Assembly (NCBI RefSeq): GCF_023701745.1
Contig: NZ_JAJOZB010000001.1
Coordinates: 3,540,501 to 3,604,500, forward strand
Reading direction: 5' to 3'
DNA length: 64,000 nucleotides
Origin: Streptomyces sp. RKAG293
GTDB taxonomy: Bacteria > Actinomycetota > Actinomycetes > Streptomycetales > Streptomycetaceae
The position numbers were made by a program, and so were the translations under genes. The notes under the pieces were generated by a model. The model worked only from the letters and a program-made list of their open reading frames with translations, searched no databases and was not told the DNA's origin. Positions 1-64,000 of the stretch are shown piece after piece (the first letter of the stretch is position 1; the number at the start of each line of letters is the position of its first letter).

Positions 1-111
1 CCCGCCCAGTGACGCGCCCAACGCCAGCAGTACGTTGCGGCGGTACCGCCAGCAATAGCCGACCAACCGCCGCAACCAGCCCTGCTCCGGCTCAACCTTC
101 GCCGATGTCAC
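1..111 (-). CDS. ABC transporter, N-terminal fragment (partial)
   Basis: This is the first 37 codons of a minus-strand gene that runs off the left edge. It starts at GTG (109-111), preceded by a strong GGGAGGA ribosome site 5 nt upstream. The fragment is a short polar start, then a basic amphipathic stretch (GWLRRLVGYCWRYRRN), then the beginning of a hydrophobic segment. That pattern is typical of ABC exporters with fused membrane and ATPase domains in Streptomyces. The ATPase domain lies outside the window, so the family is inferred from this N-terminus alone. The start codon and reading frame are well supported. Confidence 0.6.
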   Translation of the reverse strand, partial: MTSAKVEPEQGWLRRLVGYCWRYRRNVLLALGASLGG

Positions 112-285
112 CCGGGTCCTCCCACTGATCCACGACTACCCGACGCTGCAACGCGCTGGCGTGCGAATTTCATCCTGCAGCAACAAACCGCAGCCAAAGA
201 GGGGCCAAGGTCTCACTCTTCTCGGGCGATGGACCTAAGCCTTGCTGGAGCCGGGCGGCCCGCCCCTGGCGGAGCGGGGGCCCGG

Positions 286-1911
286 TCAGCTCCCTATGAG
301 ATGGGTGGGGGCGAACATCCGCAGGTGCGCCGGGAGGACGACGACGGAGGGGCCCGGGGCGGCCAGCGCCGCGGCGAGGTCGTCGCGGAGGGTGCCGGGC
401 GTGGTGGCGGTGGCCGGGACCCCGAACGACTCGGCGAGGGCGACGAAGTCCGGGCGCGCCAGCTCGGTGGCGGTCGCCTGGCCGAAGGCGTCGGTCATGT
501 ACTCGCGGAGGATGCCGTAGCCGCCGTCGTCCACGATGAGCCAGGTGACGGGCAGGCCGTACTGCCGCGCGGTGGCCAGCTCGGCGATGGAGTACATGGC
601 TCCGCCGTCCCCCGAGACGGCCAGGACCGGCCGTGCGGGATCGGCGGCGGCCGCGCCGAGGGCGGCGGGGAAGCCGTAGCCGAGGCCGCCGGCGCCCTGC
701 GCCGAGTGCATGGTGTTGGGGTGCCGGGCGTCGAAGGCTGACCAGGCCCAGTAGCCGAGGATCGTCATGTCCCAGCAGCTGGGCGAGGTGTCGGGCAGGG
801 CGTCGCGGACCGCGGCCAGCAACTGCTGCTCCAGGCCCAGGTCCTGGCCGGCGATCCGGTCACCGACGAGGGCCAGCACTTCGGCGACGGCCTTGGCGGC
901 CTCCTCGTCCGGGCGCGGCACCGTCAGGTCGCACAGGGCGGCCAGCGAGAGCCGGGCGTCGCCGTGGATGCCCAGGGCGGGGTGGTTGGACTCCAGTTTC
1001 CCGAGGTCCGCCTCGATCTGGATCACCCGGCCGCGGGGGCGGAACGTGTGGTAGTTCGAGGAGAGTTCGCCGAGGCCGGAGCCGACGACGAGCAGCACGT
1101 CGGCGGCTTCGAGGAAGTCGGTGGTGTGCCGGTCCTCGATCCAGGACTGCAGCGACAGCGGGTGCTCCCAGGGGAACGCGCCCTTGCCGCCGAACGTCGA
1201 GGCGACCGGGGCGTCGAGCTGCTCGGCCAGCGCGAGGAGCTCAGCGGCCGCGCCGGACCGTACGACGCCGCCGCCGGCCAGGATGACCGGCCGCTGTGCC
1301 CCGGACAGCAGCCGGGCCGCCTCGGTGATCAGCTCGGCGCGCGGCTCCAGCGGGCGGGGCACCGCACGCAGTGCGGTGACGGGCGGGACGCCGGTGTCGG
1401 CGAGCAGCACGTCCTGCGGGATCTCCACCCACACCGGTCCGTACGGCGCGGTGAGCGCTGACTCCCAGGCCTCGGCGAGGGCCGAGGGGATCTGCGAGGC
1501 GGTGCGGACCGTGTGCACGGACTTGACCACGTCCCGGAACGACGCCTTCTGGTCGCGCAGTTCATGCAGATAGCCGTGGCGTCCGCCGCCGAGTCCGGCG
1601 GTCGGGACCTGGCTGCTGATGGCGAGCACCGGCGCGGAGGCGGCGGCGGACTCCTGGAGCGCGGCGAGCGTCATCAGCGCGCCGGGGCCGGTGGAGACCA
1701 GCAGCGGGGCGACTCCGCCGGTGACCCGGGCGTACGCGTCGGCGGCGAAGCCCGCGTTGTTCTCGACGCGCAGCCCCACGTAGGTGAGCGTCGAGCGGCG
1801 CAGCGCGTCGAAGGTGCCGAGGGCGTGCTGTCCCGGCAGCCCGAAGACCGTGGTCGCGCCGAGCACGGCCAGGGACTCGACGACGAGGTCGCCGCCGTTG
1901 CGGGCCGTCAC
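286..1911 (-). CDS. ThDP-dependent enzyme, acetolactate synthase large-subunit-like
   Basis: The 541-aa product has the three-domain ThDP-enzyme layout: an N-terminal pyrimidine-binding domain with the catalytic glutamate in [17 protein letters not shown], a central domain, and a C-terminal pyrophosphate domain beginning at GDGGAMYSI. The second part of the ThDP/Mg motif reads VDDGGYG where most members have NN, so the usual asparagine ligand is replaced by aspartate. The GTG start overlaps the TGA of the upstream ureohydrolase by 4 nt (GTGA), so the two are translationally coupled; an apparent longer upstream reading frame is only the shadow of that gene. It is probably not the biosynthetic IlvB, since no ilvN or ilvC is nearby. 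A decarboxylase or carboligase acting on a keto acid from guanidino-compound breakdown is an inference from context. Confidence 0.85.
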
Positions 1912-2879
1912 TTGGCGCTCTGGCGGGCCGCGGAGATCTGCCGGGACATGATCGTGGTCAGCTCGTACGCCGTGTGGGAGGCCGCGACGGAGGTGATCTC
2001 CGCGTGGTCGTACGCGGGGGCGACCTCGACGACATCGGCGGAGACCAGGTGGCAGGAGGAGAGCCCACGGATGATCTCCAGCAGCTCCCGGGAGGTGAGG
2101 CCGCCGGCCTCCGGGGTGCCGGTGCCCGGGGCGTGCGCCGGGTCCAGGACGTCGATGTCGATGGAGATGTACAGCGGCCGGTCGCCGATGCGCTCGCGCA
2201 GCTGCTGCGCGACCTCGTCGACACCGCGGCGCATGACGTCCGCCGAGGTGACGATGCCGAAGCCCATCTTCTCGTCGTCGTCCAGGTCCTTCTTGCCGTA
2301 CAGCGGGCCGCGGGTGCCGACGTGCGAGAGCGCCTCGGTGTCGAGGATGCCCTCCTCGACGGCGCGGCGGAACGGGGTGCCGTGGGTGTACTCGGCGCCG
2401 AAGTACGTGTCCCACGTGTCCAGGTGCGCGTCGAAGTGGAGCAGGGCGACAGGCCCGTGCTTGCGGGCGACCGAGCGCAGCAGCGGCAGCGCGATGGTGT
2501 GGTCGCCACCGAGGGTCATCAGGCGGGCGCCGGTGTCGAGCAGATCGTCGGCGGCGGCCTGGATGGTTTCGACGGCCTCGTTGATGTTGAACGGGTTGGC
2601 GGCGATGTCGCCCGCGTCCGCGACCTGGGCGAGCGCGAACGGCGAGGCGTCCTGCGCCGGGTTGTACGGGCGCAGCAGCCGGGAGGCCTCACGGATGGCG
2701 TTGCCGCCGAAGCGGGCGCCGGGACGGTACGAGACCCCGCTGTCGAACGGCACACCGACCACGGCGACGTCCGCGGTGCCGACCTCGTCCAGCCGGGGCA
2801 GCCGGGCGAACGTGGCGGGGCCGGCGTACCGCGGGATGCGGGACGAGTCGATCGGTCCACGCGGTTCGTTGCTGCTCAT
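1908..2879 (-). CDS. speB: Ureohydrolase (agmatinase / guanidino-acid hydrolase family)
   Basis: This 323-aa Mn-dependent arginase/agmatinase-family protein hydrolyses a guanidino compound to an amine plus urea. All metal-binding motifs are present: GGDHT, then HFDAHLD, then [19 protein letters not shown]. Start ATG 2877-2879 is set by AAGAAGG 8 nt upstream. The gene overlaps the downstream ThDP enzyme by 4 nt, and a sodium:solute symporter lies upstream on the same strand. The family label is secure. Agmatine versus guanidinobutyrate or guanidinopropionate cannot be decided from sequence, and the paired transporter suggests uptake of an external substrate. Confidence 0.88.
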
Positions 2880-3021
2880 CGGGGTGCCTTCTTTCGCGTT
2901 ACTCGTGGTGTTTCGGTGTGGTTCGAGTGTCCCCCGGCCCGCGGACAAGCGGGCCGGGGCTGTGGATAACTTCGGTTCGGTTCGGTCCGGGGACCGGTTC
3001 GACCCGGTGCCGGGACCCGGT

Positions 3022-4494
3022 TCAGCCCTGTGCGGGCACCGGTTCCGCGACGGCCGGGGCGGTGCCGCCGCGGCCCGCGAGCCGCTCGCGCCAGGCCGCC
3101 AGGACGGCCGCGTCGGTCGGCTTCGTGCCCAGGCTCACCACGGCGTACGTGACGAGCGAGGCCAGCAGGCCGTAGTAGACGGGTTCGTTCGCGAGGATGC
3201 CGTACCACCACATCAGGCCGACGACGGAAACACCGCCGGTCACGATCGAGGCGAGCGCTCCCGCTCCGGTGCCGCGCTTCCACAGCAGACCGCCGAGGAT
3301 CGGCACCAGCAACCCGCCGACCAGCAGGTTGTAGGCGACGGTGAGCGCCTGGACGACGTCGTTGAGGACGATCGCGATGGCGATCACCGCGATGCCCATG
3401 ATCAGGATGAAGATGCGGTTGCCGCGCACCTCGTCGCGGTCCTCGCCCTCCTGGCCGCCGGTGACCGCGCCGCGCAGCCGCGACCAGATGTCGTTGTTGG
3501 CGACGGTCGCGCAGGCGATCAGCGCTCCGGACGAGGTCGACATGACGGCGGAGAGCGCGGCGGCGAGCACCAGGCCCCGGACGCCGACCGGCAGCGAGTC
3601 CTTGACGATGGTGGCGAACGCGTCGTCCGCCGCCCCGAGGTTCGGGTAGATCACCTTCGCGGCGGTGCCGATGACGGCGCCGGCCAGCGCGTAGACCAGG
3701 CAGTACGTCCCGGCGACCGTGCCGCCGAACCGCGCGACCCTGTCGGTGCGGGCGGTGAACACCCGCTGCCAGATGTCCTGTCCGATGAGCATGCCGAAGG
3801 TGTAGATCAGCACATAGGTGAAGATCGTCTCGCCGCCGATGCCCAGCGGGTCGAAGTACTCGGTCGGCAGCTTCGCCTTCATCGCCGAGAACCCGCCCGC
3901 CTTGACGATCGCGATCGGCAGGAGGAGCAGCAGGACGCCGATCGTCTTGACGACGAACTGCACCATGTCGGTGAGCGTGATCGACCACATGCCGCCGAGC
4001 GTCGAGTACGCGACCACGATGGTGCCGCCCAGGATGATGGCGAGGGTGCGGTCAAGGCCGAAGAGCACGTCGAAGATGGTCGCGTAGGCGATGGTCGAGG
4101 TGACGGCGAGCATCAGTGTGTACGCCCACATCACGACGCCGGAGATGACCCCGGCCTTGCCGCCGTAGCGCAGGTCGAGCATCTCAGAGACGGTGTAGAC
4201 GCGCAGCCGGGAGATGCGCGCCGAGAAGAAGACGCTCAGCAGGAGCAGGCCGAGGCCGATCGCGAAGACCATCCAGGCGCCGGACAGGCCGTGCTTGTAG
4301 CCGAGGCCCACGCCGCCGATGGTCGACGCGCCGCCGAGGACGATCGCCGCCATGGTGCCGGAGTACATCGTGGGACCGAGGCGGCGGCCCGCCACGAGGA
4401 AGTCGCTCTTGGACTTGGCGCGGCGCATCCCCCACCACCCCACAGCGAGCATGCCGACCAGGTAGACGACGATCACTGCGTAGTCGACAGCCAT
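3022..4494 (-). CDS. Sodium:solute symporter (SSS family)
   Basis: A 490-aa integral membrane protein with about 12-13 hydrophobic segments. It opens with a membrane helix followed by the SSS-family hallmark [11 protein letters not shown] near residue 30-45. It should import an organic solute with Na+. ATG 4492-4494 follows GGAGGAG closely. The gene precedes the ureohydrolase and ThDP enzyme on the same strand with a gap of about 140 nt, and is divergent from a PucR regulator. The context suggests uptake of the guanidino or amine compound handled by the two enzymes. The substrate cannot be read from the sequence. Confidence 0.88.
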
Positions 4495-4510
4495 GGGCTC
4501 TCCTCCATCC

Positions 4511-4520
4511 GAAGCGCTTC
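4511..4520. promoter_or_regulatory. 10-bp palindrome between symporter and PucR regulator
   Basis: GAAGCGCTTC is a perfect palindrome placed about 17 nt upstream of the symporter ATG, next to its ribosome site, in the divergent region shared with the PucR gene. It could be an operator for that regulator. The evidence is symmetry and position only. Confidence 0.25.
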
Positions 4521-4621
4521 ACTGCATGCGGGCGATTCCGGGGATGACCCTAGGTGGCCGAAAGATGTCGCTGAAGTGTACGTTTCCTCCATTCGACGTC
4601 ACTCCAGTGGATGGACCGCAC

Positions 4622-6280
4622 ATGCCGAGTCTGGCGCCGCCCACTCCCCCGGTACCGCTCGCCGACCTGCTGGCCCGCACGGACCTGGGACTTCGGCAGG
4701 TCGCGGGTCCGCGCGAGGACATTCCCGTCCACTGGGTGCACACCAGCGAGATGGAAGACCCGGTTCCGTATCTCCTGGGCGGCGAGCTGCTGCTGACCGC
4801 CGGGGTGCACTTCCCGTCGGCGAGCGACACCACGGGGCGACGGAAAACGCGCCCGGACGACGCCGGCCGCGGCGCCACCGATGACGTCGGCGCCGGCCAA
4901 GCCGAAGACGACGACGGCAGTGTCGACGACGCCTATCTCGACCACTACGTGGCACGCGCCGTGGAGGCGGGCGCCGCGGCGCTCGGCTTCGGACTCGCCC
5001 CCGTCTACGACAGGACGCCCCGCGCCCTCGTGGAGGCGTGCGACCGGTACGCCCTGCCTTTGGTGGAGGTTCCGCCGCAAACCCCGTTCACCGCGGTCGC
5101 CCGGGCCGTCTGGCAGGCGATGGCCGAGGCCCGTCATCGCGAGCTGCGCCGGGTCACCGAGGCCCAGCAGTCCCTCGCCTCCGCCGCCGCCCGCCCCGAG
5201 CCGGTACCCGCCGTGCTGCGTCAGCTCGCCCACCATCTGGGCGGCTGGGCGGCCCTCCTCGGCCCCGGCGGCGGGGAGCTGTACGGGGCGGGCACCCGCC
5301 CCGGGCCGCCGGTCCGCGCGGCGCTCGGCCAGCTGGCGCAGGTCGTCAGGCCGCTGCCGGGCAACCGGTCGCAGACCGTCCAGGCCCCGTCCTCCGCCAC
5401 CGACACCGTCGCCGGCGCGCATCTGGCGGCCTACGCGCTGGCCGGAAGCGCCCCCGGCGAGGGCCTCGTGCTGGCCGTCGCGGCGGGGCGGCGCGATCCG
5501 GCCGACAACGCGCTCACCGGGGTCGCCACCGTGCTGCTCTCGCTGCTCACCGGCCCCTATCAGGGCACGGCCGACACCGACCGTTCCGCCGCCCTGGTGC
5601 GGCTGCTGCTCGGCGCACGTCCCGAGGACGTCGCGCCCCTGCTGACCGGTCCCACCCGTCCGGCCGCAGAAACCGACAGCGGCGCTGAACACCCCGAAGC
5701 GGCCGGGCCGCGCTGGATCGTGGTGCACGGGCATCACCGCGGCTCCGGCCCCACCCGCGGCGAGGCGGCACCCCTGGCCGCCGCCGCCCTGGCAGCCGCG
5801 CTCGGCACCGCGCTGGTCGACGCGGACGGGGTCGCCGCCGTCCGGGCCCTGCTGCCCGCCGACCGCCGGATCTCCGCGCAGCCCGGCTGGACGCTCGGGG
5901 TCAGCGCCCCCGCGTCCACGGCGGAACTCTCCGCCGCCGACGCCCAGGCGGCGGGTGCGCTGCGCCGGGCCGTCGCGAACCGCTCCGGGCTGGCCCGGCA
6001 CCGCGGCGGCGGCGCGGGCATGACGGCACTCGTGGCGCCCGAGGAGGCGCGTGCCCAGGCCCGTGCCCTGCTGGCACCGCTGCTGGACTCCCCCGCCCTC
6101 GTGGAGACGCTGCGGGCCTGGCTGGCGCTGCACGGCAGCTGGGACCGCAGCGCGGTCGCACTGGAAGTGCACCGCAACACGGTGCGGCAGCGCATCGCAC
6201 GGACCGCCGCGCTGCTCGACGCGGACCTCGACGACCCCGACACCCGCATGGACCTCTGGTTCGCCCTGCGCTGGCTCTGA
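4622..6280 (+). CDS. PucR-family transcriptional regulator
   Basis: The 552-aa product has an N-terminal PucR sensory domain (about residues 8-150, LLGGELLLTAG visible) and a C-terminal helix-turn-helix of the PucR/CdaR type (SWDRSAVALEVHRNTVRQRI). PucR proteins control nitrogen-compound catabolism genes. An acidic, low-complexity insertion at about residues 65-105 interrupts the sensory domain. An in-frame ATG at 4493 exists, but the intervening codons (TGT, TTT, CCT, CCA, GGA) are unlike Streptomyces coding sequence, so ATG 4622 is preferred even though no clear ribosome site precedes it. It is divergent from the symporter-ureohydrolase-ThDP set, its likely target. Confidence 0.85.
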   Translation: MPSLAPPTPPVPLADLLARTDLGLRQVAGPREDIPVHWVHTSEMEDPVPYLLGGELLLTAGVHFPSASDTTGRRKTRPDDAGRGATDDVGAGQAEDDDGSVDDAYLDHYVARAVEAGAAALGFGLAPVYDRTPRALVEACDRYALPLVEVPPQTPFTAVARAVWQAMAEARHRELRRVTEAQQSLASAAARPEPVPAVLRQLAHHLGGWAALLGPGGGELYGAGTRPGPPVRAALGQLAQVVRPLPGNRSQTVQAPSSATDTVAGAHLAAYALAGSAPGEGLVLAVAAGRRDPADNALTGVATVLLSLLTGPYQGTADTDRSAALVRLLLGARPEDVAPLLTGPTRPAAETDSGAEHPEAAGPRWIVVHGHHRGSGPTRGEAAPLAAAALAAALGTALVDADGVAAVRALLPADRRISAQPGWTLGVSAPASTAELSAADAQAAGALRRAVANRSGLARHRGGGAGMTALVAPEEARAQARALLAPLLDSPALVETLRAWLALHGSWDRSAVALEVHRNTVRQRIARTAALLDADLDDPDTRMDLWFALRWL

Positions 6281-6460
6281 GCAGCGACAACGCCGGGGTC
6301 GACATGCGACCGGGACCCGTGCCGGGATCGGAACCGAAGCCCGAAGGGACCCCGTCGACAGTCGGCGGAAAGCCGGTCCCCGGCCCCTCCGAGGGTCACA
6401 CATCGGTGTCGATCACCCTCGCCCCCTACGCCCGTGCGGCCAGGCGCGACAATGAGACAC

Positions 6461-7252
6461 ATGCCCCATGACACGACGCCGTCCCGCCAGTCCCTCGCCG
6501 AGCACCTCATACGCACCCGCATCGCGGGTGACGTGGCCACGAGCCGCGAGAACAACCTCGATCACTACCGTGAGCTCGCCGAGGGGAACCGCTACTACTG
6601 GTTGGGCCTGGAGCTCGGCGACCGCTGGACGGATCCGCGGGCCGTGCTGGAGCTGATGGTGGAACGCTGCGGGGTCGTCGCCAACCCGAAGCACCGCAGG
6701 GGACAGGACACCATCGACGCGGAACTGACGATCGACGCGCTGGACCGGATGGCCGTCGAGCTGCGCAAGGCCGCGGAATCCCGGGCCCGCGTGCTGTTCG
6801 CCACCGGTCACCCGGCCGGGATGTTCGCCGTGCACCAGGCGCTCGCCGCCGCGCTGCGCGACGCGGGCTGCGAGATCCTGCTGCCCGCGGACCGGCTGTA
6901 CGCCGACAACGGCGAGATCCGGCACATCGGTGGTGTGTCCGTTCTGCACCGCGGCGGAAACCTCATGCACACCCACTCCCCCGACCCCATGCGGGAGGTG
7001 CTGGACGCCATGGAGAACGAGGGCCAGGAGCCCGATCTCGTCGTCGCCGACCACGGGTGGGCGGGCTTCGCGGGCAGCCAGGGCATCGACACGGTCGGTT
7101 TCGCGGACTGCAACGATCCCGCGCTGTTCGTCGGCGAGGCCGAGGGCGACCTGACGGTGACGGTCCCCCTGGACGACAACGTGCCACCCCACCTGTACGA
7201 CCCGCTGACCGCCTACCTGCTGGCCGCCGCAGGCCTCGAAGCACGGATCTGA
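6461..7252 (+). CDS. Conserved actinobacterial protein, possible phosphatase
   Basis: The 263-aa protein starts MPHDTTPSRQSLAEHL; an in-frame ATG at 6452 is an alternative. It has no signal peptide or membrane segment. Visible conserved-looking stretches are LFATGHPAG, an ADNGEI region and a C-terminal VVADHGWAGFAG. Related Streptomyces proteins are, as I recall, annotated as phosphatases, but I see no standard phosphatase signature and do not assert a reaction. It stands alone between the PucR regulator and a two-component pair. Confidence 0.7.
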   Translation: MPHDTTPSRQSLAEHLIRTRIAGDVATSRENNLDHYRELAEGNRYYWLGLELGDRWTDPRAVLELMVERCGVVANPKHRRGQDTIDAELTIDALDRMAVELRKAAESRARVLFATGHPAGMFAVHQALAAALRDAGCEILLPADRLYADNGEIRHIGGVSVLHRGGNLMHTHSPDPMREVLDAMENEGQEPDLVVADHGWAGFAGSQGIDTVGFADCNDPALFVGEAEGDLTVTVPLDDNVPPHLYDPLTAYLLAAAGLEARI

Positions 7253-7356
7253 GCCCGGCGCGGGCACGCGGCCTACCTCCGCGCAGCGGATCCGGACTCT
7301 GCGGATCCGAAGTCTCTGGTTACGATCGCAGAGGGGCTTCAGAAGGCAGGCGCAAG

Positions 7357-8034
7357 TTGATCCATGTAGCGATCGTCGACGACGAGGCGCTGGTCAGGGT
7401 CGCCCTGCGGCGGATTCTGGAGACCGCGGGAGACATCGCGGTGGTCGTCGACTGCGACGGCCGGGACGCGGTGGCCGCCATCGAGGCGGCCGGACCCGAC
7501 CTGGTGCTGCTGGACGCCGTCATGCCGGCACCGGACGGCCTCACGGTCCTGCGGGAGCTGCGCGCGCTGCCGCGGCCACCCGCCGTCGCCATGCTCACGG
7601 CGTTCGACACCAGCGCGTACATCAGTGCCGCGATGCGGGAGGGCGCTACCGGCTTCCTCCTCAAGGACACGGCCGTGGGCACACTGATCGACGCCGTGCG
7701 GGTCCTCGCCTCCGGCGGGACGGTCTTCACGCCGACCGTCGGCCGTACGGTCGTCCGCGGGTACCTCGGGGCGGGGGCCGGAACCGGCCTCGACAACCCC
7801 GGCGGTGCGGACGCCGTCGCCCTGGGCCTGCTCACCCTGCGCGAGCGCGAAGTCCTCGCCCTCCTGGCGGCGGGTCTGCCGAACTCCGACATCGCCGCAC
7901 GGCTGGGGATCACGGTCGCCACCGTCAAGGACCATGTGCGCGCGGTGCTGCGGAAGCTGGACGCGCCCAACCGGGTCGCCGCGGCCGTGCTCGCCCACCG
8001 CGCGGGACTCGCCCCGGCCGCGGAGCGGACGTGA
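7357..8034 (+). CDS. NarL/LuxR-type response regulator
   Basis: The 225-aa protein has a receiver domain (IVDDE at residues 6-10; phospho-acceptor Asp in LVLLDAVMP; conserved Lys in FLLKDTA) and a C-terminal LuxR-type helix-turn-helix ([20 protein letters not shown] onward). The start is TTG at 7357, because the receiver domain begins at once and no ATG or GTG fits; AAGG lies about 11 nt upstream. Its TGA overlaps the GTG of the kinase by 4 nt, so the pair is one coupled system. The signal is unknown. Confidence 0.92.
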   Translation: MIHVAIVDDEALVRVALRRILETAGDIAVVVDCDGRDAVAAIEAAGPDLVLLDAVMPAPDGLTVLRELRALPRPPAVAMLTAFDTSAYISAAMREGATGFLLKDTAVGTLIDAVRVLASGGTVFTPTVGRTVVRGYLGAGAGTGLDNPGGADAVALGLLTLREREVLALLAAGLPNSDIAARLGITVATVKDHVRAVLRKLDAPNRVAAAVLAHRAGLAPAAERT

Positions 8035-9218
8035 GACTGCGGCCCGCCGTCCTGGATGCCGCCCTGATCGCCCTCTCGGCGACCGAGGTGTGGGCGACGC
8101 GGTCGATGGGCGGCTCCCTCTCGCTCGCCGTCGCGTGCACCGCGACGGCCGCTCTCCTGGTGCGCCGGCGGTTTCCGCTGCTCGCCTTCGCGGCGACGCT
8201 GCCCGCGCTCTCGCTCGGGTACGTGTGGCTGGCGCCGATGGCCGCGCTCTACCAGGTCGCCTCCGGCGGGACGGGCCGCACGGTGCCGGACACGAACGGC
8301 GGCACCGGGTCGGGCCCCCGTGTCACACCCCGGATGTGGGTCATCGGCGGCTGCGCCGCGGCCGTGGCCGTGGTCTCCTTCGTCCCCTGGCCGTGGCTGG
8401 GCACGATCGACTGGGAGCCGGCGCCCACGATCCTGGCGCTGCTGCTGTCCGCCCTGCTGGCCACCGCCCCCACGGCCCTGGGGCTGCTCAGCTCCTCCCG
8501 GCGGGAGCTGGCGGCCCGGCTCGCCGAGCTGGCCGAGAGCCGGGAACGCGAAGGGCGGCTCGCCGCCGAGCAGGCCGTCGTGCAGGAACGCGCCCGGCTC
8601 GCCCGCGAGATGCACGACACCGTCGCGCATCACATCAGCCTCATCGCGGTGCAGTCCGGCGCGCTGGAGGTCACCGCACGGAGCCAGGAGGCCCGCGACG
8701 CGGCCGGAGCGGTGCGCGAGCTGAGCCGGGACGCGCTGGACGAACTGCGCCGCATGGTGGGCCTGCTGCGGCTTCCCGTGACGAACGCGTCCGGCTCGTC
8801 GGACCCGGCGGGCCGGGCACGTCAGGCGGGCATGACGCCGCCGGCCGGACCCGGACTGGCCGAGCTGCCGGCGCTGCTGGCGACGGCGGGCCCCACGGTG
8901 CGGGGGCAGGTAGACGCGGGGAGCTGCCCGGAGCCCGTCGGGCAGGCCGCCTACCGGATCGTGCAGGAGTCGCTGACCAACGTGCGCAAGCACGCGACGG
9001 GCGCCGAGACGGAGGTCGACGTGCGGCTGACCGGGGGACGGCTCCTGGTCAGCGTCCGCAACGGCCCGCCGGGTGAGCTGCCGGGCCCCCTGCTGCCCTC
9101 CGGCGGCCACGGCCTCGCCGGCCTGCGCGAACGTGCCGCCCAGCTGGGCGGCACCCTCGACGCGTGCGCGCAGCCCGACGGCGGCTTCCTGGTGCGGGCC
9201 GTCCTCCCCGCCGCGTAG
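8031..9218 (+). CDS. Sensor histidine kinase (HisKA_3 type)
   Basis: The 395-aa protein has four or five N-terminal hydrophobic segments (residues 1-150), a coiled linker, the HisKA_3 phospho-acceptor region LAREMHDTVAHHISLIAV and an HATPase domain (AYRIVQESLTNVRKHA and GGHGLAGLRERAAQLGG). The GTG start overlaps the regulator stop (GTGA). This is the usual DesK/NarX-like kinase partner of a NarL-type regulator, autophosphorylating on the His of the MHD motif. The short extracytoplasmic loops suggest membrane-borne rather than extracellular sensing. Confidence 0.92.
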   Translation: MRLRPAVLDAALIALSATEVWATRSMGGSLSLAVACTATAALLVRRRFPLLAFAATLPALSLGYVWLAPMAALYQVASGGTGRTVPDTNGGTGSGPRVTPRMWVIGGCAAAVAVVSFVPWPWLGTIDWEPAPTILALLLSALLATAPTALGLLSSSRRELAARLAELAESREREGRLAAEQAVVQERARLAREMHDTVAHHISLIAVQSGALEVTARSQEARDAAGAVRELSRDALDELRRMVGLLRLPVTNASGSSDPAGRARQAGMTPPAGPGLAELPALLATAGPTVRGQVDAGSCPEPVGQAAYRIVQESLTNVRKHATGAETEVDVRLTGGRLLVSVRNGPPGELPGPLLPSGGHGLAGLRERAAQLGGTLDACAQPDGGFLVRAVLPAA

Positions 9219-9244
9219 GGCGGGCGGGCCGTGTGCCCCACCCG

Positions 9245-10120
9245 CTAACGCGGGACGCGGACCACGCCCTCCTGGATCACGGACACCACGAGGCGACCGT
9301 CCTGGGTGTAGATCCGGGCGGTGCCCAGCCCCCGGCCGCCGGACGCCGACGGGCTCTGCTGGTCGTACAGCAGCCATTCGTCGGCGCGGAAGGGCCGGTG
9401 GAACCACATGGCGTGGTCCAGGCTGGCGCCGACCACGTCGCCGACGGCCCAGCCACCCCGCCCGTGGGCGAGGAGCACCGAGTCCAGCAGCGTCATGTCC
9501 GAGACGTACGTGGCCAGGCAGACGTGCAGCAGCGGGTCGTCCGCGAGCTTGCCGCGGGTGCGGAACCACACCTGGGAGCGCGGTTCGCGCGGGCCCTGCC
9601 CGGCGACGAGGAACGGCGGGTCCTCGGCGTACCGCAGGTCGACGGCGGCCCGCGCCTCCAGGAGGCGGTCGATGACCTTGGGGTCGGGGAACTTGTCCGC
9701 GTGCGCGGGCAGCAGTTCCTCGGCGGTGGGCAGCGACTCGGGGTCCGGCGCCGACGGCATGGGCTCCTGGTGCTCGAGCCCTTCCTCGTGCTCCTGGAAG
9801 GACGCCGACAGATGGAAGATCGGCTGTCCGTGCTGAACGGCCACCACCCTTCGGGTGGTGAAGGAGCGGCCGTCCCGGATCCGGTCCACCTGGTAGACGA
9901 TCGGCGCGCCGGGGTCGCCCGGCCGCAGGAAGTACGCGTGCAGGGAGTGCGCGGCGCGGTCCCCGGGGACGGTGCGGCCCGCCGCGACCAGCGCCTGGGC
10001 GGCGACCTGGCCGCCGAACACCCGTGGCACGACCGCCGACCTGCTGATGCCGCGGAAGATGTCCTGCTCGATCCGCTCCAGATCGAGCAGACCGAGCAGG
10101 GACGTCAGCGCTGTGTTCAC
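9245..10120 (-). CDS. tesB: Acyl-CoA thioesterase II (TesB-like)
   Basis: A 291-aa double-hotdog thioesterase that hydrolyses acyl-CoA to free acid plus CoA. Visible are the TesB-type N-terminal segment VFGGQVAAQAL and the C-terminal SLDHAMWFHRPFRADEWLL followed by SPSASGGRGL, which carries the conserved catalytic region. The GTG start lies 10 nt beyond the stop of the upstream acyl-CoA dehydrogenase, so they form one operon. It probably relieves CoA trapping during branched or fatty acid breakdown. Confidence 0.9.
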   Translation of the reverse strand: MNTALTSLLGLLDLERIEQDIFRGISRSAVVPRVFGGQVAAQALVAAGRTVPGDRAAHSLHAYFLRPGDPGAPIVYQVDRIRDGRSFTTRRVVAVQHGQPIFHLSASFQEHEEGLEHQEPMPSAPDPESLPTAEELLPAHADKFPDPKVIDRLLEARAAVDLRYAEDPPFLVAGQGPREPRSQVWFRTRGKLADDPLLHVCLATYVSDMTLLDSVLLAHGRGGWAVGDVVGASLDHAMWFHRPFRADEWLLYDQQSPSASGGRGLGTARIYTQDGRLVVSVIQEGVVRVPR

Positions 10121-10130
10121 AGGGTCGCGC

Positions 10131-11288
10131 TCACAGGCCCATCGACTTGGCGATGATGGAGCGCATGACCTCGCTGGTGCCGCCGTAGATGCGGTTCACG
10201 CGGTTGTCCGCGTACAGGCGGGCGATGGGGTACTCCAGCATGTAGCCGTAGCCGCCGTGCAGCTGCAGGCACTTGTCGATGACGCGGGCCGCGACATCGG
10301 TGCAGAAGAGCTTGGCGGAGGCGGCGTCGGCGGCGGTCAGCTCCCCGGCGTCGTGCGCGTCCAGGGCGCGGTCGACGACGGCCTGGGCCGCGTCCACCTC
10401 GGCCTTGCAGTCGGCGAGCACGAACTTGGTGTTCTGGAACGAGGCGACGGACTGGCCGAAGACGGTGCGGTCCTGGACGTACGCCTTGGCGAAACCTATG
10501 GCGGCGGAGGCCTGCGCGTAGGCGCCCACGGCGATGGCGATCCGCTCCTGGGGCAGGTTCTGGCCGAGGTAGGAGAAGCCCTTGCCCTCCTCGCCGAGCA
10601 GGTCCTCGACGGGCACCTTCACGTCGGTGAAGGACAGCTCGGCGGTGTCGGAGGTCTTGAGGCCGAGCTTCTCCAGCTTGCGGCCGACGGCGTAGCCCTC
10701 GGACTTCGTGTCGACGACCAGCAGGGAGATGCCCGCGCGGCGGTCCTCGGGGGTGGCCGGGGCGGTCCTGGCGCAGACGATGACGCGGTCGGCGTGCACA
10801 CCGCCGGTGATGAAGGTCTTGGCGCCGTTGAGGACGTAGTGCGTGCCGTCCTCGGAGAGCTTGGCGGTGGTCTTCATGCCGGCCAGGTCGGAGCCGGTGC
10901 CCGGCTCGGTCATGGCGATGGCGGTCATCATGTCGCCGGAGACGAAGCCGGGGAGCCAGCGCTTCTTCTGCTCGTCGTCGCAGTAGGCCAGCAGGTACGG
11001 GAGGCAGAGGCCGGTGTGCACGCCGCTGCCGCCGAAGCTGACGCCCGCGCGGGCGCACTCCTCGGTGATGACGGCCTGGAACTTGAAGCTGGTCTCGCCG
11101 GCCCCGCCGAATTCCTCGGGCACTTCGATACCGAAGACGCCCAGCTCACCGAGCTTGCGGTAGAAGTCGCGGGGGGCCTGGCCGGCCGCCAGCCACTCGT
11201 CGTAGACGGGAACGACCTCGGCGGCGATGAAGTCCCGGATCGTCTCGCGGAACGCTTCGTGGTCCTCGTTGAACACCGTACGACGCAC
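10131..11288 (-). CDS. Acyl-CoA dehydrogenase
   Basis: The 385-aa flavoprotein has full ACAD architecture: an N-terminal helical domain, ITGGVHADRVIV in the beta domain, and a C-terminal LHGGYGYMLEYPIARLYADN. The segment that usually carries the catalytic base (YEGT) reads IYGGTSE, so the base is replaced by Gly, as in long-chain or isovaleryl-type members where Glu comes from another helix. The start is GTG 11286-11288, preceded by AGAGGAGGC; a more upstream ATG (11315) would place that ribosome site inside the gene. It lies between a TetR regulator and the thioesterase, all minus strand. Confidence 0.9.
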   Translation of the reverse strand: MRRTVFNEDHEAFRETIRDFIAAEVVPVYDEWLAAGQAPRDFYRKLGELGVFGIEVPEEFGGAGETSFKFQAVITEECARAGVSFGGSGVHTGLCLPYLLAYCDDEQKKRWLPGFVSGDMMTAIAMTEPGTGSDLAGMKTTAKLSEDGTHYVLNGAKTFITGGVHADRVIVCARTAPATPEDRRAGISLLVVDTKSEGYAVGRKLEKLGLKTSDTAELSFTDVKVPVEDLLGEEGKGFSYLGQNLPQERIAIAVGAYAQASAAIGFAKAYVQDRTVFGQSVASFQNTKFVLADCKAEVDAAQAVVDRALDAHDAGELTAADAASAKLFCTDVAARVIDKCLQLHGGYGYMLEYPIARLYADNRVNRIYGGTSEVMRSIIAKSMGL

Positions 11289-11351
11289 TTCGCGCCTCCT
11301 CTGGGCCTGAGACATGGATCCGGGACCGGGGTCCGGAAAATAAGCAAGCGC

Positions 11352-11963
11352 TCAGTAAGTTACTCGCCGGTCGTCCATGCTGTCCAGGGCCGTCAGTGCA
11401 CCGAGTGCCAGCCGGCGCAGCAGCGCCGCGGTGTCGTTCCGGTCCGGGAGCCCGCTGTGCGCGCCCAGGTGCGGGGTGGAGTTGAGCAGCCCGAAGACCG
11501 CGTGCACGGCGGCCCGCACCTGCGGCTCGGGCGCGGCCGGACGCACCTGCCGGACGACGTCGACCCACTGCTCGACGTACTGCCGCTGGAGCTGGCGCAC
11601 CAGCTTGCGGTCGGAGTCGCGCAGCCGGTCCAGTTCGCGGTCGTGCAGGGTGATCAGCGGGCGGTCGTCGAGCGCGAAGTCGATATGGCCGCGGACCAGC
11701 GCGTCCAGTGCTCCGGCCGGGTCGGAGGCCTCGGCGACCCGGGCCTTCCCGGCCGTGAGCAGCCGGCCGCTGATGCCGACGAGCAGCTCGGCGAGCATCG
11801 CGTCCTTGCCCGCGAAGTGCCGGTAGAGGCCGGGTCCGCTGATGCCGACCGCGGCCCCTATCTCGTCCACACCGACGCCATGGAATCCGCGTTCGGCGAA
11901 GAGCCGGGCGGCCTCCCGCAGGATCTGGTCGCGGCGGTTCTCGCTCGCCTTCGTGGGGTGCAT
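11352..11963 (-). CDS. TetR-family repressor of the acyl-CoA operons
   Basis: The 203-aa protein has an N-terminal TetR helix-turn-helix (residues 10-55: GVDEIGAAVGISGPGLYRHF) and a helical ligand-binding C-terminus. It is divergent from the accD1-accA1-HMG-CoA lyase-acdH operon and sits upstream of acyl-CoA dehydrogenase and thioesterase genes. The 84-nt gap contains two matching palindromic sites, so it probably represses both directions and responds to an acyl-CoA. The role is inferred from position; the family is clear. Confidence 0.9.
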   Translation of the reverse strand: MHPTKASENRRDQILREAARLFAERGFHGVGVDEIGAAVGISGPGLYRHFAGKDAMLAELLVGISGRLLTAGKARVAEASDPAGALDALVRGHIDFALDDRPLITLHDRELDRLRDSDRKLVRQLQRQYVEQWVDVVRQVRPAAPEPQVRAAVHAVFGLLNSTPHLGAHSGLPDRNDTAALLRRLALGALTALDSMDDRRVTY

Positions 11964-11984
11964 GGAACGAGTCTAGACAATCCC

Positions 11985-12030
11985 GTTAGCGAGCGTTAAC
12001 GTGAAGGTCACCACGTTAACGCTCGCTAAC
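11985..12030. promoter_or_regulatory. Twin palindromic operator for the TetR regulator
   Basis: A perfect 19-nt inverted repeat (arms 11985-12003 and 12012-12030, 8-nt spacer) fills the divergent region. Each arm itself contains the near-palindrome GTTAGCGAGCGTTAAC, so there may be two adjacent TetR dimer sites. It lies 18 nt before the carboxylase ATG and 22 nt before the regulator ATG, placed to block both promoters. Confidence 0.75.
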
Positions 12031-12047
12031 TTCCGGGGGCCCGACAC

Positions 12048-13661
12048 ATGGCAGCACCCGTCCTCTCCAGCGCCGCCGATCCGGCGTCGGAGACCTACCG
12101 TGCCAATGCGGCGGCGCACGCCGAACTGAGTGCGCGGCTGCGCGACAAACTCGCCGCCGCCCGGCTCGGCGGCGGCGAGAAGGCCCGCGCCCGGCACACC
12201 GCGCGCGGCAAGCTCCTGCCCCGTGACCGGGTGGACGGGCTGCTCGACCCCGGCTCGCCCTTCCTGGAGCTCGCGCCGCTGGCCGCCGACGGGATGTACG
12301 AGGGCCAGGCCCCGGCCGCCGGCGTCGTCGCCGGCATCGGCAGGGTCTCCGGCCGTGAGGTCGTGGTCGTCGCGAACGACGCCACGGTCAAGGGCGGCAC
12401 GTACTACCCCATGACGGTGAAGAAGCACCTGCGGGCGCAGGAGATCGCGCTCGACAACCGGCTGCCGTGCGTCTATCTGGTCGATTCCGGCGGCGCCTTC
12501 CTGCCCCGGCAGGACGAGGTGTTCCCGGACCGCGACCACTTCGGCCGGATCTTCTACAACCAGGCGACGATGTCGGCCCGCGGCATCCCGCAGATCGCCG
12601 CGGTGATGGGCTCGTGCACGGCCGGCGGCGCGTACGTCCCGGCCATGAGCGACGAAGCGGTGATCGTCCGCAACCAGGGCACGATCTTCCTGGGCGGGCC
12701 GCCGCTGGTGAAGGCCGCGACCGGCGAGGTCGTCACCGCCGAGGAGCTCGGCGGCGGCGAGGTGCACTCCAGGATCTCCGGCGTCACCGACCACCTCGCC
12801 GAGGACGACGCCCACGCGCTGCGCATCGTGCGGAACATCGTGTCCACCCTCGGCCCCCGGGTCCCCCGCCCCTGGGACCTCGACCCGGTCGAGGAGCCCG
12901 CCGTCGACCCGGCGGGGCTCACCGGCGCCGTGCCCGTCGACTCCCGCACCCCGTACGACGTGCGCGAGGTCATCGCCAGGATCGTCGACGGCAGCCGCTT
13001 CGCGGAGTTCAAGGCGGAGTACGGCACGACGCTCGTCACCGGCTTCGCCCATGTGCACGGCCACCCGGTGGGCATCATCGCCAACAACGGCATCCTCTTC
13101 GCCGAGTCCGCCATGAAGGGCGCGCACTTCATCGAGCTGTGCGACCAGCGCGGCATCCCGCTGCTGTTCCTGCAGAACATCTCCGGGTTCATGGTGGGCC
13201 GCCAGTACGAGGCGGGCGGCATCGCCAAGCACGGCGCGAAGATGGTCACCGCGGTGGCCTGCGCCCGGGTGCCCAAGCTGACGGTCGTGATCGGCGGCTC
13301 GTACGGCGCCGGCAACTACTCGATGTGCGGGCGCGCCTATTCACCGCGCTTCCTGTGGATGTGGCCCAACGCCAAGATCTCCGTGATGGGCGGCGAACAG
13401 GCCGCCTCCGTGCTCGCCACCGTCAAGCGCGACCAGATCGAGGCGGCGGGCGGCGAGTGGGCTCCCGATGAGGAGACCGCGTTCAAGGACCCCATCAGGG
13501 CCCAGTACGACACCCAGGGCAACGCCTACTACGCGACCGCCCGGCTCTGGGACGACGGCGTGATCGACCCGCTGGAGACCCGCACGGTCCTGGGCCTCGC
13601 GCTCACCGCCTGCGCCAACGCGCCGCTGGGTGAGCCCGGCTACGGCGTCTTCCGGATGTGA
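12048..13661 (+). CDS. accD1: Acyl-CoA carboxylase beta subunit (probable 3-methylcrotonyl-CoA carboxylase)
   Basis: The 537-aa carboxyltransferase transfers carboxyl from carboxybiotin to an acyl-CoA. Family segments are visible: [56 protein letters not shown] and [19 protein letters not shown]. These match the MCCase/geranyl-CoA type rather than the propionyl type. It is the first gene of an operon with biotin carboxylase, HMG-CoA lyase and acyl-CoA dehydrogenase. That context supports action on 3-methylcrotonyl-CoA in leucine breakdown. Its TGA overlaps the region where the alpha subunit begins. Confidence 0.9.
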
Positions 13662-13669
13662 GGACAGAG

Positions 13670-15637
13670 ATGACCATGTTCGACACCGTCCTCATCGCCA
13701 ACCGCGGTGAGATCGCCGTCCGGGTGATCCGCACACTGCGGCGCCTCGGTGTGCGATCGGCCGCCGTGTTCAGCGACGCCGACGCCGACGCCCGGCACGT
13801 CCGCGAAGCCGACACCGCGGTCCGCATCGAGAACTACCTCTCCATCGACGAGCAGTTGCGCGCCGCCGCCCGTACCGGGGCCCAGGCCGTGCACCCCGGC
13901 TACGGCTTCCTCGCGGAGAACGCCGCCTTCGCGCAGGCCTGCACCGACGCCGGGCTCGTCTTCATCGGACCGCCGGCCTCGGCGATCCAGCTGATGGGCG
14001 ACAAGATCCGCGCCAAGGCGACCGTTCTGAAGGCCGGTGTCCCGGTCGTACCGGGATCGTCCGGCAGCGGTCTGACCGACACCCAACTCATCGGCGAGGC
14101 ACAGAAGATCGGCATGCCGGTCCTGCTCAAGCCGTCCGCGGGCGGCGGCGGCAAGGGCATGCGGCTGGTGCGGGACGAGACGCAGCTCGGCGACGAGATC
14201 GCCGCCGCCCGGCGCGAGGCCCGCGGTTCCTTCGGCGACGACACCCTCCTCGTCGAGCGCTGGATCGACCGGCCGCGGCACATCGAGATCCAGGTGCTGG
14301 CCGACGCCCACGGCAACGTCGTCCACCTGGGCGAGCGGGAGTGCTCGCTGCAGCGCCGGCACCAGAAGGTGATCGAGGAGGCCCCCAGCGTGCTCCTGGA
14401 CGAGGCCACCCGCGCGGCGATGGGCGAGGCCGCCGTGCAGGCCGCCCGTTCCTGCGGCTACGTCGGCGCGGGCACCGTCGAGTTCATCGTCCCGGGCGCG
14501 GACCCGTCCGCGTACTGCTTCATGGAGATGAACACCCGCCTCCAGGTCGAGCATCCCGTCACCGAACTCATCACCGGCCTGGACCTCGTCGAGTGGCAGC
14601 TGCGCGTCGCCTCCGGCGAGCGCCTGCCGTTCGGGCAGGAGGGCGTCACCCTCACCGGCCACGCCGTCGAGGCCCGGATCTGCGCCGAGGACCCGGCCCG
14701 CGGCTTCCTGCCCTCCGGCGGAACCGTGCTGTCGCTCCACGAACCGCAGGGCGACGGGGTCCGCACCGACTCCGGGCTCGCCGAGGGCACCGAGATCGGC
14801 AGCCTGTACGACCCGATGCTGTCCAAGGTCATCGCGTACGGCCCCGACCGCGCCACCGCGCTGCGCAAGCTGCGCGCGGCGCTGGCCGGCACCGTCACCC
14901 TGGGTGTCGCCACCAACGCCGGCTTCCTGCGGCGGCTGCTGGCCCACCCGGAGGTGGTCTCCGGAGTCCTCGACACCGGACTGGTCGAGCGCGAGGTCGG
15001 CTCGCTGATCTCACCGGACGTGCCGCCCGAGGTCTACGCCGCCGCGGCACTGCTGCGCCAGGCCGCTCTGCTCCCCCCGTCGGACGCCACCACCTGGACC
15101 GATCCGTTCTCGGCGGCCGACGGCTGGCGGCTGGGCGGCGAGCCGGCCTGGACCACCCACCATCTGCGAGTGCCGGGCCACGAGCCGCTGGCCGTCCGGG
15201 TCCGCGGAGGCGAGGTCCGGGTGGGCGACGCCGCGGCGGTGCCCGCGCGGCTGGTCCCCGACGGCGGACGCGGCGTCCTGCACTGGGACGGCGCCACCCA
15301 TTCCTTCCACCACGCGGGCGCCTGGCTGGGCCGTGACGGGGACAGCTGGCACGTCGCGGACCACGACCCCGTCGCGGCCGCCCTGAGCGGCAGCGCGGGC
15401 GCCGGTGGCACCGGCGCGCTCACCGCGCCGATGCCCGGCACGGTGACCGTCGTCAAGGTCGCGACCGGGGACGAGGTGACCGCGGGCCAGAGCCTGCTGG
15501 TCGTCGAGGCGATGAAGATGGAGCACGTCATCACCGCTCCCCACGACGGCACGGTCACCGAGATCGACGTCACCCCCGGCAGCACCGTCGCCATGGACCA
15601 GGTGCTCGCCGTCGTCACTCCCCGGGAGGAGTCATGA
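13670..15637 (+). CDS. accA1: Acyl-CoA carboxylase alpha subunit (biotin carboxylase + BCCP)
   Basis: The 655-aa protein has an N-terminal biotin carboxylase domain ([12 protein letters not shown] at the start; ATP-grasp [24 protein letters not shown]), a middle BT-like region and a C-terminal biotinyl domain with the biotin lysine in VEAMKMEH. It makes carboxybiotin from bicarbonate and ATP for the beta subunit. Start ATG 13670 follows GAGGACAG; ATG 13676 or GTG 13658 are alternatives. It overlaps the HMG-CoA lyase by 4 nt. Confidence 0.93.
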
Positions 15638-16572
15638 CCAACGGCCTGCCCATGTCCGTACCGGCCGCCGGGCTGCCCGCGCGGGTCAGGATCCACGAGG
15701 TCGGCGCGCGCGACGGGCTGCAGAACGAGAAGACGACCGTCCCGACCGCGGTGAAGGCCGAGTTCATCCACCGGCTGGCCGCCGCGGGCCTCGGCACGAT
15801 CGAGGCGACCAGCTTCGTGCACCCCAAGTGGGTGCCCCAACTGGCCGACGCCGCCGAGCTGATGCCGCTGCTGGCCGATGTGGACGCGCATCTGCCGGTG
15901 CTGGTCCCCAACGAACGGGGTCTGGAACGCGCCCTGGCGCTCGGCGTCACGGAGATCGCGGTCTTCGGCAGCGCGACCGAGTCGTTCGCCAAGGCCAATC
16001 TGAACCGGACCGTCGACGAGTCCCTCGCCATGTTCGAGCCGGTCGTCGCCAGGGCCCGGGAGGCCGGAGCCACCGTGCGCGGCTATCTCTCCATGTGCTT
16101 CGGCGACCCGTGGGAGGGCCCGGTCCCGGTGGAGCGGGTGGCGGCCGTCGCCCGCCGGCTGTACGACCTGGGATGCACCGAGCTGAGCCTCGGCGACACG
16201 ATCGGGGTCGCCACCCCCGGCCATGTCACCGCGCTGCTCGCCGCCCTGGTGGAGCAGGGGGTCCCGACGGACCGGCTCGCCGTGCACTTCCACGACACGT
16301 ACGGCCAGGCGCTGTCCAACACCCTGGCCGCCCTCCAGCGGGGGGTGACCGTCGTCGACGCCTCCGCGGGCGGCCTCGGCGGCTGCCCGTACGCGAAGAG
16401 CGCCACCGGCAACCTCGCCACAGAAGACCTCGTCTGGATGCTGAACGGCCTCGGTATCGACACCGGGGTCGACCTCGACCGCCTCACCGCCACGAGCGTG
16501 TGGATGGCGGAGCAGCTCGGGAGGCCAAGCCCCTCCCGCACCGTCCGCGCCCTCTCCCACCAGGAGCCGTAG
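15634..16572 (+). CDS. hmgL: Hydroxymethylglutaryl-CoA lyase
   Basis: A 312-aa TIM-barrel lyase that splits HMG-CoA into acetyl-CoA and acetoacetate. Both family signatures are present: [12 protein letters not shown] with the catalytic Arg and metal-binding Asp, and the Cys-containing [18 protein letters not shown] overlaps the carboxylase stop (ATGA). It is the last enzyme of leucine breakdown. The methylglutaconyl-CoA hydratase needed between MCCase and this step is not in the window. Confidence 0.93.
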
Positions 16573-16574
16573 TC

Positions 16575-17741
16575 ATGTCGATCGACCACCGCCTCGCCCC
16601 CGAGCACGAGGAACTGCGCCGCACCGTCGAGGCGTTCGCGCACGACGTGATCGCGCCGAAGATCGGGGAGTTCTACGAGAACCACGAGTTCCCGTACGAG
16701 ATCATCCGTGAGATGGGCCGGATGGGCCTGTTCGGTCTGCCCTTCCCCGAGGAGTACGGCGGCATGGGCGGCGACTACCTCGCCCTCGGCATCGTGCTCG
16801 AGGAACTCGCGCGGGTGGACTCGTCCGTCGCCATCACCCTCGAAGCGGGCGTCTCCCTGGGCGCGATGCCGGTCTTCCGCTTCGGCACCGAGGAGCAGAA
16901 GCGCGAGTGGCTGCCGCGGATGTGTTCCGGGGAGATCCTGGGCGCGTTCGGGCTGACCGAGCCCGAGTGCGGTTCCGACGCCGGCGGCACCCGCACCACC
17001 GCCCGGCTGGACGAGGCGACGAACGAATGGGTGATCAACGGCACCAAGTGCTTCATCACCAACTCCGGTACGGACATCACGGGTCTGGTCACGGTCACCG
17101 CCGTCACCGGCCGCAAGGACGACGGACGGCCGCTGATCTCGTCGATCATCGTGCCCTCGGGCACGCCGGGCTTCGGTGTCGCGGCCCCGTACTCCAAGGT
17201 CGGCTGGAACGCCTCGGACACCCGTGAGCTGTCGTTCTCCGACTGCCGGGTCCCGGCCGCGAACCTGCTCGGCGAGGAGGGCCGCGGCTACGCGCAGTTC
17301 CTGCGGATCCTCGACGAGGGCCGGATCGCGATCTCGGCGCTGGCCACCGGGCTGGCCCAGGGCTGCGTCGACGAGTCCCTGGCGTACGCGAAGACCCGGG
17401 AGGCGTTCGGCCGGCCGATCGGCGCCAACCAGGCGATCCAGTTCAAGCTGGCCGACATGGAGATGCGCGCCCACATGGCCCGTATCGGCTGGCGCGACGC
17501 GGCCTCCCGGCTGGTGAACGGCGAGCCGTTCAAGAAGGAGGCGGCGATCGCCAAGCTCTACTCCTCGACGGTCGCCGTCGACAACGCCCGTGAGGCCACC
17601 CAGATCCACGGCGGATACGGCTTCATGAACGAGTACCCGGTGGCCCGTATGTGGCGGGACTCCAAGATCCTGGAGATCGGCGAGGGCACCAGCGAGGTCC
17701 AGCGGATGCTGATCGCCCGCGAGCTGGGGCTCTCGGGCTGA
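16575..17741 (+). CDS. acdH: Acyl-CoA dehydrogenase, branched-chain type
   Basis: A 388-aa FAD enzyme closing the branched-chain operon, starting 2 nt after the lyase stop. It has the ACAD signatures FGLTEPECGSDAGG and QIHGGYGFMNEYPVARMWRD, with the catalytic Glu kept in IGEGTSE (unlike the dehydrogenase at 10131-11288). In S. coelicolor and S. avermitilis, acdH in this setting has been linked to short branched-chain acyl-CoA oxidation (valine, isoleucine, leucine). That knowledge and the operon context support isovaleryl- or isobutyryl-CoA as substrate. Confidence 0.92.
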   Translation: MSIDHRLAPEHEELRRTVEAFAHDVIAPKIGEFYENHEFPYEIIREMGRMGLFGLPFPEEYGGMGGDYLALGIVLEELARVDSSVAITLEAGVSLGAMPVFRFGTEEQKREWLPRMCSGEILGAFGLTEPECGSDAGGTRTTARLDEATNEWVINGTKCFITNSGTDITGLVTVTAVTGRKDDGRPLISSIIVPSGTPGFGVAAPYSKVGWNASDTRELSFSDCRVPAANLLGEEGRGYAQFLRILDEGRIAISALATGLAQGCVDESLAYAKTREAFGRPIGANQAIQFKLADMEMRAHMARIGWRDAASRLVNGEPFKKEAAIAKLYSSTVAVDNAREATQIHGGYGFMNEYPVARMWRDSKILEIGEGTSEVQRMLIARELGLSG

Positions 17742-17772
17742 CGCGGCGGGTCGATCGGCGGCCGGCGGGCCC

Positions 17773-17805
17773 GGCGGCGGTCGGTCCCGAGGACCGTCCG
17801 CCGCC
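17773..17805. terminator. Bidirectional terminator hairpin
   Basis: A 15-bp GC-rich stem with one mismatch (left arm 17773-17787, 3-nt loop, right arm 17791-17805) lies between the convergent acdH and hexosaminidase genes. It has no U-tract, as is common in Streptomyces. Confidence 0.7.
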
Positions 17806-17814
17806 GGCCGGCTG

Positions 17815-19512
17815 TCAGCCGCTCGGCCAGGGGACCTGGGGCGAGCGGTAGTAGCCGATGCCCAGGGCCGTCCAGCGCGGGCCCTGGGCGGCGAGCCGCA
17901 CCTTGTAGGCATCCCACTGGTGGGTGGCCGCCGGGGACCACCCGATCTCGGCGATTCCCGGCAGTCTCGGGAAGGTCATGTAGTCGGCGTCCGCGCTGGT
18001 CACAATGGTCTCCGTCCACAGCGGCGCCTCCACGCCGAGGACGGCGGCGGCGGGTGCGCCCTTGATGAAGGTGGCGGGGTCCCAGTTGTAGGAGTCCTTC
18101 ACCTCGACGAAGCCGGCCCAGTTCTGGCCGAGCGGGGTGGAGGCGTTGTACTTCATGTCCAGATAGGCGCGGTTGGCGGGCGAGAGGATCAGCCGCATTC
18201 CGGCCTTGGCCGCGTCCGCGACCTCCTTCTCGCCGCCGTTCGTGCCCCAGTACTGGCCGACGGCCCCGGCGACCGGGTGCGCGCCCGCCAGCTGGTGCCA
18301 GCCGATCACGGTCTTCCCGTACTTGGTGACGAGCGGCTGGACCTTGTCCATGAACGTCACGTAGTCGGCGTGGCTGGTGGAGTGCGCCTCGTCACCGCCG
18401 ATGTGCAGATACGGGCCCGGGGTGAGGGCTGCCAGCTCCCCCAGCACCTGGTCCGCGAACCGGTAGGTGACGTCCTTGGCGACGCACAGCGAACTGAAGC
18501 CGACACTGGTGCCCGTGTAGAGCGGCGGGGCGATGCCGTTGCAGTTCAGCTCCGCGTAGGAGGCGAGGGCCGCGTTGGTGTGGCCGGGCATGTCGATCTC
18601 GGGCACCACCGTCAGATAGCGGCTGGCGGCGTAGCGCACGATCTCGCGGTAGTCGGCCTTCGAGTACGAGCCGCCGGGTCCCCCGCCGACCTGGGTGCTG
18701 CCGCCGTAGGCGGCCAGCCGCGGCCAGGAGTCGATGGCGATCCGCCACCCCTGGTCGTCCGACAGATGCAGATGCAACTGGTTGATCTTGTAGAGGGCGA
18801 GCTGGTCGATGTACCGCTCGACCTGGGCGACGGAGAAGAAGTGCCGCGACACGTCGAGCATGCCGCCGCGGTAGGCGTAGCGCGGTGCGTCGGTGATGGT
18901 GCCGCCCGGCACCTTCCAGGGGCCGCTCTGCGCGGTGCGCTTCTCGATCGTGGCGGGGAGCAGCTGGCGCAGCGTCTGCACGCCGTGGAACAGCCCGGCG
19001 GCCTGCTCGGCGCCGATGGTCACCGACTGCCCGGAGACGACGAGCCGGTACCCCTCCGCTCCGAGTGCCACGGCCGTGTCGCGGGGCGCCCCGGCGCCGT
19101 CCGCCTTGGGATCGGCCGTCCCGGCGCCGGCGGCCTTGTCGCTGCCCGCACCACTGATCGTCGCTCCCAGCTTGAGCACGATGCCGTCGCCGCCTCCGTC
19201 GTCCGCGACGACGGGCAGCGGGTATCCGGTGGACGGCCGCAGCACGGCCGCGAGGTAGTCGCCGACCTTCCGCACCTCGTCGGAGTTCCCGGGCACGTGG
19301 ATGCGGGTGCCGGCACCGATGGCGTAGGAGGCGCCGCCGGACTGTACGGAGGCCGGGGCGGGGACGACCCGCTCCATGACGGTCGCCTCGGCGTCGGCTC
19401 CGGCGGCCGAAGCGGCCGGCGCGGTCGGGGCCGAAGCGCAGGCGGCGCCGGTGATCAGCAGCAGCGAGCAGAGGACCTGGGGCAGGTGGTTCCGGACGCT
19501 GGGTCGTCTCAC
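17815..19512 (-). CDS. Secreted beta-N-acetylhexosaminidase (GH20)
   Basis: The 565-aa protein begins at GTG 19510-19512 with an N-terminal signal sequence (MRRPSV, hydrophobic stretch, then Ala-rich). An N-terminal GH20b domain is followed by the catalytic barrel with the Asp-Glu pair in HIGGDEAHS. It removes terminal N-acetylglucosamine from chitobiose or peptidoglycan fragments outside the cell. A Cys after LLITGAA might be a weak lipobox, but it lacks the usual Leu at -3, so a secreted or weakly anchored form is equally possible. A DasR-like site lies about 70 nt upstream, in line with N-acetylglucosamine control. Confidence 0.92.
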   Translation of the reverse strand: MRRPSVRNHLPQVLCSLLLITGAACASAPTAPAASAAGADAEATVMERVVPAPASVQSGGASYAIGAGTRIHVPGNSDEVRKVGDYLAAVLRPSTGYPLPVVADDGGGDGIVLKLGATISGAGSDKAAGAGTADPKADGAGAPRDTAVALGAEGYRLVVSGQSVTIGAEQAAGLFHGVQTLRQLLPATIEKRTAQSGPWKVPGGTITDAPRYAYRGGMLDVSRHFFSVAQVERYIDQLALYKINQLHLHLSDDQGWRIAIDSWPRLAAYGGSTQVGGGPGGSYSKADYREIVRYAASRYLTVVPEIDMPGHTNAALASYAELNCNGIAPPLYTGTSVGFSSLCVAKDVTYRFADQVLGELAALTPGPYLHIGGDEAHSTSHADYVTFMDKVQPLVTKYGKTVIGWHQLAGAHPVAGAVGQYWGTNGGEKEVADAAKAGMRLILSPANRAYLDMKYNASTPLGQNWAGFVEVKDSYNWDPATFIKGAPAAAVLGVEAPLWTETIVTSADADYMTFPRLPGIAEIGWSPAATHQWDAYKVRLAAQGPRWTALGIGYYRSPQVPWPSG

Positions 19513-19582
19513 AGGGGGATTCCCTTCGGCGGGCGGCGGAGAGTACCGATGCCCTCTGGGTACCCTGCACCCCCCGAGCGGT

Positions 19583-19598
19583 CAAGGTGTAGACCAAT
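19583..19598. promoter_or_regulatory. DasR-like site (dre) upstream of GH20
   Basis: The core GGTGTAGACCA (19586-19596) differs at one position from the centre of the DasR consensus ACTGGTCTAGACCAGT; 11 of 16 positions match overall. It lies about 71-86 nt before the hexosaminidase start. DasR is the GntR-type N-acetylglucosamine repressor of Streptomyces, and hexosaminidases are known targets. Confidence 0.6.
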
Positions 19599-19689
19599 TC
19601 CCCACACTTTTGGCTCACCCCGATCCACCTCCTGCCCGAAATCGGGCAGGATTCTTGCAAACGGGCGATGATCACACCAGTATCGACGG

Positions 19690-19965
19690 ATGCCCGAACG
19701 CCAGACGTCCCATGAGGACCTTGTCGACCACCTGGTCCGCACCACACCGCTGCACCGCGGTGAGGCGGTCCGGGTGATCCAGGACGTGCTGGCGTACTTC
19801 GACGAGACGACCGAGCTGTTCGTCCGCCGCCGGCACCGCGAGCTCCAGGCCAGGGGCCTGGTCAACGCGGTGATCTTCGAGCGGATCACCGAGGAGCTGC
19901 CGTACCGCGCGGTGACGCCTCCCGAGCTCTCCCTGCGGCAACTGCGCCGCATCGTCTACGGCTGA
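19690..19965 (+). CDS. Small conserved Streptomyces protein
   Basis: A 91-aa soluble, charged, largely helical protein (MPERQTSHEDLVDHLVRTTP...) ending in a basic-hydrophobic LRQLRRIVYG. It has no signal peptide, cysteines or known domain. It lies between the divergent hexosaminidase and the downstream glmS-type gene. Codon bias (GC at third positions) and placement support a real gene. The function is not recognised. Confidence 0.7.
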   Translation: MPERQTSHEDLVDHLVRTTPLHRGEAVRVIQDVLAYFDETTELFVRRRHRELQARGLVNAVIFERITEELPYRAVTPPELSLRQLRRIVYG

Positions 19966-20083
19966 CGCCGGCGGACGCCGGCTCACCTCGGCGGACGCCG
20001 GCTGACACACCGGAAGCACCCGGTGCCCCTCGTGCGGAACGGGCACCACCTACTACTGACTTACGACGGAGAGGGACGACCAT

Positions 20084-21898
20084 ATGTGCGGGATCGTCGG
20101 ATACATCGGTAAGCGCGACGTGGCTCCACTGCTGCTGGAAGGCCTGCAGCGGCTGGAGTACCGGGGCTACGACTCGGCGGGCGTCGTCATCACCGGCAAG
20201 TCCGGGGTCCTCAAGACGGTCAAGGCCAAGGGCCGGGTCCGCGAGCTGGAGGCGCGCATCCCCAAGCGCTTCGCCGGCACCACCGGTATCGCGCACACCC
20301 GCTGGGCCACGCACGGCGCTCCGAACGACGAGAACGCGCACCCCCACCTTGACGCGGAGGGCAAAGTCGCCCTCGTCCACAACGGCATCATCGACAACGC
20401 CGACGACCTGCGCGCCAAACTGATCGCCGACGGCGTGGAGTTCACCTCCGAGACCGACTCCGAGGTCGTCGTGCACCTCATCGGCCGCTCGCAGGCCGAC
20501 ACCCTCGAGGCCAAGGTCCAGGAAGCGCTGCGCCGCGTCGAGGGCACCTACGGCATCGCCGTCATGCACCAGGACTTCCCCGACCGCATCGTCGTCGCCC
20601 GCAACGGCTCGCCGGTCGTGCTCGGCATCGGCGACAAGGAGATGTTCGTCGCCTCGGACGTCGCCGCGCTGGTCAGCCACACCCGCCAGGTCGTCACCCT
20701 CGACGACGGCGAGATGGCCACCCTCAAGGCCGACGACTTCCGCACGTACACCACCGAGGGTTCCAGCACCTCGGCCACGCCGACCACCGTGGAGTGGGAG
20801 GCCGAGTCGTACGACATGGGCGGCCACGACACGTACATGCACAAGGAGATCTCCGAGCAGCCCGACGCGGTCGACCGCGTGCTGCGCGGCCGTATCGACG
20901 ACCGGTTCTCCACCGTGCACCTGGGCGGTCTGAACCTCGACCCGCGCGAGGCGCGGAGCGTCCGCCGGATCAAGATCCTCGGCTGCGGCACGTCGTACCA
21001 CGCGGGCCAGATCGGCGCGCAGATGATCGAGGAGCTGGCCCGCATCCCCTCGGACGCCGAGCCCGCCTCCGAGTTCCGCTACCGGAACCCGGTCGTCGAC
21101 CCCGACACCCTCTACATCGCGGTCTCCCAGTCCGGCGAGACCTACGACGTGCTCGCCGCCGTCCAGGAGCTCAAGCGCAAGGGCGCGCGCGTCCTGGGCG
21201 TGGTGAACGTCGTCGGCTCGGCGATCGCCCGCGAGACGGACGGCGGCGTGTACGTGCACGCCGGCCCCGAGGTCTGCGTCGTCTCCACGAAGTGCTTCAC
21301 CAACACCGTGGTCGCGTTCGCGCTGCTCGCGCTGCACCTGGGCCGGATCCGCGACCTGTCGGTCGCGGACGGCAAGCGGATCATCGCGGGGCTGCGGAAG
21401 CTGCCGGCGCAGATCGCCGAGATGCTGGAGGGCGAGGCGGAGATCGAGAAGCTGGCCGCCGAGTACGCGGGCGCCAAGTCGATGATGTTCATCGGGCGCG
21501 TGCGGGGCTATCCGGTGGCGCGTGAGGCCTCGTTGAAGCTCAAGGAGATCAGCTACATCCACGCGGAGGCGTACCCGGCCTCCGAGTTGAAGCACGGTCC
21601 GCTGGCGCTGATCGAGCCGGCGCTGCCGACGGTGGCGATCGTGCCGGACGACGATCTGCTGGACAAGAACCGGGCGGCGCTGGAGGAGATCAAGGCGCGG
21701 AGCGGGCGGATTCTGGCGGTGGCGCACCAGGTGCAGGAGAAGGCGGACCACACGATCGTGGTGCCGAAGAACGAGGTCGAGCTGGATCCGATCCTGATGG
21801 GGATTCCGCTGCAGTTGTTCGCTTACCACACGGCGAAGGCGATGGGGCGGGACATCGACAAGCCGCGGAACTTGGCGAAGTCCGTGACGGTGGAGTAA
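20084..21898 (+). CDS. glmS: Glutamine--fructose-6-phosphate aminotransferase
   Basis: A 604-aa full-length GlmS that makes glucosamine-6-phosphate from fructose-6-phosphate and glutamine. Cys2 (MCGIVGYIG) is the glutaminase nucleophile and NEN (from DENAHPH) is nearby. Two SIS domains follow: GCGTSYHAG and SQSGET in the first, the second carrying PVAREASLKLKE. The C-terminus ends KSVTVE as usual. ATG 20084 follows GGAGAGGG. As it sits beside hexosaminidase rather than in a ribosomal neighbourhood, it may be the second paralogue (glmS2 in S. coelicolor). Confidence 0.95.
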   Translation: MCGIVGYIGKRDVAPLLLEGLQRLEYRGYDSAGVVITGKSGVLKTVKAKGRVRELEARIPKRFAGTTGIAHTRWATHGAPNDENAHPHLDAEGKVALVHNGIIDNADDLRAKLIADGVEFTSETDSEVVVHLIGRSQADTLEAKVQEALRRVEGTYGIAVMHQDFPDRIVVARNGSPVVLGIGDKEMFVASDVAALVSHTRQVVTLDDGEMATLKADDFRTYTTEGSSTSATPTTVEWEAESYDMGGHDTYMHKEISEQPDAVDRVLRGRIDDRFSTVHLGGLNLDPREARSVRRIKILGCGTSYHAGQIGAQMIEELARIPSDAEPASEFRYRNPVVDPDTLYIAVSQSGETYDVLAAVQELKRKGARVLGVVNVVGSAIARETDGGVYVHAGPEVCVVSTKCFTNTVVAFALLALHLGRIRDLSVADGKRIIAGLRKLPAQIAEMLEGEAEIEKLAAEYAGAKSMMFIGRVRGYPVAREASLKLKEISYIHAEAYPASELKHGPLALIEPALPTVAIVPDDDLLDKNRAALEEIKARSGRILAVAHQVQEKADHTIVVPKNEVELDPILMGIPLQLFAYHTAKAMGRDIDKPRNLAKSVTVE

Positions 21899-21922
21899 GC
21901 CTGCGGGTTGGTTTGTGGTTCC

Positions 21923-22055
21923 GGGGGCCGGGTCCTCCGGGGTGGGTTTCGAAATCGACTATTTACGGTCCCCCAACCTTCGGCCGGGGGTGCCCCCAGC
22001 GGCCCACAAATAGCCCGGCAGCATTTCGGAACCCCACCCCTGCGGCCCCGGCCCC
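21923..22055. repeat. Dispersed hairpin repeat, copy A
   Basis: This intergenic element, between convergent glmS and the stress-protein gene, matches in reverse complement the element at 39642-39744. Shared blocks include an 18-nt end (21923-21940), the GAAATCGACTATT arm and the GGCCCACAAATAG...GGCAGCATTTCGGA arm. The two inner arms pair to form a long stem. Copy A carries an extra insert of about 35 nt in the loop, itself a G/C hairpin (21969-21998). Confidence 0.7.
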
Positions 22056-22163
22056 CTTGCGTCCCCTCTGACCTGCGGGAATGCGGGCGCGCTAGCGCCG
22101 CCGGGGTCCGGGGCTTGGGCCTGCTGCGGCGACGTTTGCGGGGCGCGTGGGTCCGTGGTGGTT

Positions 22164-22685
22164 CTACGGGATGACGATGACCGGGCGTTGCGCCCGGCGG
22201 GCCAGGCGGCCCGCTACCGAGCCGAAGATGCGGCCGATGATGCCCTGGGTGCCGCCCACGACGATGGCGTCGGCCTCGTACTCGCGGCCGACCTCCTCCA
22301 GTTCGTGGCAGATGTCGCCGCCGCGTTCGACGAGGATCCAGGGGACTTCGGCGAGGTGGTCGGCACAGGCGAGTTCCAGCCCCAGGACCTCGGTTCTGTG
22401 GTCGGGGACATCGACGAAGACCGGTGGTTCGCAGCCCGCCCAGACCGTGGCGGGGAGGCGGTTGGCCACGTGGACGATGATCAGCGCCGAGCCGAGGCGG
22501 CGGGCCATGCCGATCGAGTAGGCGAGTGCCCGCTCGCTGGAGACCGAACCGTCGAATCCCACCACGACACCGTGCCGGAAGGCCGGGTCGCAGGACGAGC
22601 GCAGCTCGGGGGCCGCTTCGGGGAGCGCCGCCGATTCGGCGAGCGGCTTGCCTTCAGCGGGCTCAGGGAGCTCATAACCGGCCAT
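22164..22685 (-). CDS. Universal stress protein (UspA family)
   Basis: The 173-aa protein has a single Usp domain: GVVVGFDGSVSSERALAYSI near the N-terminus and the C-terminal ATP-binding pattern VVGGTQGIIGRIFGSVAGRL. An extension of about 35 residues rich in Glu, Pro and Ala precedes the domain. ATG 22683-22685 is chosen; TTG 22703 is possible, and neither has a strong ribosome site. It is convergent with glmS and upstream of the long adpA leader. Its role is probably ATP-binding stress signalling; the partner is unknown. Confidence 0.88.
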   Translation of the reverse strand: MAGYELPEPAEGKPLAESAALPEAAPELRSSCDPAFRHGVVVGFDGSVSSERALAYSIGMARRLGSALIIVHVANRLPATVWAGCEPPVFVDVPDHRTEVLGLELACADHLAEVPWILVERGGDICHELEEVGREYEADAIVVGGTQGIIGRIFGSVAGRLARRAQRPVIVIP

Positions 22686-23681
22686 GATGCGGTTTCTCGA
22701 CAAGGGCGGCGTGGAGACGCCGACCGGCGGACAACGGCGGTGCTGCGGTCGTCACAGCGAGCTTCGCTGCGTCTTCGGTAATACCCTGACGGGGGCCGCG
22801 AGGCTGACCGGTTTCGGCCAGTTCGAGGCTTCCGATCCTTGTGACTCCAGAGTACGGCGGAGACGTATCCCTGCACAGACTCATCGAGCCTCCGCAGGCA
22901 TTACGTACCCGGAGTTTCCAGGAGAATGCCGCAGCCCGGCCGTGAGCGCAACGTCGCGCCGTCATCCGGCCGGACGAATCCGCGCGGCGGGAGCGGCCGT
23001 CGCGGGCGGGCCGGCTCCAGAACGGGTCCAGGGCGGCTCCAGAACGGCTCGAGGGGTCTTCCGGAGCGATCCGAGGGCTTCCCCCGGAGGCACCCGGGTG
23101 CGATGCGGAGAGCACCCCGGACCTGCACGGGACGCCCGGCAGGAGGCCACCGCACGAACACCGCCCCCCGCGCAAACCAAATTCCCCGCGGCACCGGCGT
23201 GAACAAGACACGGGCTCGGAGCGGGACCGGCAAATGGCCCGATAACGCCCCGACGACGCCGACGGCCGCGAGGGGCGCACCGGGGCGGTTGGCTGGCCAG
23301 GGGGCGCACACCGGGGCGCCGTCCAGGGGCGTGCACATCGGTGCCTATGTTTTTCAGCCAACTTCTGGCCGCAGTACCCCTGTTGGTAATAGGCCTTGCT
23401 GACACGTCTGCCACCTGCAATGAAACGGCTCCAGGGGGCGCGAGGAGCGTCGTAGGCCACCGCGGGAGCCAGAGGCGTACTTCCCAGCAGGCCCGGTGAG
23501 TGGAACGCTTCGTGATCGAATGCTTCACGCCACGTGGTCAAGTCGACTTAGCGCCAGGTGGTGAAGTATTCACAACTGCCTCATCTGACACACCAAACAC
23601 AGTAGATTCGATCTTGGGAAATACGGCGGGGGAAACGTGCAGGACCGAGGGGCCGCGTCGATCGAGGGGGGCTTGAGCTCC
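22686..23681. promoter_or_regulatory. Long non-coding leader of adpA
   Basis: This stretch of nearly 1 kb holds no convincing gene; reading frames in it lack ribosome sites and typical codon bias. It is the upstream control region of adpA, known in Streptomyces for multiple inputs. Near the gene are a direct repeat (23528-23543 and 23552-23567, 14 of 16 identical, period 24), a candidate AdpA box on the minus strand (TGGCGTGAAG, 23523-23532, 9 of 10 to TGGCSNGWWY) and a small palindrome GTGAAGTATTCAC (23561-23573). Confidence 0.6.
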
Positions 23682-24998
23682 ATGATGAGCCAGGAGTCCA
23701 GGACCGGTACGGCGATGGAGAACCTGTCGCCATCAGCCGGATCCTCAGCACCGTCAGCGTCGTCCCGCGCCACTCGCAAACTGTCCGCGCGGCGGCGTGC
23801 CGAAGTCGTCGCCGTGCTGCTGTTCAGCGGCGGGCCGATCTTCGAAAGTTCCATCCCGCTCTCCGTGTTCGGCATCGACCGGCAGGACGCGGGCGTGCCC
23901 CGCTACCGGCTGCTGGTCTGCGCCGGCGAGGACGGGCCACTTCGCACCACCGGGGGCCTGGAACTCAGCGCCCCCTACGGACTCGAAGCGCTCTCACGGG
24001 CCGGCACCGTAGTGGTGCCCGCCTGGCGCTCGATCTCCCAACCACCACCTCCCGAGGCCCTCGACGCGCTGCGCCGGGCCCACGAGGAGGGCGCCCGGAT
24101 CATCGGCCTGTGCACAGGGGCGTTCGTACTGGCCGCCGCGGGGCTTCTGGACGGCCGCCCCGCGACCACCCACTGGATGTACGCGCCCACCTTGGCCAAG
24201 CGCTATCCCTCCGTGCATGTGGACCCCCGGGAGCTTTTCGTGGACGACGGAGATGTACTGACCTCGGCCGGCACCGCGGCCGGAATCGACCTCTGCCTGC
24301 ATGTCGTACGCACCGACCACGGCGCCGAGGCCGCGAACGCGCTCGCCCGGCGGCTCGTCGTGCCGCCGCGCCGCAGTGACTGGCCCTCCAGCCAGCGCCA
24401 CCTCGACAGGTCATTACCAGAAGAGATCGGCGGTGACCCGCTGGCCGAGGTCGTCGCCTGGGCGCTGGAGCATCTGCACGAGCAGTTCGACGTGGAGGCC
24501 CTGGCGGCTCGCGCCTATATGAGCCGCAGGACCTTCGACCGGCGCTTCCGCTCGCTCACCGGCAGTGCCCCGCTGCAGTGGCTGATCACTCAGCGGGTGC
24601 TGCAGGCGCAGCGGCTGCTGGAGACGTCCGACTTCTCGGTGGACGAGGTGGCGGGCCGCTGCGGCTTCCGCTCCCCCGTCGCGCTGCGCGGGCACTTCCG
24701 CCGCCAGCTCGGGTCGTCGCCCGCCTCCTACCGGGCCGCGTACCGGGCCCGGCGCCCGCAGGACGACCCGGAGCGGCCACCCGCGCCGGCCGAGCACCTG
24801 CCGCCCCGCCGGGGCACGCCGCCACAGCTCCTGACGGTGCCGGGCAAGCCCGACTCCGACGTGTACGCCCCTCGGGTGCCCGAGCAGAGCCGCATGGACG
24901 GCTCCGACGGCATCATCAGGGGGCGGCTGCGCGCGGAGCGCATCGCACGCGGCCGCAACCCGGCTATGCCTGGTCCACGCGATCGCCCCTTAGGGTGA
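23682..24998 (+). CDS. adpA: AdpA (BldH) global developmental regulator
   Basis: The 438-aa protein has an N-terminal DJ-1/PfpI-like dimerisation domain ([32 protein letters not shown]) and a C-terminal AraC-type DNA-binding domain with two helix-turn-helix motifs ([35 protein letters not shown]). The interdomain linker (DRSLPEE) contains a TTA leucine codon at 24414-24416, the known bldA-tRNA control point of adpA. A second TTA lies at 24990-24992, two codons before the stop. ATG 23682 (or 23685) follows a G-rich ribosome site. orn begins 5 nt downstream. Confidence 0.97.
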
Positions 24999-25003
24999 GA
25001 CCC

Positions 25004-25606
25004 ATGAACGACCGCATGGTGTGGATCGACTGCGAGATGACCGGGCTGTCCCTGGCCCACGACGCGCTCGTAGAGGTGGCCGCACTGGTCACCGACTCCG
25101 AGCTGAACATTCTCGGCGAGGGGGTGGAGATCGTCATCCGCCCGCCCGCCGAGTCCCTGACGACCATGCCCGACGTCGTACGCGAGATGCACACCGCCTC
25201 CGGGCTCCTGGAGGAGCTCGAGGGCGGTGTGACGCTCGAGGAGGCCGAGAAGCTGGTGCTCGACTACGTGCGCGAGCACGTCTCGGAACCGCGCAAGGCC
25301 CCGCTGTGCGGAAACTCGGTCAGCACGGACCGCGGCTTCCTCGCCCGGGACATGCCGGCTCTCGAACAGCACCTCCACTACCGGATCGTGGACGTCTCCT
25401 CCATCAAGGAGCTGTCCCGCCGGTGGTACCCCCGGGCGTACTTCAACAGCCCGGAGAAGAACGGCAACCACCGCGCCCTGGCCGACATCCGCGAGTCCAT
25501 CGCGGAGCTGCGCTACTACCGCGAGGCCGTCTTCGTGCCGCAGCCCGGCCCGGACACCGACACCGCCCGGGCCATCGCGGCCAAGCACGTCCTGGCCGCC
25601 GAATAG
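25004..25606 (+). CDS. orn: Oligoribonuclease
   Basis: A 200-aa DEDDh 3'-5' exoribonuclease that degrades short RNAs and pGpG. DEDD residues are visible in [19 protein letters not shown] and [11 protein letters not shown], with the final His in GNHRAL. ATG 25004 follows GGGTGAG and lies 5 nt after the adpA stop, so the two are probably co-transcribed, as is known for adpA-ornA. tRNA-His follows. Confidence 0.96.
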
Positions 25607-25672
25607 CCTGAGGCGAGCACCCTCCCGGACCCTGTATGCTTCTTCAGGTCGGCGCCGAGAAGCGCCGGACAT

Positions 25673-25746
25673 GGTGGGTGTAGCTCAGTTGGTAGAGCAC
25701 CTGGTTGTGGTCCAGGTGGCCGCGGGTTCAAGTCCCGTCACTCACC
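25673..25746 (+). tRNA. tRNA-His (GTG)
   Basis: A cloverleaf with acceptor GTGGGTG/CACTCAC, D-arm GCTCAGTTGGTAGAGC, anticodon GTG in TTGTGGT, and T-arm GGGTTCAAGTCCC. The extra G at 25673 pairs with discriminator C at 25746, the G-1:C73 mark of tRNA-His. CCA is not encoded. Confidence 0.97.
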
Positions 25747-25752
25747 CTGAAC

Positions 25753-25792
25753 GACGAAGGCCCGGTCTGTGAGAACAGACCGGGTCTTCGTC
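25753..25792 (+). terminator. Terminator after tRNA-His
   Basis: An 18-bp stem (25753-25770 with 25775-25792, one G:U pair) closed by GAGA starts 6 nt after tRNA-His. It ends the orn-tRNA side and faces the cebR stop. Confidence 0.85.
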
Positions 25793-25883
25793 ATGTCCTG
25801 GGTCCCGAGGGCCCGGTGGGGGCCGGGGCGGCGCCGTTCGCCCTGTGTCCGACGTCACACCTTCCGGTGAACGCCGACCCTCG

Positions 25884-26912
25884 CTACGCCGAGTCCCGCC
25901 GCACCAGTTCCGTGGCGAGCACCACATGCCGCCGCACCGAGGTGCGTTCCGCGATCTCCTCCAGGAGGACGCGGGCCATGGTGCGGCCCATCTCCTCGAT
26001 GGGCTGCCGGACGCTCGTGAGGGCGGGGTCCATATGGCGGGCGATGACGGAGTCGTCGAAGCCGACGAGCGCCACGTCGTCGGGGACCCGCCGGCCGGCC
26101 TCCCGCAGGACCTGGAGGGCGCCGGAGGCCATGACGTCGGAGGCCGCGAAGACGGCGTCCACGTCGGGCCGCCGGGCGAGCAGTTCGCGCATCGCGCGCC
26201 GGCCGCCCTCCTCGGTGAAGTCGCCGCGGGCGACGAGCGAGGCGTCGTCGCCCAGGCCCGCCGCGCCGACGGCCTGGCGGTAGCCGTCGAGGCGGCAGCG
26301 GGCGACGTACATGTCGACGGGGCCGGTGATGGTGGCGACGACGCGGCGGCCGCGGCCGAGCAGATAGCCGACGGCGGACCGGGCGCCGCCCACGTTGTCG
26401 GAGTCCACGTAGGACACGGACTCCAGGTCGGAGCGCCGGCCGTTCAGGACGGCGGGCATGTCCAGCTGTTCCAGCAGGTCCGGCAGCGGGTCGTCCTCAT
26501 GCACGGAGACGAGCAGGACGCCGTCGACCCGGTGGGCGCTGAGGTACTGGGCGAAGCGGGAGCGTTCCTTGGGGGTACGGATCAGCGTCAGCAGCAGCTG
26601 CATGTCGGTGTCGGCGAGCTCGGCGCCGACGCCGCGGATGATGTCGGAGAAGTAGGGCTCGGCGAAGAGCCGGGTCTCGGGTTCCGGGATGACGAGCGCG
26701 ATGGCGTCCGTCCGGTTGCCCGCGAGGGCGCGGGCGGCGCGGTTGGGGACGTACCCCAGCTCGGCGATGGCGACCTCGACGGCGGCCTTGGCCCGGTCGC
26801 TCACCCGGGGGGAGCCGTTGATGACCCGGGAGACCGTGCCGCGGCCCACCCCGGCGCGTGCGGCGACCTCTTCGAGCGTGGGCCGTCCGCTGTGCCGACC
26901 GTTCACGGTCAC
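25884..26912 (-). CDS. cebR: CebR, LacI-family repressor of cellobiose genes
   Basis: The 342-aa protein has an N-terminal LacI helix-turn-helix (PTLEEVAARAGVGRGTVSRV) and a periplasmic-binding-like effector domain. The start is GTG 26910-26912, set by GGGAGG 5 nt upstream; the more upstream ATG (26942) would enclose that site. It is divergent from cebEFG-bglC. The intergenic region holds two copies of the CebR box TGGGAGCGCTCCCA. CebR is known to be released from DNA by cello-oligosaccharides. Confidence 0.92.
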   Translation of the reverse strand: MTVNGRHSGRPTLEEVAARAGVGRGTVSRVINGSPRVSDRAKAAVEVAIAELGYVPNRAARALAGNRTDAIALVIPEPETRLFAEPYFSDIIRGVGAELADTDMQLLLTLIRTPKERSRFAQYLSAHRVDGVLLVSVHEDDPLPDLLEQLDMPAVLNGRRSDLESVSYVDSDNVGGARSAVGYLLGRGRRVVATITGPVDMYVARCRLDGYRQAVGAAGLGDDASLVARGDFTEEGGRRAMRELLARRPDVDAVFAASDVMASGALQVLREAGRRVPDDVALVGFDDSVIARHMDPALTSVRQPIEEMGRTMARVLLEEIAERTSVRRHVVLATELVRRDSA

Positions 26913-26967
26913 TTCCGCCTCCCGACATGACTGACGCGCCATCCTAGGCGCTCGGACGCACCGTGCG

Positions 26968-26981
26968 TGAGAGCGCTCCCA
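26968..26981. promoter_or_regulatory. CebR operator 1
   Basis: TGAGAGCGCTCCCA matches 13 of 14 positions of the CebR box. It lies 56 nt upstream of the cebR start, so it probably gives autoregulation. Confidence 0.8.
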
Positions 26982-27125
26982 CGATCTCTCACGATAGCGG
27001 CCGTGCGGTGCCGGTTTCGTTCAAGAAGTGATCGAAGGTCCGGTCCGGACACGTTCCGGCAACGAAAACGACTTCATGCCTTGACACTTCCCCCTCCGAG
27101 GCAGGACTGTTCCGGCAAGCCTTCG

Positions 27126-27139
27126 TGGGAGCGCTCCCA
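27126..27139. promoter_or_regulatory. CebR operator 2
   Basis: TGGGAGCGCTCCCA is a perfect palindrome, extended to 16 nt by flanking G and C. It lies 76 nt upstream of the cebE ATG in the leader, a typical repressing position for the cebEFG operon. Confidence 0.9.
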
Positions 27140-27214
27140 CACCTCGTCGCACACCCGCACGTCGGAACAGAAGCCAGCACGCACGCCAGAACCACCCTGG
27201 ACAAGGAGAGTGGA

Positions 27215-28561
27215 ATGCGCACTTCCAGCGGCACTCGCGCCCGCAGGACCGCACTGATAGCGGTCGCGGGGCTCGCGACCTGCGCGACCCTGATCACCGG
27301 CTGCAGCAGCGACAGCGGCTCGGACTCGGGGAAGAAAGGGAACACCGGGGCCGGGAACATCACGCTGCACGTCGGCGACTTCGGCTCGTTCGGCTACGAC
27401 GACAAGACGGGCGCAGCCCTGTTCTCGGAGTACCACCAGCTGCACCCGAACATCACGATCGTCGAGGACAACGTCGCCGACGGCCAGAAGTACTGGGACG
27501 CGCTGAAGCTGCACCTGTCGCAGGGCAGCGGCCTGGCCGACGTCCAGGCGATCGAGGTCGGCTTCATCGCCGAGGCGACCGCCACGCTCGGGGACCGGTT
27601 CATCGACCTGGGCAAGGCCGCCGGGGTGGACACCACCAAGTGGCTGGACTGGAAGGAGAAGCAGGCCACCACGAAGAGCGGCCAGGTGATCGGGCTCGGC
27701 ACCGACGTCGGCCCGATGGCGGTCTGCTACCGCAAGGACCTGTTCCAGAAGGCCGGTCTGCCGACCGACCGCGAGGCGGTCGCCGCGCTGTGGGCGGGCG
27801 ACTGGGCCAAGTACATCGAGACCGGCAAGCAGTTCAAGGCCAAGGCACCGGCCGGGGTCTCCTTCACCGACTCCGCCAGCGGTGTCTTCAACGCGGTGGT
27901 CTCCAGCCAGGCGCAGCAGTACTCCGACGACCAGGGCAAGCTGATCTACGACACCAGCCCGGGGGTGAAGAAGGCGTGGGACCTGGCGGTGGAGTCGGCG
28001 CAGCAGGGCCTGAGCGCCAAGCTGCGGCAGTTCGACGACAAGGGCACCTGGAACGCGGCGTTCAAGAACTCGACGTTCGCCACCATCGCCTGCCCCAGCT
28101 GGATGACCGGCATCATCAAGGAACAGGCGGGCCCGGCCAACGCGGCCAAGTGGGACATCGCCGCGGCGCCGGAGTCCGGCAACTGGGGCGGCGCGTTCCT
28201 GTCCGTGCCCAAGGCGGGCAAGCACACCGCTGAGGCGACCGCGCTGGCCGCCTGGCTGACCGCACCCGAGCAGCAGGCGAAGGTGTTCGCCAAGAACGGC
28301 AACATCCCGTCCACCAAGGCCGGCCTCGACTCGCCGGCCGTGCAGGGCGCGACGAACCCGTACTTCGGCACCGCGCCGGTCGGCAAGGTCTACACGGCCA
28401 CCGCGAAGAGCGTCACACCGGCGCCGATCGGCCGCTACGACGGCCAGGTGAAGACGTACATCACCGACAACGGGCTGCTCGACATCGAGCAGCACGGCAC
28501 GTCCAAGGACAAGGCGTGGTCCACCGTGCAGGCGCTGGTCAAGGACAAGATCGACCAGTAG
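27215..28561 (+). CDS. cebE: CebE, cellobiose/cellotriose-binding lipoprotein
   Basis: The 448-aa ABC sugar-binding protein has a signal peptide and lipobox (ATLITGC, Cys near residue 30), a Ser/Gly/Lys-rich linker and a family 1 solute-binding fold. ATG 27215 follows AAGGAGAG. It captures cello-oligosaccharides outside the membrane for CebFG; the ATPase (MsiK in Streptomyces) is encoded elsewhere. A strong hairpin follows the gene and should raise its mRNA level relative to the permeases. Confidence 0.93.
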   Translation: MRTSSGTRARRTALIAVAGLATCATLITGCSSDSGSDSGKKGNTGAGNITLHVGDFGSFGYDDKTGAALFSEYHQLHPNITIVEDNVADGQKYWDALKLHLSQGSGLADVQAIEVGFIAEATATLGDRFIDLGKAAGVDTTKWLDWKEKQATTKSGQVIGLGTDVGPMAVCYRKDLFQKAGLPTDREAVAALWAGDWAKYIETGKQFKAKAPAGVSFTDSASGVFNAVVSSQAQQYSDDQGKLIYDTSPGVKKAWDLAVESAQQGLSAKLRQFDDKGTWNAAFKNSTFATIACPSWMTGIIKEQAGPANAAKWDIAAAPESGNWGGAFLSVPKAGKHTAEATALAAWLTAPEQQAKVFAKNGNIPSTKAGLDSPAVQGATNPYFGTAPVGKVYTATAKSVTPAPIGRYDGQVKTYITDNGLLDIEQHGTSKDKAWSTVQALVKDKIDQ

Positions 28562-28567
28562 CCGGCG

Positions 28568-28604
28568 GGGCCGCCCGGCAGTGCGCACACCTGCCGGGCG
28601 GCCC
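28568..28604 (+). terminator. Intercistronic hairpin after cebE
   Basis: A 14-bp perfect GC stem (28568-28581 with 28591-28604) with a 9-nt loop sits just after the cebE stop and 86 nt before cebF. It could act as a partial terminator or mRNA-stabilising element, allowing excess binding protein. Confidence 0.7.
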
Positions 28605-28690
28605 GCCCCACGACGCTGATCCGGCCGCGACCCCTCGTCCCGGCCGGGACCGACTGAGACCGACCGACCCGACCGGGAAGGACGCCACTC

Positions 28691-29710
28691 GTGGCCACCT
28701 CCGTCAGGGCGTCGGCCGACGGCAGTCCGCCGCCGGCCCGGCCCGTCCCCGCCGCCGCACCGCCGGGCACCCCCGGCACCCCCGGCACCCCCGCCGGCCC
28801 CTCCTGGCGCTCGCGGCTGTACCGCCTGGACCTCAAGGCGACGCCGTACGCGTACATCGCCCCCTTCTTCGTCTGCTTCGCCGCCTTCGGGCTCTTCCCG
28901 CTGATCTACACGGGCTGGCTCTCGTTCCACCAGGTCGAACTGGGCGGCACCGCGCAGTGGCGCGGCTTCGACAACTACACCCGGCTGTGGGACAGCGAGT
29001 TCTTCTGGAACGCGCTGCGCAACACGTTCTCGCTGGGGGTGATCTCCACTGTCCCGCAGCTGCTGATGGCGCTGGGCCTGGCCCATCTCCTCAACTACAA
29101 GCTCCGGGCGCGCGGGTTCTTCCGGGTCGCGGTGCTGGCCCCGTACGCGACGTCGATCGCGGCGGCCTCGCTGGTCTTCGTCCAGCTCTTCAATCCCGAC
29201 TACGGGATGGTCAACCAGCTGCTCGGCCACTTCGGGGTGCACCACATCCAGTGGGAGGCCGACAAGTGGCCGTCCCAGATCGCCATTTCGACGATCGTCA
29301 CCTGGCGCTGGACGGGGTACAACGCACTGATCTACCTGGCCGCGATGCAGGCCGTGCCGGGCGATCTGTACGAGGCGGCCGCGCTCGACGGGGCGTCGCG
29401 CTGGCGGCAGTTCCTCAGCGTCACCATCCCCTCGATCCGTCCCACGATCCTGTTCACGATCATCGTCTCGACGATCGGGGCGACCCAGCTGTTCGGCGAA
29501 CCGATGCTGTTCGGCGGCGGGTTGGGCGTCAGCGGCGGATCGGCGCACCAGTACCAGACGCTCAGCCTCTACATGTACGAGAAGGGCTGGCAGAACGGGG
29601 CGCTCGGACAGGCGTCGGCCGTCGCGTGGGTGATGCTCCTGATCCTGCTGCTCGTGGGCGCCGTCCAACTGATCATCACGCGGGTCAACCGCAGGAAGCT
29701 GGGGGGCTGA
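28691..29710 (+). CDS. cebF: CebF, ABC sugar permease
   Basis: A 339-aa permease with about 6 membrane helices and the ABC permease EAA loop (YEAAALDGASRWRQFLSVTIP). The N-terminus (residues 10-40) is Pro/Ala-rich with a GTPGTPGTP repeat, absent from the partner permease. GTG 28691 follows GGAAGG. It forms the membrane channel with CebG. Confidence 0.92.
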   Translation: MATSVRASADGSPPPARPVPAAAPPGTPGTPGTPAGPSWRSRLYRLDLKATPYAYIAPFFVCFAAFGLFPLIYTGWLSFHQVELGGTAQWRGFDNYTRLWDSEFFWNALRNTFSLGVISTVPQLLMALGLAHLLNYKLRARGFFRVAVLAPYATSIAAASLVFVQLFNPDYGMVNQLLGHFGVHHIQWEADKWPSQIAISTIVTWRWTGYNALIYLAAMQAVPGDLYEAAALDGASRWRQFLSVTIPSIRPTILFTIIVSTIGATQLFGEPMLFGGGLGVSGGSAHQYQTLSLYMYEKGWQNGALGQASAVAWVMLLILLLVGAVQLIITRVNRRKLGG

Positions 29711-29714
29711 CCTC

Positions 29715-30626
29715 ATGGCACACGCAGTCGCGGACCGGACCGCGCACCGGTCGGAACCCACCCCCACCCCGCCCAAACCGCGGCGCTTCGCGGCCCGCGC
29801 CGGACGGCAGGACCACGCGGGACCCGTCACGTACGTGGTCCTGGTGGTCGCCGCGCTGGTCTCGCTCTTCCCGCTGTACTGGACCGTGGTCGCGGCCTCC
29901 AGTACCGACACCCAGATCGTGCAGCCGCCGACCGAGCTGCTGCCCGGCAGCCATCTGATCGACAACCTGAAGATCGCCTGGGACCAGGTCAACATGGGCC
30001 AGGCGCTGGTCAACTCCACCATCGTGGCCGGGTTCGTCTCGCTCAGCACGGTGCTGTTCGCCACGCTGGCGGGCTTCGCCTTCGCGAAGCTGCGCTTCCG
30101 GGGCCGCAACGGGCTGCTGACCCTCGTGGTCGCGACGATGACGATCCCGCCGCAGCTCAGCGTGATCCCGCTCTACCAGATCATCACCGATCTGGGCTGG
30201 GTGGGCCGGCTGCAGTCGGTCATCCTGCCGTCGCTGGTGGCGGCGTTCGGGGTGTTCTTCATGCGGCAGTTCCTGGCCGAGGCGCTGCCGATCGAGCTGA
30301 TCGAGGCGGCCCGGGTGGACGGGGCGCACAGCCTGCGGATCGTCTGGCACGTGGTCTTCCCGATCGCGCGGCCGGCCATGGCGGTGCTGGGGATGCTGGT
30401 CTTCGTCCAGTCCTGGAACGACTTCTTCTGGCCGTTCATCGCGCTGAACCAACAGAACCCCACCGTGCAGGTGGCGCTGGCCGGGCTCGGTTCCGGTGAC
30501 CACACCATCGACCACGCGGTCGTGCTGACCGGCGCGCTGATCGCGACCGTGCCGCTGCTGCTGGTCTTCGCGCTGCTCGGCAAACACATCGTGGGCGGCA
30601 TCACCGCCGGCGCGGTCAAGAGCTGA
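29715..30626 (+). CDS. cebG: CebG, ABC sugar permease
   Basis: The 303-aa second permease has about 6 membrane helices and the EAA loop [21 protein letters not shown]. It starts 4 nt after cebF and ends at AGAVKS, the usual C-terminus of this family. Together with CebE and CebF it imports cellobiose and cellotriose. Confidence 0.93.
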
Positions 30627-30681
30627 CCCGCTCGCAGCGCTTCGCGCAGGCCGACGCCCCCACCCCCGTCATGCTCACTTT

Positions 30682-30695
30682 TGGGAGTGCCCCCG
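30682..30695. promoter_or_regulatory. Weak CebR-like site over the bglC ribosome site
   Basis: TGGGAGTGCCCCCG matches 11 of 14 positions of the CebR box. It ends 1 nt before the bglC ATG and contains its GGGAG ribosome site. It could be a degenerate operator or chance. Confidence 0.35.
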
Positions 30696-30696
30696 T

Positions 30697-32160
30697 ATGA
30701 CCGCTGTCCGACCCGAGACCGAGACCGCATCCACCGGTCTGCTCCGCTTCCCGCCCGGCTTCGTCTGGGGCGCGGCCACCGCCGCGTACCAGATCGAGGG
30801 CGCCGTGGCCGAAGACGGCCGCACCCCCTCCATCTGGGACACCTTCAGCCACACTCCGGGCCGGGTCCACAACGGCGACACCGGCGACATCGCGGCCGAC
30901 CACTACCACCGGTTCCGCGACGACGTCGCCCTGATGTCCGACCTCGGCCTGGGCGCGTACCGGTTCTCCGTCTCCTGGTCACGGGTCCAGCCCACCGGCC
31001 GGGGGCCCGCCGTCCAGCGCGGCCTGGACTTCTACCGCGCGCTCGCCGACGAGCTGCTGGGCAAGGGGATCACCCCGGTCGCGACGCTCTACCACTGGGA
31101 CCTGCCGCAGGATCTGGAGGAGGTCGGCGGCTGGACCGTACGCGACACCGCCGAGCGGTTCGCCGACTTCGCCGCGATCATGGCGGGCGCGCTCGGCGAC
31201 CGCGTTCCGTACTGGACCACCCTCAACGAGCCGTGGTGCTCGGCGTTCCTGGGCTACGGATCCGGTGTGCACGCCCCCGGCCGCACCGAGCCGGACGCCG
31301 CGCTGAAGGCGGCCCACCATCTCAATCTCGCCCATGGCCGGGCGATCGGGGTCCTGCGCTCCACGCTCCCCGCCACCGCGCGGACCTCGATCACCCTCAA
31401 CCTCCACCAGGTGCGCCCGCTCGACGGGTCGGCGGCGGCACTGGACGCCGCGCGCCGGATCGACGCCGTCGGCAACCGGATCTTCACCGGGCCGGTCCTG
31501 CACGGCGACTACCCGGCGGACCTGCTGGAGGACACCGCGCACGTCGTGGACTGGCAGTCCCTGGTGCGGGACGGCGACCTCGCCGAGATCTCCCGCCCCA
31601 TCGACCTGCTGGGCATCAACTACTACACGCCCACCGTCGTCTCGGGCCCGCGGACCGCGCCCGACGGGACCGAGGCCGCCCGCTTCGACGGCCACGGCGC
31701 CAGCGCGCACTCCCCCTGGCCCGGCTCGGAGCAGGTCGCCTTCCACCTCCCGCCCGGCGAGACCACGGCGATGAGCTGGGCGGTCGACGCCAGCGGGCTG
31801 TACGACCTGCTGCGGCGCACCGCCGAGGAGAACCCCGGCCTGCCGCTGATGGTCACCGAGAACGGCGCCGCCTTCGACGACTACGTCTCGCCCGAGGGCG
31901 CGGTGAACGACCCGCGGCGGATCGACTACCTGCGCGGTCACCTCGCGGCCGTGCACCGGGCGATGGCCGACGGCGCCGATGTCCGCGGCTACTTCCTGTG
32001 GTCGCTGATGGACAACTTCGAGTGGTCCTACGGCTACAGCAAGCGGTTCGGCGCGGTGTACGTCGACTACGCCACCCAGACCCGGATCCCGAAGTCCAGC
32101 GCCCACTGGTACGCCCAGGTGGCGCGCACGGGTGAGATCACGGAGCCTGACGCTCCGTAA
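30697..32160 (+). CDS. bglC: BglC, GH1 beta-glucosidase
   Basis: A 487-aa cytoplasmic GH1 enzyme with no signal peptide. The acid/base Glu is in TLNEPWC and the nucleophile Glu in [10 protein letters not shown]. It hydrolyses imported cellobiose to glucose, closing the CebEFG route. It starts 70 nt after cebG on the same strand, so it is in the same operon or under its own weak CebR site. A strong hairpin ends the unit. Confidence 0.94.
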
Positions 32161-32214
32161 GGAACGCGGGGTGGTGCGGGGGTTCGAGGGTGCCGTCGAC
32201 ACCACTTCACGCGG

Positions 32215-32256
32215 GCAGCGGCCCACCGGCGGGAAACCCCGCCGATGGGCCGCTGC
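32215..32256. terminator. Bidirectional terminator between bglC and chitinase
   Basis: A stem of about 19 bp with one mismatch (32215-32233 with 32238-32256) and an AAA/C loop lies in the 117-nt convergent gap, able to stop transcription from both sides. Confidence 0.8.
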
Positions 32257-32277
32257 GTCATGGGGCCGGCCGTGGAA

Positions 32278-33759
32278 TCAGCCGAAGGAGGCGAACGCCT
32301 TGGTGAAGGCGAGGTCGCCCTGGACGATCGAGCTGCAGCTCGCGTCGGCGAAGTTCTTCGCACCTCCGGGGCACTGCTTGTCACGGGTCGAGGACCACAT
32401 CGACAGCCAGCCCAGGCCCTTGGACTTGGCGAAGTTCACCAGCTGGGTCGCGTCGTCGACCTTGAAGATCTCGGTGTTGACGTCGTTCACACCGATCATC
32501 GGGGTGACCGCCACCGCCTTCCAGGCGGCCGCGTCCGACAGCCCGAGCACGCTCTTGACCTGCGCCTGCGTCGCCGTGGCGCCGTCGATGGCGTACTGGC
32601 CCATGTCGCCGTTGAACGCGGGCCCGTAGTCCATCGCCATGATGTTGACGGCCGAGATCCGCACGCCGTTCTTCTTGGCGTCGGCCAGCAGGTTGATGCC
32701 GTCCTGCGTCAGACCGGTCGGCATCGCGGGGAGGGTGTACGAGACGTCCAGCCCGCTGTGGCTCTTCTGGAGCGCTGCGATGGCCTGCGCGCGGCGGCTG
32801 TTGGACGCGGTGTCCGGGAGCGCGCCGCCCTCGATGTCGAAGTCGACCTTCGTCAGCTTGAACTGGTCGACGGCCTTGCCGTACGCGGCCGTCAGATCGC
32901 CGACCGAGGTGCAGGCCGTGCCCAGTTCGGAACCGGAGGCCCCGCCGAACGAGACGCGGACATCGCCGCCCGCCGCCCGCAGCGCGCCTATCTGGCCGGC
33001 CACCGCGTCGGAGCCGAGGTCCGTCACCCCGCCCCACTTGGGGGTGCAGCCGCCGCCGGAGGTGATGAAGGCGAGGTTGTACTGCTTGACGCCGGTGCTC
33101 TTGGCGGAGCCGACCATGTCGAAGGCCGGGTACAGCGAGGTGTCGATGTACGGCGAGAAGCCCGCGCCGGCGACCGGAGTGGTGCCGCCGGTCTTGGTGG
33201 GGGTGGGGGTCGGCGTCGGCGTGCTGGTCTTGGTGGGGGTCGGCGACGCGGTCTTCGTCGGGGTGGGCGAGGCGGTCGGGCTCGCGGTCACGGTCGGACG
33301 GCCGCTGGGGGTGGCGGTCGGGCCGGAGTCCACCGAACACTTGGCGTCGTTTATCAGGCAGTTGACCGGGTCCGCGGCGGTGCCGCCGGACGCCGCCACG
33401 AAGCCGACGTCGACCTTCGCGCCGGGCGCCACGGTGGCGTTCCAGCCCTCCGGCTTCACGGTGATGTGCTGGCCGTTCGCGGTGAACTTGCCGTTCCACA
33501 GCGAGCTGAGCGTGGTGCCGGCCGGCAGGTCGAACGACAGGGTCCAGCCGGCGAGCGCCTTGTCCGAGGAGTTCGTGATCTCGTACTGCCCGGTGTAGCC
33601 ACCGGTCCAGCCGCTCGTCTTGGTGTAGGCGGCGCCGACCGGGGCGGCACTCGCTGACCCGGCCAGCGCGAAGGCGCCTCCCACCACGACAGCCGCGGCG
33701 ACGAGGCCGCCGATCGCCTTGGTCTTGATCCCGGGTCGACGGCGATGCGTGCTGGCCAT
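32278..33759 (-). CDS. Secreted CBM2-GH18 chitinase
   Basis: The 493-aa protein starts at ATG 33757-33759 (MASTHRRRPG, AAAGG upstream) with a twin-Arg-like or Sec signal ending AGSASAAP. It then has a CBM2-type carbohydrate-binding module (residues 35-140, Trp at WTGGYTGQY and WTLSF), a Thr/Pro/Lys linker (about 155-200) and a GH18 catalytic domain. The catalytic core reads KVDFDIEGG, keeping the Asp-x-Asp-x-Glu of GH18, though the first Asp of the full DxxDxDxE motif is not conserved. It should cut chitin outside the cell. A DasR-like site lies upstream. Confidence 0.9.
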   Translation of the reverse strand: MASTHRRRPGIKTKAIGGLVAAAVVVGGAFALAGSASAAPVGAAYTKTSGWTGGYTGQYEITNSSDKALAGWTLSFDLPAGTTLSSLWNGKFTANGQHITVKPEGWNATVAPGAKVDVGFVAASGGTAADPVNCLINDAKCSVDSGPTATPSGRPTVTASPTASPTPTKTASPTPTKTSTPTPTPTPTKTGGTTPVAGAGFSPYIDTSLYPAFDMVGSAKSTGVKQYNLAFITSGGGCTPKWGGVTDLGSDAVAGQIGALRAAGGDVRVSFGGASGSELGTACTSVGDLTAAYGKAVDQFKLTKVDFDIEGGALPDTASNSRRAQAIAALQKSHSGLDVSYTLPAMPTGLTQDGINLLADAKKNGVRISAVNIMAMDYGPAFNGDMGQYAIDGATATQAQVKSVLGLSDAAAWKAVAVTPMIGVNDVNTEIFKVDDATQLVNFAKSKGLGWLSMWSSTRDKQCPGGAKNFADASCSSIVQGDLAFTKAFASFG

Positions 33760-33884
33760 ACCGGCCTGCCTTTCGTGGGGGGCGGGGTGCGGCACGACGC
33801 TAGCGCGGGCGGAACGGACAAAAGCCCTGACCACAGCGGGGGTTGGGGTTCTTATGGCGCCCTTAAGGACGGCATCGGAGCGAG

Positions 33885-35279
33885 TTAAAGGTTCAGACCA
33901 CTGGCGGGGGACTTCTGTCCCGGCCTGCGACGGCGGCGTGGCACACGGTGACCCCGGCCGGATTCGCCGGAGCCGGGGCGCAGCGCCAGCCAGACCCGGA
34001 CCTCGGTGCCGCCGAGCACGGAGTGGCCGATGGCGATGTCGCCGCCGGTGGACTCGGCGACCCGGCGCACGATGTCCAGGCCCAGGCCCGTCGAGCCCGG
34101 CCCGCCGTCGCCCTGGCCGCGGCGCAGCGCGGCCGCGGGGTCCCGGATGCCGGTACCGGCGTCGGAGACCAGCACGATCACGGCGTCCTCGCCGTTGTGC
34201 ACGTCCACGGCGAAGGCGGTGCCCTCCGGGGTGTGCCGGAAGACGTTGCCGAGCATGGCGTCGAGCGCGGCGGCCAGCTCACCGCGCGCCACCGGCACCC
34301 GGACCGGCCGGTCCACGCCCGCTGTGCGGGCCGTGCGCCCCTGGTCCTCCGCGAGGGCGGACCAGAACGCCATCCGTTCCCGGATCACCTCGGCGGCGTC
34401 GCAGCCGGCCATGACCGGCGCGGTGATCTGCTGTTCGCGCGCGGTACGGATGATCGTGTCGACCTCGCGCTCCAGTTGCGCGACGGCCTCGCGGGTCTGC
34501 TCGGCGACGGGCCCGTTCCCGAGCGAGGCGGCGTTGAGCCGGAGCACGGTGAGCGGGGTGCGCAGCCGGTGCGAGAGGTCGGCGGCCAGTTCGCGCTCGT
34601 TGGCGAGCAGTTGGACGACCTGGTCGGCCATGGCGTTGAACGCGACGGCGACCGAGCGCAGTTCCGAAGGCCCGGCCTCCGAGACCCGGACGCCGAGGTC
34701 GCCGCGGCCGAGCGCGTTCGCCGCGTTCGCCAGCCGGCCCGCCGGCCGCACCATCCGGGTGCCGAGCCGGTCGGCGATGGCCACCGAGCCGACGATCAGG
34801 CCGATGCCGACCGCCGCCAGCACGATCCAGGCGGTGGCGACGCCCCGGGTGATGTCGCTGTCCGGGACGAAGACCTCGACGACCGCGACCGTGCCCGAGC
34901 TGACCGCGTTCGGCTGCAGCAGCGCGTACCCGCCGCCGACCGCGACGGTGGAGGCCCGGCCGCGGCTGGACGCGGCGTCCATCGCGGCGTCGGAGGAACG
35001 GTGCCTGCCGATCTCGACCGCGGTGGTGCCGGGGGTGGCCGGCACATGCAGCGCCATCCGGCCGTCCGCGCCGGCCTGGGTGGAGGCGAGCGCCCGTTCC
35101 AGCTGGACGCGGTCGGTGGTGATGGCCAGCGCGGGGCCGATCGCGGCGGCCTGCCGTTCGGCGTTGGAGAAGGCCCGGTCGCGGGCCAGCTCCTTGACCA
35201 CCAGTCCCAGCGGTACGGCGAACGCGACGACGACCATCGCGGTCACCGCCAGGCACACCTTGACGAGCAGCCATCTCAT
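33885..35279 (-). CDS. Sensor histidine kinase (HAMP-HisKA-HATPase)
   Basis: The 464-aa kinase has an N-terminal membrane helix (residues 5-30), an extracytoplasmic sensor of about 110 residues, a second helix (about 150-175), a HAMP linker, the phospho-acceptor in LSHRLRTPLTVLRL and an HATPase domain (MLGNVFRHTPEG; STGLGLDIVRRVAESTGG). ATG overlaps the response-regulator TGA by 4 nt (ATGA). The C-terminal tail is unusually basic (RVPRRRRRPGQK). The signal is unknown. Confidence 0.93.
   Translation of the reverse strand: MRWLLVKVCLAVTAMVVVAFAVPLGLVVKELARDRAFSNAERQAAAIGPALAITTDRVQLERALASTQAGADGRMALHVPATPGTTAVEIGRHRSSDAAMDAASSRGRASTVAVGGGYALLQPNAVSSGTVAVVEVFVPDSDITRGVATAWIVLAAVGIGLIVGSVAIADRLGTRMVRPAGRLANAANALGRGDLGVRVSEAGPSELRSVAVAFNAMADQVVQLLANERELAADLSHRLRTPLTVLRLNAASLGNGPVAEQTREAVAQLEREVDTIIRTAREQQITAPVMAGCDAAEVIRERMAFWSALAEDQGRTARTAGVDRPVRVPVARGELAAALDAMLGNVFRHTPEGTAFAVDVHNGEDAVIVLVSDAGTGIRDPAAALRRGQGDGGPGSTGLGLDIVRRVAESTGGDIAIGHSVLGGTEVRVWLALRPGSGESGRGHRVPRRRRRPGQKSPASGLNL
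33887..33902. promoter_or_regulatory. DasR-like site upstream of chitinase
   Basis: AAAGGTTCAGACCACT matches 11 of 16 positions of the DasR consensus, with 9 of 11 in the core. It lies about 130 nt before the chitinase start and overlaps the 3' end of the kinase gene. Chitinase genes are common DasR targets. Confidence 0.4.
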
Positions 35280-35965
35280 GCCGGTGGCTCCAGCTTCACC
35301 CCGACGCCGCGCAGCGTGTGCAGATACCGCGGCCGGGCGGCTGTTTCGCCCAGTTTGCGGCGGAGCCAGGACAGATGGACGTCGATGGTCTGGTCGTCGC
35401 CGTAGGACTGCTGCCACACCTCGGCCAGCAGTTCCTTGCGGGCCACGACGACACCGGGACGCGACGCGAGGAAGGCCAGCAGGTCGAACTCGCGGCGGGT
35501 CAGGTCCAGCGTCACCCCGTCGAGCTCCGCCTGCCGCCTGCGCACATCGATCCGCAGCCCGCCGACCGCGAGCCGCGCGGTCTCGTCGGGGGCGGCCTCC
35601 CGGCCGCGCGCCCGGCGCAGCACGGCGGCCATCCGGGCGGACAGGTGCTCGACCGAGAACGGCTTGACGAGATAGTCGTCGGCGCCCGCGTTGAGCAGCC
35701 TGACCACCTCCGCCTCGTCGTCACGGGCGGTAGCGATGATCACCGGGACATCGGTGATCCCGCGCAGCATCTTCAGCGCCTCCGACCCGTCCAGATCCGG
35801 GAGGCCGAGATCCAGGATCACGACATCGAAACCGACCTGCGCCACCTCGCGCAGCGCCTCAAGAGCCGTGCCCACACTGCGTACGGTGTGGGCCGCCTCG
35901 GTGAGGTGCCGGATGAGGGCGGAGCGCACGAACTGGTCGTCCTCGACCACGAGCACACTTGCCAT
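35276..35965 (-). CDS. OmpR/PhoB-type response regulator
   Basis: The 229-aa protein has a receiver domain (VVEDDQFVRSA; phospho-Asp in VVILDLGLPDLDG; Lys in DYLVKPFS) and a winged-helix DNA-binding domain (LDLTRREFDLLAFLASRPG; VHLSWLRRKLGE; HTLRGVGVKLE). ATG 35963-35965 has only a weak ribosome site. It is the first gene of a coupled pair with the downstream kinase. Confidence 0.94.
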   Translation of the reverse strand: MASVLVVEDDQFVRSALIRHLTEAAHTVRSVGTALEALREVAQVGFDVVILDLGLPDLDGSEALKMLRGITDVPVIIATARDDEAEVVRLLNAGADDYLVKPFSVEHLSARMAAVLRRARGREAAPDETARLAVGGLRIDVRRRQAELDGVTLDLTRREFDLLAFLASRPGVVVARKELLAEVWQQSYGDDQTIDVHLSWLRRKLGETAARPRYLHTLRGVGVKLEPPA

Positions 35966-36061
35966 GGCCCGCACGGTAGCCCATCCGGGGGACCCGGTAC
36001 CGCTCCGTCCGTTTACCGCCCTCCGCGCCCGGACCTGCCGCGCGTACGGCAGGATGTGCCG

Positions 36062-36601
36062 ATGCAACGAGGATTGCTTCACGCCGGGGCCTGGACGCTC
36101 GCGACCACAGCCGCGGTGACGATGTCGTGGTTCGGGGTGCACTCCGTGCTCGCCGGTACCGCCTACGATCCACCGCGCGCGCTCCCGGTCTCCGATGCCG
36201 TCGCCGGCTCCTCGGCGCGGCCGGTGGCCTCCTCCACGCACCGGCCGAAGCCGGTGCCGTCCACGACGTCCCCCGCACCGACCGTGCCGCCCACCACCAG
36301 GCCCGCGACGAAGGCGCCGTCCCCGCCGCCCGAGAAGCCGCCGGGCACCTCGCACGACGCCTCCACCAGCAACACCACGGGCAATGTGCACGCCTACAAG
36401 GTCACCGGCGGCCGCGTCGTGCTCGACCTCGGGCCGGCCTCGGCCACCCTCGTCTCGGCCACCCCCGACACGGGCTGGGAGATGAAGGTCTGGAAGCTGG
36501 ACGAATGGATCCGGGTGGACTTCACCAGCGGAACCACCACCTCGTCGGTCTTCTGCACCTGGAACGGCCACCCGCCCGTGGTGGAGATGTACAAGAGCTA
36601 G
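36062..36601 (+). CDS. Secreted or membrane-anchored hypothetical protein
   Basis: The 179-aa protein has an N-terminal signal or anchor helix (residues 8-30), a long Pro/Thr/Ser-rich spacer (about 45-105) and a C-terminal compact region of about 70 residues (GGRVVLDLG; WKLDEWIRVDF; VFCTWNG). It is divergent from the response regulator, with a 96-nt gap, so it may be a target of that system. No family is recognised. Homologues with this layout would be expected only in actinomycetes. Confidence 0.75.
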   Translation: MQRGLLHAGAWTLATTAAVTMSWFGVHSVLAGTAYDPPRALPVSDAVAGSSARPVASSTHRPKPVPSTTSPAPTVPPTTRPATKAPSPPPEKPPGTSHDASTSNTTGNVHAYKVTGGRVVLDLGPASATLVSATPDTGWEMKVWKLDEWIRVDFTSGTTTSSVFCTWNGHPPVVEMYKS

Positions 36602-36614
36602 GCCGGCCTCCGGT

Positions 36615-37481
36615 TCAGCGGAAGACCGACTCCGGCGGGGCCGGGGACGGGGCGGCCGTCGCGTCGGTGACCGGGGCCGCGCCGCCCGCGAAGTCGGCCA
36701 GCGGGCGGCCGTGTTCGACGCGGCCGGGGTGCGGGTCGGAGGCGACCCGCCGGGTCAGCTCGGCGAGCGGCAGCTCGACGTCGGCGGCGAGCAGGATGGC
36801 GTTGCCGAACCGGCGGCCGCGCAGCACCGCCGGGTCGGCGGACACACAGACCTCGGCGAACGCCGACCGTGCGGTGGCGATCTGGGCGCGCAGGAAGCCG
36901 AGGGCGCCGCCGTCGGCGAGGTTGGCCGCGTAGAAACCGCCGGGCCGCAGCGCGCGCCTGACCTCGTGCAGGAATTCGGCGCTGGTCAGATGCGCGGGAG
37001 TGCGGGCGCCGCCGAAGACGTCCGCGATGACCAGGTCGGCCCAGCCGTCCGGGACCTTCCCGAGTCCCGCCCGGGCGTCCCCGCCCCGCACCTTGATCCG
37101 CCAGGTCCGGTCCCACGGCAGTTCACGGCGGACCAGTTCGACGAGCGGACCGTCGATCTCGACGGCCTGCTGGGTGGAGCGCGGCCGGGTCGCGGCGGTG
37201 TACCGGGCCAGGGTGAGCGCGCCGCCGCCCAGGTGCAGCACCTGCAGCGGGCGCCCCGGGGGCGCGACCAGGTCGATGATGTGGCCGAGCCTGCGCTGGT
37301 ACGAGAAGTCCAGGTACGACGGGTCGTCGAGGTCGACGTGCGACTGCGGGGCGCCGTCGATGAGCAGTGTCCAGCCGTGCGGCCGCTCCCGGTCCGGGAC
37401 CAGCTCGGCCTGCCCGCCGTCGACCACGGCGCCGACCGCTTCGCGGGCCTGCGCCCTTCCGCCCTGCTTCTTGCCTGCCAC
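36615..37481 (-). CDS. Spermidine synthase-like SAM-dependent protein
   Basis: The 288-aa protein has a Rossmann methyltransferase-like fold: LQVLHLGGGALTLARY (nucleotide-binding loop), VEIDGPLVELVRRELP and a DLVIADVFGGARTP catalytic-region segment. It resembles the fused or soluble spermidine synthase-like proteins common in actinobacteria, many of which are not true polyamine synthases. The start is GTG 37479-37481, judged from codon bias; the ribosome site is weak. The substrate is not assignable. Confidence 0.82.
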   Translation of the reverse strand: MAGKKQGGRAQAREAVGAVVDGGQAELVPDRERPHGWTLLIDGAPQSHVDLDDPSYLDFSYQRRLGHIIDLVAPPGRPLQVLHLGGGALTLARYTAATRPRSTQQAVEIDGPLVELVRRELPWDRTWRIKVRGGDARAGLGKVPDGWADLVIADVFGGARTPAHLTSAEFLHEVRRALRPGGFYAANLADGGALGFLRAQIATARSAFAEVCVSADPAVLRGRRFGNAILLAADVELPLAELTRRVASDPHPGRVEHGRPLADFAGGAAPVTDATAAPSPAPPESVFR

Positions 37482-37506
37482 CCGACCAGTATCGGCCAGC
37501 GGGCGG

Positions 37507-37911
37507 TCAGACGCCGCCGGCCAGTTTGATCGTGCGGGCCGCCTCACCGAGCGCCGCCCGCAGGACGGCCGGGTCGGTGGCGGTGATCCTGCCCGGCCCG
37601 CTGTCCGGCGGCACCAGCCACCCGGAACCGGCCACCGACGGCTCCGCGCCGATCGAGAAGCCGCGGCCGTTGCTCCGCGTACAGGAACTGCCGGGCAGGT
37701 CCCAGCCGTCGGCGGTGCCCTGTGGCACCAGGAACCCGATGCCGTCCCCCGCGTCGTCGTGCAGCACCGGCCCGACGCCGGTCCGCAGCCGCAGGATGTC
37801 CACGGCCTCCAGGCCCTGCTGGGTCGGAACGGTGACGAGATCGCACGGCGGCGTCGCCTGCGGCATCTCGCTCCGCTCCGGGCTCGGTTCGTGCCGATCG
37901 GTGTCCAACAA
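37507..37911 (-). CDS. Conserved Streptomyces protein of the Prim-Pol-like or regulatory group
   Basis: A 134-aa soluble protein. TTG 37909-37911 is proposed as start because GAGGAGGG lies 6 nt upstream; ATG 37864-37866, with GGAGCGAG before it, is a second option giving 119 aa. The middle (GPVLHDDAGDGIGFLVPQGT; GWLVPP) resembles by eye the protein at 47052-47669 (GPVALHRGRVLLLVAPGS; RWVVAPD), so the two may share a fold. It is divergent from the XRE-TPR regulator. The function is not known. Confidence 0.7.
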   Translation of the reverse strand: MLDTDRHEPSPERSEMPQATPPCDLVTVPTQQGLEAVDILRLRTGVGPVLHDDAGDGIGFLVPQGTADGWDLPGSSCTRSNGRGFSIGAEPSVAGSGWLVPPDSGPGRITATDPAVLRAALGEAARTIKLAGGV

Positions 37912-38118
37912 GGGGAACCCTCCTCGCGGGCGGACGCAGCACCGCCCTTACGAGGAGTACAACGCGCCTCCGTGTCAACAGCTACGCCCCGCTAACGCCG
38001 CAAGGGGTGGCATTTCATGGCGGATCGCGGGTGAGATATCCGTTTTGTAGGCAAACTCTCGGTATCGGCCCTGTCACAGCGGGTACCGTCGTCGCGCCGT
38101 CCGCACCAGGAGTCCGCC

Positions 38119-39438
38119 ATGGCTTCACCGTCCTCAAGCCCCGATCCAGCCCGAACCGCCACCATGGCCAACGCGGCCTTCCGGCAGTTGCGCGGAGACC
38201 GTTCCCCCAACGAGTTCGCTGCGGCGGTACGCCGTTCCGCCCGCGAGATCGGCGAGCAGGTCAGCTGCGACGCCCGGTACATCGGGCGGGTGGAGGCCGG
38301 GGAGATCCGGTGCCCCAACTACGCCTACGAACGGGTGTTCCGCCATATGTTCCCCGGCCGTTCGCTGGGCGACCTGGGCTTCGCCCCGCGCGAAGCGGTA
38401 CGGGGCAGACGCGGCGGCGCGCCACCGCTGGAGACGTACGAATTCGAATTCGAGGAGAGCGACGTGCTGCGTCGCGTGTTCATGACCGGCGGCCCCGCCG
38501 TCGTCGCGACCGCCCTGGTGTCCGGCTCCGCCGTGCACCCACCCGCCGGCCGGGTCGGCGTCGGCGAGGTCCACGCCGTCGAGGAGGCCGTGCGGCACAT
38601 CCGGCTGCACGACGACCGGCACGGCGCGGACGGCCTGTACGAACAGGCGGGCCAAGCCCTGCGCACCGCCTACCGGCTGCTCGACGAGGGCGCCTACAGC
38701 CAGTCCGTGGCCGACGGGCTGTACGCCGGAGCGGGTGAACTCGCCGTCTCCGTCGGCTGGCTGGCCCACGACTCCGGCCGGTTCACCGACGCCCGCTCCT
38801 ACTACGCCGAGGCACTCGCCACGGCCCGCGTCTCGGGCGACGCCGCCCTGGAGGCCCACGCCTTCTGCAACACCGCCTTCCTCGCCCGCGACGCGGGCCG
38901 GCCGCACGAGGCCGTCCGCGCCGCCCAGGCCGCCCAGGCCGCCGCCCGCCGCCTCGCCTCGCCTCGGCTACTCTCCCTGCTCGCACTGCGCGAAGCGGGC
39001 GGCCGCGCGGGACTCGGCGACCGCTCCGGTTGCGAACGCGCGCTGTCGCGCGCCCAGTCGCTCTTCGGGCGCGGCCCGTCCGACGCCGACCCGCAGTGGA
39101 TGACGTTCTTCGGCGAGGCCGAACTCGCGGGCCTGGAGGCCCAGTCCTGGTCGGCGCTCGGCGACCACCGCCGCGCCGCGGACTCCGCCCGCCGCGCCGT
39201 CAGCCTCCAGGACCCGCACTTCACCCGCAACATCGCCCTCTACGGCGCCGAGTTGTCCGCAAACCTGGCCGCCGGCAACCGCCCCGACGAGGCCGCCGCC
39301 GCGGGCTCCCGCGTCCTCGACCTCCTCGGCCGCGTCCAGTCCTCCCGCGTACGGGCCCTCCTGGACACCACCGCCACCCGCCTCCGCCCGCACCACCGGA
39401 CGACGGCGGTAGCCGCCTTCCTGAGCCGCCAGCGCTAG
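38119..39438 (+). CDS. XRE-type regulator with TPR-like domain
   Basis: The 439-aa protein has an N-terminal helix-turn-helix-like region (residues 20-70; VSCDARYIGRVEAGEIRCPN) and a long helical repeat domain (about 130-430) of TPR type, for example SYYAEALATARVSGD. This layout matches the Streptomyces NsdA/NsdB group of TPR regulators that repress development and antibiotic genes. Membership is a suggestion, not shown. ATG 38119 follows AGGAG 8 nt upstream. Confidence 0.82.
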   Translation: MASPSSSPDPARTATMANAAFRQLRGDRSPNEFAAAVRRSAREIGEQVSCDARYIGRVEAGEIRCPNYAYERVFRHMFPGRSLGDLGFAPREAVRGRRGGAPPLETYEFEFEESDVLRRVFMTGGPAVVATALVSGSAVHPPAGRVGVGEVHAVEEAVRHIRLHDDRHGADGLYEQAGQALRTAYRLLDEGAYSQSVADGLYAGAGELAVSVGWLAHDSGRFTDARSYYAEALATARVSGDAALEAHAFCNTAFLARDAGRPHEAVRAAQAAQAAARRLASPRLLSLLALREAGGRAGLGDRSGCERALSRAQSLFGRGPSDADPQWMTFFGEAELAGLEAQSWSALGDHRRAADSARRAVSLQDPHFTRNIALYGAELSANLAAGNRPDEAAAAGSRVLDLLGRVQSSRVRALLDTTATRLRPHHRTTAVAAFLSRQR

Positions 39439-39641
39439 TCGCCTCCGGCGGAGGTTTCAGGACCCACCTGCGGTGGGGGTGCGGGTACGTCGGCGCCCAC
39501 CCCCACCGTTACGCCTGCGGCGGGCTTTTCCCCACCCGCCCGCCCGACACCGGCACCGATGCAGGTGCGTCGGCACCCGCCCGCAGACCCGGGGACGGCG
39601 TTCCTGCCCGCACCAGCGGGCCAGCTGTGACGTGAGGGGGA
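39439..39641. other. Non-coding spacer before repeat B
   Basis: GC-rich spacer between convergent genes. It is rich in short C/G runs and has no convincing reading frame, promoter or RNA gene. It leads into the dispersed hairpin repeat. Confidence 0.5.
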
Positions 39642-39744
39642 CGGGGCCGCAGGGAGGGGGGTCCGAAATGCTGCCGAGCTATTTGTGGGCCGCCAGGCCC
39701 TGAATAGTCGATTTCGGACCCCCCTCCCGGAGGACCCGGCCCCC
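39642..39744. repeat. Dispersed hairpin repeat, copy B
   Basis: This element lies between the convergent XRE-TPR and phosphatase genes. Its core is a stem: GGGGGTCCGAAAT (39657-39669) pairs perfectly with ATTTCGGACCCCC (39711-39723), extended inward by CGAgCTATT and AATAGTCG. The outer blocks and both arms match copy A (21923-22055) in the opposite orientation. The shorter loop lacks the insert of copy A. Confidence 0.7.
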
Positions 39745-39755
39745 GACCCCCAACG

Positions 39756-40364
39756 TCACCCGAGGTGACCCGTGTCGTTCCAGCGTTCAACGGCCGGGTC
39801 CCCGTACGCCCACCCCAGAATCGACAGCGACGCCGGATCCAGCCGGATCGACGCTCCGAACGACGGATCCAACCCCAACCACCGCGCCCCCAGCGTTCGC
39901 AAGAAGTGCCCGTGGGCGAAAACGAGCACGTCCCGCTCCGCCGACCGCGCCCACCCCACCACCTCGTCCGCCCGCGCCGCCACCCCCGCCAGGGACTCGC
40001 CCCCCACCACCCCGTCCCGCCAGATGTTCCACTCGGGCCGGCCCGCCGCGCGCTCGCGCTCAGCGATCTCGTCGGGGACGAGTCCTTCGTAGGCGCCGTA
40101 GTCCCACTCCATGAGGGCGTCCCACGGCTCGGCGCGGTCGCCGAAGCCGGTGAGGTCGCAGGTCTCGCTCGCGCGGACGAGGGGGCTGGTGCGGACCTCG
40201 AGGCCGGGCAGTCCGTCCCAGGGGGCGCCGTGCAGGCGCTCGGCGAGCAGCCGGGCGGTGCGGCGGCCCTCGTCGGTGAGGGGGATGTCGGTGCGGCCGG
40301 TGTGGCGGCCGGAGAGGGACCACTCCGTCTGGCCGTGCCGGACCAGAAGGATGCGCGGAGCCAT
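39756..40364 (-). CDS. Histidine phosphatase family protein
   Basis: A 202-aa phosphoglycerate-mutase-like phosphatase with the catalytic RHG in [10 protein letters not shown] and the second His in FAHGHFLR. Related Streptomyces proteins are called phosphoglycerate mutase or acid phosphatase; the substrate cannot be fixed from sequence. ATG 40362-40364. It is convergent with the TPR regulator and next to a TetR gene on the same strand (38-nt gap). Confidence 0.9.
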
Positions 40365-40402
40365 GCGGAGGGACCTTTCATCACGTAATGGAGATCACTC
40401 CA

Positions 40403-41110
40403 TCATCGCGCACTCCGGGCGGCCGGGCCGATGAGGCCCGTCAGGAGTCCGTCGAGGCCGAGCTCGTACTGGGCCATCCCCGCGTCCTGCGCGATGGCGA
40501 GCTCGGGGACGAGCTCGGTGAGCGCGGGGTAGCGGTCGGCGGGGAGGTCGGCGAGCCGGGCGCGTACCCGGTCGCGCAGACCGTCCTCGCACAGGGCGCG
40601 GTCCCGCCGGACGTTCCACAGCGCGGAGCCGACCGTGTACTGCATGAGGGCGACGTGGGCGCGCGCGGCGTCGACCCGGTCGAGGCCGGCGGCGCGCAGC
40701 AGGCCGAGCATCCGGTCGATGACGGCGATGGCCTCGTCGCCGCGCATGGGGCGGGTGGTCAGCAGCTGCAGGGCCGAGGGGTGGTCGGCGAAGAGCCGGA
40801 AGACGCTGCGGCATACTTCACGCAGCTGCTCGCGGGCGTCCGCGGTGCCCTCGGCCTCGCCCATGGCGGGCAGCTCGACCTCGCTGAGCAGCCGCTGGGC
40901 GACGGCGTCGCTGATCTCTTCCTTGCTGCGGAAGTGCGAGTAGACGGCCATCGTGCCGACGCCGAGCTGCGCGGCGAGGGCGCGCATGGTGAACGCCTCG
41001 GCGCCGTCGCGGTCGAGCAGTACGACCGCTGCGTCAAGGATTCTGTCGGGGTTGAGCGTGTTGCGTGGAGCGCGGCGCCGGGGGGTGCGGGCCGACTGGG
41101 TGACGGTCAT
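40403..41110 (-). CDS. TetR-family transcriptional regulator
   Basis: The 235-aa protein has an N-terminal basic extension, a TetR helix-turn-helix (TMRALAAQLGVGTMAVYSHF) and a C-terminal TetR_C-like domain. Start ATG 41108-41110 is used; a longer version from 41185 lacks a ribosome site. It is divergent from the PAP2 membrane protein. A palindrome in the shared region is a likely operator. Confidence 0.9.
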   Translation of the reverse strand: MTVTQSARTPRRRAPRNTLNPDRILDAAVVLLDRDGAEAFTMRALAAQLGVGTMAVYSHFRSKEEISDAVAQRLLSEVELPAMGEAEGTADAREQLREVCRSVFRLFADHPSALQLLTTRPMRGDEAIAVIDRMLGLLRAAGLDRVDAARAHVALMQYTVGSALWNVRRDRALCEDGLRDRVRARLADLPADRYPALTELVPELAIAQDAGMAQYELGLDGLLTGLIGPAARSAR

Positions 41111-41252
41111 GCCATTCTCTAACTTCTCGCGGAGAGCAACCTGGGAGGGCGCCCCGGGCGTCTTCCCGCACGCATACCCGACCAAGAGATGTTGAACACA
41201 GAACGAACGCAGTGTGGCCGGGAATTTCCGGGGCGATGTGCGGGCTGTCTAG

Positions 41253-41265
41253 CGTACGACGTACG
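41253..41265. promoter_or_regulatory. Palindrome between TetR and PAP2 genes
   Basis: CGTACG-A-CGTACG, two 6-nt palindromic halves about a central base, lies about 60 nt upstream of the PAP2 start. It may be the operator of the divergent TetR protein. Confidence 0.4.
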
Positions 41266-41324
41266 GTAGAGCCTACGACATGGTCCGCAAGGAGCCACAT
41301 CCGCAGAACGGGGAGAACGGCCGC

Positions 41325-42320
41325 ATGACGATCACCGCCACAGCGCCTCGCGCCTCGGCCTACCGGGGCCGGCTGCGCTGGTGGACCGAGCTGCCGCTCA
41401 TCGCCGTCGTGTACGCCCTCTACTCGTGCGGCCGCCTGCTGGTCCGCGGCGACGTGGACAACGCCGTCGAGAGCGGGATCGACATCCTGCATCTCGAAGA
41501 GCTGATGCGGATCGATCCGGAGCGCTGGCTCAACGGCATCTGTACGAAGTACGCCGCGATCGGCGTCCCCGCGGACTTCGCGTACGCCTCGCTGCACTAT
41601 CTCGTGACGCCCATGATCCTGGTGTGGCTGTGGCGGCGGCGGCCGACGCACTACCGCGCGGCCCGCACGTGGCTGATGCTGTCCACCCTGATCGGCCTGA
41701 TCGGCTTCACCCTCATGCCCACGGCGCCGCCGCGGCTGCTCGACAGCAGCCACGGCTTCATCGACACCATGGCGCAGTACGGCTCCTACGGCTGGTGGGG
41801 CCAGGACGCCAGCGCCCCGCGCGGCCTCGGCGGGCTGACCAACCAGTACGCGGCGATGCCGAGCCTGCACGTCGGCTGGTCGCTGTGGTGCGGGATCATG
41901 CTGTGGCGCTACGGGCGGACCCCGCTGGTGCGCTCGCTGGGCATCCTGTACCCGCTGATCACCACGTTCGTGGTGATGGGCACCGCCAACCACTACCTGC
42001 TGGACGCGGTCGCCGGTGCGGCCGTCATGGGCATCGGCTACCTGCTGGCCCCGCGGGCCCTGCTCGCCGTCGACGCGCTGCGCGCCCGGTGGGCCGTCCG
42101 GTCCGGCGCCACCACCTCCGCGGAGGGCCACAGCCCGGTCGTGGCGGCCTCCGCGACCGCTGCCGCCTCCGGGACGCAGGCCCCGGCCCCGGCGGCTCCC
42201 AGAAGCGCTCCGCACGGCCCGGTACCCAGCGGGGTCCCGACGTCGCGGACGCGATCCCAGGACGAGCACAGATCGGATCCCTCGGACAGGTCTTCCGTGG
42301 GTCAGGGCCGAATGTCGTAG
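41325..42320 (+). CDS. PAP2-superfamily membrane protein
   Basis: The 331-aa protein has about six membrane helices and the PAP2-type phosphatase motifs: LMPTAPPR, then AAMPSLHVGWSLW, then GTANHYLLDAVAG, whose two His residues are catalytic. This is the PAP2_3 / inositol-phosphoceramide-synthase-like group, acting on lipid phosphates. A cytoplasmic C-terminal tail (about residues 260-331) is Ala/Pro/Ser-rich. ATG 41325 follows GGGGAGA. It is divergent from TetR. Confidence 0.88.
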   Translation: MTITATAPRASAYRGRLRWWTELPLIAVVYALYSCGRLLVRGDVDNAVESGIDILHLEELMRIDPERWLNGICTKYAAIGVPADFAYASLHYLVTPMILVWLWRRRPTHYRAARTWLMLSTLIGLIGFTLMPTAPPRLLDSSHGFIDTMAQYGSYGWWGQDASAPRGLGGLTNQYAAMPSLHVGWSLWCGIMLWRYGRTPLVRSLGILYPLITTFVVMGTANHYLLDAVAGAAVMGIGYLLAPRALLAVDALRARWAVRSGATTSAEGHSPVVAASATAAASGTQAPAPAAPRSAPHGPVPSGVPTSRTRSQDEHRSDPSDRSSVGQGRMS

Positions 42321-42341
42321 CCGGGTGCGAGACTTCCGCGG

Positions 42342-43481
42342 GTGAGCACTACGCACTATCTGCGGGAGCGGCTGGCCGAGTTGCGCGGACCGGCCACGTC
42401 TCCACGTCCGCTCGACGCGCGGGCCCTCGCGGCCCTGGCCGCGAATCCCGGCTGCCGCCGCCGGGCCCTGCTCGACGCCGCCGGGATCGACAAGGGCGCG
42501 GTCGCGCAGGTGCTGGGCGCGCCCGCCCCGTTCGGGCAGTCCCAGTTCGCCTTCGCCCGCGGTCATGCCTTCGAGGCCCGGGTCAAGGCGGAGGAGTGCG
42601 CCGAGCTGCTGCGGCTGCTGGGCGCCCCCGAGGACAGCGGGGCGCTGCTGCCGGACCTGTCGGCCGCCGGTCCCGAGGGCCGCACCGCCAGGACCCGGCT
42701 GGCCCTGGCGGAGGCGACCTCCGCCGGCTGCTGGACGCTGCTGGACCACCCGCTGCTGGCGCTCGACGTGGCGGGGTCCACCGCCTACCTGGAGCCGGAC
42801 GCGGTGGCGGTCGCGCCGGACGGCTCCTGGACGGTCGTCGAGGTCAAGTCCTTCCCGATCCTGGACGGCAGCGCGGACTCGGTGAAGGTGGGCGCCGCCG
42901 CCCGCCAGGCCGCGGTGTACGTGCTGGCGCTGGAGCGGCTGGCGGGGCCGCTGGAGGAGACCGCGGGTCCCGTGCGGGTGTCGCACGATGTGCTGCTGGT
43001 GTGCCCCAAGGACTTCTCGAACCTGCCGACGGCCCAGTTCGTCGATGTGCGCAAACAGCTGTCGGTGACCAGGCGGCAGCTGACCCGGCTGACGCGTATC
43101 GAGGAGATCGCCGCCGAGCTGCCGGACGGCACCACGTTCGACCTGCGCTGGTCCGAGGACGGCCGCACCCCGACCCGGCCGGCCCCCGAACTGGCCGCCG
43201 CCGTCGAGGCGGTCCCGGCCGCGTACTCCCCCGAGTGCCTGGCCGCCTGCGAGCTGTCCCTCCACTGCCGTGACCGCTCCCGTGCCTGCGGCTCCGTCGA
43301 GTCCCTGGGCCGCGGCCTGCGCGGTGAGCTGGGCACCCTCACCACGGTCGAGGCCGTGCTGTCCGCCGCCCTCGGCACGGACGCCGCAGGCGCCGAGGCG
43401 GACCCCGCCGTCGCCGCGCTGCGCCGCGCCGCCGTGCTGCGCGCCGAGGCGCTCACCGCCGGAGGTGCCGCATGTCACTGA
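42342..43481 (+). CDS. RecB/Cas4-type PD-(D/E)XK nuclease with probable Fe-S cluster
   Basis: The 379-aa protein has the full RecB-family nuclease set: GHAFEARV (His75), Asp153 in LEPDAV, the Glu167-Val-Lys169 of VVEVKSF, and QAAVY (Gln189-x3-Tyr193). Cys38 plus Cys299, Cys303, Cys309 and Cys316 give the split Cys arrangement of AddB, Cas4 and Dna2 Fe-S nucleases. GTG 42342 is the start. It overlaps the next gene by 10 nt in an operon ending in an SF1 helicase. No cas1/cas2 or CRISPR is present, so it is not an adaptation nuclease. Motif reading is direct; activity is inferred. Confidence 0.88.
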   Translation: MSTTHYLRERLAELRGPATSPRPLDARALAALAANPGCRRRALLDAAGIDKGAVAQVLGAPAPFGQSQFAFARGHAFEARVKAEECAELLRLLGAPEDSGALLPDLSAAGPEGRTARTRLALAEATSAGCWTLLDHPLLALDVAGSTAYLEPDAVAVAPDGSWTVVEVKSFPILDGSADSVKVGAAARQAAVYVLALERLAGPLEETAGPVRVSHDVLLVCPKDFSNLPTAQFVDVRKQLSVTRRQLTRLTRIEEIAAELPDGTTFDLRWSEDGRTPTRPAPELAAAVEAVPAAYSPECLAACELSLHCRDRSRACGSVESLGRGLRGELGTLTTVEAVLSAALGTDAAGAEADPAVAALRRAAVLRAEALTAGGAACH

Positions 43482-45034
43482 TCGGGACGCTGGCGCGGGC
43501 CGAGGCCGTGGTCGCGGGCCGGGCGCAGCCGGTGGCGACGGTCCGGCACCGGCACCTGTCGCCGCATCCGCTGGTTTTCGTGCCGCTGACGACGGCCGGC
43601 GAGGTCGGCGCTCCACTGGGCGCGCTGGTGGGCCGCGACCGGGAGGCGCCGAGCCTGCTGGTGGTCACACAGCCGCGCGACCGGGACCTGCGGTTCGACT
43701 TCCTCGCGGCGCTGGCGACCGCGGTCATCGCGCACATGGACCGGTACGCGGACGAGGTGGAGACCGAACCGGCGACCCGGAACCGCGAGGAGTCCGAGGT
43801 CTGTGCGGACGCCCCGCAGATCATCGTGCCGAACGCGGCGGCGGTGGACTACGTCCGGCTGCTCGGCCGCTCCACCCGGTTCCGCCGTACGGCGGAGGAG
43901 AATCCGGACGAGCCCTATCCGGTGCCGTCCCAGGTGCCGCTGTCCGGTCGCTGGCTGACCCACTACGCGGAGCGCGCCCGCACCCCCGGCGCCTCGCTGC
44001 TGCTGTCGATGACGGAGCTGCTGTCGCGGCACTGGGCGACCGGCCAGAGCAATCTGGAGGACCAGCACCTCGGCGCGCTGCTCGGCTGGATCGACCCTCC
44101 CGAGGGAATGACCGGCGCGGAGGCGGCCCGCCGCGCGGAGACCGGACGCGGACCCGACGGCCTGCTGCTGAGCCCGCCCGCCGGCCCGGCGACCGACCCC
44201 GCCTTCGACAACACGGTGCTGGCGCCCGCGATGTCCCGCTTCGACGCGGCCCGGGCGGCGGCGCGGACGGCCGGCGCGGAGCGGTCCGCCGCGATGTCCC
44301 TCGCCGAGGCCGAGGTGCGGGCGCTCGTCGAGAGCCAGTTGCGGCCTGCCTGGGACGATGTGTGGCGTGGTCTCGATCTGCTGCGGGCGCTGCCCGAGGG
44401 CGGGCATGTCGAGGAGCGCTGGAAGCGGGACCGCTGGTCGTACACCGGCCACCGGGACCGGGTGCGGGCCGGTGAGCCGCCGCAGCCGAAGCGCGACGAC
44501 GCCATCGCGGCCGCGCAGAAGCTGATGGGCCGCGAGACGGCCCAGGTGCGGTTGGAGGCGCAGGAGGCGCTGGACGATCCGCTGGTGATGGCCGGGCGGC
44601 GGCTGTCAGGCGAGGCGTTCGCGGGCGAGGTCACCGGCGTGGTGATGGCGTACAGCGAGGCGAAGGTGCCGCGCCCGCGCCCGCTGGTAACCGTCGCGAC
44701 CGCCGACGTACCGCATTTCGACGCCGACGCGAAGCTCTACCGCGCGCTGCCCGGCGGGAAGACTCAGGAGGCGCGGTTCGTCGAGTGGCCGTCGCCCGGG
44801 GAGGTCACCGTACGACTGCTGAACGGCATGGGCCGGGGCAAGGTCCCGGACGAGGGGTCGGTGCCCGCGGCCGGCGACCGCGTGTGCTGGACGCTGTTCG
44901 AGCACGCGCCGCGCGGCGGACCGGAGTTGCCCGACCCCGAGGACACCCCGTGGACGCACGGCGGCCCGCCGGGGACCGCCGCCGCACCGGCAGCGCCCGC
45001 ACCCGATCCCGTCACCGTGGAGGACTTCCTGTGA
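43472..45034 (+). CDS. Unknown protein in nuclease-helicase operon
   Basis: The 520-aa protein is soluble, rich in Ala, Arg and Glu, with no signal peptide, metal motif, Walker motif or recognised domain. Its first 10 nt overlap the nuclease and its last 4 nt overlap the helicase start, so it is firmly part of the same operon. A helical middle (about residues 265-345, with repeated AAR and EAE patterns) and a Pro/Ala-rich tail ending TVEDFL are visible. It could be the third subunit or a scaffold of a nuclease-helicase complex. Confidence 0.85.
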   Translation: MSLIGTLARAEAVVAGRAQPVATVRHRHLSPHPLVFVPLTTAGEVGAPLGALVGRDREAPSLLVVTQPRDRDLRFDFLAALATAVIAHMDRYADEVETEPATRNREESEVCADAPQIIVPNAAAVDYVRLLGRSTRFRRTAEENPDEPYPVPSQVPLSGRWLTHYAERARTPGASLLLSMTELLSRHWATGQSNLEDQHLGALLGWIDPPEGMTGAEAARRAETGRGPDGLLLSPPAGPATDPAFDNTVLAPAMSRFDAARAAARTAGAERSAAMSLAEAEVRALVESQLRPAWDDVWRGLDLLRALPEGGHVEERWKRDRWSYTGHRDRVRAGEPPQPKRDDAIAAAQKLMGRETAQVRLEAQEALDDPLVMAGRRLSGEAFAGEVTGVVMAYSEAKVPRPRPLVTVATADVPHFDADAKLYRALPGGKTQEARFVEWPSPGEVTVRLLNGMGRGKVPDEGSVPAAGDRVCWTLFEHAPRGGPELPDPEDTPWTHGGPPGTAAAPAAPAPDPVTVEDFL

Positions 45035-46413
45035 GCCGCACGACGGAGGACTCTCCGCCCCACGGCCCGGCCCGGCCCGCGCCGCGCGACCCCGCCGCCG
45101 AGGCGGCGGCGGTCACCGAGGCGATCCTGCGCGACACGCTGCACGGCTCGTCGCGCGGTGTCGTCGTCGACTCCCCGCCGGGCGCGGGCAAGTCGACGCT
45201 CGTGGTGCGCGCGGCCAGGGAACTGGCCGCGGCGGGCGAGTCGTTGATGGTGGTGGCGCAGACGAACGCGCAGGTGGACGATCTCGCGGACCGGCTGGCG
45301 ACCGCCGATCCCGGGCTCCCGATCGGCCGGCTGCACGGCAGCGAGTCACCGCCCGATCCGCTGCTCGACCGGCATCCGTCGATCGTGAAGTCCGCGAAGG
45401 TCGCCGATCTCGCCCAGCAGAAGGTCGTCATCGCGACCTCCGCGAAGTGGGCGTACGTCAAGACCACCGATCTGACGTCGCCCTGGCGGCACGCGATCGT
45501 CGACGAGGCCTACCAGATGCGCTCGGACGCGCTGCTGCAGGTGGCCGGGCTCTTCGAGCGGGCGCTGTTCGTCGGCGACCCGGGGCAGCTGGACCCGTTC
45601 AGCGTGGTGGGCGCCGACCAGTGGGCGGGGCTGAGCTACGACCCGTCGGCAAGCGCGGTGGTGACGCTGCTGGCGCACAATCCGGGCCTCCCGCAGCACC
45701 GGCTGCCCGTCTCGTGGCGGCTGCCGGCATCCGCGGCGCCGCTGGTGTCGCGGGCGTTCTACCCGTACACGCCGTTCCGCAGCGGCACCGGGCCCGGCGT
45801 CCGGCGGCTGTCGTTCGGGGTGCCCTCGCAGGGCACCGGCCCTGACGAGGTGCTGGACGAGGCGGCCGCGTCGGGCTGGGGGCTGCTGGAGCTGCCGGCC
45901 CGGCACACTCCCCGGACGGATCCGGAGGCGGTGCACGCGGTGGCCCAGGTGGTGCGGCGGCTGCTGGACCGGGGCGGGGTGACGTTCAGCGAGCGCTCGC
46001 CGGAGCCGGCGCCGCTGACCGCGGACCGGATCGCCGTCGGCACGGCGCACCGCGACCAGGCGGCGGCGGTGCGGTCGGCGCTCACCGCGCTGGGCGTGTC
46101 CGGTGTCGCCGTGGACACCGCGAACCGGCTGCAGGGCCGGGAGTTCGACGTGACGGTCTTCCTGCACCCGCTGTCCGGCCGCCCGGACGCGACGGCCTTC
46201 CATCTGGAGACGGGCCGGCTCTGCGTGCTCGCCTCCCGGCACCGGCACGCGTGCATCGTGGTGTGCCGGGCGGGGGTGGCCCGGCTGCTGGACGAGCACC
46301 CGTCGACGGAACCGGTGCAGCTGGGCGTGACGGTGAAGTTCCCGGACGGCTGGGAGGCCAACCACGCCGTGCTGGCGCACCTGGACGAGCACCGGGTCCC
46401 GTATCGGGCGTAG
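45031..46413 (+). CDS. SF1 helicase of the Upf1/Dna2 type
   Basis: The 460-aa ATPase has Walker A DSPPGAGKST (residues 47-56), motif II IVDEAYQM, motif III FVGDPGQLDPF, and motifs V and VI in VDTANRLQGREFDVTVF and ASRHRHACIVV. This pattern fits the Upf1-like SF1B clade (5'-3' helicases including Dna2), not UvrD. The GTG start overlaps the previous stop (GTGA). It ends the operon. Paired with an Fe-S nuclease it has the two activities of Dna2 on separate chains. Confidence 0.9.
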   Translation: MSRTTEDSPPHGPARPAPRDPAAEAAAVTEAILRDTLHGSSRGVVVDSPPGAGKSTLVVRAARELAAAGESLMVVAQTNAQVDDLADRLATADPGLPIGRLHGSESPPDPLLDRHPSIVKSAKVADLAQQKVVIATSAKWAYVKTTDLTSPWRHAIVDEAYQMRSDALLQVAGLFERALFVGDPGQLDPFSVVGADQWAGLSYDPSASAVVTLLAHNPGLPQHRLPVSWRLPASAAPLVSRAFYPYTPFRSGTGPGVRRLSFGVPSQGTGPDEVLDEAAASGWGLLELPARHTPRTDPEAVHAVAQVVRRLLDRGGVTFSERSPEPAPLTADRIAVGTAHRDQAAAVRSALTALGVSGVAVDTANRLQGREFDVTVFLHPLSGRPDATAFHLETGRLCVLASRHRHACIVVCRAGVARLLDEHPSTEPVQLGVTVKFPDGWEANHAVLAHLDEHRVPYRA

Positions 46414-46536
46414 CCCCGGTGCGGAACGGTGCGGGACGCTGCGGAACCGCACGTCAGACGGCACTTCGGACGGCCCGGAGGCCCACTTGCGCGGGCGCGG
46501 GACAATGGAACGCGCGAATCCCTTGGAGGTAGGTAC

Positions 46537-46899
46537 ATGTCCGAGCCGCAGTCGGCTCACGACCGGCGCGACGCCGTCCCGCCGGCCCCCGCACGGCGCC
46601 TGCGCCCGGCGGAGCTGCTCTTCGAGCCCGCCCAGGCCCTCGCCGACGAGGAGCACTTCTTCGACCTGGAGTCGCTCGACGATCCCCGGGAGCTGCTGGC
46701 GCGCTCCACGGAGCTGGCGCTGGCCTTCCGCGCCGCCGCCGACCGGGCGACGGAGTACCAGGCGATAGCCGCTGCCCAGCTGGCGGATCCCCGGCGCTTC
46801 GACCGGCTGACGTATGCCGCGATCGCGGAGCAGTCGGGCTGGACCGAGGACTACGCGAAGAAGATGGTCGAGTTCGGGACACGTCTGCAGGAGCGGTGA
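46537..46899 (+). CDS. Small conserved protein with C-terminal helical motif
   Basis: A 120-aa protein with ATG 46537 and a strong TTGGAGGT ribosome site. The N-terminal 40 residues are basic and Pro-rich. The rest is helical, ending in a helix-turn-helix-like LTYAAIAEQSGWTEDYAKKM. It follows the helicase by 123 nt and might be an accessory to that operon or independent. No family is recognised. Confidence 0.75.
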   Translation: MSEPQSAHDRRDAVPPAPARRLRPAELLFEPAQALADEEHFFDLESLDDPRELLARSTELALAFRAAADRATEYQAIAAAQLADPRRFDRLTYAAIAEQSGWTEDYAKKMVEFGTRLQER

Positions 46900-47051
46900 C
46901 CAGAACCAATGCCCTGAGCCGGTGATTGTGTCAAGCGACCACGGCCCTTTGGCATATGCGGGTTGCGCAAGGTACCGGACGACCGGCGTTCCTGTCCCGT
47001 ATTCGTCCGATTAACATCGACGCAGTGCGAGCGGCCGGTACCTCTAGGTGT

Positions 47052-47669
47052 ATGAGCGAATGGCAGTGGGAGACCTGGAGGCACCCGGACATCACCGTGG
47101 CCGGCGACCCGACGGACCCTGAACGGCAGTCGCACACCGCGTACGTCACCCCTGCGGGAGCCGCCTGGCTCGCCTCCGCCAGCGCTTTCCCGCGCAGCGT
47201 CCAGGCGCTGTGGAGCGCCCGCCCGACCGCGCCCAGCGTGCTGCCGTGCGGCACCGTGTTCGACGTGGTGAACCTCCCCGCGCTCTTCGGCCGCCGGGTG
47301 CTGGAGCAGTTATGGGCCGCGGGGCCCGGCAGCGGGCCGGTCGCCCTGCACCGCGGCCGGGTGCTGCTGCTGGTCGCCCCCGGGTCCGCCCAGCGGCTGC
47401 CGTCGCTGCTCGGCTGGGAGGAGTGGAGCCGCTCGGTGCCGCCGCTGATGTGCCACGGCCTGGGCGACGCGGTGACCGTGCCGCCGCTGTACGGCGACGA
47501 GTCCGGCCTGGACACCGAGGGCGGATCGTCGCGCTGGGTGGTGGCCCCCGACACCCGTCATCCCTGGCTCCCCGGCCCCGACGTGCTGCTGTGGGCCTGT
47601 ATCCGCGCGGCCCGCGCCGCCGCCCGTACGACCGCTTCCGCGACGGTCCCCTCGGGCTCCCCGGCCTGA
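47052..47669 (+). CDS. Conserved Streptomyces protein, Prim-Pol-like; contains TTA codon
   Basis: The 205-aa protein resembles Streptomyces proteins annotated as bifunctional DNA primase/polymerase-like, but no catalytic acidic triad of Prim-Pol is obvious, so function is open. ATG 47052 has AGGTG close by. The codon at 47310-47312 is TTA (Leu in VLEQLWAA), so translation should depend on the bldA tRNA. tRNA-Lys follows 57 nt downstream. Confidence 0.75.
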   Translation: MSEWQWETWRHPDITVAGDPTDPERQSHTAYVTPAGAAWLASASAFPRSVQALWSARPTAPSVLPCGTVFDVVNLPALFGRRVLEQLWAAGPGSGPVALHRGRVLLLVAPGSAQRLPSLLGWEEWSRSVPPLMCHGLGDAVTVPPLYGDESGLDTEGGSSRWVVAPDTRHPWLPGPDVLLWACIRAARAAARTTASATVPSGSPA

Positions 47670-47726
47670 ACGGGATATCGATTTTCACTCCGCCGGAAGC
47701 GGATGCTAATGTCTGTCTCGCAGCAC

Positions 47727-47800
47727 GCGCCGCTAGCTCAGTTGGTTAGAGCAGCTGACTCTTAATCAGCGGGTCCGGGGTTCGAGTCCCTGGCGGCGCA
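47727..47800 (+). tRNA. tRNA-Lys (CTT)
   Basis: A cloverleaf with acceptor GCGCCGC/GCGGCGC, D-arm GCTCAGTTGGTTAGAGC, anticodon CTT in ACTCTTAATC, T-arm CGGGGTTCGAGTCCCTG and discriminator A at 47800. CCA is not encoded. Confidence 0.97.
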
Positions 47801-47962
47801 CCTACGGGAAACCGTTGACCTGGGCGTTCCTCCTTCGGGAGGGGCGCCTTTCGTCATGTACGGGGCCAGTGCGAGAGCGGCACGGGAGCAGTGCGAGAGC
47901 GGTACGGGAGCGGCCCGGCGCGGTAACAAGGCCAGGGAGAGACCGTCTCCAGGAGGCCCCGC

Positions 47963-48691
47963 ATGCCGCTGCCGCACTACCGTCCCCCGGACGCGCCCGA
48001 CGGCGCGCGCGAGGACGCGTGGCGTCCGCCGCCGCGCCGCGTCGGCCGGATGGCGGCGGGCATCCTCGCGGTCACGGTGGTGACCGGCGCCTGGCTGCTG
48101 CGCGACGGCACGCAGGAGCGGGAGCCGCCGCTGCCCACGGCGGCCGAGGCGGTGTCCGCGGCCGGGCGGCACCCGGACCCCGGCGGGCCGACGGAGTTCG
48201 CGCTGCCGCCGCGCGCGGTCCCGCTGACCGCCGCCGCCCCCGAACGGATCCGGGTCCCGGTCATCGGGGTCGACGCGCCCCTCATGCGGCTCGGACTCGA
48301 CACCACCGGCCATCTGCAGACCCCGCCGGAGTCCGAGCGCGGGCTGGCCGGCTGGTACGCGGGCGGGGCCGCGCCCGGCGCTCCGGGCGCCGCCGTGCTG
48401 GCAGGACACGTGGACACCCGCGAGGGCCCCGCGGTCTTCTACGAGCTGGGCGGGCTGCACAAGGGCGACCGGATCGAGATCGACCGCGCGGACCGCCGTA
48501 CCGCCGTGTTCACGGTCTACGGCATCGAGGTCTACGAGAAGCAGGACTTCCCCACCGACCGGGTCTACGGCGCGACGCCGGACGCCGAGCTGCGCGTGAT
48601 CACCTGCGGCGGAGTGTTCAGCAAGGCGGCGGGATACCTGGGCAACGTCGTGGTCTACGCCCGGCTCACCGGCTCCACCGGACCGGCCTGA
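47963..48691 (+). CDS. Class F sortase
   Basis: The 242-aa protein has a cytoplasmic Pro-rich start, one membrane helix (about residues 29-47) and an extracellular sortase domain. The catalytic His is in AGHVDT, Cys in VITCGG, and an Arg in VVYARL near the C-terminus. It should link secreted proteins to the wall. ATG 47963 has GGAGG 6-7 nt upstream. A candidate substrate with a C-terminal membrane-plus-Arg tail lies at 55815-56477, though it lacks a clear LPXTG. Confidence 0.9.
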   Translation: MPLPHYRPPDAPDGAREDAWRPPPRRVGRMAAGILAVTVVTGAWLLRDGTQEREPPLPTAAEAVSAAGRHPDPGGPTEFALPPRAVPLTAAAPERIRVPVIGVDAPLMRLGLDTTGHLQTPPESERGLAGWYAGGAAPGAPGAAVLAGHVDTREGPAVFYELGGLHKGDRIEIDRADRRTAVFTVYGIEVYEKQDFPTDRVYGATPDAELRVITCGGVFSKAAGYLGNVVVYARLTGSTGPA

Positions 48692-48940
48692 GGACCAGCC
48701 CGAGAACCGGCCAGCAGAACCAGCCCCAGAACCCGCGGACGAACCCGCCGACGGACCCGCCCGGCGCATCCTCCTGACGCACCGGCACCCCGTCGCCCAC
48801 ACCCCTTCAACCGGCGTGCCCACCCCCGGAACGGCCGGTTGGCCGAACCGGGGGCCACCACTGGCAGGTGAATGCAGTATGTCCTAGTTTAGGTATTTCT
48901 GATGTCATTTATGAATCTGCGCGTCACCGGGGAGGTCGCT

Positions 48941-50284
48941 GTGCGACAGCCGCTGGCCATGAGCGGGCCGATGGAGTGGCCGCTGACCAACGGCGCCGTG
49001 CCCTGGATCGTGCTCGTGATCGGCCTGCTGTCGCTCGGCTGGCTGCTCGTGGTCCGCCGCCGCTCCTGGTGGACCGTCACCGTCCCGCTGATCGCCCTCG
49101 GTACCGCCGTCGCGGTGTTCGTCGTGCAGTACCTGGAGGACAACTCCTGGCGGCTGATCGCCGATGAACTGCCGATCAGCGTCCTGGTGTGGATCGGGGT
49201 CGGAGTCTTCGGCGTCGCCCTGGCCGTGGCCCGCTGCTTCTGCACCCCGCACTGGCGGATCAGGCTGGCCGCGCTGCTGGCGGGCCTGCTCGTGCTGCTC
49301 GCCGCGTGCTCCCAAGTGAACGTGTTCTACGACCAGTACCCCCGGCTCCGCACCCTGGTGACCGCGCTGACCCGGCAGAGCACCGACCTCAGGACAGCCG
49401 GCGGCGGCAGGCAGAACGCCACCGTCCGCACCCCGGAAGGCGGCACGCTCGAATCGGTGTGGAAACCGCCGGCTGACATGCCCGGCAAGGGATCGCTGTC
49501 GAAGGTGAAGATCCCCGGCACCGTCTCCGGCTTCGACGCGCGCGACGCCTGGGTCTATCTGCCGCCCGCCTACCGGACCAGCCCGCGCGCGCTGCTCCCC
49601 GTCATCGTCCTGATGCCCGGTCAGCCCGGATCGCCGCAGGACTGGCTCGACTCCGGGCAGCTGGCCGAGACCATGGACGCGTACGCCGCCGAGCACCACG
49701 GTCTCGCGCCGGTCGCGGTCTCCGTCGACACCCTCCACTCGCCGCTGAACAACACCATCTGCGTGGACTCGAAACGCGGCAAGGTGCACACCTACCTCAC
49801 CCAGGACGTACCGGCCTGGATCAGGGCCAACCTCCAGGTCGCGAGCGCACCCGCGTCCTGGGCCGCGGGCGGCTACTCGCTCGGCGGCACCTGCTCGCTG
49901 CAGCTGGCCGTCACCGCGCCGGAACTCTTCGGGTCGTTCGTCGACATCTCCGGGCAGCGCGAACCGACCCTGGGCGGCCACCAGCGCACCGTCGACGAGC
50001 TGTTCGGCGGCAGTTCGGCCGCCTACGACGCCATCAGCCCGCTGAAGATCATGCGGAAGAAGTCCTTCCCCGGCACCAACGGCCTGTTCATCGTCGGCTC
50101 CGCCGACGGCACCTTCGCGCCGCAGCAGCGGGACGCGTACGCGGCGGCCCGCAAGGCCGGGATGAACGTCACGTACAAGGAACTGCCGGGCGGCCACAGC
50201 TGGGCGGTCTGGCGGCCCGCCCTCGGCGTGGGGCTGGCCTGGCTCGGCGGCGTCACCCATCTGACCTCCCCATCCAGCGGCTGA
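48941..50284 (+). CDS. Membrane-anchored alpha/beta-hydrolase (esterase-like)
   Basis: The 447-aa protein has four N-terminal membrane helices (residues 1-125) and an extracellular esterase domain with the nucleophile in GYSLGGTCS and late catalytic residues near GSADGTF and LPGGHSW. This is the esterase/PHB-depolymerase-like fold. GTG 48941 is chosen because GGGGAGG lies 5 nt upstream; an in-frame ATG at 48902 sits in AT-rich, promoter-like DNA. It precedes two aminoacyl-phospholipid synthase-like genes by 13 nt, probably one operon, and might act on lipids or aminoacyl esters. Confidence 0.85.
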   Translation: MRQPLAMSGPMEWPLTNGAVPWIVLVIGLLSLGWLLVVRRRSWWTVTVPLIALGTAVAVFVVQYLEDNSWRLIADELPISVLVWIGVGVFGVALAVARCFCTPHWRIRLAALLAGLLVLLAACSQVNVFYDQYPRLRTLVTALTRQSTDLRTAGGGRQNATVRTPEGGTLESVWKPPADMPGKGSLSKVKIPGTVSGFDARDAWVYLPPAYRTSPRALLPVIVLMPGQPGSPQDWLDSGQLAETMDAYAAEHHGLAPVAVSVDTLHSPLNNTICVDSKRGKVHTYLTQDVPAWIRANLQVASAPASWAAGGYSLGGTCSLQLAVTAPELFGSFVDISGQREPTLGGHQRTVDELFGGSSAAYDAISPLKIMRKKSFPGTNGLFIVGSADGTFAPQQRDAYAAARKAGMNVTYKELPGGHSWAVWRPALGVGLAWLGGVTHLTSPSSG

Positions 50285-50297
50285 CGGGACTGCACCG

Positions 50298-52871
50298 ATG
50301 ACCGAAACGCAGGCGCGGGAACTCCCCGACGGCCCGGAGCCGACCGGGCCCAGTACGCCGAAGCCGCCCGGCCGGTGGCGGTCCTGGGCGGCCAACACCC
50401 GGCGCGGCGCCGGGCAGCTGCGGCACGCGCCCGTCACCGTGACCCTGATCGCCGCCCTGTGGATCACCGGCGCGGCCACCGGATCGCTGCGCAGGGGCCC
50501 GGACGACCAGCTGTTCGACGCCGTCGGCGTCGGCTGGGAGACCCTCGCCGAGGGCCACTGGTGGACCCCGCTCAGCTCCGGCCTGTGGTGCTCCAGCCTC
50601 GACATGTATCTGATCAGCACCGTGGCGCTCGCCGTGCTCGGCACCCTGGCGGAGCGCCGGATGGGCTCCGCGCGCACCGTGCTGGCGCTGGTGGCCGCCC
50701 AGGTGGCCGGCACCCTGCTGGGGGTGGGCCTGGCCAAGCTCGGCGACCTGGCCGGCGACGACTGGCTGGAACTGCTCTCCCTGCAGGCGGCGGTCGGCCC
50801 CACGGTCGCCGTGGCGGGGGTGGCCTTCACGGTGAGCGGGACGATGACGGCGCTGTGGCGGCGCCGGGTGCGCCTGCTGCTGGCCGCGGTCGTGCTGGTC
50901 CTCGCGCTGTACCTGGGCACCCTGCTGGACCTGCTGCAGGTCACCGGCGGGGTGATCGGCCTGGCCGTCGGGGCGGTGTTCTGGCACCGGCTGCCGCACC
51001 GCCGGCCGCACCGGCCGGCCGGTGCGTCGCACTCCGAGACCCGCGTGCTGGTCGGGCTGTTCATCGCCGCCGCCGCGATCGGCCCGGCGCTGACGATGCT
51101 CTCGCCCGACGCGCTCGGCCCGCTGGCCACCTTCCGCGATCTGCTCGTCACCTCGCACCCCGACGCCCAGGCCGTCCAGGACGCCTGCGCCGAATCGGTG
51201 CGGGCCTGCCACCAGATCCACGCCGAGGAACACTTCTACGACTCCCCCGCGATCCTGATGACGGTCATGCCCGCGCTGCTGCTGCTCGTCCTCGCCGAAG
51301 GACTGCGGCGCGGCCGGCGGCTGGCCTGGATCCTCGCCATCGTGGTCAATCTGGCGCTGATGGCGATCGTTCTCTACGAGATGGTGGACTTCCTCGGTTC
51401 GCTGGACCTCAGCACCCCGGAGGGCCGGGACGACCGGAGCTGGCTGATCCGCGCCTGCATCGAGCAGATCCTGCTGCCCGCCGCCTCGATCGTCCTGCTG
51501 GTCGTCACCCGGAGCCGCTTCCAACTGCGGCTGCCGCGCAGCTCGGTCCGCAGGCTCGCCCTGGTCGTCGGCGGCAGCGTGCTGGCCGTCGCCGCCGTGT
51601 ACGTGGGCACCGCCTACGCGATCCGCGATCAGTTCTACCCGGTCGCCACCGTCTCCTTCCTGTGCCAGGGGCTCGTCTCCGTCTTCCTGCCGCCCATCTA
51701 CAGCGACCTCGCCGACCAGGGCCCCATCCCGGTCGGCTCGGGCGCCCACTGGCTGTACGAGTACTGCGGTCTGGTGCCCTGGCTGGTCGCGCTCGTCTCG
51801 CTGCTGGTGGTCTTCCGCAGCAACCGGCTGCGGTCCTCCGACGAGCAGGCCCGGCGGGCCCGTTCGATCCTCACCGAGCACGGCGGCTCCACGCTCTCGT
51901 ACCTGTCCACCTGGCAGGGCAACCACTACTGGACGTCCCCCGGCGGCGACGCGGGCGTCGCGTACCGGGTGCTCTCCACCATCGCGCTGACCACCGGCGA
52001 CCCCTTCGGGGAGCGGTCGGCCCGGGAGCGCGCGGTGGGCGAGTTCGCCGCGTTCTGCGACGCGCGCGGCTGGTCACCGTGCTTCTACAGCGTCAACGAG
52101 GAGTCCCGGCAGGCCGCCGAGGCGCTCGGCTGGAAGTCCCTGCAGGTCGCCGAGGACACCGTCGTACCGCTGGCCGGCCTGGAGTTCAAGGGCAAGAAGT
52201 GGCAGGACGTCCGCACCGCGCTCAACAAGGCGGGCAAGGCCGGCATCACCGCCGAGTGGTGGCGCTTCCCGGACGCGCCGCTGGCGCTCACCGAGCAGAT
52301 CCGGGCCATCTCCGAGGAGTGGGTCGCCGACAAGGGGCTGCCCGAGATGGGCTTCACCCTCGGCGGCCTCGACGAACTCGACGACCCCGAGGTGCGCTGT
52401 CTGATCGCGCTGGACGCCGACCGGACCGTCCACGGCATCACCAGCTGGATGCCGGTCTACCGGGACGGCGAGCCGATCGGCTGGACGCTGGACTTCATGC
52501 GGCGCCGCTCCACCGGCTTCCGCGGCGTCATGGAGTTCCTGATCGCCTCCTCCGCGCTCGGACTGAAGGAGGAGGGCGCGGAGTTCATCAGCCTGTCGGG
52601 GGCGCCGATGGCGCGGGTGGACCGCGGCGAGGCCCCGGCGCCACTGCAGCGGCTGGTCGATGTGTCGGGGCGACTACTGGAACCGGTGTACGGTTTCCGT
52701 TCATTGCTCGCGTTCAAGGCAAAATTCCAGCCCGACTACCACCCTATGTACATGTGCTACCCCGATCCGGCCGCTCTGCCGACCATCACCCGGGCCATCG
52801 GCAAGGCCTACCTTCCGCACATGACGGCGGCTCAGGGCGTACGGCTGGTCCGCCAGCTGTCCGGCTCCTGA
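50298..52871 (+). CDS. MprF-like protein: pseudo-rhomboid membrane domain + DUF2156 synthase domain
   Basis: The 857-aa protein starts 13 nt after the esterase. The N-terminal half has about 10 hydrophobic segments. The first six (residues 40-230) resemble a rhomboid fold but lack the catalytic GxSG Ser and His (GPTVA and GGVIGLAVG). The C-terminal half (about 515-857) is the tRNA-dependent aminoacyl-PG synthase (DUF2156) domain, with WKSLQVAEDTVV, KWQDVRTALNKA, EFISLSGAPM and YGFRSLLAFKAKFQP. It should transfer an amino acid from aminoacyl-tRNA to phosphatidylglycerol; the amino acid is unknown. Confidence 0.85.
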   Translation: MTETQARELPDGPEPTGPSTPKPPGRWRSWAANTRRGAGQLRHAPVTVTLIAALWITGAATGSLRRGPDDQLFDAVGVGWETLAEGHWWTPLSSGLWCSSLDMYLISTVALAVLGTLAERRMGSARTVLALVAAQVAGTLLGVGLAKLGDLAGDDWLELLSLQAAVGPTVAVAGVAFTVSGTMTALWRRRVRLLLAAVVLVLALYLGTLLDLLQVTGGVIGLAVGAVFWHRLPHRRPHRPAGASHSETRVLVGLFIAAAAIGPALTMLSPDALGPLATFRDLLVTSHPDAQAVQDACAESVRACHQIHAEEHFYDSPAILMTVMPALLLLVLAEGLRRGRRLAWILAIVVNLALMAIVLYEMVDFLGSLDLSTPEGRDDRSWLIRACIEQILLPAASIVLLVVTRSRFQLRLPRSSVRRLALVVGGSVLAVAAVYVGTAYAIRDQFYPVATVSFLCQGLVSVFLPPIYSDLADQGPIPVGSGAHWLYEYCGLVPWLVALVSLLVVFRSNRLRSSDEQARRARSILTEHGGSTLSYLSTWQGNHYWTSPGGDAGVAYRVLSTIALTTGDPFGERSARERAVGEFAAFCDARGWSPCFYSVNEESRQAAEALGWKSLQVAEDTVVPLAGLEFKGKKWQDVRTALNKAGKAGITAEWWRFPDAPLALTEQIRAISEEWVADKGLPEMGFTLGGLDELDDPEVRCLIALDADRTVHGITSWMPVYRDGEPIGWTLDFMRRRSTGFRGVMEFLIASSALGLKEEGAEFISLSGAPMARVDRGEAPAPLQRLVDVSGRLLEPVYGFRSLLAFKAKFQPDYHPMYMCYPDPAALPTITRAIGKAYLPHMTAAQGVRLVRQLSGS

Positions 52872-52903
52872 GCCGGGGTCCGAATCCGGATTGAGGTGAC
52901 GCC

Positions 52904-55555
52904 ATGTGGGACTGGCTGGCCGACGCCTACCGGTCGCGGATCGTCGACAACGGTCGCGAACCGCTGTTCCTGCTGCTCGTCGGGTTGATCGGCTCGTTCC
53001 TCTTCATCCGCTTCAGCGTGCGGATGATCCGGCGCGGGGTGAGCTGGTGGCCGGGGAACGTCAACCCGGGCGGCCTGCACATCCACCATGTCGTCTTCGG
53101 CCAGGCCATGATGCTCATCGGCGGCATCGGCTCCTTCGCCGTACGCGGCGGGGTCCTCGCGCACAACCTGCTGGCCGTGCTGTTCGGCATCGGCTGCGGG
53201 CTGGTGCTCGACGAGTTCGCCCTCGTCCTGCACCTGGAGGACGTCTACTGGAGCGAGCAGGGCCGCAAGTCCGTGGACGCGGTGATCCTCGCCGTCGCGG
53301 TGATCGGTCTGCTGCTCATCGGGGAGGCCCCGCTGGGCGGCTTCGTCGGCGGGATCAACGGTGAACAGATCGGTGTCGCGGCGGTCCTGCTGGGCTTCGT
53401 GGTCATCTGCCTGATCAAGGGCAAGGTGTGGACGGGGCTGATCGGCGTGATGATGCCGCCGGTCGCGATCATCGGGGCGCTGCGGCTGGCCCGCCCGGCC
53501 AGCCCCTGGTCCCGCTGGCGCTACCACTCCCGGCCCCGGCGGCTGGCCCGCTCCGAGCGCCGCGAGGACCGCGTCCACCGGCGGCTGGTCGCGTTCAAGA
53601 CCAGGCTGATGGACGCGGTCGCGGGCGCCCCGCACCTGAAGTCGAAGTCCGAGAGCGCCCCCGTGCCGCGCCCGACGCTCGTCGACATCCCGCCGTCCCG
53701 GATCGAGGTGTGGCTGCGGCCGCTGCAGCAGCCGGGCGCGGCGGTCGCCGTCTGGTACCTGCGGGCCGCCGCCGTGGTGAACGTCCTGACCGGGCTGATC
53801 GCGCCGTTCCGCGAACGGGTGCACCGGGCCACCGACGGGGAGTTCTTCACCGCCTTCCTGCTGAGCCCGGGCTTCACCGGCGCCGTCCTGGCCTTCCTGC
53901 TCGCGGTGACGCTGCGCCGCCGCAAGCGCGCGTCCTGGATCGTCGCCGTCACGCTGGTCTGGGGATATCTGGCGCTGTGCCTGCTGGCGCTGGATCTGCT
54001 CCCGGAGGCCCGCGCGCACCCCTTCAACTGGATCTCCCTCGGCCTCACCCTGCTGCTGGCACTCGCGCTGGCGGTGTCCCGCCGGGCGTTCAACGTGCGG
54101 GGCGAGCGCGGCAACGTCGCCCTCGGACTGGTGTCGCTGCTGATCGGCAGCGTCGTCACGGTGGGCCTGGGCACCGTCCTGGTGCACGCGACCGACGCCC
54201 CGCCGCCGGCGAGCTGGCGTGCCTGCCTGCACTACGCCGTGCTGCGCGTGCTGACCGTCTCCAGCCTGTTCGACCTGCCCGAGATCACCGTGCCCGCCTG
54301 GACCGACCTCGCCATCAACCTGCTGAGCGTCACGCTGATGCTGATGGTGCTGCTCGCGTTCTTCCGCTCCCCGCGCGGCCGCGCCCGGCTCCAGCCGGCG
54401 GACGAACAGCGGCTGCGCGATCTGCTCGCCACGCACGGCGAACACGATCCGGTCGGGTACTTCGCCCTGCGCCGCGACAAGTCGGTGAGCTGGTCGCCCG
54501 GCGGCCGGGCCGCCGTGCTGTACCGGGTGGTGAACGGGGTCGCGCTGGCCTCCGGCGATCCGATCGGGGACCGCGAGGAGTGGCCGGCGGCGATCGACGG
54601 CTGGCTGGCCGACGCCCGCCGGCACGCCTGGATCCCGGGGGTCACCGGGGCCGGCGGGGGGGCCGCGGCGGTCTACGAACGGGCCGGGCTGAAGTCGCTG
54701 GACTTCGGCGACGAGGCGGTGGTCGACGTCGCCGCGTTCGCCGGAACCTACCTGGGCACGTCAGCGGAAGGCGGTGCGGCGCTGCGCCCGCTGCGCGAGG
54801 CCCACGGGCTGATCCGCGACGCCGGCTACACCGCCGTCGTACGCCGCCACCGCGACATCCCCCGCGACGAGATGGCCGATCTGGCCCATCTCGCCGACGC
54901 CTGGCGGCGGCACGCCAGCGAGCGCGGCTTCTCGGTGGCCCTGGGCCGGCTGGGCGACCCCGCGGACGGCGAGTGCGTGATGGTGGAGTGCCGCGACCCG
55001 CAGGGACGCACATCGGCGCTGCTGAGCTTCGTGCCGTGGGGCCGGCGCGGCCTCTGCCTCGACCTGATGCGCCGCGACCGCGAGTCCGGCAGCGCGCTGA
55101 TCGACTACCTGATCACCGAACTGCTGCTGCTGGCCCGGGCGGACGCCGAGCCCGTGCGCGGCGTCGAGCGGGTGTCCCTCAACTTCGCGGTCTTCCGCTC
55201 GGTCTTCGAGGAGGACGGCAAGGCCGGTGCGGGTCCGCTGCTGCGGCTGTGGCGCAAGGTCCTCCGGCTGCTCTCCCGCCGCTGGCACCTGGAGGCCCGC
55301 TACCGCTCCTACGCCGCCTACCTGCCGGAGTGGCGCCCGCGCCACCTGCTGTACGAGCGGTCCGCCGAGCTGCCCCGTATCGCCACCGCCACCGCCATGG
55401 CCGAGGGCTTCCTGACGGCGCCGCGGCTGCCGCGGCTGGGCGGGGCGCCGTACCCGGCGGCGCCCGCGACGGCGCTGGGTTCCGAACCGGACGGTACCGG
55501 GCCGGATTCCACGCCGGATTCCACGCCGGACGATTCGGCTCCCGGCCCGCGCTGA
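52904..55555 (+). CDS. MprF-like protein with HIHH membrane domain + DUF2156 domain
   Basis: The 883-aa protein starts 32 nt after its neighbour. The N-terminal membrane part has a His-rich GGLHIHHVVFGQAMM (residues 51-65) in an early loop, then about 10 helices. The DUF2156 domain (about residues 500-850) is close in sequence to that of LysX: VGYFALRRDKSV, SLNFAVFRSVFEE and an RYRSYAAYLPEWRPRHLLY end. The tail is Pro/Asp-rich with PDSTPDSTPDD repeats. It is a likely aminoacyl-phospholipid synthase with an unusual membrane module. Confidence 0.85.
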   Translation: MWDWLADAYRSRIVDNGREPLFLLLVGLIGSFLFIRFSVRMIRRGVSWWPGNVNPGGLHIHHVVFGQAMMLIGGIGSFAVRGGVLAHNLLAVLFGIGCGLVLDEFALVLHLEDVYWSEQGRKSVDAVILAVAVIGLLLIGEAPLGGFVGGINGEQIGVAAVLLGFVVICLIKGKVWTGLIGVMMPPVAIIGALRLARPASPWSRWRYHSRPRRLARSERREDRVHRRLVAFKTRLMDAVAGAPHLKSKSESAPVPRPTLVDIPPSRIEVWLRPLQQPGAAVAVWYLRAAAVVNVLTGLIAPFRERVHRATDGEFFTAFLLSPGFTGAVLAFLLAVTLRRRKRASWIVAVTLVWGYLALCLLALDLLPEARAHPFNWISLGLTLLLALALAVSRRAFNVRGERGNVALGLVSLLIGSVVTVGLGTVLVHATDAPPPASWRACLHYAVLRVLTVSSLFDLPEITVPAWTDLAINLLSVTLMLMVLLAFFRSPRGRARLQPADEQRLRDLLATHGEHDPVGYFALRRDKSVSWSPGGRAAVLYRVVNGVALASGDPIGDREEWPAAIDGWLADARRHAWIPGVTGAGGGAAAVYERAGLKSLDFGDEAVVDVAAFAGTYLGTSAEGGAALRPLREAHGLIRDAGYTAVVRRHRDIPRDEMADLAHLADAWRRHASERGFSVALGRLGDPADGECVMVECRDPQGRTSALLSFVPWGRRGLCLDLMRRDRESGSALIDYLITELLLLARADAEPVRGVERVSLNFAVFRSVFEEDGKAGAGPLLRLWRKVLRLLSRRWHLEARYRSYAAYLPEWRPRHLLYERSAELPRIATATAMAEGFLTAPRLPRLGGAPYPAAPATALGSEPDGTGPDSTPDSTPDDSAPGPR

Positions 55556-55814
55556 GGCGGGCCGGGTGCGGGGCGCCGGCCGGACCCGTTTCACCCGACC
55601 GGCCGTGGCACCAGCATCCGTTCCCAACGTGTCCCGACCCGCTCCCTGACCTGCGCCTGCCGCGTCGGCCCCGGTCGTCCGTTGGTCCGTTCGGAGTAGT
55701 CCTGAGCGATCGTCAACAGGCACCGGGAGCGCCGTCCGGGTGTCCTCGGAGGGTGGGCGGACTCCTGTCCGCCCCGCGGAACACCGTCCGTGACCCCGCC
55801 CTGGGAGAAACCCG

Positions 55815-56477
55815 ATGCGCTCACAGCACCTACTCGCCGGCTCCGCCCTTGCCGCGGTCATCGCGCTGAGCGCGGTGGGAGCCGCGTCAGCCGTCTCGAC
55901 CGAGCCCATCGCCCCCGTCGAGTCCGCGGAGCCCTCGGCACCCGCCGACCTCTCCTCCCCCGACGTGCCCACCGACCTGGCCTCGCCCGACGTGCCCAGC
56001 GAGCTCTCCTCGCCCGCCGTGCCCCTCACGCCGGTGGGGCCGGCCAATCCCGTCATCGTCCAGCCGGACCCGGTGGCCCCCGGCGGCCAGTTCTCCGTCT
56101 TCGACGGCGGCAACTGCAGCGGCACGAGCGGCGTCGCCACGTTCAGGTCCGCCTCCGGCGGCTCGGCCATCCCTTCGGTCAACCTCTCCACGCTCAGCAA
56201 CCAGGTCGGCGGGGTCGGTACGGTCCCGGAGGGCACCGAGCCGGGCCAGTACGAGGTCTCGGTGTCCTGCCAGAAGGCCACCACCGGCAAGCAGGGCCCG
56301 TTCACCGGCACCCTCACCGTCTCGTCCCGCACGCCCAAGGGCGGTGTGCAGACCGGCCTCGGCGGCGGCATCGGCATGGATCCGGCCGAGACCGCGCTGG
56401 GCGCGGCACTGGTGGCCGCGGCTCTCACGGGCACGATCGTCCTGGGACGCCGACGGGCCCGCGGCAGCGACAGCTGA
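55815..56477 (+). CDS. Secreted wall-protein candidate with C-terminal anchor
   Basis: The 220-aa protein has a Sec signal peptide (MRSQHLLAG... ASA), a repeated acidic Pro/Ser stretch with SSPDVP-type units (about residues 40-75), a compact domain with two Cys (GGNCSG and VSCQK, possibly a disulfide) and a C-terminal GGVQTGLGG-hydrophobic-RRRAR tail. That end resembles surface proteins processed with actinobacterial class F sortases, though no LPXTG is seen. ATG 55815 follows GGGAG 7 nt upstream. Confidence 0.8.
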   Translation: MRSQHLLAGSALAAVIALSAVGAASAVSTEPIAPVESAEPSAPADLSSPDVPTDLASPDVPSELSSPAVPLTPVGPANPVIVQPDPVAPGGQFSVFDGGNCSGTSGVATFRSASGGSAIPSVNLSTLSNQVGGVGTVPEGTEPGQYEVSVSCQKATTGKQGPFTGTLTVSSRTPKGGVQTGLGGGIGMDPAETALGAALVAAALTGTIVLGRRRARGSDS

Positions 56478-56539
56478 GCGGTGGCGCGGGCTGCTCGCGG
56501 TCGGTCGATCGGTCCGTCGGTCGTCAGTCGGTCAGTCGG

Positions 56540-57991
56540 TCAGTCGCAGACGGTGGCCGCCGCGGGCAGCCTGCCCTCCAGCAGGAAACCGTCGACGGCT
56601 TCCGTCACGCAGGTGCTGTGCGCGAAGTAGGCACCGTGGCCCTGTCCGTTGAACGTCAGGACCGGGCTCCCGTTGCCCAGCGCGTCGCTCATCCGCCGGG
56701 CGTTCGCGTACGGCGTCGCCGGGTCGCCCTTCGTGGACACCAGCAGCGCCTTGGGGGCATCCACCGCCCTGACGTCGCGTGAGGTGTTGTCCCCGGCGGA
56801 CGGCCAGCCGGCGCAGGCCAGCATCGAATCGGCGATGGCCCGGCCGAACACCGGCGACGCGGCGGCGAACGCCGCCCCGGCCGCCGCCACCTGACCGGCC
56901 GTGTAGCGGTCGGAGGTGTCCCGGCAGTCCACGGCCAGCTTCGCCACCGCGTAGTTGGTCCGCCCCGGATCGCTCCCGTCGGACGGGTTCCGCCGCCGGA
57001 CGTCCGAGCCCCCGTCCTGCGCGAGCAGCAGCAACGGCTCGCCGTCGCCGGCCCGCAGGGCGGCGAGTGCCTCGCTCAGCACCGGCCAGGAGTCCGCGCT
57101 GTACAGGGCCGTCTGCAGCGCCGCCAGGTACTCGTCCTGGCCGAGGTCCCCGACGGCGGTCCGCAGCGGGTCGTGCGCGAGCCGCTCGCTCCGGTCCGCC
57201 AGTCCTGCCATCCGTGCGCGCTGGTCGGCCCCCTCGATCGGGCACGCCTTCCCCTGCGCCGCGCAGTCCTTGACGAACGCCTCCAGCGCGCGCTGGAACG
57301 CGGCCGCCTGACCGAGCGCCACCCGCTCGCTGTCGGACGCCGGATCCTCCACCCCGTCCAGCACCAGCCGTCCCGCGCGGTCGGGGAACTGGTGCGCGTA
57401 CACCGCGCCCAGCTTGGTCCCGTACGAGAAGCCCAGGTAGTCGAGCTTCTCGTCACCCAGCGCCGCCCGCATGACGTCCAGATCGCGCGACACGTTCGTC
57501 GTCCCGATCCACGGCAGGATCCTGCCGGAGCGCTGCCCGCACTGCCCGGCGAGCCGCCGGACCTGCTCGATCAGCTCCCCCTCCGCGGGCGGCGGCTCAC
57601 CGCAGTCCACCGGCACACTGCGGCCCACCCCGCGCGGATCGAACCCGATCAGGTCGTACCGGGTGTTGAGGACCGCCAGGTCCGTACCGGCCCGGCCCGC
57701 GAGCGTGTCGATCCCGGAGACCCCGGGGCCGCCGAAGTTCACCGGCAGGGAGCCGATGCGGTCACCGGGGCCGGTGGCGGGGTAGCGCGACAGCGCGATG
57801 TCGGCGGTGCCGCGGGAGGGCGTCGCGTAGTCCAGCGGCACCACGATGCTGCCGCACTGCATGCCGTCGGCCGCGCATGCGGACCAGGTGATCCGCTGCG
57901 CGTAGAACCGCGTCAGATCCGGCTGCGCCGGGCCTCCGACCAGCACCAACGCCGTCGTCGACCCCACCGCCAACCACAACCCGAGCCCCAT
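56540..57991 (-). CDS. Exported alpha/beta-hydrolase, tripeptidyl aminopeptidase-like
   Basis: The 483-aa protein has an N-terminal hydrophobic signal or anchor (residues 1-20), the oxyanion region NFGGPGVSG, the catalytic Ser in GFSYGT, Asp in KGDPATP and His in GQGHGAYF, with four or more Cys. This is the Streptomyces SlpD/SlpE/Tap-like family of secreted aminopeptidases. ATG 57989-57991 is the only start, as an in-frame TAG lies 9 nt upstream. Simple CAGTCGGT-type repeats lie at and beyond its stop. It is divergent from lysX. Confidence 0.9.
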   Translation of the reverse strand: MGLGLWLAVGSTTALVLVGGPAQPDLTRFYAQRITWSACAADGMQCGSIVVPLDYATPSRGTADIALSRYPATGPGDRIGSLPVNFGGPGVSGIDTLAGRAGTDLAVLNTRYDLIGFDPRGVGRSVPVDCGEPPPAEGELIEQVRRLAGQCGQRSGRILPWIGTTNVSRDLDVMRAALGDEKLDYLGFSYGTKLGAVYAHQFPDRAGRLVLDGVEDPASDSERVALGQAAAFQRALEAFVKDCAAQGKACPIEGADQRARMAGLADRSERLAHDPLRTAVGDLGQDEYLAALQTALYSADSWPVLSEALAALRAGDGEPLLLLAQDGGSDVRRRNPSDGSDPGRTNYAVAKLAVDCRDTSDRYTAGQVAAAGAAFAAASPVFGRAIADSMLACAGWPSAGDNTSRDVRAVDAPKALLVSTKGDPATPYANARRMSDALGNGSPVLTFNGQGHGAYFAHSTCVTEAVDGFLLEGRLPAAATVCD

Positions 57992-58050
57992 CCCGCCAAC
58001 CTAAACGCCCCCACGGGCCCCCGCACGCCGGGCGAAGGCAGACCCGAACG

Positions 58051-58258
58051 CCAGCCCGGCGCCTGAGGCCCACCCCCAGCCCGCCCGGCGCTTGAAGGCC
58101 GTTCCCCTCCCCCGGTCCGCCCGGCGCTTGAGGCCACCCCCAACCTGCCCGCGCCTGACACCCTCCCCAGCCCGCCCCGCGCTTGAAGACCGTTCCCCAC
58201 CCCCAGCCCGGCCGGCGCTTGAGGCCACCCCCAGCCCGCCCGGCGTTTGAGGGCACAG
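58051..58258. repeat. Seven-unit degenerate tandem repeat upstream of lysX
   Basis: About seven imperfect copies of a 28-36-nt unit around the core CCCGGCGCTTGAGG fill the divergent region between the peptidase and lysX. Cores begin near 58055, 58085, 58110, 58149, 58176, 58211 and 58239. Units are joined by C-rich spacers. The remaining parts of the 369-nt gap (57992-58050 and 58259-58360) show no other clear feature. Confidence 0.75.
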
Positions 58259-58360
58259 GGCGGGCGGGTGGGGGAAGCCCGGTGCCGGACCGGGCTCCGG
58301 TGGGGGCTCCGGCGGCGGCGTCCCGGTTGCGGAAAGCCGGGGGACGACCAGCATGGTCGT

Positions 58361-61300
58361 ATGGAGGAACCCCGCTGGAAGCGCTCGGTACCGGGGTGGT
58401 TCGGGGAGTTCTTCGCCTCACTCGCCATCTTCTGCGCCGTCCTCGCCGTAGTCGGCCCCCTGCACCGTCTCCTCGAACCCGTGCGCCGCTGGGTGGAGAT
58501 CCTGACGGTGCCGGCGTCCGCGAACCTCGCCTACGCGGCGTTCCTGATGCTGCTCGCCGGCGCGCTGGCCGCGCGCAAGCGGGTGGCGTACTGGATCGTC
58601 GTGGTGTTCCTCGGGCTGACGGTCCTGGCGAACGTGGTGCTGATCGTCTTCTCGGAGTGGAGCGCCATCCCGGCGCTGGCCATCACCGGCGCCGCGCTCG
58701 CCGCGCTGGTGCTGGCGCGCGGCGAGTTCTCCGCGCGGGTGCGCAAGGGCGCGTTCTGGCGGGCGCTGCTGGTGCTGCTGGTGGGCCTGGTGATCGGCGT
58801 CCTGGCCGGCTGGGCGCTGCTGTCGGTGTTCCCCGGCACGCTGGTCGGGAAGGACCGGCTGCGGTGGGCGGTCAACCGGGTGGTCGGTGGCGTCAACGAC
58901 CTGCCGGCCGGCATCGGTCATCCGCCCTTCTGGACCAACTTCTGGCTCGGTCTGTTCGGCGCGCTCGCGCTGCTCGCCGCCGCCGCCACGCTGTTCCGCT
59001 CGCAGAAGGTCGAAGCGGCGCTGCACGGCGACGACGAGCCGCGGATCCGCGCCCTGCTGGCGAAGTACGGGGAGCAGGACTCGCTCGGCTACTTCGCCAC
59101 CCGGCGGGACAAGTCGGTGGTCTTCTCGCCCAGCGGGAAGGCCGCCGTCACCTTCCGCGTCGAGGTGGGCGTCTGTCTGGCCAGTGGCGATCCGCTGGGT
59201 GACACCGAGGCGTGGGGGCCCGCCATCGAGGCGTGGCTGGAGCACGCGGCGCAGTACGGCTGGGTGCCGGCGGTGATGGGCGCGGGCGAGGAGGGCGCGA
59301 AGGCGTACTCCCGGGCCGGGCTCGGTGCGCTGGAACTGGGCGACGAGGCGGTGCTGGAGGTCGGTGGCTTCGATCTGGGGGGCCGCGAGATGCGTGGCAC
59401 CCGGCAGGCCGTCAACCGGGTGCGGCGCACCGGTGCGACGAGCCGGATCCGCCGGCACCGCGAGCTGTCGCCTGACGAGTTGCACGAGGTCGTGGCACGG
59501 GCGGACGCCTGGCGCGGCACCGATACCGAGCGCGGGTTCTCGATGGCGCTGGGCCGGCTCGGCGACCCGGCGGACGGCGACTGCCTGCTCGTCGAGGCGC
59601 TGGACGACGCGGGACAGGTCATCGCGCTGCTGTCGTTCGCGCCCTGGGGCCGGGCCGGGGTCTCGCTGGACGTGATGCGGCGCGATCCCGCCGCCCCCAA
59701 CGGGATCATGGAGTTCATGGTGACGGAGCTGGCGGCGCAGTCGCCCCGGCTCGGCATCCGGCAGATCTCGCTGAACTTCGCGGTCTTCCGCTCGGTCTTC
59801 GAGGAGGGCGCGAGGATCGGCGCGGGCCCGGTGCTGCGGCTGTGGCGGCGGCTGTTGCTCTTCTTCTCCCGGTGGTGGCAGCTGGAGGCCCTGTACCGGT
59901 CGAACGTGAAGTACCAGCCGGAGTGGTATCCGCGCTTCCTCTGCTACTCCGAGGCGAAGGACCTGGCCCGTATCGGTCTGGCGTCCGGAATCGCCGAAGG
60001 CTTCGTGGAGATGCCGCGGCTGCGCTTCTGGCGGGACCGGAACGTGGGGCAGGGACCGGCCGCGCTGCCCGCGTTCGTCGAACTGGAGGAGGCCTCGGCG
60101 GCCGCCGCCGACCTGTCGGCGGCAGCGGCGGGACCGGGCCGGACTGCCGGCTCCGGGCGCCCGGAGCAGGTACGCGTCAGGCTGCGGAAGCTGGAGCGGC
60201 TGCGGGACGCCGAGACCGACCCGTACCCGCCCGGCATCGTGCCCACGCACACCCTGGCGGCCGCGGCGGCGGCGCCCGCCGGCACCGAAGTACGGCTGTC
60301 CGGACGGGTGTTGCGGTTGCGCGACCACGGCGGCGTGGTCTTCGTGACGCTGCGGGACTGGTCGGGCGATCTGCAGATCCTGCTGGGCCGTGACCACTTC
60401 ACCGCCGAGGGGATGCGGGCGTTCGGCTCCGACGTCGACCTGGGCGACCTGCTGGACTTCGATGCCGTGATGGGCGCGAGCCGGACCGGCGAGGTGACCG
60501 CCGACGCGTCCACCTGGCGGCTGAGCGCCAAGTGCCTGCACCCGCTGCCCGACAAGCGGCGCGGCCTGACCGACCCGGAGGCCCGGGTCCGGCAGCGCTA
60601 TCTCGACCTGGTGGTCCGGCCCGAGGCCCGCGACGTGCTGCGGGCCCGCAGCGCCGCGGTGCACTCGGTGCGCGAGTCACTGGTGGCCCGCGGCTATCTG
60701 GAGGTCGAGACGCCGATGCTGCAGCCGGTGCACGGCGGCGCCAACGCCCGCCCGTTCACCACCCACATCAACGCCTACGACCTGGACCTGTATCTGCGCA
60801 TCGCCCCGGAGCTGTATCTCAAACGGCTCTGCGTCGGCGGTGTCGAGAAGGTCTTCGAGCTCGGCCGCACCTTCCGCAACGAGGGCGTGTCGTACAAGCA
60901 CAACCCCGAGTTCACGATGCTGGAGGCGTACCAGGCCTACGCCGACTACGACTCGATGCTCGACCTGACCCGCGAACTGATCCAGCAGGCCGCGACCGCC
61001 GCCAACGGCTCGCAGACCGCCCGCCGGGACGGCGGCGACGTCGACCTGTCCGGGCTGTGGCCGGTGCGGACCGTCAACGACGCGATCTCGCAGGCGCTCG
61101 GCGAGGAGGTCACCGCCGACACCCCGCCCGACGTGCTGCGGCGGCTCTGCGACCGCGCGGGCGTCCCGCACACCCCTGCCGACGGGCGCGGCGACATCGT
61201 GCTGGAGATGTACGAGCGGCTGGTCGAGGAGCGCACCACCGTCCCGACGTTCTACAAGGACTTCCCGCTGGACGTCTCCCCGCTCACCCGGCAGCACCGC

Positions 61301-61597
61301 GTCGACCCCCGGCTCGCGGAACGCTGGGACCTGGTCGCGTACGGCACCGAGCTGGGCACCGCCTACACGGAGCTCACCGACCCGGTCGAGCAGCGCCGCC
61401 GGCTCACCGAGCAGTCGCTGCTCGCGGCGGGCGGCGACCCCGAGGCGATGGAACTCGACGAGGACTTCCTGACCGCCCTGGAGTACGCGATGCCGCCGAC
61501 CGGGGGGCTGGGCATCGGCGTCGACCGCCTGGTGATGTTCCTTACCGGCCGGTCGATCCGCGAAACCCTGCCGTTCCCCCTGGTCCGCCGCCGCTGA
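58361..61597 (+). CDS. lysX: LysX: lysyl-phosphatidylglycerol synthase fused to lysyl-tRNA synthetase
   Basis: The 1078-aa fusion has six or so membrane helices (residues 10-220), the DUF2156 aminoacyl-PG synthase domain (about 230-560: LGYFATRRDKSV, SLNFAVFRSVFEE, YQPEWYPRFL), a linker, an OB-fold anticodon-binding domain (about 640-740) and a class II lysyl-tRNA synthetase core (FRNEGVSYKHNPEF; GIGVDRLVMF). It makes Lys-tRNA and passes lysine to phosphatidylglycerol, giving resistance to cationic peptides in related actinobacteria. ATG 58361 begins MEEPRWKRS; the ribosome site is weak. Confidence 0.94.
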   Translation: MEEPRWKRSVPGWFGEFFASLAIFCAVLAVVGPLHRLLEPVRRWVEILTVPASANLAYAAFLMLLAGALAARKRVAYWIVVVFLGLTVLANVVLIVFSEWSAIPALAITGAALAALVLARGEFSARVRKGAFWRALLVLLVGLVIGVLAGWALLSVFPGTLVGKDRLRWAVNRVVGGVNDLPAGIGHPPFWTNFWLGLFGALALLAAAATLFRSQKVEAALHGDDEPRIRALLAKYGEQDSLGYFATRRDKSVVFSPSGKAAVTFRVEVGVCLASGDPLGDTEAWGPAIEAWLEHAAQYGWVPAVMGAGEEGAKAYSRAGLGALELGDEAVLEVGGFDLGGREMRGTRQAVNRVRRTGATSRIRRHRELSPDELHEVVARADAWRGTDTERGFSMALGRLGDPADGDCLLVEALDDAGQVIALLSFAPWGRAGVSLDVMRRDPAAPNGIMEFMVTELAAQSPRLGIRQISLNFAVFRSVFEEGARIGAGPVLRLWRRLLLFFSRWWQLEALYRSNVKYQPEWYPRFLCYSEAKDLARIGLASGIAEGFVEMPRLRFWRDRNVGQGPAALPAFVELEEASAAAADLSAAAAGPGRTAGSGRPEQVRVRLRKLERLRDAETDPYPPGIVPTHTLAAAAAAPAGTEVRLSGRVLRLRDHGGVVFVTLRDWSGDLQILLGRDHFTAEGMRAFGSDVDLGDLLDFDAVMGASRTGEVTADASTWRLSAKCLHPLPDKRRGLTDPEARVRQRYLDLVVRPEARDVLRARSAAVHSVRESLVARGYLEVETPMLQPVHGGANARPFTTHINAYDLDLYLRIAPELYLKRLCVGGVEKVFELGRTFRNEGVSYKHNPEFTMLEAYQAYADYDSMLDLTRELIQQAATAANGSQTARRDGGDVDLSGLWPVRTVNDAISQALGEEVTADTPPDVLRRLCDRAGVPHTPADGRGDIVLEMYERLVEERTTVPTFYKDFPLDVSPLTRQHRVDPRLAERWDLVAYGTELGTAYTELTDPVEQRRRLTEQSLLAAGGDPEAMELDEDFLTALEYAMPPTGGLGIGVDRLVMFLTGRSIRETLPFPLVRRR

Positions 61598-61703
61598 TCT
61601 GCGGATATACCGGCCCTAGGGGGATACGGGACGGCCGGACATTGGCCGAACGGACGAGGGCGCCGGCCGGGGGCTGCCCTTACGGTGGGAGCACGGGACG
61701 TAC

Positions 61704-61734
61704 GGAGGGCCGGTCCGGAGCGGACCGGCCCTCC
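61704..61734 (-). terminator. Terminator of the permuted tRNA unit
   Basis: A perfect 14-bp stem (61704-61717 with 61721-61734, one more pair outside) with a 3-nt loop. It lies 12 nt downstream of the 5'-half of the tRNA-like sequence on the minus strand, and could also stop plus-strand read-through from lysX. Confidence 0.8.
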
Positions 61735-61746
61735 GACGACACGAAC

Positions 61747-61826
61747 TAGCGAGTGGGTCGCTCTACCGATGAGCTACGGCCCCGTGCGTGGAGCCGGCTG
61801 GATTCGAACCAACTTCTCCCCACTCT
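61747..61826 (-). tRNA. Circularly permuted tRNA-Ala-like gene (3' half before 5' half)
   Basis: On the minus strand the order is: anticodon 3' strand TGGGG (61822-61818), variable AGAA, T-arm GTTGG-TTCGAAT-CCAGC, acceptor 3' strand CGGCTCC plus A73 (61789), a 5-nt linker CGCAC, then acceptor 5' strand GGGGCCG (61783-61777), U8 A9, D-arm GCTC-ATCGGTA-GAGC, G26, ACCCA and CTCGC. The acceptor strands pair at all seven positions, with G3:U70. U33 and anticodon CGC follow in the 5' half. The anticodon stem pairs across the two ends (7-bp GAGTGGG/CCCACTC). Anticodon and G3:U70/A73 both point to alanine. Whether it is processed or charged is unknown; a decayed pair of tRNA fragments is the alternative. 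Confidence 0.75.
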
Positions 61827-61832
61827 TCAAAA

Positions 61833-61860
61833 ATCATAACAACCACCCCATTTTCCGCAA
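61833..61860 (-). promoter_or_regulatory. Promoter of the permuted tRNA unit
   Basis: On the minus strand, TTGCGG (61860-61855), a 16-nt spacer and TATGAT (61838-61833) form a near-consensus promoter in an AT-rich patch. Transcription would begin at about 61825-61827, inside the anticodon loop and just before the TGGGG strand of the anticodon stem. Confidence 0.65.
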
Positions 61861-61905
61861 TTCGGACAACGCGGTACGGGGCCTGGCATCGATGGAGGTA
61901 CAACC

Positions 61906-62781
61906 GTGGCGCTGAGCAGCGCGAAGAAGACGACCGCCACCGCTCTGGGGATGACGCTCGCCGGCGCCGCCCTGGCGGCCTGCGGCGCCCAGCAGGGCGC
62001 CCAGCAGGGCGCCCGCACGGCGCCCGTCTCCGCCCCGTCGCCTGCTCCGTCCTCCGCCACGATCCCCCATCAGACCCGGACGGGCACCCCACCCGCCCCG
62101 TCCTCGCGGCCCGCGTCACCGCCCGCCTCGTCCTCGCCGACCACCCCGACCGACGACGCGCCCGGCGGCACCCGCGTGAGCCGGGAGATACAACACGGCC
62201 TGGAGAACGGCGGCAAGGCGGTGGCCCTGACCTTCGACGACGGCCCCGACCCGCGCTGGACGCCGCAGATACTGGCGCTGCTCGCCCGGCACCACGCGAA
62301 GGCCACCTTCTGCGAGATCGGCCCGAACGCCCAGGCCCACCCCGCCGTCGTCCGGCAGATCACCGCGGCCGGGCACCGGCTGTGCGACCACTCGGTGCAC
62401 CACGACGAGCACCAGAGCGCCAAGTCCGCCGACTACAACACGCACGAGATCCTGGACGCGCGCCAGGAGATCGCCACCGCGGCCGGCCCCGGCGCCGAAG
62501 TGCCGTACTACCGGGCGCCCGGCGGCGACTTCAAGCCATGGATACGGGAGATAGCCGCCGGCCACGGAATGCGCCCGCTGGGCTGGACCTCCGACTCCGA
62601 CGACTGGAAGCGCCCCGGTACGGCCGCGATCATGCGCCACATCAACGCCAACCTCAGGCCCGGCGCGATCGTGCTGATGCACGACGGCGGCGGCGACCGC
62701 ACCCAGACGGTGCAGGCGCTGTCCCGGCTGCTGGACCAGCTCGACGCGCAGCACTACACGTACAGCTTCCCCGGGCGCTGA
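61906..62781 (+). CDS. Polysaccharide deacetylase lipoprotein
   Basis: The 291-aa protein starts at GTG 61906 with GGAGGT 6 nt upstream. Its signal peptide ends in a clear lipobox LAAC (Cys26), followed by QQGAQQGA and a Pro/Ser spacer. The NodB domain has VALTFDDGPDPRW (catalytic Asp and metal Asp), HRLCDHSVHHDEH (metal His residues), YRAPGGDF and VLMHDGGGDR. It should remove N-acetyl groups from peptidoglycan or chitin oligomers on the outer face of the membrane. Confidence 0.92.
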   Translation: MALSSAKKTTATALGMTLAGAALAACGAQQGAQQGARTAPVSAPSPAPSSATIPHQTRTGTPPAPSSRPASPPASSSPTTPTDDAPGGTRVSREIQHGLENGGKAVALTFDDGPDPRWTPQILALLARHHAKATFCEIGPNAQAHPAVVRQITAAGHRLCDHSVHHDEHQSAKSADYNTHEILDARQEIATAAGPGAEVPYYRAPGGDFKPWIREIAAGHGMRPLGWTSDSDDWKRPGTAAIMRHINANLRPGAIVLMHDGGGDRTQTVQALSRLLDQLDAQHYTYSFPGR

Positions 62782-62922
62782 CAGCTTCCCCGGCCGCTGA
62801 CCTTCCCGCCGACCGTCCCGCTGACCTTCCCGCTGCGTTCCCGCCGACGTTCCCCGCCGGGGACCCGGGGGCGCGGTAGCGTTCGAGAGGCGTTTCCCGC
62901 TCTCTCTTGGAGGCTTGTGACC

Positions 62923-63354
62923 ATGGCAACCACCCGCACCGCGACCACCCAGTGGAAGGGCGCCCTCCTCGACGGCTCCGGCACCGTCTCCCTCGACACC
63001 TCCGGTGTCGGCACCTACGAGGTCTCCTGGGCCTCGCGCGCCGAGGTGGCCAACGGCAAGACGAGCCCCGAGGAGCTCATCGCGGCCGCGCACTCGTCCT
63101 GCTTCTCGATGGCCTTCTCGCACGCCCTCGCCGGCGCGGGCACTCCGGCGGAGCTGCTCCAGACGCAGGCCGACGTCACCTTCCAGCCGGGCGAGGGCAT
63201 CACCGGCATCGTCCTGTCCGTGAAGGGCACCGTGCCGGGCATCACCGCCGAGGCGTTCGAAGCCCTCGCCCAGGACGCGAAGGCCAACTGCCCGGTCAGC
63301 CAGGCCCTCGCCGCGGTGAAGAACATCACCCTCAAGGCCGAACTCCTCGCCTGA
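62923..63354 (+). CDS. OsmC-family peroxiredoxin
   Basis: The 143-aa protein has the OsmC/Ohr fold and two reactive Cys: AAAHSSCFSMAF (peroxidatic) and NCPVSQALA (resolving). It reduces organic hydroperoxides with thiols. ATG 62923 follows GGAGG; GTG 62917 is in frame but too close to that site. It is a monocistronic unit. Confidence 0.94.
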   Translation: MATTRTATTQWKGALLDGSGTVSLDTSGVGTYEVSWASRAEVANGKTSPEELIAAAHSSCFSMAFSHALAGAGTPAELLQTQADVTFQPGEGITGIVLSVKGTVPGITAEAFEALAQDAKANCPVSQALAAVKNITLKAELLA

Positions 63355-63445
63355 CACCGGCTCTCCGCCCGGACCCGCCCCGGCGCGGTGCGCCGGCTCT
63401 CCCCCTCCCGAGAGCCGGTGCGCCCCGCCGGTGCCGGTCCAGGGG

Positions 63446-64000
63446 TCAGTGGCGGGTCACCCGGACCTCCCATTCGCCGGCGGAGTCACGGCCCAGCACC
63501 CGGACCGTGAGGCCCGCGGCAGGGTCGTTGAAGACCTCGCCCACGCGGAAGGGCGCGTCGTTGAGGGAGTTGAACGATCCGCTGCTGAAGTCGCAGGCGC
63601 TGCTGGTGGGATGGGCGTCCCGTACGGTCACCGGGCCGGCGCCGGAGTCGATGTCGGTACGGACCTGGTAGACGAGTACGCCCTCGCGGCAGGCCTCAGC
63701 GTCGTTGCCCGACGCCTGCCGGGCCTCGATCACATAGGCGCGGGTCCGCCCGTACGGAACGACAACGGCCTTGCGGCCACCTGTCAGTGACACGGCGCGC
63801 AGCGCGTACGTCCATTCGCCGCGCACCGAGGCGCAGGCGATCTGGGTGTCGTCCAGCCAGCCGAGCCGCCATTTGTGCCAGGCGAGCAGGTCGCCGCCCA
63901 GACCCCAGTCCAGGGACATGCTGTCCCACTGGCCCGCCAGGGTGTCGGTGCGCTGGAAGTCGTCGGAGGCGTAGAGGTCGGGCAGGCCGAAGGCGTGGCC
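63446..64000 (-). CDS. M6-family secreted metalloprotease, C-terminal part (partial)
   Basis: The last 184 codons of a minus-strand gene that enters from the right edge. The fragment begins GHAFGLPDLY, the downstream part of the zinc site of M6 (immune inhibitor A-like) proteases, where HExxH lies just outside the window, and continues WDSMSLDWG, the usual Met-turn region. The C-terminal sequence has two Cys pairs (TQIACAS, EACREG, SACDF) and ends VRVTRH. It is presumably an extracellular protease. Confidence 0.85.
   Translation of the reverse strand, partial: GHAFGLPDLYASDDFQRTDTLAGQWDSMSLDWGLGGDLLAWHKWRLGWLDDTQIACASVRGEWTYALRAVSLTGGRKAVVVPYGRTRAYVIEARQASGNDAEACREGVLVYQVRTDIDSGAGPVTVRDAHPTSSACDFSSGSFNSLNDAPFRVGEVFNDPAAGLTVRVLGRDSAGEWEVRVTRH

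Follow-up and report, generated by a model that had tools for sequence, protein, structure and literature searches.

Between a lysX-type gene and a polysaccharide deacetylase gene of Streptomyces sp. RKAG293, within the 64,000-nucleotide stretch of DNA analysed here (the window), the minus strand holds the parts of a tRNA in permuted order, which an earlier note had taken for the transcription unit of a circularly permuted tRNA-Ala. The question raised by this locus is whether such an RNA can be a working tRNA and, if not, which kind of small RNA would keep the shape of a tRNA. Comparison of ten copies supports the view that positions 61751 to 61825 are a conserved RNA gene whose product folds as a circularly permuted tRNA and is probably not a working tRNA. 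The reading towards which we lean, with moderate confidence, is a small RNA gene for an untethered tRNA mimic that would be related to the tRNA-like module of YrlA-type Y RNAs, without their Ro60-binding stem, and would act beside the system of Rsr, the Ro60 orthologue.

Layout and fold of the locus

On the minus strand, read from 61860 to 61703, all the parts named in the earlier note were found, namely a T-arm, two acceptor strands, A73, a 5-nt linker, a D-arm and a hairpin, and the module runs in the order closing stem, T-arm, acceptor 3′ strand, loop, acceptor 5′ strand, D-arm and closing stem. Its 75 nt (61751–61825), delimited by fold and pair conservation as a closed permuted cloverleaf, begin with the closing stem 5′ strand GAGUGGG (61819–61825), the supposed 3′ anticodon strand, and end with the closing stem 3′ strand CCCACUC (61751–61757), the supposed 5′ anticodon strand. 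Pair conservation and fold likewise define the T-arm GTTGG-TTCGAAT-CCAGC (61797–61813), the acceptor 3′ strand CGGCUCC (61790–61796) and the D-arm GCTC-ATCGGTA-GAGC (61760–61774). The acceptor 5′ strand GGGGCCG (61777–61783) pairs with the 3′ strand at 7 of 7 positions, G3:U70 included, exactly as had been claimed, and the acceptor is capped by the loop ACGCAC (61784–61789), the first A of which is position 73 and is followed by the 5-nt linker CGCAC.

At minimum energy, 61825–61751 folds into precisely this cloverleaf (−34.3 kcal/mol, z −2.91; 2 of 200 shuffled sequences fold as well), with a 7-bp closing stem GAGUGGG:CCCACUC, a 5-bp T-arm, a 7-bp acceptor hairpin and a 4-bp D-arm. A descriptor composed of T-arm, 7-of-7 acceptor and D-arm has a single match in the 64-kb window, at this locus; applied to both strands of Markov sequence it gives 2 matches in 30 × 64 kb and 1 in 100 × 64 kb, and none in 100 × 64 kb when a closing stem of at least 7 bp is required, which bears out the earlier argument that a chance origin is unlikely.

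Upstream of the module, a candidate −35-like hexamer TTGCGG (61855–61860) and, 16 nt after it, a candidate −10-like hexamer TATGAT (61833–61838) were placed by eye on the minus strand, and from the comparison of copies the 5′ end of the RNA would be G1 of the closing stem (61825). The promoter of the earlier note, TTGCGG-16-TATGAT, is thus present as spelled out, but the epithet near-consensus overstates the case, as TTGCGG shares just 3 of 6 bases with TTGACA; for the same reason, a promoter scan of 61600–61950 calls no promoter. In the same interval no T-run terminator is called, and downstream of the module a perfect 15-bp GC-rich hairpin (61703–61735, minus strand) is a possible terminator without a U-run. 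The lysX-type gene, which combines an LPG synthase with a lysyl-tRNA synthetase (58247–61597, plus strand, start from the ORF tool), is the convergent neighbour and the polysaccharide deacetylase gene (61906–62781, plus strand) the divergent one.

Conservation among ten copies

Plain DNA similarity adds two copies from this same site and four that lie elsewhere, in other genera, and the covariance model R2, built from these seven copies, finds ten matches at 81–101 bits among 394 Streptomycetaceae genomes, followed by a next score of 51.9, the count of 10/394 being a lower bound because searches over more than 40 genomes apply stricter filters. In 325 genomes across the class, the best R2 score, 92.6 bits, belongs to the window's own copy and the next match has 49.1, so that nothing else exceeds 50 bits. 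As the 75-nt module has no match at E 1e-3 in either the phage or the plasmid collection, a phage or plasmid origin was dropped.

In the alignment of the ten copies (A3), all pair cells but one (229 of 230) hold standard pairs. Two-sided changes affect six pairs, of which three belong to the closing stem, two to the T-stem and one to the acceptor, and they reflect fewer events than these counts imply since the ten copies cluster in a few close groups. The acceptor strands are paired in 10/10 copies, and in four copies one of the seven pairs is altered on both sides, so that the compensatory changes which the earlier note proposed to look for in relatives were indeed found. A3 surpasses 500 of 500 shuffles in cells paired, in cells changed on both sides and in covariation score; 30 of the 500 shuffles match it in the number of pairs with two-sided changes and 498 do so in the number of further pair types. 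Seven rows of A3 were obtained by plain DNA similarity and the other three by R2, a model that favours pairing; the plain-similarity rows by themselves (A2) have 161 of 161 cells paired and five two-sided pairs, a number reached by 9 of 500 shuffles. Near-complete pairing in A3 together with two-sided changes in three helices therefore argues for a conserved RNA gene. A wider alignment of 30 of 32 permuted modules (A1, two from L024 omitted) shows covariation that is circular and so no evidence, because most of these modules were gathered by a descriptor demanding acceptor pairing.

The D-loop/T-loop elbow covaries in part, with pair 55/18 being U-G in six copies, G-A in three and U-U in one, and pair 56/19 being C-G in all ten. 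The T-stem has a bulged base in seven of the ten copies, unlike a standard tRNA, and every copy except one (L132) is predicted to have the cloverleaf as its minimum fold. Conservation extends to the margins of the module. A hexamer with A at position 2 and T at position 6 ends exactly 7 nt 5′ of the closing stem in 10/10 copies, and 16 nt upstream of it stands TTGC in seven copies, replaced in the other three by TGGCGG (one copy) or by an ATGCGG shifted by one base (two copies); the hexamers were placed by eye and read across the copies at fixed offset, and it is this comparison that speaks for a promoter. The closing stem always opens with G. The loop that caps the acceptor is 6–9 nt long and starts with AC in every copy, and a strong hairpin (under −26 kcal/mol) follows downstream in five. 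Transcription would start at 61825, where the closing stem begins, the RNA would fold into the closed permuted cloverleaf, as the pair changes in three helices indicate, and the transcript may end at the downstream hairpin. The neighbouring genes differ among the copies, being lysX and deacetylase (three copies), an esterase-like gene (three, Pfam-tested in one), isochorismatase, AMP-binding and rsr genes, and between close relatives the flanks diverge and the module letters are unchanged.

The supposed anticodon loop

The outer helix speaks against a role in decoding. The earlier note had placed an anticodon stem across the outer ends, with an alanine anticodon in its loop. This pairing is real but leaves no open loop, as the helix of 7 bp reaches the supposed loop positions 32–34, which pair with bases 3, 2 and 1 of the closing stem in 10/10 copies. 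The triplet at nominal positions 34–36 reads, copy by copy, CAC, CGC, CAC, CGC, CGT, CGC, CTC, CGC, CCC and CAC, which makes the alanine anticodon CGC the triplet of just four copies beside CAC in three and CGT, CTC and CCC in one each. With a closed loop throughout and an unconserved anticodon, the claims of an exposed alanine anticodon and of a functional tRNA-Ala gene are not supported, and the permuted tRNA-Ala was set aside. The alanine acceptor set, G3:U70 with A73, is present as claimed and kept in all ten copies; it is no mark of a translating tRNA, however, because YrlA-like RNAs of other phyla have both.

A functional circularly permuted tRNA-Ala gene with its ends joined in the anticodon loop is, accordingly, barely credible. 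Besides permuted topology and acceptor set, it could draw on the U at nominal position 33 in 10/10 copies and on the ligase RtcB, encoded in all 14 genomes tested; but U33 is accounted for by its pairing with A2 of the closing stem, and RtcB is just as present in the four of these genomes without the RNA as in the ten with it, and is hence uninformative as a discriminator. Furthermore, the RNA occurs in just 10/394 genomes (a lower bound), and the permuted tRNAs of algae and archaea are thought to need BHB splicing, as stated in PMC3978253. A plain tRNA was ruled out, since ARAGORN finds neither tRNA nor tmRNA at the window locus and no tRNA at any of the ten copies. The same program was used on four relatives without the RNA for the intact ancestral tRNA that, according to the earlier note, would turn the locus into a rearrangement scar, and finds none at or near the site.

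Relation to bacterial Y RNAs

Bacterial Y RNAs are described to contain a tRNA-like domain that resembles the D-, T- and acceptor arms, and to bind Rsr by a basal stem formed by their ends and PNPase by the tRNA-like domain (PMC8394870); a bacterial Y RNA superposes on tRNA with a circular permutation (PMC11472068). The best Rfam match at the window locus is YrlA (RF02553), with 30.3 bits and E 2.9e-4 at a gathering cut-off of 69, and the Rfam tRNA model reaches 15.8 bits, over a stretch that is shifted. A pattern of acceptor and loop retrieves ten loci from GTDB contigs, two of which (L008 and L009, from S. fildesensis and Streptomyces sp. PH10-H1) are the Streptomyces locus. At the eight others, YrlA-type stem text flanks the module in 8/8 (by eye), Ro60/TROVE and/or RtcB genes adjoin seven, with none in one L026 frame tested, and ARAGORN finds no tRNA. 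G3:U70 and A73 are thus shared with YrlA-like RNAs of other phyla, at a frequency that is not derivable from these loci because they were picked by a pattern containing the alanine-like acceptor. The literature search returned no such RNA in Streptomyces among the matches listed, its scope excluding the primary YrlA literature.

The Ro60-binding stem with its internal loop is absent from the Streptomyces RNA, where a promoter-like sequence and a divergent flank are found instead, and because this RNA stands alone without that stem, the defining feature of Y RNAs is missing. On the stem, Rfam alone is not decisive, because the window copy aligns to YrlA model positions 1–114, with mismatches, and the modules L002 and L003, which belong to the rsr-side RNAs of the same genome, match only over 24–84 and 23–86; L008 and L009 match positions 31–81 of 114 only. 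At best, the core is 0.79–0.86 identical to Streptomyces tRNA-Ala (four genes), 0.81–0.98 to YrlA of other phyla (pattern-selected) and 0.74–0.83 to rsr-side RNAs of the same genus, and being about as close to tRNA-Ala as to YrlA it proves neither descent from a Y RNA nor descent from tRNA-Ala.

Several further permuted modules came to light. The RNAs of L017 and L018, with a YrlA-type stem and situated beside rsr and/or RtcB, score 62–65 bits and are thereby also below the RF02553 gathering score of 69. In each of two Pedosphaera genomes, three consecutive permuted modules lie close to a gene of Ro60 type (L019:7606–7955 and L024:5363–5713), and a viral contig (L027:4166–4222) carries a permuted module with a 42-base core 98% identical to that of the window.

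Co-occurrence with Rsr

The window genome possesses an rsr gene (TROVE) immediately preceded by a permuted module (L002), and a second module elsewhere (L003), both of which Rfam annotation would miss because they score 36 bits, far under the cut-off of 69. TROVE is found in 15 of 35 genomes of the genus, and at nine of ten fetched TROVE loci one or two permuted modules adjoin rsr, L065 being the one where none was seen. By prediction, the flanks of the rsr-side stretches mostly pair into a long basal stem, a few stretches being without the module as minimum fold. As a set, these Y RNA-like modules (L002:1504–1558, L003:1506–1559, L058–L064 and L066) have diverse acceptor stems and are mostly beside rsr, with two modules per locus in three cases. 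Ro-like proteins 45–53% identical to a Streptomyces Rsr are encoded in phage records H16–H25 (Streptomyces, Gordonia and Arthrobacter).

TROVE is present in nine of the ten genomes that bear a copy of the stand-alone RNA, versus 213 of the 384 others (Fisher 0.027, kinship ignored). The tenth, G093, retains a 69-aa C-terminal rsr remnant (L159:4612–4818) next to a gene that, by eye, we take to be PyrE-like. At the lysX site, seven genomes of the genus have a clear lysX match, three with both RNA and rsr and four with neither. Kinship alone does not explain this pattern, because the lysX stretches of two RNA-less genomes are 96% and 94% identical to that of the window genome, closer than the 91% of the third RNA-bearing genome. 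In G075 the RNA gene and rsr itself converge on each other, and in the other nine copies rsr is not adjacent; the rsr of G020 is divergent, with 48% identity to the query versus 72–73% in G000 and G007. Statistically, the co-occurrence of RNA and Rsr is weak (p about 0.03 in each test, kinship ignored), and together with the one adjacent locus it suggests a link to Rsr.

A different protein accompanies another set of permuted modules. In the window genome, two modules about 146 bp apart follow a DUF7873 (PF25283) gene (L004:1532–1734, equivalent to C1:2232446–2232648, minus strand), and in all 14 loci of this kind that were compared, which come from three genera and include some in TROVE-negative genomes, DUF7873 adjoins the modules; in two of these loci (L079 and L082) the descriptor finds just the second module. 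DUF7873 homologues followed by permuted modules are also located in phage tRNA arrays, with one module by the descriptor in Arthrobacter phage Racecar (L161), two in Gordonia phage Phendrix (L162) and one in Rhodococcus phage NiceHouse (L163), and L164 as a less clear case; in all, 73 phage records have a DUF7873 match. Judged from these arrangements, DUF7873 and its modules possibly form an RNA–protein pair independent of Ro60. The predicted structure of DUF7873 has a mean pLDDT of 47.5.

Alternative explanations

If the RNA is not a tRNA, it could be a structured regulatory RNA, that is a base-pairing sRNA or the leader of the next gene, with a borrowed tRNA-like fold. In G378, G141 and G241, a co-oriented gene, which Pfam marks as a putative esterase in G378 and which is alike by sequence in the other two, begins, by its provisional start codon, within a few tens of nucleotides downstream without a strong hairpin; yet the neighbours vary by lineage, both neighbours in the window are on the opposite strand and it is the fold that is conserved, which leaves this possibility doubtful. 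That the locus is a decaying remnant of tandem tRNA-Ala genes, or of a Y RNA stripped of its outer parts, kept by chance, is very unlikely. The sporadic presence of the RNA would fit a remnant, and tandem tRNAs can create the permuted topology, since the same permuted match arises from tRNA-Asn genes in tandem; three helices with two-sided changes, the elbow changes, the fixed spacing of the promoter-like sequence in ten copies at several sites and the divergence of flanks between close relatives around constant module letters nevertheless speak for maintenance. The tandem artefact is itself a source of false positives: at L001:1477–1630, a tandem of tRNA-Asn genes looks like a permuted tRNA and matches YrlA, and L001 and 11 of 29 newly fetched loci proved to be tandem tRNA-Asn, which the window locus is not. 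Calls of permuted tRNAs in bacteria should consequently be checked first against Y RNAs and tandem tRNAs.

The conserved acceptor invites a further alternative, a two-piece, alanine-accepting RNA in the style of tmRNA with a role outside decoding, in rescue or amino-acid transfer. RNase P and a 3′ nuclease would cut the acceptor loop, CCA would be added and AlaRS would charge the RNA, the closing stem holding the halves together. Permuted two-piece tmRNAs do occur in bacteria (PMC3978253), G3:U70 and A73 followed by C are kept in 10/10 copies, and three of the ten loops begin with ACCA (L124, L129 and L132). Against this stand the loop of 6–9 nt that caps the acceptor, the invariance of six of the seven acceptor pairs, so that G3:U70 is not singled out, the same acceptor in the (pattern-selected) YrlA-like RNAs and the lack of space for a tag reading frame, with just 6 nt between the acceptor strands in the window. 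The Rfam model tmRNA_permuted has no match in window positions 61200–62400 up to E 5 and none in L008/L009 up to E 0.05; the YrlA-type locus L018 matches it weakly (30.4 bits, cut-off 47). A two-piece RNA of this kind is unlikely, and still less probable is the elaboration that the acceptor, opened after transcription, is charged by AlaRS via G3:U70 and the RNA barred from the ribosome by the closed stem, so as to serve as a dedicated amino-acid donor or sensor tied to RNA quality control by Rsr.

The untethered tRNA mimic related to the YrlA-type module, in turn, would work beside the Rsr system by engaging, without a tether, the targets of Y RNA modules, with PNPase, tRNA-modifying enzymes or the structured-RNA targets of Rsr as candidates, and might compete or cooperate with the full Y RNAs apparently encoded by the same genome. 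In the model for bacterial Y RNAs, it is these RNAs that tether Ro60 to an effector, by way of their tRNA-like module. A module made alone in mostly Rsr-bearing genomes would split the two halves of this tether model and make the module's own job testable, be it control of PNPase, a decoy for tRNA enzymes or competition with Y RNAs.

Comparison with known systems

With the permuted tRNA genes of algae and one archaeon, the window RNA shares the 3′ half preceding the 5′ half and a short linker joining the acceptor strands, but it has no free anticodon loop and no conserved anticodon. With two-piece tmRNA, it has in common a permuted alanine-type acceptor (G3:U70, A73) with an intervening segment, from which it differs by a loop of 6–9 nt, complete D- and T-arms and the absence of a tag frame. 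The junction of two equal tRNAs in tandem duplicated genes likewise appears permuted and matches the same models, whereas ARAGORN sees no tRNA at any of the ten copies of the stand-alone RNA.

Closest are the YrlA-type Y RNAs. The stand-alone RNA deviates from them in being without the Ro60-binding stem and internal loop, in a closing stem that starts at the putative 5′ end, in a promoter-like sequence of its own, in adjoining rsr in one of ten copies and in 30.3 bits versus the gathering score of 69. It shares with them the permuted order of T-arm, acceptor hairpin and D-arm with a loop-capped acceptor, the exit of both ends via a stem at the position of the anticodon stem, the acceptor letters of YrlA-like RNAs from other phyla and an occurrence in Rsr-bearing genomes.
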